A stretch of DNA of 40,692 nt, from positions 1-40,692 of the forward strand of contig JAACUG010000081.1 in assembly GCA_009993045.1 (NCBI GenBank), read 5' to 3'. Shown in pieces: positions 1-40,692 of this stretch (the stretch's first letter is position 1; each line of letters starts with the position of its first letter). The position numbers were made by a program, and so were the translations under genes. Below the pieces are notes generated by a model. That model worked only from the letters and a program-made list of their open reading frames with translations, made no database searches and was not told where the DNA came from. The DNA comes from Cyanobacteria bacterium CG_2015-22_32_23 (GTDB taxonomy: Bacteria > Cyanobacteriota > Cyanobacteriia > Cyanobacteriales > Cyanobacteriaceae).

Positions 1-1
1 A

Positions 2-193
2 TGTCCTAAATGTGGAACGATACATGACAGGGATGTTAACGCAGCGAAAAATATCAGAGATGAAGGTTTACGAATCTTGGCGGTAGGGCATATCGCTACA
101 GCTTCTGGAGAAAGAGTAAGACCAAGTAAAGGCACTGCTTTTGTAAGGCATCGTTCTGTGAAAGAAGAATCCCCCGTTACACCACAAGGTTAA
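2..193 (+). CDS. tnpB: TnpB (IS200/IS605- or IS607-type) C-terminal fragment, cut by window edge
   Basis: Only the last 63 codons lie in the window. They read [18 protein letters not shown] near the start, which is the second CxxC pair of the TnpB zinc finger followed by the RuvC-III aspartate in the DRDxNAAxNI motif. TnpB is an RNA-guided nuclease carried by IS200/IS605 and IS607 elements. The basic tail and stop at 191-193 look natural for the family, so the fragment is probably the real 3' end of a gene that begins before the window. Intactness cannot be judged. The element's right end and any guide RNA should lie in roughly 100-250. Confidence 0.85.
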
Positions 194-252
194 CGGTGGG
201 AGTTGTCAATTCACAATCATAGTAGATGATAATAATTTTAAAAGTGTATAAA

Positions 253-282
253 TTGACAAAATTTTGAGATCTATTCTATAAT
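253..282 (+). promoter_or_regulatory. Sigma70-type consensus promoter for the M1 aminopeptidase
   Basis: A perfect -35 TTGACA (253-258) and a perfect -10 TATAAT (277-282) are separated by 18 bp. The predicted start near 289-290 leaves a leader of about 30 nt before the ATG at 321. Two exact consensus boxes at a workable spacing are unlikely by chance even in AT-rich DNA. The promoter sits just beyond the TnpB gene end, so it could belong to the host locus or have been brought in by the element. Confidence 0.75.
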
Positions 283-320
283 CTCGTAAATATAACAGGC
301 ATTATCAATATAATAAAAAT

Positions 321-2897
321 ATGAGTCATCTACAGTATTTTTTTGATGTAGAAGAAAAAAAAAGTTTTGAGTTACCCGGTGCTAAACCTCATTATAATCC
401 CCATCGGTTCGGACAAGTTCAACATATTTTTCTTGATTTAGTCTTAGATATTCCTCGCCAAATTTTTAAAGGAATTTGCACTATTACATTAACACCTGTC
501 AGAAAAAATATTACTCAACTAACCCTTGATGCCGTTGATTTAACTATTGAATCTGTTTTGATTGATAATATTAGCCAACCTTTCGACTATGACGGCGAAG
601 TTATCACCATTAACCTATCAAAACCTACCACAGATCAAGACCTTAAAATTGCCATTGCCTACAATAAAGAAAAACCCCAACGAGGCTTATACTTTATTAC
701 TCCTGATGAATATTATCCTAACAAACCTTCTCAAGTTTGGACTCAAGGAGAAGATGAAGACTCCCGTTACTGGTTTCCTTGCTTCGATTATCCCGGACAA
801 TTAGCCACTTCAGAGATTAAAATAGAAGTACCTTCAGATTATATTGCAATCTCTAATGGTGAGTTAATCAAAACAGAAGAAAAAAACGGCAATAAAATTT
901 ATCATTGGCTACAGCCTCAAGTTCATCCTACTTATTTAATGACATTAGCAGTAGGCAAATTTACAAAAATAGAGGATAAATGGTATGATGTGCCTGTTAA
1001 TTATTATGTAGAAAAAGGTAAAGAAACCGAAGCTAAAATTAGTATGGGTAAAACCCCTAAAATGATTGAATTTTTCAGTCAAAAATATGGTTATCCTTAT
1101 CCTTATTCTAAATATGCTCAAGTCTGTGTCGATGACTTTATTTTCGGAGGTATGGAAAATACTTCTACTACTATCTTAACGGATCGCTGTCTTCTTGACG
1201 AAAAAGCCTCTTTAGATAATCGTAACACTGAAAGTCTCGTTGCCCATGAATTAGCCCATCAGTGGTTTGGTGATTTAGTTGTAATCAAACATTGGAGTCA
1301 CGCATGGATTAAAGAGGGTGCAGCTTCCTATGCAGAAGTATTATGGACAGAACATGAATATGGTCAAGACGAGGGCGCTTATTATCTTTTAGGGGAAGCT
1401 AGAAATTATTTGCAGGAAGATTCTTCTCGTTATCGTCGTCCTATTGTTACTAATGTTTACAGAGAAGCTATAGAATTGTATGATCGTCATTTATATGAAA
1501 AAGGCGCTTGTGTTTATCACATGATTCGTGGTATTTTAACAGAGGAATTATTTGATAAATTTATCCATACTTTTGTTAATGATAATGCTCATAAAACCGT
1601 AGAAACTATTGATTTATTAAGGGCTATCGAGAAGGCAACTGGTTATAATTTAAGTCCTCTTTTTGATCAATATGTTTTTAAAGGAGGACATCCAGATTTT
1701 AAAATCAATTATAGTTGGGATAGTGAATCAAACCTAGCTTCTGTAAACATTAAACAAACTCAGGCGAAGGAAGAAAATGGTAAATTTAAAGATTTATTTG
1801 ACTTAAAAATACCTTTTGCTTTTGGTTACATTAAAGAAGGAGAAAAACCAGAATTAAAACTATTATCTCTTAAACTTAATCAACTTGAACAAGTCTTTTA
1901 TTTTCCTCTTACACAAAAACCAGATTTTATCTCTTTTGATGTGGGTAATTATCATCTTAAAACTGTTAAATTAGACTATGGATTTACTGAGTTAAAAAAT
2001 CAATTAAATCATGATCCTGATGTCATTTCTCGTATTTATGCTGCCATCGCTATCGGTAAAAAAGGTAACTTAGAAGCGGTAAAAACTTTAACGGAATCTC
2101 TGGAAAAAGAAGAATTTTGGGGAGTAAAAGTCGAAGTCATTAAACAGTTAGGCAAAATAAAGCTAAATCAAGCTACAGAAGCATTAATTATTAATATTCA
2201 AGACAAAAATCCTAAAGTTAGAAAAGCAATTATCGAAGCCTTAACTCATCATAAAAATGAAGCTAGTTACAATGCTTTAAAAAATATTGTCATCAATGGT
2301 GATGAAAGTTATTATGTAGAATCTTCCGCCATTAACGGTTTAGGCAAACTTGCCACGGGTAATTTAGACAATAAACAAGGGGAAATTATCCCTATCCTAG
2401 AGCAAATTTTAGCAGAAAAAAGCGGTTGGAATGAAATTATCAGATCTAGCGCTATTAATGCTTTAAGTCAACTAAAAACCTCTGAAAAAGCTGCGGATAT
2501 TATTGCTAAATTCACTGATTTAGGTATCCCCCAACCCCTCCGCCTTACTGCTATCCGTTGCTTGGGTGCGATCGCTAAAGGGCAAAAATCGGATAAACTA
2601 GAGAGTATCTTGGGGAATTTTGAGGCTATTATGTCTGATACCTTCTTTTTGACTCAAATGTCATTAATAAGTGCTTTAGGGCAAATAGAAGACGCTCAAG
2701 CTATCTCTATGCTAACAAATTTAGCAGATACCACCCCCGATGGAAGAGTCAAAAGAAGAGCTGAAGAAGCGATTAATCAAGTCAGAAGTAAACTTGGCAG
2801 TGATAAAACCGTCAAAGACTTACAACAAGCCATTGATAAACTTAAAGAAGAAAACCAAGACTTACAAACCCGTTTAGCGAAACTAGAAGCAAAATAA
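321..2897 (+). CDS. M1 family zinc aminopeptidase with C-terminal HEAT-like repeats
   Basis: An 858-aa gluzincin aminopeptidase that removes N-terminal residues from peptides. The family signatures are present: the exopeptidase motif GGMEN at residues 276-280, and HELAH at 309-313 followed by the third zinc ligand E332 (HEXXH-X18-E). The N-terminal beta-sandwich domain occupies roughly 1-220 and the catalytic domain 220-460. The region from about 540 to 810 has helical repeats with HEAT/PBS-lyase character (for example ALTHHKNEASYNALKNI), and the last 30 residues look like a coiled coil. No signal peptide is seen, so it is probably cytosolic. A consensus promoter lies just upstream. The HIP1 octamer at 2568-2575 marks it as resident cyanobacterial DNA. 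Confidence 0.93.
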   Translation: MSHLQYFFDVEEKKSFELPGAKPHYNPHRFGQVQHIFLDLVLDIPRQIFKGICTITLTPVRKNITQLTLDAVDLTIESVLIDNISQPFDYDGEVITINLSKPTTDQDLKIAIAYNKEKPQRGLYFITPDEYYPNKPSQVWTQGEDEDSRYWFPCFDYPGQLATSEIKIEVPSDYIAISNGELIKTEEKNGNKIYHWLQPQVHPTYLMTLAVGKFTKIEDKWYDVPVNYYVEKGKETEAKISMGKTPKMIEFFSQKYGYPYPYSKYAQVCVDDFIFGGMENTSTTILTDRCLLDEKASLDNRNTESLVAHELAHQWFGDLVVIKHWSHAWIKEGAASYAEVLWTEHEYGQDEGAYYLLGEARNYLQEDSSRYRRPIVTNVYREAIELYDRHLYEKGACVYHMIRGILTEELFDKFIHTFVNDNAHKTVETIDLLRAIEKATGYNLSPLFDQYVFKGGHPDFKINYSWDSESNLASVNIKQTQAKEENGKFKDLFDLKIPFAFGYIKEGEKPELKLLSLKLNQLEQVFYFPLTQKPDFISFDVGNYHLKTVKLDYGFTELKNQLNHDPDVISRIYAAIAIGKKGNLEAVKTLTESLEKEEFWGVKVEVIKQLGKIKLNQATEALIINIQDKNPKVRKAIIEALTHHKNEASYNALKNIVINGDESYYVESSAINGLGKLATGNLDNKQGEIIPILEQILAEKSGWNEIIRSSAINALSQLKTSEKAADIIAKFTDLGIPQPLRLTAIRCLGAIAKGQKSDKLESILGNFEAIMSDTFFLTQMSLISALGQIEDAQAISMLTNLADTTPDGRVKRRAEEAINQVRSKLGSDKTVKDLQQAIDKLKEENQDLQTRLAKLEAK

Positions 2898-2908
2898 AAA
2901 TTTTATAT

Positions 2909-4465
2909 ATGTCATTTACTCAAAAAATCGCTTTCGGAGTAGGGATTTCATGGTTAAGTAGAATAATTAGTATTGTTGTTAACCTGTTCTTTATCCCTAT
3001 CATGTTCAGATATTTAGGAAAAGAAGAACTAGGCTTATGGTTTTTAATGTCGAATAGTCAAGCATTATTAGGCTTATTAGGCATGGGAATCGCACCTGTA
3101 ATTACTAAACGAATTGCTTTAGCAAAAGGTAAAAGCGGAGCAACGGCAGAAGTTGAATTAAATAATGAAAGTAAACAAGAAATTGGGGATTTAGTAACAA
3201 CAGGCAATATTCTTCTTAGGGGTGTTGCTTTTTTTATTTTTTTCATAGCGGCGATTGGGGGTTATTTTTTAATCAATCAATTTGAATTAACTACCGTATC
3301 ACCACAAACGATTTTGTGGTCTTGGATTATTATTTGTCTAGGTTATGCCGTTGGTGTTTGGGTTGAGTATCTCAACTGCTTGTTAACAGGAATGGGTTAT
3401 GTCGGTTTTAATCAATTAATTTTGGCTATTTTATCCGTAGGTACAACCCTTATTAGTATTGTTGTAGTAATAAATGGAGGTGGATTATTTCATTTAGCCG
3501 TAATTTTGGTATTCACTAATCTAGCACAAAGATTTTTATTACTGGCTTTAATTCGTAAATATAAACCAAAATTATTAGACTTAAATGGTAAATGGAATAT
3601 TAATATTATCAAAAGTTTAATTCAACCTGCTTTTGATTTCTGGTTCAAAGGTATTGGTACTTTTTTAATTCTTAGATCTGATCAATATTTTATTGGTACA
3701 TTAATTGGTGTATCGGCTATCGCACCTTATCAAGCTACTTATCAATTAGTTTCTAATTTGAGAGTTTTAGCGGTATCTCTTGCTTTATCATCGATTCCTT
3801 TTATTGGACAGTTATGGCAAAACGGTAATTTACCTTTAGTACATAAAATTGTTAAAAAAGTTTGTTTTTCAGGATTACTTCTTTTAAGCATTGGTAACAG
3901 TTTTTTATTGGTTTCTGGTAAAGATTTTTTACAATTATGGATTGGTAAAGATGCGTTTGTAGGTTATCCAATTTTAATTATATTTTGTGTGATGCTTTTC
4001 TTTGAAACTCAAAATGCTTGTTTAATTAACTGTGCTAGAGCGACTGGTATTGAACAATATGCGATTCCATCCATAATAGCTGGAATTTTAAATATTATTT
4101 TAACAATGATTTTAATAAAACCTTTTGGTTTATTAGGTGTTTCTCTTGCCACTCTTATTAGCTTAATGTTGACAGAAAATTGGTATTGTTTATATCAGCC
4201 ATTATCTCGATTAAAATTAAAATGGGTAGATTATTTTCGAGAAGTAATTCTTATTGTTTTTATTGTTTTTTTACTTAACTATAGTCTGAATTTAGCAGTA
4301 AAGTTTTCTTTAATTCCATTAAATAATCAGTATCTTTCTGTTTTTTCTACTATGTTAACTAGCTTATTGGTCTTTTTATGGTTTTTATGGCATAATCTAT
4401 TAGATGATAATTTAAAAGTAAAAATTATCTCTAAAACAAAACAAAATTTTTTGCACCGCAAATGA
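2909..4465 (+). CDS. Wzx-type polysaccharide flippase (MATE/PST superfamily)
   Basis: A 518-aa integral membrane protein with about 12-14 hydrophobic segments and the N-terminal pattern of PST-family flippases (WLSRIISIVVNLFFIPIMFR, then YLGKEELGLW). Proteins of this type move lipid-linked sugar repeat units across the plasma membrane. It begins 11 nt after the aminopeptidase stop and overlaps the next gene by 4 nt (ATGA at 4462-4465), so the first sulfotransferase is probably translationally coupled to it. Its neighbours are glycosyltransferases, a Wzy-like polymerase and sulfotransferases, which supports a role in surface-polysaccharide export. The substrate is unknown. Confidence 0.85.
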   Translation: MSFTQKIAFGVGISWLSRIISIVVNLFFIPIMFRYLGKEELGLWFLMSNSQALLGLLGMGIAPVITKRIALAKGKSGATAEVELNNESKQEIGDLVTTGNILLRGVAFFIFFIAAIGGYFLINQFELTTVSPQTILWSWIIICLGYAVGVWVEYLNCLLTGMGYVGFNQLILAILSVGTTLISIVVVINGGGLFHLAVILVFTNLAQRFLLLALIRKYKPKLLDLNGKWNINIIKSLIQPAFDFWFKGIGTFLILRSDQYFIGTLIGVSAIAPYQATYQLVSNLRVLAVSLALSSIPFIGQLWQNGNLPLVHKIVKKVCFSGLLLLSIGNSFLLVSGKDFLQLWIGKDAFVGYPILIIFCVMLFFETQNACLINCARATGIEQYAIPSIIAGILNIILTMILIKPFGLLGVSLATLISLMLTENWYCLYQPLSRLKLKWVDYFREVILIVFIVFLLNYSLNLAVKFSLIPLNNQYLSVFSTMLTSLLVFLWFLWHNLLDDNLKVKIISKTKQNFLHRK

Positions 4466-5193
4466 TTATTTCTCACGAATATAAGTTTATTTTTGTTAAA
4501 ACAAGAAAAACAGCTGGAACAACTATATCAAGATATTTATCATCTTTTTGTAAAAATACCGACATAGTTGCTAATATTGGAGACGAGTTTTCAGATAAAT
4601 CTTGCAATGATAAAGGATTTTTTAATCCATTACCTGAAATATTAAAATATCCCATTATTTTAACAAAAGAAAAAAGACCTTATTTAGTGTCTTCTCGTAA
4701 CCCTTTAAAAGATTTTTATCGTCAAATAATATTTCATAATCATTTACCTGCATACCAAATTAGAGAACGTATTGGCCATAAAATTTGGAATGAATATTTT
4801 AAGTTTTGTTTTGATAGAAATCCTTGGGATAAAGCTATTTCTTATTATTTTTATCTCAATAGAAAAACTCCTCAGCCATTTTCAAATTTTGATGATTTTT
4901 TAAAAAGATATTCTTCTTTTTGTTGGAACTATCCTATTTATACTAATCCTTGGAATGAAGAAGAAATTTTAGTAGATTATATAGCTAAATATGAAAATTT
5001 ATCCGAGGAACTTCAAAAAATATGTGAAAGAATTGGCATCCCTTTTAATGAAGCACTAATCACAGAAAAAACTGCCAATAATGATAGTAGAAAAGATAAA
5101 AGTCATTATCGAGATTTTTTATCAATTCCACAAGCTGATAAAATTGCCAATATTCTTAAAACTGAAATTAAACTTTTAAATTATAAATTTTAA
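4462..5193 (+). CDS. Sulfotransferase family 2-like protein (polysaccharide sulfation)
   Basis: A 243-aa protein. The N-terminal FVKTRKTAGTTI (residues 11-22) matches the 5'-phosphosulfate-binding loop of PAPS-dependent carbohydrate sulfotransferases, and FCFDRNPWDKAISYYF matches the 3'-phosphate-binding segment (RNPW/RxPxxR type). It would transfer sulfate from PAPS to a sugar hydroxyl. It starts inside the flippase stop codon (ATGA overlap), which implies co-translation. It is the first of three unlike sulfotransferases in the cluster. Membership is clear from motifs; acceptor sugar and position are unknown. Confidence 0.8.
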   Translation: MIISHEYKFIFVKTRKTAGTTISRYLSSFCKNTDIVANIGDEFSDKSCNDKGFFNPLPEILKYPIILTKEKRPYLVSSRNPLKDFYRQIIFHNHLPAYQIRERIGHKIWNEYFKFCFDRNPWDKAISYYFYLNRKTPQPFSNFDDFLKRYSSFCWNYPIYTNPWNEEEILVDYIAKYENLSEELQKICERIGIPFNEALITEKTANNDSRKDKSHYRDFLSIPQADKIANILKTEIKLLNYKF

Positions 5194-5314
5194 TTATTAG
5201 CTATAACTTCTTCGTTTTTTAGAATTTTATTTTTTGACAAAATTTGAGCATAATTAAATTTTTTTAATGAAAATTTTTGATTATTTTTATTACTTCAAAT
5301 ATTAGGTAATTTAT

Positions 5315-6568
5315 ATGTATAAACAAAGGAAAGTTGCCATTGCTCATTTAGGTGCAAGAAAACATTATCAAGAACCGATACTACTTCATAAGTGGGGAAT
5401 ATTAGATACATTTTATACTGATTTTTATGCTAGAAATAATCTTATCAATCAGCTTTTGAGAAATCCTCAAATATATAGGAGATTGCCAAAATCTTTAAAA
5501 AAAATGCTTGATAGATATGTTGCAGAGTTAAATCAGGCAAATATTGTTGACTTTCCGTTACTGGGAATAAATTTTGCTTTAACTAGAAGACAAAATATTT
5601 CTTCTCAGAAATGGGCTGATGAATTTATGATTGTTGCTCAAAAGTTTGGTAATCTAATCTTAAAAAAAGGCTTAGGCAAGGCAAATGTTTTATATGGATT
5701 TAATTCTACCTCTTTAGAAGTTTTTGAATATGCCAAAAGTAAAGGTATCAAGTGTGTTTTAGATCAAGTGGTGGCAGAATGTAGTTATCGTAATACTATC
5801 ATGTTAGAAGAAGAACAAATATGGGATGGTTGGTCTAAGTCTCCTTTTATCATGACTGAATCTATTGATCAAAGAATTAAAAGAGAAAGTAAAGAACATC
5901 AATTAGCCGATCATATCATTTGCGGTTCGGAATTTGTTAAAAGTTCTTTAGTGTCAACAGGAGTCGAAGCTGAAAAAATTACTGTTATTTCTCTGGGGAC
6001 TATTAAAAATGATAATGTAGCTCTACAAGCTGATAATATCGGTAATAATCAGAAAAAAAACGAAGAACTAAAAATACTTTTTGCGGGAGAAGTTGGATTG
6101 AGAAAAGGCATACCTTACCTTTTAGAATCTTTAAAACTAATTAAAAACCAAATTCCGTTCACCTGCAAAATTGCTGGTCAAATTAATCTCCGAACGGAGA
6201 AACTTCAACAATATAATGATGTATGTGAATTCTTAGGTAGAATACCACGTTCAGAAATGACCAATTTATATCAATGGGCAGATGTTTTTGTTTTTCCTTC
6301 AATTTGTGAAGGGTCTGCAATGGTTACATATGAAGCACTAATTTCTGGGTTACCTATCATCACCACTTATAACTCAGGTTCAATTATTAGAGATGGAATA
6401 GATGGTTTTATTGTCCCCATCAGAAATTCTCAAGCTATTGGAGAAAAACTTATGGACGTTTATAACGGAAAATTAAACAATACATCCTTAATGGATAGAC
6501 AGAAATATTGTGAAAGTATTTTTCAATCAGCAAAAGATAATTTATATAATATAGTCACTGCTTCATGA
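5315..6568 (+). CDS. Glycosyltransferase family 4 (GT4)
   Basis: A 417-aa GT-B fold glycosyltransferase. The C-terminal half carries the GT4 donor-binding region: LKILFAGEVGLRKGIPYLLE, then a segment with EGSAMVTYEAL, which holds the conserved E-x7-E-like acidic pair, and SGLPIITTYNSGS. The N-terminal half is the acceptor domain and has no membrane helix. It lies 120 bp downstream of the first sulfotransferase in a gap that contains a TTGACA (about 5234) but no convincing -10. It is expected to add one sugar to the lipid-linked repeat unit. Donor and acceptor cannot be deduced. Confidence 0.87.
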   Translation: MYKQRKVAIAHLGARKHYQEPILLHKWGILDTFYTDFYARNNLINQLLRNPQIYRRLPKSLKKMLDRYVAELNQANIVDFPLLGINFALTRRQNISSQKWADEFMIVAQKFGNLILKKGLGKANVLYGFNSTSLEVFEYAKSKGIKCVLDQVVAECSYRNTIMLEEEQIWDGWSKSPFIMTESIDQRIKRESKEHQLADHIICGSEFVKSSLVSTGVEAEKITVISLGTIKNDNVALQADNIGNNQKKNEELKILFAGEVGLRKGIPYLLESLKLIKNQIPFTCKIAGQINLRTEKLQQYNDVCEFLGRIPRSEMTNLYQWADVFVFPSICEGSAMVTYEALISGLPIITTYNSGSIIRDGIDGFIVPIRNSQAIGEKLMDVYNGKLNNTSLMDRQKYCESIFQSAKDNLYNIVTAS

Positions 6569-6605
6569 TTAACAATAACACATTATCCCTTTTGAGTATA
6601 ACATA

Positions 6606-8003
6606 ATGATTCTTACTGAAATTCTATTTTTAATGATCATTTTTATTTCATCAGGAATCCTATTCTGGTCTTTTAAGAAAAAAGAAAGACTCTATGAATA
6701 TCCTTTTTTTAACCTACTTACTTTCGCCATTTATCTACTCCCTCAAGCATACGATATAGTTTATAACCCAACGACTATTCAAAATTTAACACCAGAAATG
6801 ATTGATCGGTTTTTGGTGATGGTTTGTTTATGCTTATTAACAGCTTGGATCGCTTACACTAGAACAATACCAAGAAAAATTACCAAAAATTCAGCACAAA
6901 ACAAATTAAAAAATGAGAAATTAACCACTGAAAATGCTAATTTATTTTTCAAAATAGCTATTATTTACACATATATAGGGCTATTTTCATTTTTGCTATC
7001 AATTCCTCTAAGTGGCACAAATGAATTAAGTGGAGGTGGTCGAACAGGTATAACGACAATTCTATTTTTCTTTGGGCAACTTCAATATATTGGATTAGTT
7101 TTACTTTTCTTAACCGTTGAACATATAGAGAAAAGGAAACTTTCTTTGATTGAAAAATTAGCATTTATTTTACCTATTGCTTTAAATTCCATAGTTTTTC
7201 TGAGTACATTTAAAAGAAGTTATTTAATCAATCTATTTATTTCTATTTCTATTCCTAAATTTTTTGTTAAGAGATATGTTGTTCCCAGAAAAATCTTGAT
7301 TATTTCAGTTTTAATTGCTTTTCTTCTGTTTAGTGGACCTGTTGTTCGAACAGTAAGAGTTGCAAATAATATTAGGGGAGACTGGACAAAGTTTTATGAA
7401 GCGGATTATTCAGCAATATGGGAAGCAGTATCTAATATAGATATAAATGAGAATGTCAATAAAACATTTGAATCAGAAAACAAAGTCAATGAAGTAAAAA
7501 ATGCCATTTTATATATGGAAAGTGTTAGTACTACTGAGTCTTATACCCTTGGTTTAGGTGCTTGGCAAACAATCATTAATCGTTTTATTCCTGCTCAATT
7601 ATTGGGAGATGATTTTAAAAATTGGATTTCTTTGTCTGATACAAGCTTGTCAAGTTTTGAACAGTTTCGTGATCTATGTAGTTCTCCACTTTTTCGTGAT
7701 GTTTTTAAATATAACTGTGTGAGAGGAGTTGTTTTAACTGGTTTTTCTACTGCATATGCCGAATTTTGGTATTTTGGTTGTCTTTTCTTTGCTTTATATG
7801 CTCATATATTCAAAATATTGTGGTATAAATCTGTAGTAGAAAACAATATTATTAGTCAAACCATATATGTTTATCTATTTACGAACATAATTCCTTCAGT
7901 GACTCATTCTGTTCTTAATATGATCCCTAGTTTAATTTTTTCATATCTTTTTATTTATTTATGCCTAACTAAAATAAAATTAAAGAAATCTAAATTAGTA
8001 TAA
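6606..8003 (+). CDS. Wzy-like O-antigen/polysaccharide polymerase, membrane protein
   Basis: A 465-aa protein with about 10 hydrophobic segments and a large hydrophilic loop (roughly residues 250-370) between TM segments. This is the layout of Wzy-type oligosaccharide repeat-unit polymerases. Sequence conservation in this class is low, so the call rests on topology, length and position between a GT4 gene and sulfotransferases in a cluster that already has a flippase. A Wzx/Wzy-dependent export route is therefore likely. It might instead be an O-antigen ligase, which shares the fold. Confidence 0.7.
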   Translation: MILTEILFLMIIFISSGILFWSFKKKERLYEYPFFNLLTFAIYLLPQAYDIVYNPTTIQNLTPEMIDRFLVMVCLCLLTAWIAYTRTIPRKITKNSAQNKLKNEKLTTENANLFFKIAIIYTYIGLFSFLLSIPLSGTNELSGGGRTGITTILFFFGQLQYIGLVLLFLTVEHIEKRKLSLIEKLAFILPIALNSIVFLSTFKRSYLINLFISISIPKFFVKRYVVPRKILIISVLIAFLLFSGPVVRTVRVANNIRGDWTKFYEADYSAIWEAVSNIDINENVNKTFESENKVNEVKNAILYMESVSTTESYTLGLGAWQTIINRFIPAQLLGDDFKNWISLSDTSLSSFEQFRDLCSSPLFRDVFKYNCVRGVVLTGFSTAYAEFWYFGCLFFALYAHIFKILWYKSVVENNIISQTIYVYLFTNIIPSVTHSVLNMIPSLIFSYLFIYLCLTKIKLKKSKLV

Positions 8004-8044
8004 ATTTCTACTGATAAAAATAAAAATAGAAATAATTATTCAAC

Positions 8045-8875
8045 ATGAACACCTATAGTTACCAAGTCACTACAACTTTAGACCAGATTAAATATCCCAT
8101 TATCATTTCTACTTACAGAAGATCTGGAACTCACTTAATGATTGATTTAATTAGAAAACAATTTAAAGAATATCAATCATGGAAATACCTCTTTGAACCT
8201 CTTAGTAATCTCTATTTAGAAATATCTGACCCATTAATAATCAAAAGTCACACAGAAATTGTATCCCAAGAAAAAGCCTTAAAAATTCTCCAAAGAGCTG
8301 AAAGACCTATTATTAAAACTCATGATTTACCAGGATTTAAAACATGGTTGCAAAGGTATCCTCATTGGGAATCTTTTTTAACACAAAAAACTAAAATTTT
8401 TTATATTGTCAGAAATCCTTTAAAAGTTTTATGCTCTTTACATATCTTTATGCAAATTAGACATCCTGAAACAAGATGTGACATTTCTGATTTTATCAGA
8501 CAAGAAACCAAAGGAATTAGTAGGGTTAAAGAATGGTCAAATCATGTTGAAAGTTGGCTTAATTATCCTAATGTAGTATTGTTTAAAACGGAAGATGTGT
8601 GTAGTGAAACAAAAACTATTTTAGATAAAATTGGTCATGAATTATCTGTTAAACCTCTATATATAGAACCTTTACTCCCAGCACAGTGTAAAAATATTTG
8701 GCAACATAGATGGTTGAGATTAACCAGTATTCGTCCTTATAGCACCTCTTTTTTAGGGAGATACCTTGGACAAGAACCTCAGAACTATTTGACAGCCTTT
8801 TCCCCTGATGATATATTCTTTATCAAACAAGAAGCAGGAGAAATTATTGAAAAATTAGGTTATAGCATAGGTTAA
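8045..8875 (+). CDS. Sulfotransferase domain protein (second in cluster)
   Basis: A 276-aa PAPS-dependent sulfotransferase. The segment TYRRSGTHLMIDLI (about residues 23-36) is the 5'-phosphosulfate loop, in the STYPRSGTHL form typical of the Sulfotransfer_1 family. YIVRNPLKVLCSL is the 3'-phosphate-binding segment with its Arg. It begins 42 nt after the polymerase gene and is co-directional. It belongs to a different sequence group from the first sulfotransferase, so it probably sulfates a different position or sugar. A histidine in SGTH and another in IIKTHDLPG are candidate catalytic or acceptor-site residues. Confidence 0.85.
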   Translation: MNTYSYQVTTTLDQIKYPIIISTYRRSGTHLMIDLIRKQFKEYQSWKYLFEPLSNLYLEISDPLIIKSHTEIVSQEKALKILQRAERPIIKTHDLPGFKTWLQRYPHWESFLTQKTKIFYIVRNPLKVLCSLHIFMQIRHPETRCDISDFIRQETKGISRVKEWSNHVESWLNYPNVVLFKTEDVCSETKTILDKIGHELSVKPLYIEPLLPAQCKNIWQHRWLRLTSIRPYSTSFLGRYLGQEPQNYLTAFSPDDIFFIKQEAGEIIEKLGYSIG

Positions 8876-9008
8876 TTTCCTTAGTCTGGCTTTTATTTAA
8901 TAAACAGAAAGAATAAGGTAATCAATATTTTTTCGACACCTAAATGTTATTAATTCTGTTCAGGTAAATAAAATTAGTTTTTAATTAATGATTAAATTTT
9001 AAAAATCT

Positions 9009-9803
9009 ATGTTGATCACGAAAATTAATCCGAAAACAAAATATGAAGGACTAGTTAGGTATATAATGGTACACACTTGTTCAAAAAGAATACCATTGTA
9101 TATCGTTAATGAGCATCCTAAATCAGGAGCTACATGGGTAGGACAAATGTTGAGTAAAGCCCTGGAAGTTCCTTTCCCCCGAAATCAATTACCCAAGTTT
9201 GAACCCTGTATTATGCACGGTCATTACATTAGACCATGGGGAATGAATAATGTAGTTATGGTTTGGAGAGATGGACGAGACGTAATAGTTTCTTGGTATT
9301 ATCACTGTTATTTTAAGCATGAAAGATTTAATAGCAGTTTAGTGGATATGATGAAATCACAACTTCCCTTTAAAGACTATGATAATATTAAAGAAAATTT
9401 ACCAAAGTTCATTGAATTTTGTGCATTATCTAAACCACCTATGAGATCTTCTTGGACTGCTTTTGTAACTAAATGGTATAACAAAAAAGGAGTTACTAAT
9501 GTTCATTATGAAGACTTTAAACAAGATGCTTGTGGTGAATTAAAACGCCTTTATTATCAAATTTCAGGAAAGGAATTAGATCATAATAAAGCATTAAAAA
9601 TTGCAGAAGAATTTTCCTTTGCTCATCAATCTCAGCGAGAAGAAGGCAAAGAAAATAAAGGTTCTTTTTTAAGAAAAGGAATAGTAGGAGATTGGAAAAA
9701 TCATTTTAATCAAGAATCTTGTGAAATTTTTGACCACTTTGCTGGTGAAGAACTAATTACTCTTGGTTATGAATCTAATCATGAATGGGTTAAATCCATG
9801 TGA
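9009..9803 (+). CDS. Sulfotransferase domain protein (third in cluster)
   Basis: A 264-aa protein with clear Sulfotransfer_1 motifs: EHPKSGATWVGQML (residues 35-48) as the phosphosulfate loop and VMVWRDGRDVIVSWYYH as the 3'-phosphate-binding segment. Near the C-terminus FLRKGIVGDWKNHF matches the RKGxxGDWKxxF motif that contacts PAPS in cytosolic-type sulfotransferases. It is thus the most canonical of the three. It lies 133 bp downstream of the second sulfotransferase in the same orientation. Confidence 0.9.
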   Translation: MLITKINPKTKYEGLVRYIMVHTCSKRIPLYIVNEHPKSGATWVGQMLSKALEVPFPRNQLPKFEPCIMHGHYIRPWGMNNVVMVWRDGRDVIVSWYYHCYFKHERFNSSLVDMMKSQLPFKDYDNIKENLPKFIEFCALSKPPMRSSWTAFVTKWYNKKGVTNVHYEDFKQDACGELKRLYYQISGKELDHNKALKIAEEFSFAHQSQREEGKENKGSFLRKGIVGDWKNHFNQESCEIFDHFAGEELITLGYESNHEWVKSM

Positions 9804-9885
9804 CTTAGACCTCACCTATAATAAATAAAACAAGGTCGTTAAATAAGAAGAAGTTCTTAGTTCACAAAAAAAGACAAACAAAATA

Positions 9886-10005
9886 ATGACTAACTATACG
9901 GGCAAACATATCCAAAATCATCACAAGGAAAGTAAAAGACGATGGAGTATTAATTATCAAAAGTTACAAGACTTCTCAGAGTATATAATTCTTATATGGA
10001 AATAA
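9886..10005 (+). CDS. Possible 39-aa small ORF, unrecognised
   Basis: An ATG-to-TAA frame in the 286-bp gap between the third sulfotransferase and the second GT4 gene. The peptide starts MTNYTGKHIQNHHKESKRRW and ends FSEYIILIWK; it is basic at the front and hydrophobic at the end. It may be the start of a decayed polysaccharide gene (a truncated membrane protein, for instance) or noise. There is no clear Shine-Dalgarno sequence. I do not recognise it. Confidence 0.25.
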   Translation: MTNYTGKHIQNHHKESKRRWSINYQKLQDFSEYIILIWK

Positions 10006-10089
10006 CAATTAATGTTTTACTGACCCATATTTTTCCCAAAAATTGAGTTTTTACCCAATCTTCACAGAATAATAAAACTTATATATATT

Positions 10090-11259
10090 ATGAAAATTTT
10101 AATTGTTATTCCGGCCATTGGCGAAGTTTATGGAGGTCCTTCTCGGATAGCCTTAGATTTAGCATATGCTTTTACCAGACAAAATATAGAAATTTTTCTA
10201 GTTACCACTAACGCTAATGGACAAAATAAATTAGATGTGACATTGAATGTATGGATTAAGCAAAATGGTTATCAAATACAATATTTTCCTTATTTTTCCT
10301 TTCGTGATTATAAATTTAGTTTTTCCTTACACCAATGGTTATTTGAAAATGTCAAAGAATTTGATCTGGTGAATATAATTTCTAATTTTTCCATTCCTAA
10401 CCTTTCTGCTTATTGGGCTTGTCAAAAATATAATGTTCCTTATGTTATTAATCCACAGGGAATGTTAGAACCTTGGGCTTTACAATATAAAGGGATAAAG
10501 AAAAAAATTTATTATCAATTATTGGAAAAGCCTAGTATATCAAAAGCCTGTGCTTTACAAATGTTATCAAGAAGTGAATCGGAAAAAATTAAATCTCTTG
10601 ATCTTAAAGTTCCTCTTTTCATTGCTCCTAACGGAATAAATTTAGAAGATTGCAATTTTGATGTAGATTCTTCAATATTTTTAGATAGATTTCCTAACAC
10701 TAAAAACCGTCAATTAATTTTATTTTTAGGTAGAATTGATCCTAAAAAAGGATTAGATTTATTAGCCCCAGCCTTCGCTAAAGTTTATCAAAAATTTCCT
10801 AATACTCATTTAGTTATAGCAGGTCCTGATAATGTTGGTTATTTACCCACCGTCAAAAATTATTTTGAGGAATTGGGGTGTTTAGATGGAGTTACTTTTA
10901 CGGGGATGTTGACAGGAGAAATGAAATATTCTGCTTTATCCGCCGCTAGTATTTATGTTGCGCCATCTTATTCTGAAGGTTTTAGTATGTCGATTTTAGA
11001 AGGTATGGCATCTGGACTTCCTTGTATTTTTACTACTGGTTGTAATTTTCCAGAAGCTCAAGAAACCAATACCGCTTATGTGGTAGATATTGATTCAGAA
11101 AGCATCGAAAAAGCCTTATTAAAGTGTTTAGAAAATCCTACGGAAGCAAAACAAATGGGCCATCGCGCACAAAAATTTATTTTAGAAAACTATACATGGG
11201 ATGAAATAGCAAAAAAACTCATCAAAGTTTATCAAAAAATAATAGATAAAAAGAATTGA
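10090..11259 (+). CDS. Glycosyltransferase family 4 (GT4)
   Basis: A 389-aa GT-B glycosyltransferase. The N-terminus has the GT4 glycine-rich opening (GEVYGGPSRIALDLA, about residues 11-25). The C-terminal domain has LILFLGRIDPKKGLDLLAPA, then PSYSEGFSMSILEGMASGLP with the E-x7-E motif. Length and architecture are normal. It closes the polysaccharide cluster; the next genes are transposon remnants and dnaX on the other strand. It should add a hexose or similar sugar to the growing repeat unit, but the donor is not predictable. Confidence 0.9.
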   Translation: MKILIVIPAIGEVYGGPSRIALDLAYAFTRQNIEIFLVTTNANGQNKLDVTLNVWIKQNGYQIQYFPYFSFRDYKFSFSLHQWLFENVKEFDLVNIISNFSIPNLSAYWACQKYNVPYVINPQGMLEPWALQYKGIKKKIYYQLLEKPSISKACALQMLSRSESEKIKSLDLKVPLFIAPNGINLEDCNFDVDSSIFLDRFPNTKNRQLILFLGRIDPKKGLDLLAPAFAKVYQKFPNTHLVIAGPDNVGYLPTVKNYFEELGCLDGVTFTGMLTGEMKYSALSAASIYVAPSYSEGFSMSILEGMASGLPCIFTTGCNFPEAQETNTAYVVDIDSESIEKALLKCLENPTEAKQMGHRAQKFILENYTWDEIAKKLIKVYQKIIDKKN

Positions 11260-11341
11260 CTTTGACTAATTTTAAGGAGATGTTGACTGTTGATTAAAAA
11301 CTCACTAAACTTAATTATAGTTAACTATATAAATAAGTTTT

Positions 11342-11389
11342 ATGGTTTATAGACCTCATGAATTTGTAAGATTAATAGGTAAAGCATGA
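11342..11389 (+). pseudogene. tnpA: Relic of IS607-family tnpA (serine recombinase), first 15 codons
   Basis: The frame reads MVYRPHEFVRLIGKA then TGA. M(V)YRPHEFxxLIGK is the typical N-terminus of one IS607 TnpA group, where a MerR-like helix-turn-helix precedes the serine-recombinase domain. Everything after residue 15 is missing: only 58 nt separate the stop from the tnpB start, against about 600 nt in an intact tnpA. The element has lost its own transposase by internal deletion and could move only if helped in trans. Confidence 0.7.
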
Positions 11390-11447
11390 TTTGCAAGTAG
11401 CACTAATTTAGATGAAAAGAAAACTAAGTTAGTAAAATATAATTATT

Positions 11448-12659
11448 ATGTTTAGTCTTAAGTTAGAGCTAAAACTGAATAATAAAGAAAAAACTAAAAT
11501 GGCACAACACGCAGGTTTTAGTCGTTTTGTTTATAACTATGGTTTAGCTTTAATGAGAATGATAGATCATCAGGAAATTAAAGGTAGCTCTAGCAAAAAG
11601 ATAGACACGATTAAAAAAGTATTTACTAACTATACAAAGAAACAACCTGATTTTAATTGGTGTAATAAATTATCTTCTAGGGTATATCAGAATTCTTTTG
11701 GAGACTTGAAAACAGCTTATTCTAGGCATTTTCAAGGGCTAGGAGGATTACCCGTTTTTAAAAGTAAAAAGGATAAACTATCATTTACAGTAGATTCTTC
11801 TAATGGCAAAGTGTTATTAGAAACTGGAAAAACAATTAAAGTACCGACTTTAGGCACTTTCAGGTTGAAAGAGGCAATTCCTTTTTCTTGTATATCTCAA
11901 ACATTTACGATCTGTAAATCTGGGGATAGATGGTTTATTAGTTTTTGTGTTGATGCGCAAAGATTACCTCCTAGAATTCATCCCATAATTGAACCGATAG
12001 GAATAGATCTCGGTTGTAAGATATTTGCAACTCTAAGTGATGGTAATGTTATTGAAAGTCCACGTCCCTATAAAAAAGCGAAAACCAAGCTAGGGATGAC
12101 GCAATATCATAATCGGAATAAACAATTAGGAAATGGCAAACAAGGGATTAAAGCAAGTAATAATGCTAAAAAATATTACCATAAAATCAGGAAACAACAT
12201 CATCAGATAGCTTGTCAACGTAAAGATTTTTTACAACAAACTACTACAAAGTTATGTAAGACTTATGCTCATATCAAAATTGAGAGTCTTAACGTTAAGG
12301 GTATGATGGCAAATCATAAGTTAGCCGCATCAATTGCTGATTTAGGAATGTATGAGTTTAAACGTCAATTAACCTATAAAGCAGAATGGTATGCTAACCG
12401 CATTGATGTAATTAATCAATGGTATCCATCGTCAAAAAAATGTAGTAACTGTGGGCATAAAAAAGAGAAGTTATCCTTGTCTGACAGGCTTTATGTTTGT
12501 GGTGAATGTGGTTTTGAAATTAATCGGGACTTAAATGCTTCTATAAATTTAGAACAAGCACCTGAATCTGTTATTGTTGAAAAAATAGGATGGGTTACAT
12601 CCGAATTAACGTCTGTGGACAGTGTATCCGCCTTCGGAGCTGGTGGAAGCAGAAAGTAA
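11448..12659 (+). CDS. tnpB: TnpB RNA-guided nuclease of an IS607-like element, apparently intact
   Basis: A 403-aa TnpB. The N-terminus matches the OrfB helix-turn-helix/WED region (HAGFSRFVYNYGLAL). The RuvC catalytic residues are present: D187 in GIDLG, E279 in IKIES and D361 in NRDLNAS. The zinc finger has C332/C335 and C351/C354. It is co-directional with the tnpA stub 58 bp upstream. TnpB proteins cut DNA using an omega-RNA made from the 3' end of their gene and the element's right end, which helps the element persist. Here the right end must lie between 12660 and about 12700, directly against the end of dnaX. All key residues are intact although the transposase is gone. Confidence 0.92.
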   Translation: MFSLKLELKLNNKEKTKMAQHAGFSRFVYNYGLALMRMIDHQEIKGSSSKKIDTIKKVFTNYTKKQPDFNWCNKLSSRVYQNSFGDLKTAYSRHFQGLGGLPVFKSKKDKLSFTVDSSNGKVLLETGKTIKVPTLGTFRLKEAIPFSCISQTFTICKSGDRWFISFCVDAQRLPPRIHPIIEPIGIDLGCKIFATLSDGNVIESPRPYKKAKTKLGMTQYHNRNKQLGNGKQGIKASNNAKKYYHKIRKQHHQIACQRKDFLQQTTTKLCKTYAHIKIESLNVKGMMANHKLAASIADLGMYEFKRQLTYKAEWYANRIDVINQWYPSSKKCSNCGHKKEKLSLSDRLYVCGECGFEINRDLNASINLEQAPESVIVEKIGWVTSELTSVDSVSAFGAGGSRK

Positions 12660-12662
12660 ACT

Positions 12663-12681
12663 CTATAGTAAGTAACTATAG
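12663..12681. other. Small hairpin at the tnpB/dnaX junction
   Basis: A perfect 7-bp inverted repeat, CTATAGT (12663-12669) and ACTATAG (12675-12681), with a 5-nt loop. It sits 4 nt after the tnpB stop and 19 nt from the dnaX stop on the opposite strand. It could be part of the element's right end or omega-RNA, or a weak bidirectional terminator; the following T-run is poor. Confidence 0.4.
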
Positions 12682-12699
12682 GTAGGTTTTACATAACAG

Positions 12700-14508
12700 T
12701 TAAAAAGGAATATCATCTTCATCAAAATCGTCAACTTGAGGGCGATTAACGATTTTTAGAGGGTTTATCTCAATAGTTTTTGATTCCGTCATAATAATTT
12801 CTCCATTAAGACTTTTTGCTAAACTTTCTGCCGCATTTTTTAAAACTCGACTAGAATGATCTTGATTAGATGTTAATATTTCTGGAGTTAAAGGTGTTGG
12901 AAGATTATTTTTTGGCGGTGTTGATGGAGAAACTTTTTTTGTGTTAGGAGTTATAGGTGTTTGAGATTCTCTTTGTTTGAATTGCTCAATATTTTCCTTA
13001 GATTCTTCTTTCTGGGAATCTGATTTTAATTCCTTTTTCTCAAATAAAAATACTGTCATCGGTTGCCCAAAAACTTTGTGAAAACCTGCTTCAATATCTT
13101 TTTTTTGCTTATTACCTACTTCTAAAAGAAATTTACTTCCCACTGCAATTTTAACCGCATTACCTTCAATACTATGAATATGACAATTTTGGCGAAAGAA
13201 AGATTTTATCGTCATCAATTGAATAGCATTGGCAACCTTTTCTTTAACGTCTGTAAAGGAGGAAAAATCAACTTTTTCGCTATTTTCATTAATATTTTCT
13301 TTTACGGATGCAGTTTTTTGTTGAGGAATAGAAGCTGATGGAGATGTGGAGGTATTTTCCTTTAAAGTTTTTATAACGGATATACTATCACTTGAATCAA
13401 CGGTAACGGTAGTAATATTTGCCGAAGGAAGTAAACCAAGGAGAGTTATTTCTAACCACAATCTCGGTTGAGTGGTATTTCTAATTTGTACTTCACTGTC
13501 TTTAAGTTTTTTTTGCCCTTGTAAAATATTGCTTAATTGCCAATTTTGAGCCTCTTTGATTAAATTTGACCAAGTATCCGCCGTAACCGCCACTAAATCG
13601 TTTCTTTGTGGTGCTGTTTTCGCTATTAATAGGCTAAGGTAAAAATTCGCTAAATTTTGTAATACAATTAACGGTTCTCTACCTCTATCTAACAATTTTC
13701 GACATTGAGTAATGATGGTTTCGGGGGAGTCTGTGGCGATCGCCAGTATTAATTCCAATAAATCTTGTTCAGAAACAGCGCCGACTAAATCCCAAACTTT
13801 AATAGGGGTAATGGTATCAGATAATAGACTGAGTTGATCTAACAAACTTTGAGCATCTCTCATACCGCCGTTAGATAATTGAGCGATTAAAGACAAGGCT
13901 TCAGCAGTAATATCAATATTTTCCTTAATGGTAATATCTTTTAAATGAGTTACCATAGCTTCTAAAGGAATACGACGATAATCAAACCTTTGACACCGAG
14001 AAATAATAGTTGGTAATACTCTTTGAGGATCTGTGGTGGCTAAAACAAAAATAACCCTAGAGGGAGGCTCTTCTAAAGTCTTTAATAAAGCGTTAAATGC
14101 CGCCGTACTGAGCATATGACACTCATCAATAACATACACCTTATAACGAAACTGAACAGGGGCAAATTGAGCTTTTTCGATGATTTCCCGAATATTATCA
14201 ACACCAGTGTTACTAGCTGCATCAATTTCAATTACATCTAAAGCTGAACCATTAGTAATGCTACGACAGGCTTCGCAAACTCCACAAGGTTCATCGGTAG
14301 GGCGATCGCCTTGGAGACAATTAAGAGATTTAGCTAAAATTCTAGCACTAGAAGTTTTACCCGTACCACGAGGACCGCAAAAAAGGTAAGCGGGGACGAT
14401 TTTCTCGGTTTTAATAGCATTAATAAGGGTTTGAGCGATAGCTTCTTGCCCAGCTAATTGAGTAAAAGTTTGAGGGCGATATTTATGGTGTAAAGGCTCG
14501 TAACTCAT
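12700..14508 (-). CDS. dnaX: DNA polymerase III gamma/tau subunit (clamp loader ATPase)
   Basis: A 602-aa DnaX. Walker A is GPRGTGKT (residues 45-52). The zinc module uses C64, C75, C78 and C81. Walker B is DECH (128-131), and the sensor/arginine-finger region includes ATTDP (158-161) and SRC (170-172). DnaX loads the sliding clamp at the replication fork. A low-complexity Ser/Pro/Thr/Lys-rich linker follows, with a small domain around residues 420-480. The last nine residues are DFDEDDIPF, which copies the acidic tip of bacterial single-stranded-DNA-binding protein. A 7-A run at codons 523-525 is in phase for -1 slippage. No intein is present. HIP1 sites lie at 13736 and 14302. Confidence 0.95.
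   Translation of the reverse strand: MSYEPLHHKYRPQTFTQLAGQEAIAQTLINAIKTEKIVPAYLFCGPRGTGKTSSARILAKSLNCLQGDRPTDEPCGVCEACRSITNGSALDVIEIDAASNTGVDNIREIIEKAQFAPVQFRYKVYVIDECHMLSTAAFNALLKTLEEPPSRVIFVLATTDPQRVLPTIISRCQRFDYRRIPLEAMVTHLKDITIKENIDITAEALSLIAQLSNGGMRDAQSLLDQLSLLSDTITPIKVWDLVGAVSEQDLLELILAIATDSPETIITQCRKLLDRGREPLIVLQNLANFYLSLLIAKTAPQRNDLVAVTADTWSNLIKEAQNWQLSNILQGQKKLKDSEVQIRNTTQPRLWLEITLLGLLPSANITTVTVDSSDSISVIKTLKENTSTSPSASIPQQKTASVKENINENSEKVDFSSFTDVKEKVANAIQLMTIKSFFRQNCHIHSIEGNAVKIAVGSKFLLEVGNKQKKDIEAGFHKVFGQPMTVFLFEKKELKSDSQKEESKENIEQFKQRESQTPITPNTKKVSPSTPPKNNLPTPLTPEILTSNQDHSSRVLKNAAESLAKSLNGEIIMTESKTIEINPLKIVNRPQVDDFDEDDIPF
12934..12940 (-). other. A7 slippery heptamer within dnaX
   Basis: On the coding strand the frame reads ACA AAA AAA GTT, so A_AAA_AAA is in the correct phase for -1 ribosomal slippage or for transcriptional slippage. 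After a -1 shift the frame reads nine codons (SFSINTAKK) and stops at TAA, giving a protein of about 534 aa that lacks the SSB-like tip. E. coli dnaX makes its gamma form by slippage at a similar heptamer. I see no obvious downstream stimulatory stem, so activity is inferred. Confidence 0.35.
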
Positions 14509-14630
14509 GAAAATATTAGGGATTAAGGATTCATAGATATAGTTTAACGATTAATGGTTCACTATTCTCAGCTTATTGTTATTATCAATTATGACGAAAA
14601 AAAAATCTAGGAAAATAGCTTTTAATAGAG

Positions 14631-15746
14631 ATGAAAAAACTACGACAGTGGCTTAAGTTTATTCCTGCTACTATTCAAGCCCATGATCCTCTTGATGATG
14701 ATTATAACCTTAAGGAGGAAAACTCTAGTTTATCTTCCCAACAATCAGTGAAAGATAGTGATTTAGAATTTCTTTTTCAAGAACTTTTAAAAGGAGTAGC
14801 TAACGGTAAGCAAGAGAGTTATATTGAACAGTTTTTTGAAAATTTACAACCAAAAATAACTGTAGAAATTTGGCTAGATTGGTTACAACGTTATCGGAAT
14901 CAATTAATTTCTTCTTCCGCTCCTCATTATAACTTTGCGGCTAGAATGATTATTTTAGGGGAAAAAACTGCTTCTTTACCTTTTCTTCGTGCCGTGGGAG
15001 ATTTAGCTTATGAAATCGGCAAAGAGTTATTAAATCGTTCCTCTTTTACGGATTCTTTACCGTCTCATGTTCATCAAGATTCTACTGTTAATAATATAAA
15101 CCATGATGATGAAAATTCTCAACCCCCCGTTTCTTTTGGTGATGTACTGTCATTATTACAAGAAGATTCCGAATTTGCTGAAAATACAGCTCGTCAATGG
15201 GGTATGGATACATTAGATCCGGGTATGATTATTAATAAGATAGTGGAAGAAAGTGAGTTAAATTCTCCCGTTATCTCCTCAGAAACTGTCAAGGAATGGT
15301 TTAATTTAGGTTTAAAAAAAGCCGAGGAAGGAAATTTAGAGGATGCGATCGCCTTTTGGGATCGAGTATTGAAAGTAGATCCACAACAAGCCCAAACATG
15401 GCATAATCGAGGTAGTGCTTTAGCTTACTTAAACCGTTTTGAAGAAGCCGTTACCAGTTTTGATCATGCCATCGCATTGAATGTAAATTATTATCAATCA
15501 TGGAATGATCGAGGAAACGCTTTATATAGTTTACAACGTTGGCAAGAAGCAATTATTAGTTGGGATCGAGTTTTAGGCATTCAACCAGATTATAGTATGG
15601 CATGGTATAGTCGAGGACTAGCTTTAGAGAAATTAAATTTATTCTCAGAAGCGATCTCCAGTTATCAAAAATGCCTTAGTATTGATCATGATCATAATGC
15701 CGCTCATAATGCTTTAATCAGACTTTTAAGTATAGAAGAACATTAG
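14631..15746 (+). CDS. Tetratricopeptide repeat (TPR) protein
   Basis: A 371-aa soluble protein. Residues from about 215 to 365 form four consecutive TPR motifs; the clearest read AWYSRGLALEKLNLFSEAIS and WNDRGNALYSLQRWQEAI. The N-terminal 210 residues contain a conserved helical region (LQPKITVEIWLDWLQRYRNQ) found in cyanobacterial TPR proteins, followed by an acidic linker. TPRs mediate protein-protein contacts; the partner is unknown. It diverges from dnaX with a 122-bp gap between them that must hold both promoters. No signal peptide. Confidence 0.85.
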   Translation: MKKLRQWLKFIPATIQAHDPLDDDYNLKEENSSLSSQQSVKDSDLEFLFQELLKGVANGKQESYIEQFFENLQPKITVEIWLDWLQRYRNQLISSSAPHYNFAARMIILGEKTASLPFLRAVGDLAYEIGKELLNRSSFTDSLPSHVHQDSTVNNINHDDENSQPPVSFGDVLSLLQEDSEFAENTARQWGMDTLDPGMIINKIVEESELNSPVISSETVKEWFNLGLKKAEEGNLEDAIAFWDRVLKVDPQQAQTWHNRGSALAYLNRFEEAVTSFDHAIALNVNYYQSWNDRGNALYSLQRWQEAIISWDRVLGIQPDYSMAWYSRGLALEKLNLFSEAISSYQKCLSIDHDHNAAHNALIRLLSIEEH

Positions 15747-15754
15747 AAACTTAA

Positions 15755-16459
15755 TTGATACACACCACAGCTATTATCGCCATTAGTGTCGATGGTAAAA
15801 TTAGTACAGCCATTAATAACCCAGCTAGATTTAGTACAAAAGCAGATTTAGAACATTTAGAAACACAAATATCTTTATGTGATGCTATTATTTTTGGTGC
15901 AAATACCTTACGCGCTTACGGTACAAGTTTAGTAATTAAAAATCCTGAATTATTACAACAAAGAAAGGAAAATCATCAACCTTCCCAACCTTTAAATATA
16001 GTTTGTTCGGCTTCGGGTAAAATAAATCCACAATTGCCGTTTTTTTCCCAGCCTTTACCTCGTGGATTATTGACGACATCTCAAGGTATAATTAATTTTG
16101 AAGAAAAGATTAGAGATTTTAACACTAAAAATAATCTAAATTCTAACAACTATTTTGAACAAGTTTTTATTAATGAAAATACTATTAACTGGCAAGAATT
16201 TTTTATCAAACTAACTAACTTAAATTACAAAAAAATTGGTATTCTAGGAGGAAAAGAATTAATATCATCTCTTATCGCTGAAAACTTAATTAACGAAATA
16301 TGGTTAACAATTTGTCCTTTAATTATTGGCAGAAAATTTGCTCCTGATTTTTTAAATTTTGACTTATTACAAGAAATAAATTTACCTATTAATTTAAAAT
16401 TATTAGAAGTAAAACAAATAGATCAAGAAATATTTTTACACTATTTAATCTTAACATAA
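15755..16459 (+). CDS. RibD C-terminal domain reductase (pyrimidine reductase-like)
   Basis: A 234-aa protein of the RibD_C/dihydrofolate-reductase-like fold. The N-terminus (IIAISVDGKISTA) and the later IGILGGKELISSLI plus EIWLTICPLIIGRKF are the typical NADPH- and substrate-binding parts of 5-amino-6-(5-phosphoribosylamino)uracil reductase. It would act in riboflavin synthesis without the deaminase domain, or on a related pterin or pyrimidine. The start is a TTG 9 nt after the TPR gene; no ATG precedes the conserved first strand, so TTG is the likely start. Co-transcription with the TPR gene is likely. Confidence 0.75.
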   Translation: MIHTTAIIAISVDGKISTAINNPARFSTKADLEHLETQISLCDAIIFGANTLRAYGTSLVIKNPELLQQRKENHQPSQPLNIVCSASGKINPQLPFFSQPLPRGLLTTSQGIINFEEKIRDFNTKNNLNSNNYFEQVFINENTINWQEFFIKLTNLNYKKIGILGGKELISSLIAENLINEIWLTICPLIIGRKFAPDFLNFDLLQEINLPINLKLLEVKQIDQEIFLHYLILT

Positions 16460-16482
16460 CTCTAAATTTAATCTAATAACTT

Positions 16483-16523
16483 AAGATTGAGAGCTTGATT
16501 TATAAGTATTTCTCCTATCTCCC
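16483..16523 (+). repeat. Dispersed repeat, copy A
   Basis: The segment beginning AAGATTGAGAGCTTGATTTA, followed by an AAGTATT and a CTCCTA-rich tail, recurs at 26316-26360 in the same orientation. The first 20 bases are identical and the tails differ by small indels. It is intergenic in both places. It could be a short cyanobacterial interspersed repeat or an element remnant. Confidence 0.7.
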
Positions 16524-16573
16524 TATTCCACTTATTAGGCAACCCCTAATTAAAAGCATTATATAAAGAAGAA

Positions 16574-17842
16574 ATGAACATCGATTTATTAATAGAAGAA
16601 GCCGAGAAAAAATTATTACCAACTTTTGCACAAATAGATCAACAAGTCAAAAAACATTTACAGAAAATTTTGACAGCTTTTAGAGATCATCGAGTGGGAG
16701 TTCATCATTTTTCTAGTGTAACAGGTTACGGTCATGATGACTTAGGAAGAGACATTTTAGATAATATTTTTGCTCAAGTTTTCCAAGCTGAAAGTGCAGC
16801 AGTTAGAGTACAATTTGTTTCGGGAACTCATGCGATCGCCTGTTGTTTATATGGAGTATTACGGCCAGGAGATGAAATGTTAGCAGTAGCAGGACATCCC
16901 TACGACACTTTAGAAGAAGTAATTGGAGTACGCAGCGAGGGACAAGGTTCACTACAAGAATTTGGTGTCAGTTATCGAGAATTATCATTAACGGCTGATG
17001 GTGGTATCGATTGGAATGCTTTGAATACAGCGATAAAACCTGAAACTAAATTAGTACTAATTCAGCGCTCCTGTGGTTATTCTTGGAGAGAAAGTCTGAG
17101 CATAGCAGATATTAAGCAAATTGTCAAGGTAGTTAAACAACAAAATCCTAATACTATTTGTTTTGTGGATAATTGTTATGGTGAGTTTATCGAAAACCTT
17201 GAACCAACGGCGGTAGGAGTGGATTTAATGGCAGGATCATTAATCAAAAATCCGGGAGGTACAATTGTTACGGCAGGAGGTTATGTAGCGGGAAAAGAAG
17301 ATTTAGTCGAAAAAGCCTGTTGTCGTCTGACATCTCCGGGTATTGGTAGTAGTGGGGGGGCAACTTTTGATCAAAATCGTCTTTTATATCAAGGGTTGTT
17401 TTTAGCTCCGCAAATGGTAGCAGAAGCCATAAAAGGAAGTCATCTTATTGCTTATGTTTTTTCTGAATTGGGTTATGAAGTAAATCCGTTACCTTTTATA
17501 CCTCGTCGAGATATTATTCAAGGAATAAAACTAGGTAATCCTGATAAATTAGTGGCTTTTTGCCGTGCTATTCAACGTAATTCTCCCGTAGGTTCATATC
17601 TTGATCCTATTCCTGCACCAATGCCGGGTTATGAAAGTGATTTAGTTATGGCTGGAGGTACTTTTATTGATGGTAGTACTTCTGAATTTTCTGCTGATGG
17701 TCCTTTACGAGAACCTTATATTGTTTTCTGTCAAGGAGGTACTCATTGGACTCACACGGCGATCGCCATATCTGAAGCGGCAAAGGCGATAAATTGTTCA
17801 TCAAGTCTTCATCTTAACGTCACAGAAAAGTCAAATCAGTAG
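16574..17842 (+). CDS. PLP-dependent methionine gamma-lyase-like family protein (aluminium resistance type)
   Basis: A 422-aa fold-type I PLP enzyme of the group annotated as 'aluminium resistance protein' or methionine gamma-lyase family (PF06838). It matches in length and in the signatures SVTGYGHDDLGRDILDN, RVQFVSGTHAIACCLYG and VDNCYGEFIE. The PLP lysine is probably that in GSLIKNPGGTIV. The family is widespread in cyanobacteria and Firmicutes; its natural substrate is not firmly known, though C-S lyase chemistry is expected. Three housekeeping-type genes precede it and a strong terminator-like stem follows 15 nt after the stop. Confidence 0.87.
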   Translation: MNIDLLIEEAEKKLLPTFAQIDQQVKKHLQKILTAFRDHRVGVHHFSSVTGYGHDDLGRDILDNIFAQVFQAESAAVRVQFVSGTHAIACCLYGVLRPGDEMLAVAGHPYDTLEEVIGVRSEGQGSLQEFGVSYRELSLTADGGIDWNALNTAIKPETKLVLIQRSCGYSWRESLSIADIKQIVKVVKQQNPNTICFVDNCYGEFIENLEPTAVGVDLMAGSLIKNPGGTIVTAGGYVAGKEDLVEKACCRLTSPGIGSSGGATFDQNRLLYQGLFLAPQMVAEAIKGSHLIAYVFSELGYEVNPLPFIPRRDIIQGIKLGNPDKLVAFCRAIQRNSPVGSYLDPIPAPMPGYESDLVMAGGTFIDGSTSEFSADGPLREPYIVFCQGGTHWTHTAIAISEAAKAINCSSSLHLNVTEKSNQ

Positions 17843-17857
17843 TTTATATTATTAGAT

Positions 17858-17915
17858 GTCAGCTTAAAGAAAGGTTTTCCTCTTTTGCTCCTTCGCATTT
17901 TAAGCTGACTTTTTC
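17858..17915 (+). terminator. Rho-independent terminator candidate after the PLP-enzyme gene
   Basis: A perfect 11-bp inverted repeat, GTCAGCTTAAA (17858-17868) and TTTAAGCTGAC (17899-17909), encloses a 30-nt loop and is followed at once by TTTTTCTC. It begins 16 nt past the stop codon. The loop is long for a classic terminator, but arm length, perfection and the T-run support the call. Confidence 0.7.
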
Positions 17916-18004
17916 TCAATATTTTATTTAGATTTATAATTATTCAAAGCAATATTTTTATTTTAATTTCATTCTCAAAAAAACTCAAAAATGGAGTCTA
18001 TATC

Positions 18005-19234
18005 ATGAAAAATAACTCATCTATCCGTGATTATCTTAAAAAAGCCACCACTTGCACTTCATTACTTTTATTAGGTGCGAGTATCGGTGTCGGTGTTAAT
18101 TATTTAGTCAATACTCCTCAATTATTTGCTCGTAATACTGAAAATACCACTCTTCAAGAAAGAGAAAGTTTAGCTAGTGGGAAGTTACCGACATTAGCTG
18201 ATGATGGTAATAGTAATTTTGTTTCTAAAGTAGTTCGAGAAGTGGGCCCTGCGGTAGTCAGAATTAATGCTCAACGTACGGTAACGAACCAAAATTCACC
18301 AGCATTTAATGATCCTTTTTTCCGTCAATTTTTTGGTAATCAAATACCCCAAACTCCTCAAGAAGAAATTCAACAAGGTACAGGTTCTGGTTTTATTATT
18401 AGTGATGATGGTAAAATTTTGACCAATGCTCACGTTGTTGAAGGTGCTACACAAGTAACTGTTAACCTTAAAGATGGAAGAGTTTTAGATGGTAAAGTTT
18501 TAGGTGTTGATTCTCTTACGGATTTAGCCGTTATTCAAGTTAACGGTGAAAATTTACCCGTTGCTCAATTAGGCAATTCTGATAATCTTGTCATCGGTGA
18601 ATGGGCGATCGCCATCGGAAATCCTTTAGGTTTAGATAATACTGTAACCACTGGAATTATTAGTGCTACAGGAAGATCAAGTTCTCAAATTGGAGTCGGA
18701 GATAAAAGATTAGATTTTATTCAAACCGATGCAGCTATTAATCCGGGTAATTCTGGAGGGCCACTTTTAAACGTCAATGGAGAAGTAATCGCTATTAATA
18801 CAGCTATTATCAAAAATGCTCAAGGTTTAGGTTTTGCTATCCCCATAAATCGTGCGTCAGAAATTGCCGAAAAACTCATTACCCAAGGAAAAGTAGATCA
18901 TCCTTACTTAGGAATTGCCATGGTAACTTTAAATGAGCAAACCAAGCAACAACTTAACCAAAATGAGGGTTTTAATTTAACCAATGAAGAAGGAGTTTTA
19001 ATTGTTAAAGTAGTGCCTAATTCTCCTGCTGCTCAAGCTGGGTTAAAATCTGGAGATATTATTCAAAGTATTGAAGGAGAAAAAATGGCAGATCCTTCAC
19101 AGATACAAAAAAAGGTAGAATCTAGTCAAGTTGGTTCAGATTTAACTTTAAATTTACAACGAGAAAAACAATCCTTAAAAATTCCCGTAACTTTAGGTAT
19201 TCTACCTACCACAAATCAAGCTCAACCTCAATAA
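18005..19234 (+). CDS. Deg/HtrA family serine protease with PDZ domain
   Basis: A 409-aa trypsin-like protease with catalytic triad H143 (LTNAHVVEG), D173 (SLTDLAV) and S250 (PGNSGGPLL). One PDZ domain covers about residues 300-400 (GVLIVKVVPNSPAAQAGLKS). The N-terminus has a hydrophobic segment at 16-34 that acts as a signal peptide or membrane anchor, so the protease works in the periplasm or lumen. Cyanobacteria carry three paralogues (HtrA, HhoA, HhoB) that degrade damaged proteins; the sequence does not tell me which one this is. A HIP1 site lies near 18604. Confidence 0.92.
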   Translation: MKNNSSIRDYLKKATTCTSLLLLGASIGVGVNYLVNTPQLFARNTENTTLQERESLASGKLPTLADDGNSNFVSKVVREVGPAVVRINAQRTVTNQNSPAFNDPFFRQFFGNQIPQTPQEEIQQGTGSGFIISDDGKILTNAHVVEGATQVTVNLKDGRVLDGKVLGVDSLTDLAVIQVNGENLPVAQLGNSDNLVIGEWAIAIGNPLGLDNTVTTGIISATGRSSSQIGVGDKRLDFIQTDAAINPGNSGGPLLNVNGEVIAINTAIIKNAQGLGFAIPINRASEIAEKLITQGKVDHPYLGIAMVTLNEQTKQQLNQNEGFNLTNEEGVLIVKVVPNSPAAQAGLKSGDIIQSIEGEKMADPSQIQKKVESSQVGSDLTLNLQREKQSLKIPVTLGILPTTNQAQPQ

Positions 19235-19253
19235 ATGGCTAAATTAATAAACC

Positions 19254-20441
19254 CTAATTATTAATAGTCGATCTATTTACCTTTTGAGCAAAAATATCCC
19301 TAAAATAATTCTGTCTTTTATCCACAGTTTCAGGACCAAAATTCCATAAACTTTCATAAAAGAAAAAGCTAAATCCAGAAAAACCTTTATCTCTAGTAGA
19401 TCTTACTTGATCATTAATTAAGTTAAGATCTATTTTTTTACCCTTTAAACCTGATAAAATACCGATAGCAGAAGGGATATGGTTTTTAGCTAATTGTAAA
19501 TCTTTTTGAGCTAATTCCCCATTAAAAGACTCCATATTATTACGATAAATTTGGACAATTAATTCTTCAATTAAACCCTTTCTTTCCCATGTTGCCCAAT
19601 CCATTAAAAATTCATTTTTAGAAAACTCTTGGGGGTTAGGAGAAACAGAAATTATCACATTTTTTTTGACATCTTTTATTAATCTAAATAATGTCTCCAT
19701 ATAAGCTGTAATTTTATCTGAACGCCATTGTATCCATTCAGGATTTTTTGAGTCTAAAGGCGGTAATTTGCCATCATGCTCTTTTCGATATAAAGCTACA
19801 GTATAAGGATCATAACCTAATTCTGATGGATAGCCAAAATGATCATCAACTTGAATGCCATCAATATCATATTTCGTCACAATTTCTAAAATTAAGTCTG
19901 TGATAAAAGATTGCACTTGAGGATTTAAAGGATTTAACCACACTCTTTCATGAACATTTCCTTCTAACCAAATTTTACTACCATCTTCTCTTTGGGTTAA
20001 CCATTGGGGATGTTTTTTCGCTAATGATGAATCTGCTGGCGCCATAAAGCCAAATTCAAACCAAGGTATCACTGCTATCTTTTTTTTATGACTTTCGCTT
20101 ATAATTTCTTGTAGAACATCCCTATTTTTTAAGGCTTCTGTAGGATCAACTTTTATACCTGTCGCATTTTCTGCCACTTGACTGGGATATAATGTGTGTC
20201 CCCAATTCCACACTGTGGGATAAAGACTATTAAAATTTAATTTATCTAAGGTGGCAATGGCTTTTTTCGTCTGGTTGGCGGTAAATAAAACATCACTATC
20301 AATATTCGTTAGCCAAACTCCCCGAATTTCTTGATTATCAACACTTTGACTATTACTAAACTGACTTATGCTAATGGTAAAAGTAACCGTTAGAAAAAAG
20401 ATAATCACTAATTTAATTAATGTACTACGAATTTCAGTCAT
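19254..20441 (-). CDS. Secreted GHL10-family (DUF187) glycoside hydrolase-like protein
   Basis: A protein of about 395 aa with a signal peptide (LVIIFFLTVTFTISISQF) followed by a GHL10 barrel: EIRGVWLTNIDSDVLF, then YPTVWNWGHTLYPSQ, and DGIQVDDHFGYPSELGYDPY, where acidic residues in VDDH are candidate catalytic groups. GHL10 proteins are cell-wall or extracellular polysaccharide hydrolases. I start at the ATG at 20441 rather than the TTG one codon earlier. It converges with the Deg protease gene, with only 19 bp between the stops. The hydrolysed bond is not known from sequence. Confidence 0.87.
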   Translation of the reverse strand: MTEIRSTLIKLVIIFFLTVTFTISISQFSNSQSVDNQEIRGVWLTNIDSDVLFTANQTKKAIATLDKLNFNSLYPTVWNWGHTLYPSQVAENATGIKVDPTEALKNRDVLQEIISESHKKKIAVIPWFEFGFMAPADSSLAKKHPQWLTQREDGSKIWLEGNVHERVWLNPLNPQVQSFITDLILEIVTKYDIDGIQVDDHFGYPSELGYDPYTVALYRKEHDGKLPPLDSKNPEWIQWRSDKITAYMETLFRLIKDVKKNVIISVSPNPQEFSKNEFLMDWATWERKGLIEELIVQIYRNNMESFNGELAQKDLQLAKNHIPSAIGILSGLKGKKIDLNLINDQVRSTRDKGFSGFSFFFYESLWNFGPETVDKRQNYFRDIFAQKVNRSTINN

Positions 20442-20451
20442 CAAAATCTTT

Positions 20452-20490
20452 GGGTTTGAAACCCCATCCTAGAAGTACGGCTTTATATTT
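20452..20490. repeat. Possible decayed IS200/IS605-type end
   Basis: GGGTTTGAAACCC (20452-20464) is a perfect inverted repeat, followed by CATCCTAGAAGTACGGCTTTA. The pattern GGTTTGAAACCCC, then a hairpin, then CGGCTTTA recalls right ends of cyanobacterial tnpB elements as I remember them, but here the second stem is no longer complementary. No transposase gene is nearby. Confidence 0.3.
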
Positions 20491-20647
20491 CTACTTTACC
20501 TTATTGACAAGTTCTTATTTACATTTTTTACCGACGCTTTTTCGATTTTTGTTTAAATTTTGAAAAAAATGCCAAAAATTTGTTAATTAGTGGTAAAGAA
20601 TTGAAGATAGCCTTATACTTAGGAATCGATCATAACTATTTAATAAA

Positions 20648-21163
20648 ATGCATAAATTTGAGATAATCGGCAATCAAAAATCAACTATTTCTGATGATGT
20701 AGAAGAAAAATTCTTAAAATCAGGAGAGAGATTTAATTTTCTAGGGAAAAATCATTCCCATAAAAAAGAAAAACGAAATTTAGCATGGAAAGTAGCACCT
20801 GATTTGTTTGCTAGTTTTAAATATGCTTGGGGAGGAATTGTCTATGCTTTTGCTACTCAGCGTAACTTTAGAATTCATACGGTGATGGCTTCAGTGGCTA
20901 TAACTTTGGGTTTTTATCTTCATGCTACCACGGTGGAAATGGCGATTATTTCTTTAACTTGTGCTACGGTGATGGTGCTAGAATTACTAAATACCGCTAT
21001 TGAGTCTGTAGTAGATCTTACTGTAAAACAAACTTATCATGAATTAGCGAAAATTGCCAAAGATTGTGCTGCTGGTGCAGTTTTAGTGTCAGCAATAGCA
21101 GCGATATTAGTAGCAGGTTTTATTTTGTTACCTCATGCTATAGACTTAATAATCTCATTCTAA
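20648..21163 (+). CDS. dgkA: Diacylglycerol/undecaprenol kinase family protein (DgkA-like)
   Basis: A 171-aa integral membrane lipid kinase. The core from about residue 50 has RNFRIHTVMASVAITLGFYL, then LELLNTAIESVVDLT, the hallmark ELxNTAIExVVD motif with catalytic and Mg-binding glutamates. Three transmembrane helices follow the usual DgkA topology. In non-enteric bacteria this family usually phosphorylates undecaprenol, supporting lipid-carrier recycling. The first 50 residues are a hydrophilic extension beyond the roughly 120-aa core. It is followed closely by the glutamine amidotransferase gene, a pairing I recall from other cyanobacteria. Confidence 0.88.
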   Translation: MHKFEIIGNQKSTISDDVEEKFLKSGERFNFLGKNHSHKKEKRNLAWKVAPDLFASFKYAWGGIVYAFATQRNFRIHTVMASVAITLGFYLHATTVEMAIISLTCATVMVLELLNTAIESVVDLTVKQTYHELAKIAKDCAAGAVLVSAIAAILVAGFILLPHAIDLIISF

Positions 21164-21170
21164 ATTGATC

Positions 21171-21178
21171 AGAGGAGA
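21171..21178 (+). promoter_or_regulatory. Shine-Dalgarno site fixing the trpG/pabA TTG start
   Basis: AGAGGAGA lies 7 nt upstream of the TTG at 21186 and just after the dgkA stop (21163). It is one of the strongest ribosome-binding sites in the window and supports a non-ATG start for the amidotransferase. Confidence 0.7.
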
Positions 21179-21185
21179 AAGTAGA

Positions 21186-21797
21186 TTGATTCTGGTTATT
21201 GACAACTACGACAGTTTTACATATAATATCGTTCAATACTTAGGGGAATTAAGTAGTAAATATTCCGTTGCTGAGGAAATCAAAGTATATCGCAATGATC
21301 AAATCACCGTAACAGAGATAATAAATCTTAATCCTGATGGTATCGTTATTTCTCCAGGTCCTGGAAATCCTGATTCTGCGGGAATTTGCTTAGAATTAGT
21401 GCAAAAACTAGGTCAAAATTATCCTATATTGGGAGTGTGTTTAGGACATCAAACTATCGGACAAGCCTATGGTGGTAAAATCGTTTGTGCACCTAGCCTT
21501 ATGCACGGTAAAACATCTTTTATTAATCATAATAACACAGGGATTTTTCACAACATTAAAACTCCTTTTGCAGCCACTCGTTATCACAGTCTAGTCATCG
21601 ATAAAAATACGATACCATTGATGTTAGAAATTACTGCTTGGACTGATGACGGAGTTATTATGGGGGTAAGACATAAAGAATATCCTTTTGTGGAAGGGGT
21701 ACAATTTCATCCTGAGAGTATTTTAACGGATTCTGGTTTACAATTATTACGGAATTTTCTCGAAAATGTCAGTTTAAAAATGAAGAATGAAGAATAA
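21186..21797 (+). CDS. Glutamine amidotransferase, anthranilate/aminodeoxychorismate synthase component II
   Basis: A class I glutamine amidotransferase (TrpG/PabA) that supplies ammonia from glutamine for tryptophan or folate synthesis. LVIDNYDSFTYNIVQYLGE opens the domain; the nucleophile is the Cys in GVCLGHQTIGQA and the triad His-Glu lies in VQFHPESIL. I place the start at TTG 21186, giving 203 aa, because the strong Shine-Dalgarno AGAGGAGA (21171-21178) sits 7 nt before it. A start at the upstream TTG (21165) would put that site inside the gene and add seven residues absent from the family. TrpG and PabA cannot be separated by sequence alone. The 3' end is built from heptamer-like GAAGAAT units. 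Confidence 0.9.
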   Translation: MILVIDNYDSFTYNIVQYLGELSSKYSVAEEIKVYRNDQITVTEIINLNPDGIVISPGPGNPDSAGICLELVQKLGQNYPILGVCLGHQTIGQAYGGKIVCAPSLMHGKTSFINHNNTGIFHNIKTPFAATRYHSLVIDKNTIPLMLEITAWTDDGVIMGVRHKEYPFVEGVQFHPESILTDSGLQLLRNFLENVSLKMKNEE

Positions 21798-21857
21798 AGA
21801 ATTTATTTATTTTGATTTTTTCGTTTAATTACTCATTACCAATTACTAATTATCTCT

Positions 21858-22655
21858 ATGCTTAATCGTCGTAACTGGATTCGTTTAACAGGTTATGGAT
21901 TTTTAACAACTGTTTTAACTGCTAAATATTACCCTGAAAAAGCTATAGCTCAAAATAGTTCTCAAGGTGTTACCATTGATTGGTTAGGTCATAGTGCTTT
22001 TGTATTTGCGAATAGTCAAGCAAGAATATTAGTAAATCCTTTTACTCCTTTAGGTTGTACAGCAAAATATTCCCCGCCGAAGCCACAAGTTGATATAGTT
22101 ATGATCAGTAGTCGTTTATTAGATGAAGGATCTGCTTCTGGTTTACCGAATAACCCTCAATTAATGGTAGAATCTGGAGTCTATAATGTCAAAAATATTG
22201 AATTTCAAGGTATAAAAACCCTTCATGATCGAGAAAAAGGGCGCAGATTTGGAGATAATATAGTGTGGAAGTGGACTCAAGGAGGACTTAAAATATTACA
22301 TTTAGGTGGTATTGCCTCACCTATCAATATAGAACAAAAAATCTTGATGGGTACTCCTGACATTGTTTTTATCCCTGTGGGCGGAGGTAGCAAAGTCTAT
22401 GATGCACAAGAAGCTATGGAGGCAATAAAAGTACTTAATCCGAAAATGGTTATTCCGACTCAATATTTAACTAATGCCACAGAAGCTAATAGTTGTGAGT
22501 TGCAGGGAGTACAAAAATTCGTAGATTTAGCGAAAGAAAACGACATGAATATTAAAATTATTCAAGGTAATCGTGTTACGGTTAAACCTCAAGATTTACC
22601 GCCTCAAGGTACACTTATTAGAGTTTTTGATGGTAGTAATCTAATCAAAAATTGA
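21858..22655 (+). CDS. MBL-fold (UlaG/UPF0173-like) exported protein lacking metal ligands
   Basis: A 265-aa protein with a twin-arginine-like signal (RRNWIRLTGYGFLTTVL), so it may be exported by Tat. The body follows the metal-dependent hydrolase pattern of the UlaG/UPF0173 group: DWLGHSAFVF at the front, LKILHLGGIASP, then DIVFIPVGGGSKVYDAQEAM and NPKMVIPTQY. The metal-binding positions are changed. The HxHxDH motif is replaced by SSRLLDE, the Asp of HLGD is Gly, and the His of PMHY is Gln. It is therefore likely a pseudoenzyme or a binding protein. The fold assignment is confident; the function is unknown. Confidence 0.75.
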   Translation: MLNRRNWIRLTGYGFLTTVLTAKYYPEKAIAQNSSQGVTIDWLGHSAFVFANSQARILVNPFTPLGCTAKYSPPKPQVDIVMISSRLLDEGSASGLPNNPQLMVESGVYNVKNIEFQGIKTLHDREKGRRFGDNIVWKWTQGGLKILHLGGIASPINIEQKILMGTPDIVFIPVGGGSKVYDAQEAMEAIKVLNPKMVIPTQYLTNATEANSCELQGVQKFVDLAKENDMNIKIIQGNRVTVKPQDLPPQGTLIRVFDGSNLIKN

Positions 22656-22756
22656 GTAAGAATATCCTCAATTCAGCTATAATAACCACTGATAAAACTG
22701 AGAATATATTTTAACCTATTCTTAAGGCACACCTACTATATTAAATAAATATTATA

Positions 22757-24094
22757 ATGACTACTCGTGTAATTATAGTTCGTCATGGTCAAAGTAGTTA
22801 CAATGCACAAAGAATGATACAAGGGCGTTGTAATGAGTCAATAATCACCGAAAAAGGCGAAAAACAAGCGAATTTGTTAGGAAAAGCCTTAAGTAATCTC
22901 AAAATTGATGGTTTTTATTGTAGCCCATTACAAAGAGCACATAAGACAGCCCAAATTATTCAAGAATTAAATCAACATAATCCTACTCTGATCATTACCG
23001 AAAAATTACGAGAAATTAATTTATCTTTATGGGAAAAATGGAAGAAAGAAGATGTAAAAAGAGAATATCCCCAACAATATAAGCAATGGAAAGAAAAACC
23101 TCATGAATTGAAAATGATGGTTGATGGTGAGGAATTTTACCCTGTTTTAGACTTATACCGTCAAGCACAAGAATTTTGGCAAGAAATTATCCCTCAACAT
23201 CAAAACGAAACTATCGTCATTACGGCTCATAATGGTATTAATCGCTGTTTACTTCTGACGGCGTTAGGAATGGAAGCGAGTCACTATCACAGTATCCAAC
23301 AATCTAACTGCTGTATCAATGTGCTTAATTTTAGCGGAAATTATGGACAACCTGTACAATTAGAATCTCTTAATCAAACTTCTCATTTGGGGATGCCTTT
23401 ACCAGATTATCGCCCTGAGCAACAACAAGGGTTAAGATTATTATTAGTGCGTCATGGTGAAACGGAATGGAATCGGATGTCAAGATTTCAGGGCGTAAAA
23501 GATATTCCTTTAAATGATAATGGCAGACAACAAGCACAAAAAGCCGCCGATTTTCTTAAAGATATTCCTCTTGATTTTGCCGTAACTAGCCCATTATTGC
23601 GCCCAAAAGAAACAGCAGAAATAATATTAACAAATCATCCTAATATTAATTTAACTACCAAGAAAGATTTAGAAGAAATTTCTCATGGTTTGTGGGAAGG
23701 TAAATTAGAAAAAGAAATTGAAGCAGAATATCCAGGTTTATTAAATCAGTGGAAAGAAAAACCTGAAACAGTGCAAATGCCTGAAGGAGAAAATTTAGAT
23801 GATGTTTGGCAACGTGCAATCAATTCTTGGCAAGAAATCGTCAAAGAAAACTTAGAAGATGGCAAAATGAAAACTGGTTTAGTAACTGCTCATGATGCTA
23901 TTAATAAGGTAATTATTTGTTATTTACTAGGTTTAAAACCTGCTAATTTTTGGAATATTAAACAGGGTAATGGTGCGGTGACGGTTATCGATTATCATAA
24001 TGGTTTGGATGGTATGCCTATTTTACAAGCTATTAATTTAACCAGTCATTTAAGTGGTGGTGTTTTCGATCAAACTGCAACAGGAGCACTATAA
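22757..24094 (+). CDS. Tandem histidine phosphatase (two phosphoglycerate-mutase-like domains)
   Basis: A 445-aa protein with two complete histidine-phosphatase domains. Domain 1 has VRHGQSSYN (phospho-accepting H10) and TAHNGINR; domain 2 has VRHGETEWN (H233) and TAHDAINK. Both RHG motifs and both second histidines are intact, so both sites may act. Tandem proteins of this type are common in cyanobacteria and have been linked to phosphoserine or sugar-phosphate dephosphorylation; the substrate here is unknown. The 3' end runs directly into a heptamer repeat that carries the queG start. Confidence 0.88.
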   Translation: MTTRVIIVRHGQSSYNAQRMIQGRCNESIITEKGEKQANLLGKALSNLKIDGFYCSPLQRAHKTAQIIQELNQHNPTLIITEKLREINLSLWEKWKKEDVKREYPQQYKQWKEKPHELKMMVDGEEFYPVLDLYRQAQEFWQEIIPQHQNETIVITAHNGINRCLLLTALGMEASHYHSIQQSNCCINVLNFSGNYGQPVQLESLNQTSHLGMPLPDYRPEQQQGLRLLLVRHGETEWNRMSRFQGVKDIPLNDNGRQQAQKAADFLKDIPLDFAVTSPLLRPKETAEIILTNHPNINLTTKKDLEEISHGLWEGKLEKEIEAEYPGLLNQWKEKPETVQMPEGENLDDVWQRAINSWQEIVKENLEDGKMKTGLVTAHDAINKVIICYLLGLKPANFWNIKQGNGAVTVIDYHNGLDGMPILQAINLTSHLSGGVFDQTATGAL

Positions 24095-24128
24095 GTAATG
24101 AGTAATGAGTAATGAGTAATGAGTAATG
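24094..24128 (+). repeat. Tandem heptamer AGTAATG, five copies, overlapping the queG start
   Basis: Five perfect copies of AGTAATG run from 24094 to 24128. Each contains an ATG, so five potential starts occur at 7-nt steps. Only 24119 opens the long QueG frame. The upstream copies give ultra-short frames ending at TAA or TGA. The array replaces any ordinary ribosome-binding site. Confidence 0.9.
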
Positions 24129-25075
24129 AAAAAAAATTATCCTTTTCAAGTGAAGAAATAAAACAAGAAGCCTTGAAAATTGGATTTCATCGAGTAGGAA
24201 TTGCCTCTATTACCGCTAATTTAGCTAAACAAGCAGAAAATAAACAACGTCTTCAAACATGGCTAAATAAAGGTTATCAGGCAGAAATGACATGGATGAG
24301 TAATTCTAAACGTCAAAATATTCAAGAATGTGGAGAAGATTTTAAGTCAGTTATTTCTGTCGCTTTAAATTACTATACTCCGATTCAACGTTCTGATGAA
24401 ACAAATATCGCTAAAATTTCTCGTTATGGTTGGGGAAGAGACTATCATCGAATTATCACCAAAAAACTTAAACTTTTAAGTAATTGGTTAACGAAAAAAA
24501 ATGACCAAATTAAGGTAAGATATTATGTAGATACTGGACCTATTCAAGATAAATTTTGGGCAGAAGAAGCAGGAATTGGTTGGGTTGCCAAAAATGGTAA
24601 TGTAATTACGAAAGATTATGGTAGTTGGGTATTTTTAGGGGAAATTTTAACTAATCTTGAACTTACCACAGATAAACCTCATACTAATCATTGTGGTACT
24701 TGTACAAGGTGTTTAGATGCTTGTCCCACTCAGGCTATTACTGAACCTTTTGTGGTTAATGCTAATCTTTGTATAGCTTATCATACTATCGAAAATCGTG
24801 AACCAAATTTACCTGAAGAAATTGCTTCTAAGTTAAATGGTTGGGTGGCTGGTTGTGATATTTGTCAAGATGTTTGCCCTTGGAATCAACGATTTGCTAA
24901 AGTAACGGATATACCAGATTTTTTTCCTTATGAGGCTAATGTTAACCCTAAATTAACCGAATTAGCACAAATGACGGAAACTGAATGGGATAAACGTTTT
25001 CAAGGTTCTGCATTACGTCGGATTAAACCTGAAATGTGGCGAAGAAATGCTCAGTTACAAATTGAAAAGTATTAA
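24119..25075 (+). CDS. queG: Epoxyqueuosine reductase
   Basis: A 318-aa cobalamin-dependent enzyme that reduces epoxyqueuosine to queuosine in tRNA anticodons. Two 4Fe-4S sites are visible: C192, C195, C198 and C202 (CGTCTRCLDACP), and C218, C246, C249 and C253 (CDICQDVCPWNQRF). The conserved VDTGP motif with catalytic Asp is at 138-142. Length is normal for the short QueG form without HEAT repeats. The start lies within the heptamer array, and the first residues (MSNE) are encoded by it. Translational coupling to the phosphatase gene is possible. Confidence 0.95.
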   Translation: MSNEKKLSFSSEEIKQEALKIGFHRVGIASITANLAKQAENKQRLQTWLNKGYQAEMTWMSNSKRQNIQECGEDFKSVISVALNYYTPIQRSDETNIAKISRYGWGRDYHRIITKKLKLLSNWLTKKNDQIKVRYYVDTGPIQDKFWAEEAGIGWVAKNGNVITKDYGSWVFLGEILTNLELTTDKPHTNHCGTCTRCLDACPTQAITEPFVVNANLCIAYHTIENREPNLPEEIASKLNGWVAGCDICQDVCPWNQRFAKVTDIPDFFPYEANVNPKLTELAQMTETEWDKRFQGSALRRIKPEMWRRNAQLQIEKY

Positions 25076-25134
25076 AATACGGGTTTTAGTTTCTTTTTTT
25101 ATGGTTAAAGTTTGTTGACAAAATAAGGTTTTAC

Positions 25135-25764
25135 ATGGTGAAAAAATTGTTTATATTTGATTTTGATGGTACTCTTGCTGATAGTCGTATGACTTTGGTT
25201 AAAATTGCCAATGAATTGGCGGAAGAATTTGGTTATGATCCAGTTACAGAAGATGAGATAATTCGGTTAAGTAATTTAAGTTCAAGGGATGTTTTTTTAC
25301 AATCTCCCATTCCTCCTTATAAAATACCATTTTTATTAAGAAGAGTTAAAAAAGAACTTAATCAACACGTTGCAAATCTTAAGCCATTTGGGGGAATAAA
25401 TGAGGCTTTAAGTAATCTTAAACATCAAGGTTTTAACTTGGGAATTGTTACTTCTAATATGGAGAATAATGTCTTAGAATTTCTTAAAAATAACAAATTA
25501 GAGCATTATTTTGATTTTGTTTATTCAGCTAATACTATATTTGGTAAAAATAGAACTATTAATAAACTAATTAAAAAACATAAATTATTAATTGATAAAA
25601 TTGTTTATGTTGGAGATGAAACCCGTGATATTGAAGCAGCTAAAAAAAGTAAAATAAAAGTAATTGCCGTTACTTGGGGATTTAATTCTGCTCATGTTTT
25701 AAATCAATATAAACCTGATTTTTTAATTCATCAACCCCAACAATTAAGCGAAATTTTTAAGTAA
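25135..25764 (+). CDS. HAD family hydrolase (phosphoglycolate phosphatase-like)
   Basis: A 209-aa HAD phosphatase with a cap domain. Motif I is FDFDGTLADS (nucleophile D9, D11), motif II is GIVTSN, and motif IV is VYVGDETRDIEAAKKSKI. The overall pattern resembles phosphoglycolate phosphatase/PpaX enzymes. Phosphoglycolate is a plausible substrate in a photosynthetic organism because of photorespiration, but HAD specificity cannot be read from these motifs. It lies 59 bp downstream of queG in the same direction and may be co-transcribed. Confidence 0.87.
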   Translation: MVKKLFIFDFDGTLADSRMTLVKIANELAEEFGYDPVTEDEIIRLSNLSSRDVFLQSPIPPYKIPFLLRRVKKELNQHVANLKPFGGINEALSNLKHQGFNLGIVTSNMENNVLEFLKNNKLEHYFDFVYSANTIFGKNRTINKLIKKHKLLIDKIVYVGDETRDIEAAKKSKIKVIAVTWGFNSAHVLNQYKPDFLIHQPQQLSEIFK

Positions 25765-25849
25765 ATAAGGATTTAAAACTAGGAGTTTTACACATAGCAA
25801 AACAGAAAATCTTGACTGATTTAATTCCTAGCAATAAACCCTTATTTTT

Positions 25850-25885
25850 AGATAATATTATTAATAATTGATTATCTGATTTTTT
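25850..25885 (+). terminator. AT-rich stem and T-run between the HAD gene and psbM
   Basis: AGATAAT (25850-25856) pairs with ATTATCT (25871-25877), and the enclosed ATTATTAATAAT can extend the stem. The 3' arm is followed by GATTTTTTCTT. It lies 86 nt past the HAD stop and could also separate it from the converging psbM. The stem is weak because it is almost all A-T. Confidence 0.35.
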
Positions 25886-25899
25886 CTTAAATATGTTTA

Positions 25900-26004
25900 T
25901 TAAGCCTCGTTTTTTCCCGTTTGAATATACAAAATTACGAGAAAAACCGTAGGTACAAGTACAAACATAAGAGTAGCAACAAAGCCTAAATCGTTAACTT
26001 GCAT
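25900..26004 (-). CDS. psbM: Photosystem II reaction centre protein M
   Basis: A 34-aa single-helix membrane protein, too short for ordinary gene calling. The translation begins [20 protein letters not shown] and ends [12 protein letters not shown], matching PsbM in length, in the N-terminal MxVNxLGFxA, the VPTVFL helix core and the LYIQT exit motif. PsbM sits at the photosystem II dimer interface in the thylakoid membrane. It is the clearest evidence that the genome is cyanobacterial. It converges with the HAD gene and appears to be transcribed alone; I see no strong consensus promoter upstream of 26004. Confidence 0.95.
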
Positions 26005-26315
26005 TTTTTTATTGATTTTCAGAACTTAACTGACAATCACTAGAATATCATAATTTCGCAATTTAATTGGTAATAAGATTAAATCTTAATAAAATATAAA
26101 TATTTGTAAACTTTTATTGACAAATTCAACTATTATTTTTTGATTGATAGTCATTAATTAGGGTTTGCTGTTGGGAGTTAAAAATCTATAATAGTCAAGA
26201 TTTTAGACATATTACGAAATAAAAAAGCACACAGTTTTGAGAATTTTTATTCAAAAACTCAACATTTTTGATACTATTGTGTCAATAAAGTATTTTTGTA
26301 ATTATTATTAATGCT
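26005..26315. other. Intergenic stretch upstream of psbM without recognisable genes
   Basis: This AT-rich gap should hold the psbM promoter on the minus strand, but no box pair stands out. A short inverted repeat, AGTTTTGA (26233-26240) and TCAAAAACT (26251-26259), could form a hairpin. I see no open frame, tRNA or riboswitch. Confidence 0.4.
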
Positions 26316-26360
26316 AAGATTGAGAGCTTGATTTAAAGTATTACTCCTAACTCTATCTCC
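26316..26360 (+). repeat. Dispersed repeat, copy B
   Basis: Shares the 20-base block AAGATTGAGAGCTTGATTTA and a related CTCCTA-rich tail with 16483-16523. It lies directly next to the decayed element end at 26360-26490. Confidence 0.7.
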
Positions 26361-26416
26361 TACCCGCACAAAAAATTTTTTTCAGTAACCGCTTCAGAAA
26401 TAGATAGTTTACTCAT
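26360..26416 (-). pseudogene. Relic of the gene that begins at the window end (IS607-like tnpA start)
   Basis: The minus strand reads MSKLSISEAVTEKNFLCG then a stop. The first nine residues are identical to the gene fragment starting at 40659 (MSKLSISEAAK). The similarity stops at codon 10, where unrelated sequence follows, so this is a broken 5' end and not a functional gene. It lies within the 102-bp inverted repeat. Confidence 0.75.
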
Positions 26417-26490
26417 TACTAGAGTATAGCTTAATAAATGAGGAAGTTTAATAAGATTTAAGTAACTTTTTGTTAACTGTTAAAAGCCCT
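26389..26490 (-). repeat. 102-bp repeat, inverted copy of 40585-40686
   Basis: Read on the minus strand, this segment matches the sequence at 40585-40686 with about five mismatches in 102 bases. It begins AGGGCTTTTAACAG and runs through the first nine codons of the MSKLSISEA frame. At this copy the first bases encode the last residues and stop of the DnaJ-like protein. At the other copy they encode the last residues and stop of the truncated sulfatase. The shared edge is sharp, as expected for the end of a mobile element. Confidence 0.9.
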
Positions 26491-27403
26491 TAATTAAATT
26501 TTGACGAGGTTTAAATTGTTCAATTTCCCGTATTTTTTCATATAGTTTCTTTTCCTCATCACTAACTTGAGTTGGTATAACTATTTGTATTATTATTAAT
26601 TGATCTCCTCTTTCCCCTCGAATATTAGGATAGCCTTTATTCGCTAATTTTAATCTTTGTCCTGATTTTACCCCTGCTGGTACATTCATTTTTACTAATC
26701 CGTCAATAGTTGGAACTTCAATCGCACCACCAACAATGGCTTCGGAGGGGGTTAAAGGTATTTCGCAGGAAATCTCATTTCCTTGTAAGCTAAAAAAGTG
26801 ATGAGGTGCAATGAATATTTTTAAATATAAATCCCCTCCCCTAATTCCTTGTCTTTTAAGTCTGATTTTTTGTCCATGATACATACTCGGTGGCATATCT
26901 ACTTCAAGCGATCGCCCATCTTCGAGTTTAATTCTTTCTCTACCGCCTTGATAAGCCTTTTCGAGGGGTAAAGTTAACTTGGCTTCGATGTCTTTTGGTT
27001 GAGATTTAGGGGGTACAACTGTTTTAATATTGCTGGGATTAAAATCTCTAATAGATGAAGGGGAAGAACCTGCTTTAATTCTAGTTGTAGTATTATTACC
27101 GTTAAGATTTTCCCAAAATCCTCCTAAATCGGGGGAAAAGGGAAAACCAGAGTTATTTTTATAATCTCGACGAATGGAGTTTCGTTTACCAACACCAAAA
27201 ATTTGAAGGTCATATTGTTGACGTTTTTTGTCATCGGAGAGTACATCATAAGCCTCGTTAATCTGCTTAAATTGCTCTTCAGAGTCCTTATTTCCTGGAT
27301 TTAAGTCGGGGTGATAACGTCTAGCTAAAAGGCGAAACTCTTTTTTGATTTCTTCTGGAGTAGCATTACTATTTACTCCAAGAACTTCATAATAATTGAT
27401 CAT
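26480..27403 (-). CDS. DnaJ-domain co-chaperone, CbpA-like (type II Hsp40)
   Basis: A 307-aa J-domain protein. Residues 1-70 form the J domain with the HPD triad at 31-33, which stimulates Hsp70 (DnaK) ATPase. There is no zinc-finger region; a Gly/Ser/Asn-rich linker leads to the two beta-domain C-terminal substrate-binding region (about 135-290), so it is a type II/CbpA form. The last residues (NLIKGF) and the stop come partly from a repeated sequence also found at the window end, so the original C-terminus may have been a few residues different. It lies 44 bp downstream of the site-2 protease gene, in the same direction. Confidence 0.9.
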
Positions 27404-27446
27404 TGATAATTGATAGTTGATAGTTTACAATTCTTCATTCCTATTA

Positions 27447-28568
27447 TTAACTGATAGCGGTAGTTATTTTCGATTGTAAGAATTTAATGATACCTTGTTT
27501 TTCAATTAAGCCTACTACGACGCCATCTTCTTTGACTACGGTTAACTCTTGTTCTTGTTGTTGTTCTAATATTTTAGCAACTTCTAACAAAGAAAGGCTA
27601 TCAATAACAGTTTTGACTTCGGCTTTGGATTTCATTAAATCTGAGACAAGGGTTTCATTCCATAGCATAGTTGAGACTGAACGTAAGTCATCTGTATTTA
27701 AGACACCGATTAAAATACCTAGATTATTCGTAACCAAAAATTTACGCCATTGTTGTTTACCGATAACATAATTATTAGCAAATTCTCTTAAGGTTAAATT
27801 ATCCTGAATAACAGGGCTTTCAGGCAAAATTGCGTCGGCTGCGGTGTAGTGATTCAGTTTATCTTCCATTCTTGCTGATTGAGCTGCATTTCCTGCATTT
27901 TGCAATAAAAACCAACCAATAAACACTGTCCAAAAGTTACCAAAACCGATGACATTTAGTGTACCTAATGCACCAATAATAATAGCAGTCCAACCGAAAA
28001 ATTGTCCTACCATTCCTGCGAAAATAACACCTTTTTGAGGATTACCCGTGATTTTCCAGACAATGGCTTTTAAGACGTTTCCACCATCTAAAGGTAAACC
28101 CGGAATCATGTTAAATACTGCCAAAATTAAGTTAATCATGGCTAGTAATGAGATTATCAAACTTAAAGCTAGGGGTAAGGTAAAATTTAAGCCGATGATC
28201 GTAAATATCCCAAATAATAACACACTGACCAAAGGACCGGCGATCGCCACTAATAATGCTTGTTCGGGGGTTTTGGACTCTTTTTCTAGGGCGGCTAAAC
28301 CACCAAAAATAAAGAGAGTGATGGATTTTACTTCAATACCTTGTGCCATAGCGACGAAACTATGGCCTAATTCGTGGGCTAAAACAGAGGAAAATAAGAG
28401 TAAAGAAGTGATTAAACCCAATATCCAAGGTAAAATGCCGGGTAATTGCGTTTGATAAGCTAAATCTGTACCATAGGTTAAAGTCATCAACCCTAAAACT
28501 AAAAACCATGAAGGATTGACATAAAAAGGAATTCCAAATAAACTGCCGACTCTAATATTTCCATTCAT
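27447..28568 (-). CDS. Site-2 protease family zinc metalloprotease with CBS domains
   Basis: A 373-aa intramembrane protease of the M50B family. HELGH is at residues 65-69 and the third zinc ligand D161 lies in NMIPGLPLDGG. About six hydrophobic segments occupy residues 15-225. Two CBS domains in the C-terminal 130 residues (for example AADAILPESPVI and VSDLMKSKAEVK) probably bind adenine nucleotides and gate the activity. Such proteins cut membrane-bound regulators. A good ribosome-binding site (AGGGAGATGAC) precedes the ATG. It is divergent from the NAD-salvage genes, sharing a 203-bp promoter region. Confidence 0.92.
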   Translation of the reverse strand: MNGNIRVGSLFGIPFYVNPSWFLVLGLMTLTYGTDLAYQTQLPGILPWILGLITSLLLFSSVLAHELGHSFVAMAQGIEVKSITLFIFGGLAALEKESKTPEQALLVAIAGPLVSVLLFGIFTIIGLNFTLPLALSLIISLLAMINLILAVFNMIPGLPLDGGNVLKAIVWKITGNPQKGVIFAGMVGQFFGWTAIIIGALGTLNVIGFGNFWTVFIGWFLLQNAGNAAQSARMEDKLNHYTAADAILPESPVIQDNLTLREFANNYVIGKQQWRKFLVTNNLGILIGVLNTDDLRSVSTMLWNETLVSDLMKSKAEVKTVIDSLSLLEVAKILEQQQEQELTVVKEDGVVVGLIEKQGIIKFLQSKITTAIS

Positions 28569-28695
28569 AAAAAGTCATCTCCCTTTATTGATACTTGAGT
28601 GAAGTTATAACCTCTATTGTAAAGGATGTTTTAAAAGTATGATTAACAATATAATACGGTGATCCACCTTTTAAAGTTCGGTTGTTTTTATCCCC

Positions 28696-28725
28696 TTGAC
28701 ATTATTACTGTCTCTATGCCATTAT
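28696..28725 (+). promoter_or_regulatory. Promoter of the NAD-salvage genes with overlapping palindrome
   Basis: TTGACA (28696-28701) and CATTAT (28720-28725) are 18 bp apart. The -35 overlaps a near-perfect 15-bp palindrome, GACATTATTACTGTC (28698-28712, one mismatched pair). A repressor bound there would block transcription, and the NrtR-like gene of the same cluster is the obvious candidate. The palindrome is visible; its use is inferred. A strong AAGGAGGG ribosome-binding site follows at 28758-28765. Confidence 0.45.
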
Positions 28726-28771
28726 ATATTTATAGGCTCAAAGCCATTTGTAGAAAAAAGGAGGGTAAAAA

Positions 28772-29656
28772 ATGTCTATATCAGTGAATGATTTTCCCGT
28801 CAAAACCTTTAATTTTCCTGCAGGAGAATGTCATGTTAATTTATTGCCTGAAATAGTTACGCCAAAAACTGTTATTAAAGCAATTCTTCATAATGCTAAC
28901 GATATTATGGCTTTATTGCTTACTGTGGATGCTATTGCTCGTATTTTGCCGACGGTAAGTATTGAGTTAATTATTCCTTATTTTCCTTACGCTAGACAAG
29001 ATCGAGTTTGTAATCAAGGAGAAGCTCTAAGTGTTAAAGTCATGGCAGATTTGATTAATAGTTTGAAATGCGATCGCATCGTGATTATTGATCCTCATTC
29101 AGATGTAACTCCAGCGTTACTAAATAATTGTCAAGTTATCACCCAAGCAGATATTTTAGTTAAAAGTGAATTAGCAAAAACACTTCAAGAAGAAAATTGG
29201 GTTTTGATTGCGCCTGATGCAGGTGAGCAAAAAAAGACGATGGAAGTAGCGAAACGTCTAGGTTTATCGGATGTTTTTTGTGGCAGTAAAATCCGTAATA
29301 CCAAAACAGGCAAAATTCTGACGACTACTTTTCATGATGACGTTAGAGGGCGAAAAGTGTTGATAGTGGACGATATTTGTGACGGTGGTAGAACTTTTAT
29401 TGAGTTAGCAAAAGTACTTCAAAAAAAAGAAGCTCAAGAAATTGCTCTTTATGTTACGCACGGTATTTTTTCTCAAGGATTAGTACCATTACGCCCTTAT
29501 TTTACTCAAATTTATTGTTATCACACTATGTTATCCCTTGAAGAACAAGATACCAATTTTTTGACGATATTACCTTTAATTTTGAGGGAAAATTTGCCTT
29601 CAACTTTGGGGAATAAATCAAAAAAAGTCTCCAGAATTGAGGATTTAGAAGCGTAA
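28772..29656 (+). CDS. Ribose-phosphate pyrophosphokinase-like protein of an NAD-salvage cluster
   Basis: A 294-aa PRPP-synthetase homologue, shorter than the housekeeping enzyme (about 310-330 aa). PYFPYARQDR (residues 69-78) is the ATP-binding flexible region and VLIVDDICDGGRTF (196-209) is the phosphoribosyl loop, in the DDICDGGRTF form rather than the usual DDxIDTGGT. It probably makes PRPP for the NAMPT encoded 42 bp downstream. Alternatively it is an Adps-type enzyme that pyrophosphorylates ADP-ribose, a family that is commonly annotated as Prs. A strong Shine-Dalgarno sits 6 nt before the ATG. Confidence 0.85.
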   Translation: MSISVNDFPVKTFNFPAGECHVNLLPEIVTPKTVIKAILHNANDIMALLLTVDAIARILPTVSIELIIPYFPYARQDRVCNQGEALSVKVMADLINSLKCDRIVIIDPHSDVTPALLNNCQVITQADILVKSELAKTLQEENWVLIAPDAGEQKKTMEVAKRLGLSDVFCGSKIRNTKTGKILTTTFHDDVRGRKVLIVDDICDGGRTFIELAKVLQKKEAQEIALYVTHGIFSQGLVPLRPYFTQIYCYHTMLSLEEQDTNFLTILPLILRENLPSTLGNKSKKVSRIEDLEA

Positions 29657-29698
29657 GCCTTATACAACAATTATAAAATTATTACAAGAGGAAAAACC

Positions 29699-31195
29699 AT
29701 GAAAATAAATCCCCTTAATGCTATCGATTTTTATAAAACTGATCATCGTCGTCAATATCCTGAAGGTACAACTCAAGTTTATGCTAATTTTACTCCTCGC
29801 AGTGGTCGTTTAGCAAAAGTTTTAGATTCGGATGATATTCAAATCGTGTTTTTCGGTTTACAGTATTTCATCAAAGATTATTTAATGGATTGTTGGCAGG
29901 AAAATTTCTTCAAACTAGATAAAAATAAAGTTGTTTCTGCCTATAAAAGACGCATGGATACTTCCTTGGGATTAGATGCAATTTCTGTACAACATATCGA
30001 AGCGCTTCACGATTTAGGTTATTTACCTCTTAGAATTAAAGCCTTACCAGAAGGAAGTTTAATCCCCATTGGCATACCAGTTTTAACGGTAGTCAATACT
30101 CATCCTGATTTTTTCTGGTTAACCAATTATATAGAATCGGTGATGTCTTGTTATCTATGGAAACCCATAACTTCGGCAACCACTGCTTTTCAATATAAAA
30201 AGTTAATGAGACATTATGCTATAAAAACAGGAACATCTTTAGATTTTATCCCTTTTCAATGTCATGATTTTTCTTTTCGAGGTTTATCTGGGATTCAAGA
30301 TGCCATTATTAGTGGTGCGGGTCATTTAACTTCATTTTGTGGTACTGATACGGTATTAGCTATCGATTTGCTAGAAAACTATTATAATGCTAATGCAGAG
30401 CAAGAAATAATAGGTACTTCAGTACCAGCTACGGAACATTCTGTCATGGCAATGGGAATGCAAGAGGAAGAATTAGAGACATTTCGCCGACTCATTGAAG
30501 ATTTATATCCTAGAGGCATTATTTCTGTGGTGTCTGATACTTGGGATTTTTGGAAAGTTATCACCGAATATACTGTTACTCTCAAAGACAAAATCTTAGC
30601 ACGAGATGGTAAATTAGTTATTCGTCCAGACAGCGGAGATCCTGTTAAAATTATTTGTGGAGATGCTAGTTATCCTCAAAATACTCCTGAATATAAAGGC
30701 GCGATTGAATGTTTATGGGAGATTTTTGGCGGTACTATTACCCATCAAGGCTATAAAATGTTAGATAGTCACATGGGCTTAATTTATGGTGATTCTATTA
30801 CTCTTGATCGAGCTTATAATATCTTGAAACAGTTAGAAATGAAAGGCTTTGCTTCAGGTAATGTCGTTTTTGGTATTGGTTCATACACTTATCAATACGT
30901 TACCCGTGATAATTTTGGTTTTGCCATGAAAGCAACTAGCGGTGTGGTAAATGGTAAACGTCGAGATATTTTCAAAAATCCTAAAACTGATAGTGGTACA
31001 AAAAAATCAGCTAAAGGTTTACTCCGAGTTGAACAAGAAAACAATACTTATATCTTATATGAACAACAAACTCCCGAAGAAGAAAAACAAGGTGCATTAG
31101 AAATTATTTTTGACAATGGTAAGCTAGTTAAAGATTATCGCCTTGCAGATATTCGTCAACGTATCAATGAAAAATTAATAGTGAATAATGAATAG
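29699..31195 (+). CDS. nadV: Nicotinamide phosphoribosyltransferase-like enzyme
   Basis: A 498-aa homologue of NAMPT/NadV, which makes NMN from nicotinamide and PRPP. FCGTDTV carries the Asp that favours nicotinamide over nicotinate. PATEHSVMAMG contains the catalytic His (AAEHS in human NAMPT), and VIRPDSGDPVKI binds the phosphoribosyl group. Its length equals animal and bacterial NAMPT, about 100 aa longer than NAPRT/PncB. The final residues (KLIVNNE) and the stop are encoded by the first units of a tandem repeat that fills the gap to the next gene. The related Namat family, which uses ADPR-pyrophosphate, is an alternative. Confidence 0.9.
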   Translation: MKINPLNAIDFYKTDHRRQYPEGTTQVYANFTPRSGRLAKVLDSDDIQIVFFGLQYFIKDYLMDCWQENFFKLDKNKVVSAYKRRMDTSLGLDAISVQHIEALHDLGYLPLRIKALPEGSLIPIGIPVLTVVNTHPDFFWLTNYIESVMSCYLWKPITSATTAFQYKKLMRHYAIKTGTSLDFIPFQCHDFSFRGLSGIQDAIISGAGHLTSFCGTDTVLAIDLLENYYNANAEQEIIGTSVPATEHSVMAMGMQEEELETFRRLIEDLYPRGIISVVSDTWDFWKVITEYTVTLKDKILARDGKLVIRPDSGDPVKIICGDASYPQNTPEYKGAIECLWEIFGGTITHQGYKMLDSHMGLIYGDSITLDRAYNILKQLEMKGFASGNVVFGIGSYTYQYVTRDNFGFAMKATSGVVNGKRRDIFKNPKTDSGTKKSAKGLLRVEQENNTYILYEQQTPEEEKQGALEIIFDNGKLVKDYRLADIRQRINEKLIVNNE

Positions 31196-31410
31196 TTAAT
31201 AGTTAGTTAATAGTGAATAATGAATAGTTAATAGTTAGTTAATAGTTAATAGTGAATAATGAATAGTTAATAGTTAATAGTTAGTTAATAGTGAATAATG
31301 AATAGTTAATAGTTAGTTAATAGTGAATAATGAATAGTTAATAGTTAGTTAATAGTTAGTTAATAGTTAATAGTTAATAGTTAATAGTTAATAGTTAATA
31401 ATGAATAGTT
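31175..31410 (+). repeat. Heptamer-based tandem array, about 236 bp, entering the nadV 3' end
   Basis: The array is built from the heptamers TTAATAG, TGAATAA and TGAATAG with TTAG spacers. The main higher-order unit is 32 bp (four heptamers plus TTAG) and occurs about five times, with some TTAATAG doublings and a terminal run of TTAATAG copies. It starts inside the last seven codons of nadV and ends 5 nt before the ATG of the NrtR-like gene. No gene or terminator is visible within it. Confidence 0.95.
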
Positions 31411-31415
31411 AACCA

Positions 31416-32177
31416 ATGATAAATGACAAATCGCCAATAACAGAAACATATAATTCTGAAGCTGATTTTCTCGATCATTATGATCCTACAATATTTGATC
31501 GCCCTAGTACTTCCGTTGATACAGTAATTTTCACGGTTTTTGATGGACAATTACAAGTTCTTATTGTAAAACGTACAAACTACCCTTTTAAAAATCAATG
31601 GGCGTTAGTAGGTGGTTTTATTGATTTAGAAAATGATGAAACTTTAGAAGATACAGCAAAACGGAAATTAGAGGAGAAAACAGGAGTAAAAACGCCCTAT
31701 TTAGAGCAATGCTTCACTATTGGCAATAAACAACGAGATCCAAGGGGATGGTCAGTAACTACGGTTTATTTTGCTTTATTACCCCATAATAAGATTCAAC
31801 TTATGAAAGGTGCAAATGAGATCAAATGGTCGCCGATTATGAATAATCAAGTACAAGAATTATTAGCCTTTGATCATACCGAAATTTTGCGTCAAGCTAT
31901 CGAACGTTTACGCAATAAAGTTCTTTATACTTCTTTACCAGCTTACTTGATGGCGGAAAAGTTTACTTTAGGAGACTTACAAAAAGTTTATGAGATAATT
32001 CTTCATCGCCCTTTAGAAACAAAATCTTTTCGTCGTCGTATAGCTAAAGCTGATATTTTAGAAGAAACCACAGAAATGCGTCAAGATGCAAAACGTCCTG
32101 CTAAATTATATCGCTTAAAAAAGGATATTAATACTTATTTCTTTTTAAGAACTATTGAAGGTGCGATTAATAATTAA
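31416..32177 (+). CDS. NrtR-like NUDIX-domain transcription regulator
   Basis: A 253-aa protein with a NUDIX domain (about residues 30-165) and a winged-helix C-terminal domain (about 170-250, YLMAEKFTLGDLQKVYEII then RPLETKSFRRRIAK). This is the NrtR layout: a repressor of NAD metabolism that senses ADP-ribose. The NUDIX box GGFIDLENDETLEDTAKRKL deviates from the consensus: two residues are inserted and Lys replaces the Glu after the conserved Arg, so hydrolase activity is doubtful and ligand sensing more likely. It probably controls the two upstream genes. Its ribosome-binding region is taken over by the repeat array. Confidence 0.87.
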   Translation: MINDKSPITETYNSEADFLDHYDPTIFDRPSTSVDTVIFTVFDGQLQVLIVKRTNYPFKNQWALVGGFIDLENDETLEDTAKRKLEEKTGVKTPYLEQCFTIGNKQRDPRGWSVTTVYFALLPHNKIQLMKGANEIKWSPIMNNQVQELLAFDHTEILRQAIERLRNKVLYTSLPAYLMAEKFTLGDLQKVYEIILHRPLETKSFRRRIAKADILEETTEMRQDAKRPAKLYRLKKDINTYFFLRTIEGAINN

Positions 32178-32211
32178 AATACTCCTATCTCTGATTAATT
32201 TTTATCTGGAG

Positions 32212-32481
32212 TTACCAGTCAAGATTGATGGAATTAATATTTATCTTATTTAAGAAATCATTTGCATGGGTTAAAATGAAATCAAATTGTGACTCTGGGT
32301 AAGCAAAAGCAATAAATTTTTCTTCGTTAGATTCAAATTCTTCTTTTTCAGGTAGTTTACCTTTGTGTGTCATGTATTTATTTTTTATATGTCTCCCTAA
32401 TGGAAATAAAATATTTTTGTCTGGTACTTCCTTGTTATGGAGTTCTAAAATGTGAGCAATATGATATGATTGAATCTTCAT
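32212..32481 (-). CDS. Hypothetical 89-aa protein
   Basis: A small hydrophilic protein, beginning MKIQSYHIAHILELHNKEVP, with a mixed charged composition and no membrane segment or signal peptide. I do not recognise the family. The codon content and length make it plausible, but no Shine-Dalgarno precedes the ATG. It sits alone between the NrtR-like gene and the AraC regulator; the rest of 32178-32619 shows nothing else. The overlapping plus-strand frame looks less protein-like. Confidence 0.5.
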   Translation of the reverse strand: MKIQSYHIAHILELHNKEVPDKNILFPLGRHIKNKYMTHKGKLPEKEEFESNEEKFIAFAYPESQFDFILTHANDFLNKININSINLDW

Positions 32482-32619
32482 GGTTTTTGTTTTGTTTAAC
32501 GATACATAAACCTTGTTTACTTTCGATTTTTACTTATCAAGGAGAAAAGAGGTAGGAAGTAGTAACCTAGCCCCTTCTTGTTTGTTTGACCAGTCTAAAT
32601 CAATACTAAATTATTCAAT

Positions 32620-33621
32620 TTATTGATGATAACGAAAATGATGAGGATTTGTTCCTGTCCAACGTTTGAAAGCACGGGTAAAATGAGCAGGATCTTCATA
32701 ACCTAATTCATAGGCAATTTCAATCATTTTTAAAGAAGAATTTTGCAGTAAATAAACAGCTTTTTCATAACGAATACAAGTTACTAATTGAGAATAGGTT
32801 AAACCATCTTTTGCTAATTTTCTTTGTAAACTACGAATGGGCATTTTAGCAATTTCTGAGGCTAAATTAATAGACAGATAACCTTCTTTTAAATGAGATT
32901 TAATCGCCTGTGTCAAAGAGTCAGTAAATTGAGAAGAAGGTGCAGATTGAGATAGTTTTTCATATTCTTGATATTTTTGATCTTCACATAAATTAAACTC
33001 TTTAGGAAAAGATAAAGCTAAAAATGATCGAGGAAATGCGATGGAAGTGATAGTAATATCTTTATCAATAAAAACTTCTTGCAAATAATGATCTGTAAAA
33101 TTACTGCATTGAGTTTGTAGAGTAATTTGCTGTGGATACCATGTTTTTCCTGCTACTTTACGAATTAAATCCATCATTAACATTAAAGAGAAATGACTAG
33201 GATGGTGTGACTCCAAAGATTCTAAGTAATTATGTTCTTGACAAAAATAAGCGGTTTCTTTATCTTCTAATAACCAGAAATGTTCTCCAGAATTAAACAA
33301 ATTTCCCAAATAAATAGCTTTCAAAATTGCATCGTATAAAGTTAGAGATTGACAAGTTAATTTACCTAAGATACCCAAAGATTCTATGGGAGTTTTTTCT
33401 CCAACTAAAAGTCCTAAATTTTCGATTCCTTCTTGAGATGCCGCTTTATTTAAAAAATCAAAAACTTGATGGCGAGAGATTAATAAATTTGGTTCATCCA
33501 GAGCAAAAATAGGTAATTTGCATTGTCTCAGTAGTTTTTCTGTAGGAGTGCCTAATTTGTGTAAAAAATCGACAAAAGGAATTAAAGCAGAAACTCGTAA
33601 AAGAGGTACATAATTCGTCAT
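32620..33621 (-). CDS. AraC-family transcription regulator
   Basis: A 333-aa regulator with an N-terminal ligand-binding domain of the Arabinose_bd type (about residues 15-200) and a C-terminal double helix-turn-helix. The latter reads INLASEIAKMPIRSLQRKLA, then EIAYELGYEDPAHFTRAFKR and WTGTNPHHFR, the AraC signature. It is divergent from the FGE gene, which starts 196 bp away, and a tandem 10-bp direct repeat in that gap is a candidate binding site. It probably activates the FGE-sulfatase genes in response to an unknown ligand. Residents of this regulator class often respond to small organic molecules. Confidence 0.92.
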   Translation of the reverse strand: MTNYVPLLRVSALIPFVDFLHKLGTPTEKLLRQCKLPIFALDEPNLLISRHQVFDFLNKAASQEGIENLGLLVGEKTPIESLGILGKLTCQSLTLYDAILKAIYLGNLFNSGEHFWLLEDKETAYFCQEHNYLESLESHHPSHFSLMLMMDLIRKVAGKTWYPQQITLQTQCSNFTDHYLQEVFIDKDITITSIAFPRSFLALSFPKEFNLCEDQKYQEYEKLSQSAPSSQFTDSLTQAIKSHLKEGYLSINLASEIAKMPIRSLQRKLAKDGLTYSQLVTCIRYEKAVYLLQNSSLKMIEIAYELGYEDPAHFTRAFKRWTGTNPHHFRYHQ

Positions 33622-33705
33622 AAATAATTAACAAAAATTAACAATGATTGACAGGTTAAAGCAGAAAACAATTTCAGGGTATTTACGGATCTTTTAATTA
33701 TAGAT

Positions 33706-33749
33706 TGGCACGAAATGGCAAGAAAAGATTTTCCACAAATATTTATACT
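33706..33749 (+). promoter_or_regulatory. AraC-type operator (10-bp direct repeat) and -10 box for the FGE gene
   Basis: TGGCACGAAA (33706-33715) is directly followed by TGGCAAGAAA (33716-33725), differing in one base, so two sites lie one helical turn apart. A -10 box TATACT is at 33744-33749. With a 17-bp spacer the -35 would fall at 33721-33726 (AGAAAA), which does not match the consensus but overlaps the second repeat. This is the arrangement of an activator-dependent promoter with the activator touching the -35 region. Binding by the adjacent AraC protein is inferred. Confidence 0.55.
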
Positions 33750-33817
33750 TTTTTTTGTACTTAAGTAAATATTAATTCCTTTTAGGCAAAATCAGTAATC
33801 GGGTTTATGTTCTGAAG

Positions 33818-34783
33818 ATGAAAAATGTTCTTTTTATATTCGCAATAGTTTGTATTCTTTTTTTCGTCTTTATTCCCTCAGTTTTAGCTTGTTCAACTGG
33901 TATGAAAAAAATTCATGGAGGTACTTTCACTATCGGTGCAAATAACGAATTTCCTGAAGAAAGATCCGCTCAATCGGTTACTGTAAAAGATTTTTGTATT
34001 GATAATTATGAACTGACTAATCAACAATTTGCCAAGTTTGTAGAAGCCACAGATTATATTACCATTGCCGAACGTCCTTTATCTGTAACACAATTTCCTG
34101 ACTTAACAGAGGAGGAGCGATTACCGGGTTCTGTGGTATTTCAACCGATACCTGAAGGACAATCATTCAGTGAATTAAGTTGGTGGCATTGGGTACAAGG
34201 GGCAGATTGGCGACATCCTCAAGGAAAAAATAGCACCATTGAAGGAAAAGAAAATCATCCCGTTGTCCATGTTGCCTATGATGATGCGATCGCCTATGCT
34301 CAATGGGCGGGTAAATCTTTACCAACGGAAGCCCAATGGGAATTTGCCGCTAGGGGAGGCTTAAAAGACAAAATTTTTGCGTGGGGAAATACCTATAATC
34401 CCAAAAAAGCCAACACATGGCAAGGAGAATTTCCCGTAAAAAATACCCAAGTCGATGGTTATGTCACTACTGCACCTGTTGGCTCTTTTCCCCCCAATGG
34501 TTACGGCTTATATGACATGACGGGGAATGTATGGGAATGGACTCAAGACTATTATCATTATGGTCATGATAGTAAATCTCATCAAGTCAATCCTGTGGTT
34601 AGTAACGAAAAAGAAAGTTTTGATCCTCGTGATCCTAATGTCATAAAACACGTTATCAAAGGCGGTTCTTATTTATGTGCCAAAAACTATTGTAGTCGTT
34701 TTCGTCCATCTGCAAGGGAAGCAGAATCAGCAGATACGGGTACATCTCATATCGGATTTCGTTTAGTCACATCTGCACCATAA
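33818..34783 (+). CDS. Formylglycine-generating enzyme (FGE/SUMF1 family), exported
   Basis: A 321-aa FGE-sulfatase domain protein that converts the Cys of CxPxR sulfatase motifs to formylglycine. Family signatures include MKKIHGGTFTIG, FCIDNYELTNQQFAKFV, LPTEAQWEFAARGG and MTGNVWEWTQDYY. GGSYLCAKNYCSRFRP supplies the two active-site cysteines C287 and C292, spaced as in characterised copper-dependent FGEs. An N-terminal signal peptide (about residues 1-25, ending SVLAC) implies periplasmic or lipoprotein location, which is unusual because many bacterial FGEs are cytosolic. It opens the locus that ends in two sulfatase genes, its likely substrates. Confidence 0.93.
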   Translation: MKNVLFIFAIVCILFFVFIPSVLACSTGMKKIHGGTFTIGANNEFPEERSAQSVTVKDFCIDNYELTNQQFAKFVEATDYITIAERPLSVTQFPDLTEEERLPGSVVFQPIPEGQSFSELSWWHWVQGADWRHPQGKNSTIEGKENHPVVHVAYDDAIAYAQWAGKSLPTEAQWEFAARGGLKDKIFAWGNTYNPKKANTWQGEFPVKNTQVDGYVTTAPVGSFPPNGYGLYDMTGNVWEWTQDYYHYGHDSKSHQVNPVVSNEKESFDPRDPNVIKHVIKGGSYLCAKNYCSRFRPSAREAESADTGTSHIGFRLVTSAP

Positions 34784-34819
34784 ATTAAAAATATTATTAA
34801 TAAATTTAAGAGTAATTCC

Positions 34820-35392
34820 ATGATCAAAATACCCCAATTTTTCGCTATTTCAGCTTTAGCAGTATCGGTTATTTCCGTCACTGGGAACTTTTCCCCCCTC
34901 AAAGCCCAACAACAAAAAACGGAAGAACAAAAAGTACAATTAATGTTTGTTCAAACCGCCGATAACATCAAAACTGATAATCAAACGATTCGCCTAGTCA
35001 ACGTCAATGCTCAGACTGTCTATTTTGCTGATCGCCCTGTACGTTTAGCAGGTCATATTACTACCCCTGAATATATGAAAGAATGGACTGCTAGTGCTGG
35101 TTCAGACAATTTCAAGAATGATCCTCCTAACGCTACTCTTTCGGTTTATGAAAAAGGACAACCTCAAAATAGTGTTGTGGTGATCGAAATTAGTAACCCT
35201 GTTATTGATGGTAAAGACATAGTTTATAACTACAAAGTAATCGAAGGTGCAATGCCCAAATCTGGAGGGCAAAGTGCCTTATTTATTGACTGGATTGGTG
35301 CAGGAGGAGGAGTCGGGCCAGGTTTTCATGGGGTGGGAGTTGGTACTCGTGGGGTTGGTGTTTATGGTGGTTACGGTGGCCCCTTAAGATAA
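34820..35392 (+). CDS. Secreted protein of unknown function, sulfatase-neighbourhood family
   Basis: A 190-aa protein with a signal peptide (about residues 1-30). The body has VQTADNIKTDNQTIRLVNV, VYFADRPVRLAGHITTPEY, then DPPNATLSVYEKG and SGGQSALFIDWIGA. The pattern of a YFADRPxRxAGH motif followed by PPNATLSV and ALFID recalls an uncharacterised family I have seen near sulfatases and similar genes in other bacteria; I know no function. The C-terminus is glycine-rich (GVGVGTRGVGVYGGYGG), perhaps a flexible or surface-attached tail. It lies 36 bp after the FGE gene in the same direction. Confidence 0.75.
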   Translation: MIKIPQFFAISALAVSVISVTGNFSPLKAQQQKTEEQKVQLMFVQTADNIKTDNQTIRLVNVNAQTVYFADRPVRLAGHITTPEYMKEWTASAGSDNFKNDPPNATLSVYEKGQPQNSVVVIEISNPVIDGKDIVYNYKVIEGAMPKSGGQSALFIDWIGAGGGVGPGFHGVGVGTRGVGVYGGYGGPLR

Positions 35393-35432
35393 GAATAGAT
35401 AAATTTACAAATAAAAAGAACTATTGCTAATA

Positions 35433-35933
35433 ATGGAAAAACTTAAAGAAGAACTCAAAAAAATTGGCTCTTTGTCCCTTTTTTTTATGATAGGATTTGG
35501 CTTTATTTTGGTCATGATGAAACTTTTATTAGAGCAATATGAGATTAGTCTTTATGTTTTTTCTAAAGTAATTATTAGTTCATTAGTGGCGGCTAAAGCA
35601 GTGGCAATTATGGACATGACTCCGATATTAAATCGTTATGCTCATTCCCCCCGTTATATAAATGTGTTATATAAAACTTTTCTTTATAATTTTGCCGTTT
35701 TAGTTATTTCTTTGATGGAAAATCTTTTCCATGCCTATAAGGAAACTAAAGCCATTGGAGAGGCGATCAAACTATTTTTAGAAACCCGTCATTTATCTCA
35801 TTTTTTAGCAGTAACTTTATGTGTCTCAATGATTTTTTTAATTCATAATATTTTTCAAGAAATTGATAATTATTTAGGAAAAGGAAATTTAACTAAATTA
35901 TTTTTCGTTTCAAAAAATTCTGAACTAATATAA
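35433..35933 (+). CDS. Small membrane protein of unknown function
   Basis: A 166-aa protein with three or four hydrophobic helices: LSLFFMIGFGFILVMMKLLL, VIISSLVAAKAVAIMD, LYNFAVLVISLMENLF and FLAVTLCVSMIFLIHNIF. I place the start at ATG 35433 rather than the TTG at 35424 because ATG gives a normal N-terminus. I do not recognise the family. It sits in the FGE-sulfatase gene run, 40 bp after the glycine-rich protein gene. Confidence 0.7.
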   Translation: MEKLKEELKKIGSLSLFFMIGFGFILVMMKLLLEQYEISLYVFSKVIISSLVAAKAVAIMDMTPILNRYAHSPRYINVLYKTFLYNFAVLVISLMENLFHAYKETKAIGEAIKLFLETRHLSHFLAVTLCVSMIFLIHNIFQEIDNYLGKGNLTKLFFVSKNSELI

Positions 35934-35962
35934 GGTTATTGAGGATTAAAAACAGTAAATAT

Positions 35963-36502
35963 ATGAAAATAATTAAACTGATTTCACCTTTTTTATTAAC
36001 TACCAGTGGTATTTTTTTTAACCCCTCTACTTATGCTCAACAAACTGATAATCCTAATTATTTCACGGGGCAACCTCCCGTTTTTGTTGGTGCGCAAACT
36101 CCTGACTCTACCATTAACTGGCCCAATGCTCATTATTATTTCACCTTTCACCTACCTAATAATTCGATCGAATCTTTGGGAAAAGTAACTATTCAACAAC
36201 AACAAAACGTTAATGTAATTCCTATAGATATATCAAGTACTTATGCTTTTATCGGTACTCAAGGAAATATAGGTAAACCTCTTACCATTCAAACTACTCA
36301 AGACTCCCAAACTCAGGCAGTAACGGTGGTTTTTAATCCTCCTATACCCCCTGGAACAACTTTTAGCGTTCGTCTTGAAGCCTTCCGAAATCCTCCAGAT
36401 GATGACACTTATCTCTATAGCGTAACCGCTTTTCCTGCAGGAAACAATGCCACTGGTTTACCGATGGGAGTAGGAAGATTTAGCTTTTATAGATTCTTTT
36501 AG
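35963..36502 (+). CDS. DUF2808 domain secreted protein
   Basis: A 179-aa protein with a clear signal peptide (MKIIKLISPFLLTTSGIFF, cleaved near TYAQQ). The mature part matches DUF2808, a cyanobacterial family: HYYFTFHLPNNSIESLGKVT, VVFNPPIPPGTTFSV and YSVTAFPAGNN followed by MGVGRFSFY. The function is unknown; it is probably an extracytoplasmic beta-rich protein. I use the ATG at 35963 because the TTG at 35939 would add eight charged residues before the signal peptide. Host-like composition. Confidence 0.85.
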   Translation: MKIIKLISPFLLTTSGIFFNPSTYAQQTDNPNYFTGQPPVFVGAQTPDSTINWPNAHYYFTFHLPNNSIESLGKVTIQQQQNVNVIPIDISSTYAFIGTQGNIGKPLTIQTTQDSQTQAVTVVFNPPIPPGTTFSVRLEAFRNPPDDDTYLYSVTAFPAGNNATGLPMGVGRFSFYRFF

Positions 36503-36528
36503 TTAAAAAATAAGTGAGAAATTAATTT

Positions 36529-36972
36529 ATGAATTTAAAATTATTTACCATCGTAACTTTATTAAGCGGAATTTGGAGTAATGTAACCTTAATTCCCTTA
36601 AAAGCGCAAACACCCTCAAAGATTCCTACCGTGATTCCAGCAAATGTAGATGATTTACCAACTGATCCCGATCAGTTAAAAACATGGTATTGCAGTCAAG
36701 AAAATCAAGGAATTTTGGTAGAAGTTAAACTCGTTAATAATTGGCAAGACACCATCAAAACTAATCAATGGCAATGTGAAGAACAATTAGTTAATCTTCC
36801 TGATAATGCCCCTCAATTTTCTTGTGAATCGGACGAAAATCAAATCAACTTGATTACCGTTACTTGGATAAAAGGCAATGAAGGTAAATCAACCATGAAA
36901 AATTGGATTAACACCTTTGAAAATCAAAGTATGGTTTGTACTATTGACCTAAGTAATCCATTTTGGAATTAA
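36529..36972 (+). CDS. Secreted hypothetical protein with four cysteines
   Basis: A 147-aa protein with a signal peptide (LFTIVTLLSGIWSNVTLIPL, cleavage near LKAQ). The mature domain has four cysteines (WYCSQE, WQCEEQ, FSCESD and VCTIDL), enough for two disulfides. I do not recognise the family. It ends 16 bp before the sulfatase gene and is the last host-like (AT-rich) gene before the composition changes. Confidence 0.65.
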   Translation: MNLKLFTIVTLLSGIWSNVTLIPLKAQTPSKIPTVIPANVDDLPTDPDQLKTWYCSQENQGILVEVKLVNNWQDTIKTNQWQCEEQLVNLPDNAPQFSCESDENQINLITVTWIKGNEGKSTMKNWINTFENQSMVCTIDLSNPFWN

Positions 36973-36988
36973 GCAACCTAGTAAAATA

Positions 36989-39775
36989 ATGCTTACACGT
37001 TTTAGATATTTTCTTAATAGCTTATTTCCGAAAAATTTTAAGCTCATATCGGTAGGAATACTGGTTTTCTTCATGGTAATAGGTTCGGGAGCATTTTTTT
37101 CTTCGGCCATCGCCCAGACCCTCGAGGACACTTCCGGCTCACCTGCCGTTAGCATCAGCGCAAAACAGCTTCCGCCATCCGATGCCAAGTTCACGCCGCA
37201 GGTTACGGGCAAGTTAGGTTCAGCCAATGCCACTACCACTATTAGCGGACAACAACTTCCGCCGCCCGATCCGAAGTTTGGTGGGGTAATTAAGCAAAGA
37301 GCTTCGGAGTCAAAGGCTTGGTGGCCACCGCGCGTCGTTCCGCCTAAGAAAGCCCCCAATGTGCTACTAATTATGTCCGACGACGACGGATTCGGTTCGC
37401 CGAGTACCTTCGGCGGTGTCATCCCGACCCCAGCCCTAGATCGTATCGCGAACAGTGGCCTACGTTACACAAACTTTCACTCAACTTCCCTCTGCTCACC
37501 GACGCGGGCTGCGATCATCACCGGACGGAATCATCACTCGGCCGGCTTTGGGGTGGTAGGCGAAATCGCAACCGGGTTTCCTGGTTACGACTCGATCATC
37601 CCGATTGAGAAGGGTACCATTGGCACAATCTTGAAGAAAAACGGCTACTCCACTGCGTGGTTCGGCAAAGACCACAACACGCCATTCTTCGAGAACAGCC
37701 AAGCTGGGCCCTTCGACCAGTGGCCTAACGGCATGGGATTTGAATATTTCTACGGCTTTGTTGGTGGCGACGCTAGCCAGTGGCAACCAAACCTGTTCCG
37801 CAATACGACCCCCATTTATCCATTTCGGGACAATCCTAACTGGAATCTAACTACAGCTATGGCTGACGAAGCGATCCAGCACATGAAACAGCTTAAGGAG
37901 CTTGCCCCCGAAAAGCCATTCTTTGTGTATTACGTCCCAGGCGGCGTACACGCTCCCCATCATCCCACCCCGGAATGGATCGATAAGATTAGCGCCATGC
38001 ACCTCTTTGACGATGGCTGGGAAAAATTGCGAGAGACCATTTTCGCCAACCAGAAAAAGCTCGGCATCATGCCCGAAAATGCCCAACTGACTTCCTGGCC
38101 AGACGGACAGGACATCTACGGTGGTGCGAAGCTACCTCGGTGGGACTCCCTTAGCCCAGAACAAAAGAAACTCTTCATCAAGCAAGCGGATGTCTATGGG
38201 GCATATCAGGCTTACGTCGATCATGAGATCGGCCGAGTTATTCAGTCCGTCGAAGACCTCGGTGAGCTAGACAATACCCTGATCATCTACATCAGTGGCG
38301 ACAATGGTGGCAGCGCTGAAGGGATGCTCAACGGTACGCCCAACGAGTTCACTACTTTCAATGGTGTCAAAGTGCCAGTCAAAGATCAGTTCCTTTGGTA
38401 CCCGTTTTGGGGATCGGATCGAACTTACCCGCACTTTGCCGCACCTTGGGCCTGGGCAATGGATACACCGTTCAAGTGGATGAAGCAAGTGGCATCGCAC
38501 TTCGGCGGTACGGCCCAAGGCGTGGCCATGTCCTGGCCCGGCCATATCAGCGATCCCGGCGGTATCCGTCGCCAATTCCACCATGTCATCGACATCGTGC
38601 CGACCATTCTAGAGGCGACAGATATTGTGGCGCCTAACATGATTGACGGCATCGAGCAAAAGCCGATTGAAGGCACGAGCATGGCATATACTTGGGACAA
38701 GGCGAACGCCAATGCCCCGACTCGGCACACGACTCAATACTTCGAGATGCTGGGCAACCGTGCCATCTATCACGATGGGTGGGTCGCGGCGACGACCCCG
38801 GCCACGTTGCCGTGGGAGCTTAGTACGAAGAACCCACCGGATGTGATTACTGGGTACAAGTGGGAACTTTACAACGTGATGGAGGATCCCACAGAGAACA
38901 ACGACCTGGCGGCCAAAATGCCAGAGAAGCTAACGCAGTTACAAAACCTCTTCTACCTGGAAGCGGCAAAGTATGACGTACTACCTCTTGATAACACATC
39001 GCTGTCGCGCTGGAATTCACCTAAACCGAGTCTGACGGCAGGGCGGACAGAGTTCACCTATTCTGGTCCATTGGCCAGCGTACCGAGCAGTACTGCGCCG
39101 AATATTCTGAACAAGTCCTACACCATTACCGCAGAGGTAGAGATCCCCAAAGGTGGTGCGGAAGGCATGATCGTCACTGAGGGCGGGCGCTTCGGCGGCT
39201 ATGGACTGTTCCTGAGCAGGAGTTACAACTATTGGCTTGAAAATCACTGGTTCAAGATAGCAGGCTTAGGGTTGCTGATCGGCGGACTGCTTCTAACCTG
39301 GTTCGGCAAAAGTCGAGCCTGGTCAGGCAGAAAACTGCGGACTGGCTATGGAATGCTGTTGCTTGGATCGCTTTGGGTGATTGCGGTGGTTGCCACATTG
39401 CTGCTGAATTTGGGTGCAACAAAGCCCGTATTCCTCTACAACCTGCTCGATCTCAAACGCACGACTTGGGAAGGACCTACGTTGAGCGTTGGCAAGCATA
39501 CTATCGTCTTCGACTTCAAGTCCGATAGCCCAGGCTTGGGTAAAGGAGGAACGGGAGTACTCTCTGTGGATGGCAAGGAAGTGGCCAAAAAATCAATGGA
39601 AAACAGCACACCAATTACATTTCCAGAGGACGAAACCTTTGACATCGGAGAGGATACGCGCACTGGTGTCGCACTGGTGGAGAATCGCTACGATGTTCCG
39701 TTTAAGTTCACTGGCACGATCAACCGTCTGACGTTCAACCTCGAACCAGAGCCTAAGGCAACATCAAAGATCTAG
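36989..39775 (+). CDS. Arylsulfatase with formylglycine motif and internal membrane hairpin
   Basis: A 928-aa type I sulfatase that would remove sulfate from esters. The catalytic Cys169 lies in LCSPTRAAIITGR, the CxPxR motif that FGE converts to formylglycine. Metal-binding Asp residues are at 131-133 (LLIMSDDDGFG), with further ones in ISGDNGG. An N-terminal signal peptide ends near residue 42. Residues 55-68 and 84-97 are two copies of a linker motif (ISAKQLPPSDAKF and ISGQQLPPPDPKF). Residues about 745-812 contain two transmembrane helices placed inside the C-terminal beta domain. Base composition is much GC-richer than the neighbours, suggesting transfer. Confidence 0.93.
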   Translation: MLTRFRYFLNSLFPKNFKLISVGILVFFMVIGSGAFFSSAIAQTLEDTSGSPAVSISAKQLPPSDAKFTPQVTGKLGSANATTTISGQQLPPPDPKFGGVIKQRASESKAWWPPRVVPPKKAPNVLLIMSDDDGFGSPSTFGGVIPTPALDRIANSGLRYTNFHSTSLCSPTRAAIITGRNHHSAGFGVVGEIATGFPGYDSIIPIEKGTIGTILKKNGYSTAWFGKDHNTPFFENSQAGPFDQWPNGMGFEYFYGFVGGDASQWQPNLFRNTTPIYPFRDNPNWNLTTAMADEAIQHMKQLKELAPEKPFFVYYVPGGVHAPHHPTPEWIDKISAMHLFDDGWEKLRETIFANQKKLGIMPENAQLTSWPDGQDIYGGAKLPRWDSLSPEQKKLFIKQADVYGAYQAYVDHEIGRVIQSVEDLGELDNTLIIYISGDNGGSAEGMLNGTPNEFTTFNGVKVPVKDQFLWYPFWGSDRTYPHFAAPWAWAMDTPFKWMKQVASHFGGTAQGVAMSWPGHISDPGGIRRQFHHVIDIVPTILEATDIVAPNMIDGIEQKPIEGTSMAYTWDKANANAPTRHTTQYFEMLGNRAIYHDGWVAATTPATLPWELSTKNPPDVITGYKWELYNVMEDPTENNDLAAKMPEKLTQLQNLFYLEAAKYDVLPLDNTSLSRWNSPKPSLTAGRTEFTYSGPLASVPSSTAPNILNKSYTITAEVEIPKGGAEGMIVTEGGRFGGYGLFLSRSYNYWLENHWFKIAGLGLLIGGLLLTWFGKSRAWSGRKLRTGYGMLLLGSLWVIAVVATLLLNLGATKPVFLYNLLDLKRTTWEGPTLSVGKHTIVFDFKSDSPGLGKGGTGVLSVDGKEVAKKSMENSTPITFPEDETFDIGEDTRTGVALVENRYDVPFKFTGTINRLTFNLEPEPKATSKI

Positions 39776-39820
39776 CGGCTTGAAACCAGATAAACGGAGA
39801 AAGGAGTGGAAAGATATCCG

Positions 39821-40156
39821 ATGAAAAGAGTACTTGTGATGGCTGCTATCAGTGAAACTGCGACGGGGTTGGCGTTGCTGATTGTGCCTTCGTTAGTCGG
39901 GCAATTATTGTTTGGTGTAGAACTGACTGGTATTGCCCTAACTGTTGCTCGCGTGACTGGCATTGCCCTGATCGCCTTAGGAGTCGCTTGCTGGTCAAGC
40001 ACACCCCAGATCGGGATTTTGGCCTACAGTGCGGCTGTTACGCTGTATTTTGCGTACGTCGGCTTCGTGGACAATTTAAACGGAATACTAATGTGGCCAG
40101 CAATTTTTGTACACGCTGTTCTGACGATACTCCTCATCTTGGCTAAACCAAGATAA
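39821..40156 (+). CDS. Small membrane protein between the two sulfatase genes
   Basis: A 111-aa protein with four hydrophobic helices (ALLIVPSLVGQLLFGVEL, ALTVARVTGIALIALGVACW, ILAYSAAVTLYFAYVGF and AIFVHAVLTILLILA). I do not recognise a named family. I start at the ATG at 39821; GTG at 39806 is possible because GGAGAAAGGAG lies there, but that site overlaps it. Composition is GC-rich like the sulfatases, so it probably arrived with them and may assist the membrane-bound sulfatase. Confidence 0.7.
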   Translation: MKRVLVMAAISETATGLALLIVPSLVGQLLFGVELTGIALTVARVTGIALIALGVACWSSTPQIGILAYSAAVTLYFAYVGFVDNLNGILMWPAIFVHAVLTILLILAKPR

Positions 40157-40199
40157 AAGGAAATTTTTATTAAGAGATTTAATAGGAGATGACTAAGAA

Positions 40200-40595
40200 A
40201 TGATTAAAAACTTATTGGCACAGTTACGTCCACTGTTGCCTGATCGTCTCAAGCCAATACTAATTGGCTTCCTAGCTACGGTGATGGTTGCCGCCCCAGG
40301 GATCTGGTATGGCCCAGCGATCGCCCAAAAAATCAACGGCGTACCCGGTTCCCCCAGTGCCACCATGTCCATCAGTGGGGAGCAACTGCCTGCTCCCGCT
40401 CCCCAATTTGGCGGGGTGATCAAAGACGATGCCCTACAGTCTAAACCCTGGTGGGCACCCCGAATCATGCCGCACCAGGATGCCCCCAACGTACTGCTAA
40501 TCATCACCGACGACGCTGGGTTCGGCGTACCGAGTACCTTCGGCGGTGTGATTCCAACCCCGACTATGGATCGCATTGCCAGAGAGGGCTTTTAA
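40200..40595 (+). pseudogene. Second arylsulfatase, truncated after 131 residues
   Basis: The 5' end of a paralogue of the upstream sulfatase. It has a signal peptide, one copy of the ISGEQLPAPAPQF linker, NVLLIITDDAGFG (metal-binding Asp pair) and VIPTPTMDRIAREGF, then a stop. In the full-length paralogue the same point continues RIANSGLRYTNF towards the CSPTR active site, so this copy lacks the formylglycine cysteine and cannot work. The break coincides with the start of a 102-bp repeat that also occurs at the dnaJ end. The remainder may lie beyond the window. A good ribosome-binding site (TAGGAGATGA) precedes it, and a HIP1 octamer lies near 40318. Confidence 0.88.
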
Positions 40596-40686
40596 CAGTT
40601 AACAAAAAGTTACTTAAATCTTCTTAAACTTACTCATTTATTAAGCTAAACTCTAGTAATGAGTAAATTATCTATTTCTGAAGCCG
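40585..40686 (+). repeat. 102-bp repeat, probable left end of an inserted element
   Basis: Begins AGGGCTTTTAACAG inside the last codons of the truncated sulfatase and matches 26389-26490 in inverted orientation with about five mismatches. Host-like AT-rich composition resumes here at once after GC-rich sulfatase DNA, so the edge is a true junction. It leads into the gene start at 40659. Confidence 0.9.
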
Positions 40687-40692
40687 CAAAAC
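40659..40692 (+). CDS. 5' end of a gene, probably IS607-type tnpA, cut by window edge
   Basis: Eleven codons read MSKLSISEAAK. This is the usual start of a MerR-like helix-turn-helix, as in IS607 serine-recombinase transposases (family pattern KLxSISxAAKxLGVS). Excisionase-like or plasmid regulators can begin the same way. The same start occurs as a broken copy at 26360-26416. Confidence 0.5.
   Translation, partial: MSKLSISEAAK

What the first reader, a model, noticed from the sequence alone, without database searches (positions are those of the whole stretch)
33818..40595. Inducible FGE-sulfatase locus with periplasmic maturation
An FGE with both active-site cysteines (C287, C292) and its own signal peptide is followed by four secreted or membrane proteins, a CSPTR sulfatase with a Sec-like signal, a small membrane protein and a second sulfatase. 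An exported FGE means formylglycine would form outside the cytoplasm, as in the eukaryotic ER and unlike the cytosolic route known for several bacteria. Together with the divergent AraC gene it looks like one regulated desulfation system, with unknown small proteins as possible partners.
Basis: partly seen in the sequence, partly recalled or inferred. Interest (0 to 1): 0.65.

Follow-up and report, generated by a model that had tools for sequence, protein, structure and literature searches.

The report
Exported sulfatase-activating enzyme with its sulfatase
This cyanobacterium carries a switchable gene set in which the enzyme that activates sulfatases appears to be sent out of the cytoplasm together with its sulfatase, although bacterial versions of this enzyme are usually described as working inside the cell.

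Summary
The locus is real. The FGE (33818-34783) has both catalytic cysteines, a strong signal peptide and an FGE-fold model (Z 36). It lies in a cyanobacterial clade of 28 rows that all have a signal and an extra cysteine pair (C25, C60); 0 of 26 cytosolic cyanobacterial FGEs have the pair. Within 1 kb, exported FGEs sit beside Sec-type sulfatases in 18 of 18 cases; cytosolic FGEs beside unsignalled or Tat ones in 14 of 18. SULF1 is the only intact sulfatase found in the genome; its one cysteine is the modification site. Best reading: both proteins leave through Sec and formylglycine forms in the periplasm. Location and activity are untested. Regulation is supported: TGGCACGAAATGGCA occurs once in 3.27 Mb, 97 bp before the FGE, and recurs at related AraC loci. 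Corrections: the second sulfatase is a 131-residue stump ending at a multicopy repeat before its CSPTR motif. Of the small proteins, S190 tracks sulfatases and DUF1254 rather than FGE, M169 tracks the locus only partly, DUF2808 is uninformative, and S147 had no relative in the neighbourhoods searched. SULF1 also carries a two-helix hairpin absent from 22 homologues. A new variant of a known kind.

The parts
32620..33621 (-). AraC-family regulator, divergent
   Evidence: PF12833 67 bits and PF12625 56.8 bits; relatives at the loci of G231, G065 and plasmid CP101712
33706..33720 (+). Putative AraC operator TGGCACGAAATGGCA, direct repeat with 10-bp period
   Evidence: Single match in 3.27 Mb; also in G231, G065 (2) and CP101712; 0 in G239, G218, G157; reversed control 0 in all 7
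33818..34783 (+). Exported formylglycine-generating enzyme; C25 and C60 putative disulfide; C287 and C292 catalytic
   Evidence: PF03781 262 bits; clade of 28 exported rows; cysteine pattern; model pLDDT 88.2 and Z 36.0 to 5nyy
34820..35392 (+). S190, secreted all-beta protein of an unnamed family
   Evidence: 5 of 242 class genomes, all 7 places in sulfatase loci; 359 relatives, 37 of 79 fetched loci with a sulfatase
35424..35933 (+). M169, membrane protein with three hydrophobic segments
35939..36502 (+). DUF2808 protein, secreted
   Evidence: PF10989 137.5 bits
36529..36972 (+). S147, secreted, four cysteines, no family
   Evidence: No Pfam match; no match in 60 + 79 loci
36989..39775 (+). 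SULF1, Sec-type S1 sulfatase, single cysteine C169 in CSPTR
   Evidence: PF00884 174.4 bits
39221..39418 (+). In-frame hairpin insert in SULF1 (two hydrophobic segments)
   Evidence: Missing from 22 of 22 aligned homologues: 59 residues (747-805) against the 7 nearest, 66 (745-810) against the other 15
39806..40156 (+). M116, small membrane protein
   Evidence: relatives in 8 of 79 S190 loci
40200..40595 (+). SULF2 stump, 131 aa, no active-site motif
40596..40692 (+). Start of a multicopy repeat, insertion-sequence-like
   Evidence: 23 matches in the genome, at least 10 within 20 bp of a contig start

Best explanation
The locus is an AraC-controlled desulfation operon that works outside the cytoplasm. 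On induction the FGE and the sulfatase SULF1 are both made with cleavable signals and leave unfolded through Sec. The FGE folds in the periplasm, held by a Cys25-Cys60 disulfide, takes up copper and oxygen there, and turns the lone cysteine of SULF1 (C169) into formylglycine before SULF1 has finished folding. SULF1 then removes sulfate from an exported or external sulfate ester; in this strain an inserted hairpin probably anchors it in a membrane. Shown from sequence: both export signals, intact active-site motifs, the clade-wide cysteine pair, the pairing of exported FGEs with Sec-type sulfatases, the locus-restricted repeat. Inferred: the disulfide, periplasmic catalysis, metal loading, inducer, substrate and anchor.
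For: Clade of 28 rows, all with a signal, support 100/99. C25 and C60 both present in 28 of 29 exported and 0 of 26 cytosolic cyanobacterial FGEs, catalytic pair in all 55. Nearest sulfatase within 1 kb is Sec-type for 18 of 18 exported FGEs and not Sec-type for 14 of 18 cytosolic ones; within 9 kb 30 of 33 and 27 of 33. On the sulfatase tree 8 independent pairs, FGE export goes with sulfatase export in 5.0 and against it in 0.0 on average. SULF relative and FGE co-occur in 39 genomes of 242 (43 and 46 have them). The window FGE is the only one of four PF03781 proteins of the genome with both cysteines. SULF1 is the only intact PF00884 protein found. Operator. Model matches FGE structures at Z 35-36.
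Against: No localization or activity data. Four cyanobacterial loci of one family group (L103, L104, L106, and L107 by hand call) and L256, L257 pair a cytosolic FGE with a Sec-type sulfatase, so a cytosolic FGE may be enough. Three exported FGEs have a nearest sulfatase, 3-5 kb off, that was not Sec-type (L240, L241, L263). Phylogenetically corrected support is weak: median sign-test p 0.0625 on the sulfatase tree, no power on the FGE tree. Signals were judged by a hydropathy script, not by SignalP. G239 holds the FGE, sulfatase and S190 but not the operator. Recalled, not tested: the radical maturase AtsB acts in the cytosol on a sulfatase that is then exported.
Confidence: 0.75

Rival explanations
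1. The FGE acts in the cytoplasm on nascent SULF1 before either is exported, and its signal peptide only moves the enzyme out afterwards or serves membrane targeting.
For: Cytosolic FGEs beside Sec-type sulfatases exist (L103, L104, L106, L107, L256, L257), so modification before Sec export may be possible.
Against: It does not explain the extra cysteine pair present only in signal-bearing forms or the 18 of 18 pairing within 1 kb.
Confidence: 0.1
2. The exported FGE-like protein has lost maturase activity and is a structural periplasmic protein, like GldK/PorK.
For: Best NCBIfam match is GldK, a lipoprotein of the same fold; PorK chains are among the structure matches at Z 27.
Against: GldK score 154.1 is far below its cut-off of 350; true FGE structures score Z 35-36; both catalytic cysteines are kept in 29 of 29 exported cyanobacterial rows and a sulfatase lies close by in most loci that could be examined.
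Confidence: 0.06
3. The locus is decaying in this strain: an imported sulfatase block that is no longer used.
For: SULF2 is truncated; contig C75 carries a gapped sulfatase and a gapped DUF1254 gene; SULF1 has a unique insertion.
Against: AraC, FGE, S190, M169 and SULF1 frames are open, and the operator matches those of other loci letter for letter.
Confidence: 0.15

Closest known systems
Human FGE (SUMF1), in the endoplasmic reticulum
   Same: Same fold (1y1e, Z 35.8, rmsd 1.9, 261 residues), same catalytic cysteine pair, enters a secretory, oxidising compartment by a signal peptide, has structural disulfides (PMC4505483, passages)
   Different: The extra cysteines differ: C25 and C60 here, against human C218-C365 and C235-C346 (named in PMC4505483); bacterial; linked in an operon with its client
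Streptomyces coelicolor and Thermomonospora curvata FGEs
   Same: Same fold and active site (2q17 Z 35.4; 5nyy Z 36.0)
   Different: Prokaryotic FGE is described as residing in the cytosol (PMC4505483, passages); the window FGE has a signal peptide and an extra cysteine pair
GldK/PorK
   Same: Exported protein with the FGE fold
   Different: Window protein fails the GldK cut-off (154.1 against 350 bits) and keeps the FGE cysteines
Pseudomonas aeruginosa arylsulfatase AtsA (1hdh) and other S1 sulfatases
   Same: PF00884 domain and CxPxR motif
   Different: SULF1 is about 390 residues longer than the 536-residue 1hdh chain, with a C-terminal region outside the match (121-651), a Sec-type signal and a hairpin insert
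Sulfatase clusters on rhizobial plasmids (Rhizobium binae p2)
   Same: S190 relative, SULF1 relative (72% identity), M116 relative, DUF2092 and a second sulfatase in a row
   Different: No FGE among the features listed next to it, and no transmembrane hairpin in its SULF1

Membership tests
Aerobic formylglycine-generating enzyme | FGE-sulfatase domain over its length | tested here: met
   PF03781 262 bits, residues 28-317; Z 36.0 to 5nyy
Aerobic formylglycine-generating enzyme | Both active-site cysteines | tested here: met
   C287 and C292 in GGSYLCAKNYCSR
Aerobic formylglycine-generating enzyme | Copper-dependent conversion of CxPxR cysteine | not testable with these tools
   Needs an assay
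Prokaryotic cytosolic FGE type | No export signal (cytosolic) | tested here: not met
   Signal-like N-terminus, hydropathy maximum 3.52; 28 of 28 clade rows have one. By sequence only
GldK/PorK lipoprotein | NCBIfam equivalog cut-off | tested here: not met
   154.1 against 350 bits
S1 formylglycine-dependent sulfatase (SULF1) | Sulfatase domain with CxPxR | tested here: met
   PF00884 174.4 bits; CSPTR at 169
S1 formylglycine-dependent sulfatase (SULF2) | Sulfatase domain with CxPxR | tested here: not met
   131 aa, no Pfam match, no motif
Anaerobic sulfatase-maturating enzyme elsewhere in this genome | TIGR03942 cut-off | tested here: not met
   Best match 145.8 against 349.45 bits
AraC-family regulator | HTH_18 domain with an N-terminal ligand domain | tested here: met
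   PF12833 and PF12625 over cut-off
AraC-family regulator | Binds the direct repeat at 33706-33720 | not testable with these tools
   Inferred from recurrence of the repeat

The most novel reading that the evidence does not exclude
Bacteria hold two compartment types of FGE, matched to how the client sulfatase travels. Exported FGEs, stabilised by lineage-specific disulfides (C25-C60 in cyanobacteria; an N-terminal cysteine with one at alignment position 223 in alphaproteobacteria), mature Sec-exported sulfatases in the periplasm; cytosolic FGEs serve cytosolic or Tat-exported sulfatases.
Probability: 0.6. Interest if true: 0.75.

Novelty: new variant of a known kind. Interest (0 to 1): 0.6.

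Why it matters
Prokaryotic FGE is described as an enzyme of the reducing cytosol, and the contrast with the ER enzyme has been used in reasoning about its chemistry (PMC4505483, passages). An exported bacterial FGE would be a simple bacterial counterpart of ER sulfatase maturation. It would explain how some Sec-exported sulfatases get their formylglycine, give a rule for pairing maturase and client when sulfatases are made in bacteria, and offer disulfide-containing bacterial FGEs for aldehyde-tag chemistry. The claim can be tested directly with a few constructs.

Tried and rejected
Lipoprotein reading of the FGE: C25 follows the signal directly, but in many relatives the same cysteine lies a few residues after the likely cleavage site (for example FAANSCPEG), so I read it as structural; not excluded for the window protein. 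GldK, EgtB, SenA and PvdO memberships: all below cut-off. A copy of the missing SULF2 stretch elsewhere: not found. FGE as the general partner of S190: rejected; 3 of 79 S190 loci have an FGE in the stretch held (31 of the 79 stretches are not over 15 kb), and 11 of 37 S190 genomes have one at E up to 1e-50 (38 of 79 loci given). S190 fold search: Foldseek found 0 matches at E up to 0.001, best Z in the second look 5.6, so no function assigned. SULF1 hairpin in plasmid records: no match. Promoter scan: 24 sigma-70-like sites against 16.8 expected, terminators 4 against 8.7; not informative. The single-cysteine pattern of SULF1 as support for FGE location: rejected, since 4 of 4 long Sec-type sulfatases beside cytosolic FGEs also have one cysteine. 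Fisher tests (1.5e-8, 1.6e-6, 3e-33) ignore relatedness and are not relied on.

Literature: ten searches of the open library; none of the titles, abstract starts or passages that I saw reports an exported or periplasmic bacterial FGE. Only CC0, CC BY and CC BY-SA papers are held, and several searches list only the best of many hits. Papers of which I saw passages found by terms: PMC10154612, PMC6388578, PMC5066984, PMC4505483, PMC11450739, PMC9723792, PMC10880615. Of all others I saw listings only. Recalled, from no call: cytosolic action of AtsB; the look of twin-arginine signals, lipoboxes and Sec signals; that the repeat at 40596 resembles an IS607-type element.
Full report
THE OBSERVATION. 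The window is the whole of contig C88 (40692 bases) of a 3.27 Mb genome. The host is taken as a cyanobacterium: genomes of its class have contigs with the lengths of named cyanobacterial records (G231:C54 and L161, G239:C22 and L158, G145:C112 and L179). The FGE is a full PF03781 protein with both active-site cysteines. SULF1 is a full PF00884 protein with CSPTR at C169 and no other cysteine. From the FGE onward the genes run on one strand with gaps of 5 to 43 bp, and AraC diverges across 196 bp. The claimed second sulfatase is a 131-residue stump without the active-site motif. It ends where a 97-bp sequence begins that has 23 matches in the genome, itself included, at least ten of them at contig starts. 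Contig C75 carries the 3' part of such a gene with an internal gap, a paralogue of S190 and a gapped DUF1254 gene. The active-site stretch between was not found in the assembly. That C75 continues this island is inference.

IS THE FGE OF AN EXPORTED TYPE? Among 242 genomes of the class, 46 have an FGE relative at E up to 1e-46, 43 have a SULF1 relative at E up to 1e-20, and 39 have both. I fetched the surroundings and read N-termini with a hydropathy script. The window FGE lies in a clade of 28 rows, support 100/99, all with a hydrophobic signal. A second cyanobacterial group begins with a polar leader such as MSQNQFVSSPTKPPGRPPAKG and is judged cytosolic. Both kinds keep both catalytic cysteines (29 of 29 and 26 of 26). 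Exported cyanobacterial rows have one further conserved pair, C25 and C60 in window numbering: both present in 28 of 29 exported rows (the exception, L110, lies outside the clade) and 0 of 26 cytosolic rows. Exported FGEs outside the cyanobacteria (12 rows, 11 of them from a search of an alphaproteobacterial class, 1 from another genome) lack this pair, but 10 of 12 have a cysteine at position 223, and those ten also have one soon after the signal. An extra pair in exported forms only is what an oxidising compartment would favour. That the pairs are disulfides is inference: the model (mean pLDDT 88.2, Z 36.0 to 5nyy) came without coordinates. The tree needs 3 changes of the export label (2 forced by starred branches), so whether export arose once or more is open.

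DOES THE CLIENT TRAVEL THE SAME WAY? For 79 FGE rows I looked for the nearest sulfatase within 9 kb; 66 had one. After one hand correction (L242), 30 of 33 exported FGEs have a Sec-type nearest sulfatase; 27 of 33 cytosolic FGEs have one without a signal (24) or with a twin-arginine signal (3), and 6 have a Sec-type one. Within 1 kb the counts are 18 of 18 and 14 of 18; the window's own pair is 2.5 kb apart and not among these. The twin-arginine cases fit the idea, since a sulfatase modified and folded inside must leave folded. The rows are related, so these counts overstate the case: on the FGE tree there are only 2 independent pairs on starred branches. On the sulfatase tree there are 8; FGE export goes the same way in 5.0 and the other way in 0.0 on average, with a median sign-test p of 0.0625 (range 0.031-0.25). 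Clade members sit beside sulfatases with CSPTR, CTAGR, CSPSR and CAPSR motifs, all judged Sec-type where within 3 kb, and G239 holds an exported and a cytosolic pair in one stretch (L063). Exceptions: L103, L104, L106 and L107 of one family group, and L256 and L257 (cytosolic FGE, Sec-type sulfatase); L240, L241 and L263 (exported FGE, other sulfatase 3-5 kb off). All 15 long Sec-type sulfatases beside exported FGEs have one cysteine, against 6 to 9 in 7 unsignalled ones; but 4 of 4 long Sec-type ones beside cytosolic FGEs also have one, so this follows sulfatase export, not FGE location.

A DEDICATED PAIR. Of four PF03781 proteins in the genome, only the window FGE has both cysteines. SULF1 is the only intact PF00884 protein found. 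No anaerobic maturase reaches its cut-off; the best radical-SAM match has 145.8 of 349.45 bits.

REGULATION. The AraC-FGE gap holds TGGCACGAAATGGCA, a direct repeat with a 10-bp period, 97 bp before the FGE start. TGGCACNAAATGGCA occurs once in this genome, once in G231, twice in G065 and once on Synechocystis plasmid CP101712, each time beside the AraC or M169 gene of the related locus. It is absent from G239, which has FGE, sulfatase and S190, and from G218 and G157; the reversed pattern gives 0 in all 7. The inducer is unknown.

THE SMALL PROTEINS. S190 is a secreted, mostly beta protein without a Pfam family. In the class it is in 5 of 242 genomes, and all 7 places lie in sulfatase loci. 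Across bacteria 359 relatives were found and 79 loci kept: 37 show a sulfatase, 31 DUF1254, 18 an AraC relative, 15 DUF2092, 8 M116 and 3, all cyanobacterial, an FGE in the stretch held. So it goes with the sulfatase and DUF1254, not with the FGE. M169 is in 6 of 242 genomes; 3 of 8 match rows lie at FGE-sulfatase loci, one more lies near a weak sulfatase match, and others near AraC or DUF2092 genes. DUF2808 matches a Pfam family and says little about partnership; it also lies at the G065 locus. S147 found no relative in the 60 and 79 stretches searched.

ORIGIN AND THE HAIRPIN. SULF1, M116 and the stump have 48-56% GC; GC3 is 0.61 for SULF1 and 0.26 for the FGE. SULF1 is 79% identical to a protein of a Thiobacillus metagenome bin and 72% to one on a Rhizobium plasmid, so the block looks recently imported into a host-like operon. 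SULF1 has 59 extra residues (747-805) against its 7 nearest aligned homologues and 66 (745-810) against 15 others, with two hydrophobic segments. A membrane anchor is the simplest reading; it is untested.

COMPARISON AND VERDICT. It works like the ER system in that maturase and client would share an oxidising compartment outside the cytosol. By sequence and fold it is an FGE, but not of the cytosolic prokaryotic type described in PMC4505483 (passages). PMC9723792 reports that the sulfatases of its mat cyanobacterial bins were predicted to carry signal peptides, and links sulfatase activity with fresh cyanobacterial polymer (passages), which fits an outside substrate. Ten searches of an open but incomplete library showed me no report of an exported bacterial FGE. 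I call it a new variant of a known kind, interest 0.6. On checking I lowered the probability of the general two-compartment rule to 0.6 because its support after correction for relatedness is weak.

Noticed in passing
39221-39418 (SULF1 residues 745-810): In-frame insert with two hydrophobic segments in the C-terminal region of SULF1, absent from 22 of 22 aligned homologues; no match in plasmid records.
   Followed up: partly
40596-40692 and 26391-26479: Ends of a multicopy repeat with 23 matches in the genome, many at contig starts; one copy cuts SULF2.
   Followed up: partly
L112 (contig C75) 8209-13515: Gapped sulfatase, S190 paralogue and gapped DUF1254 gene on a second contig, possibly the decayed continuation of the same island.
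   Followed up: partly
L214, L216, L218-L225: Exported FGEs of an alphaproteobacterial class with a different extra cysteine pair (N-terminal and alignment position 223), ten rows of ten.
   Followed up: partly
L252, L253, L255: Cytosolic FGEs within 170 bp of sulfatases with twin-arginine signals.
   Followed up: partly
L119, L127 and their genomes G242, G247: Sulfatases 72-79% identical to SULF1 in genomes where no FGE was found at E up to 1e-50, so their maturation route is open.
   Followed up: no
28772-32177: Phosphoribosyl pyrophosphate synthetase-like, nicotinamide phosphoribosyltransferase-like and NrtR-type Nudix regulator genes in a row, an ordinary NAD salvage set.
   Followed up: no
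L003 10026-14489: On the Synechocystis B12 plasmid the FGE and sulfatase frames are split into several pieces, so that copy is decayed or poorly sequenced.
   Followed up: no
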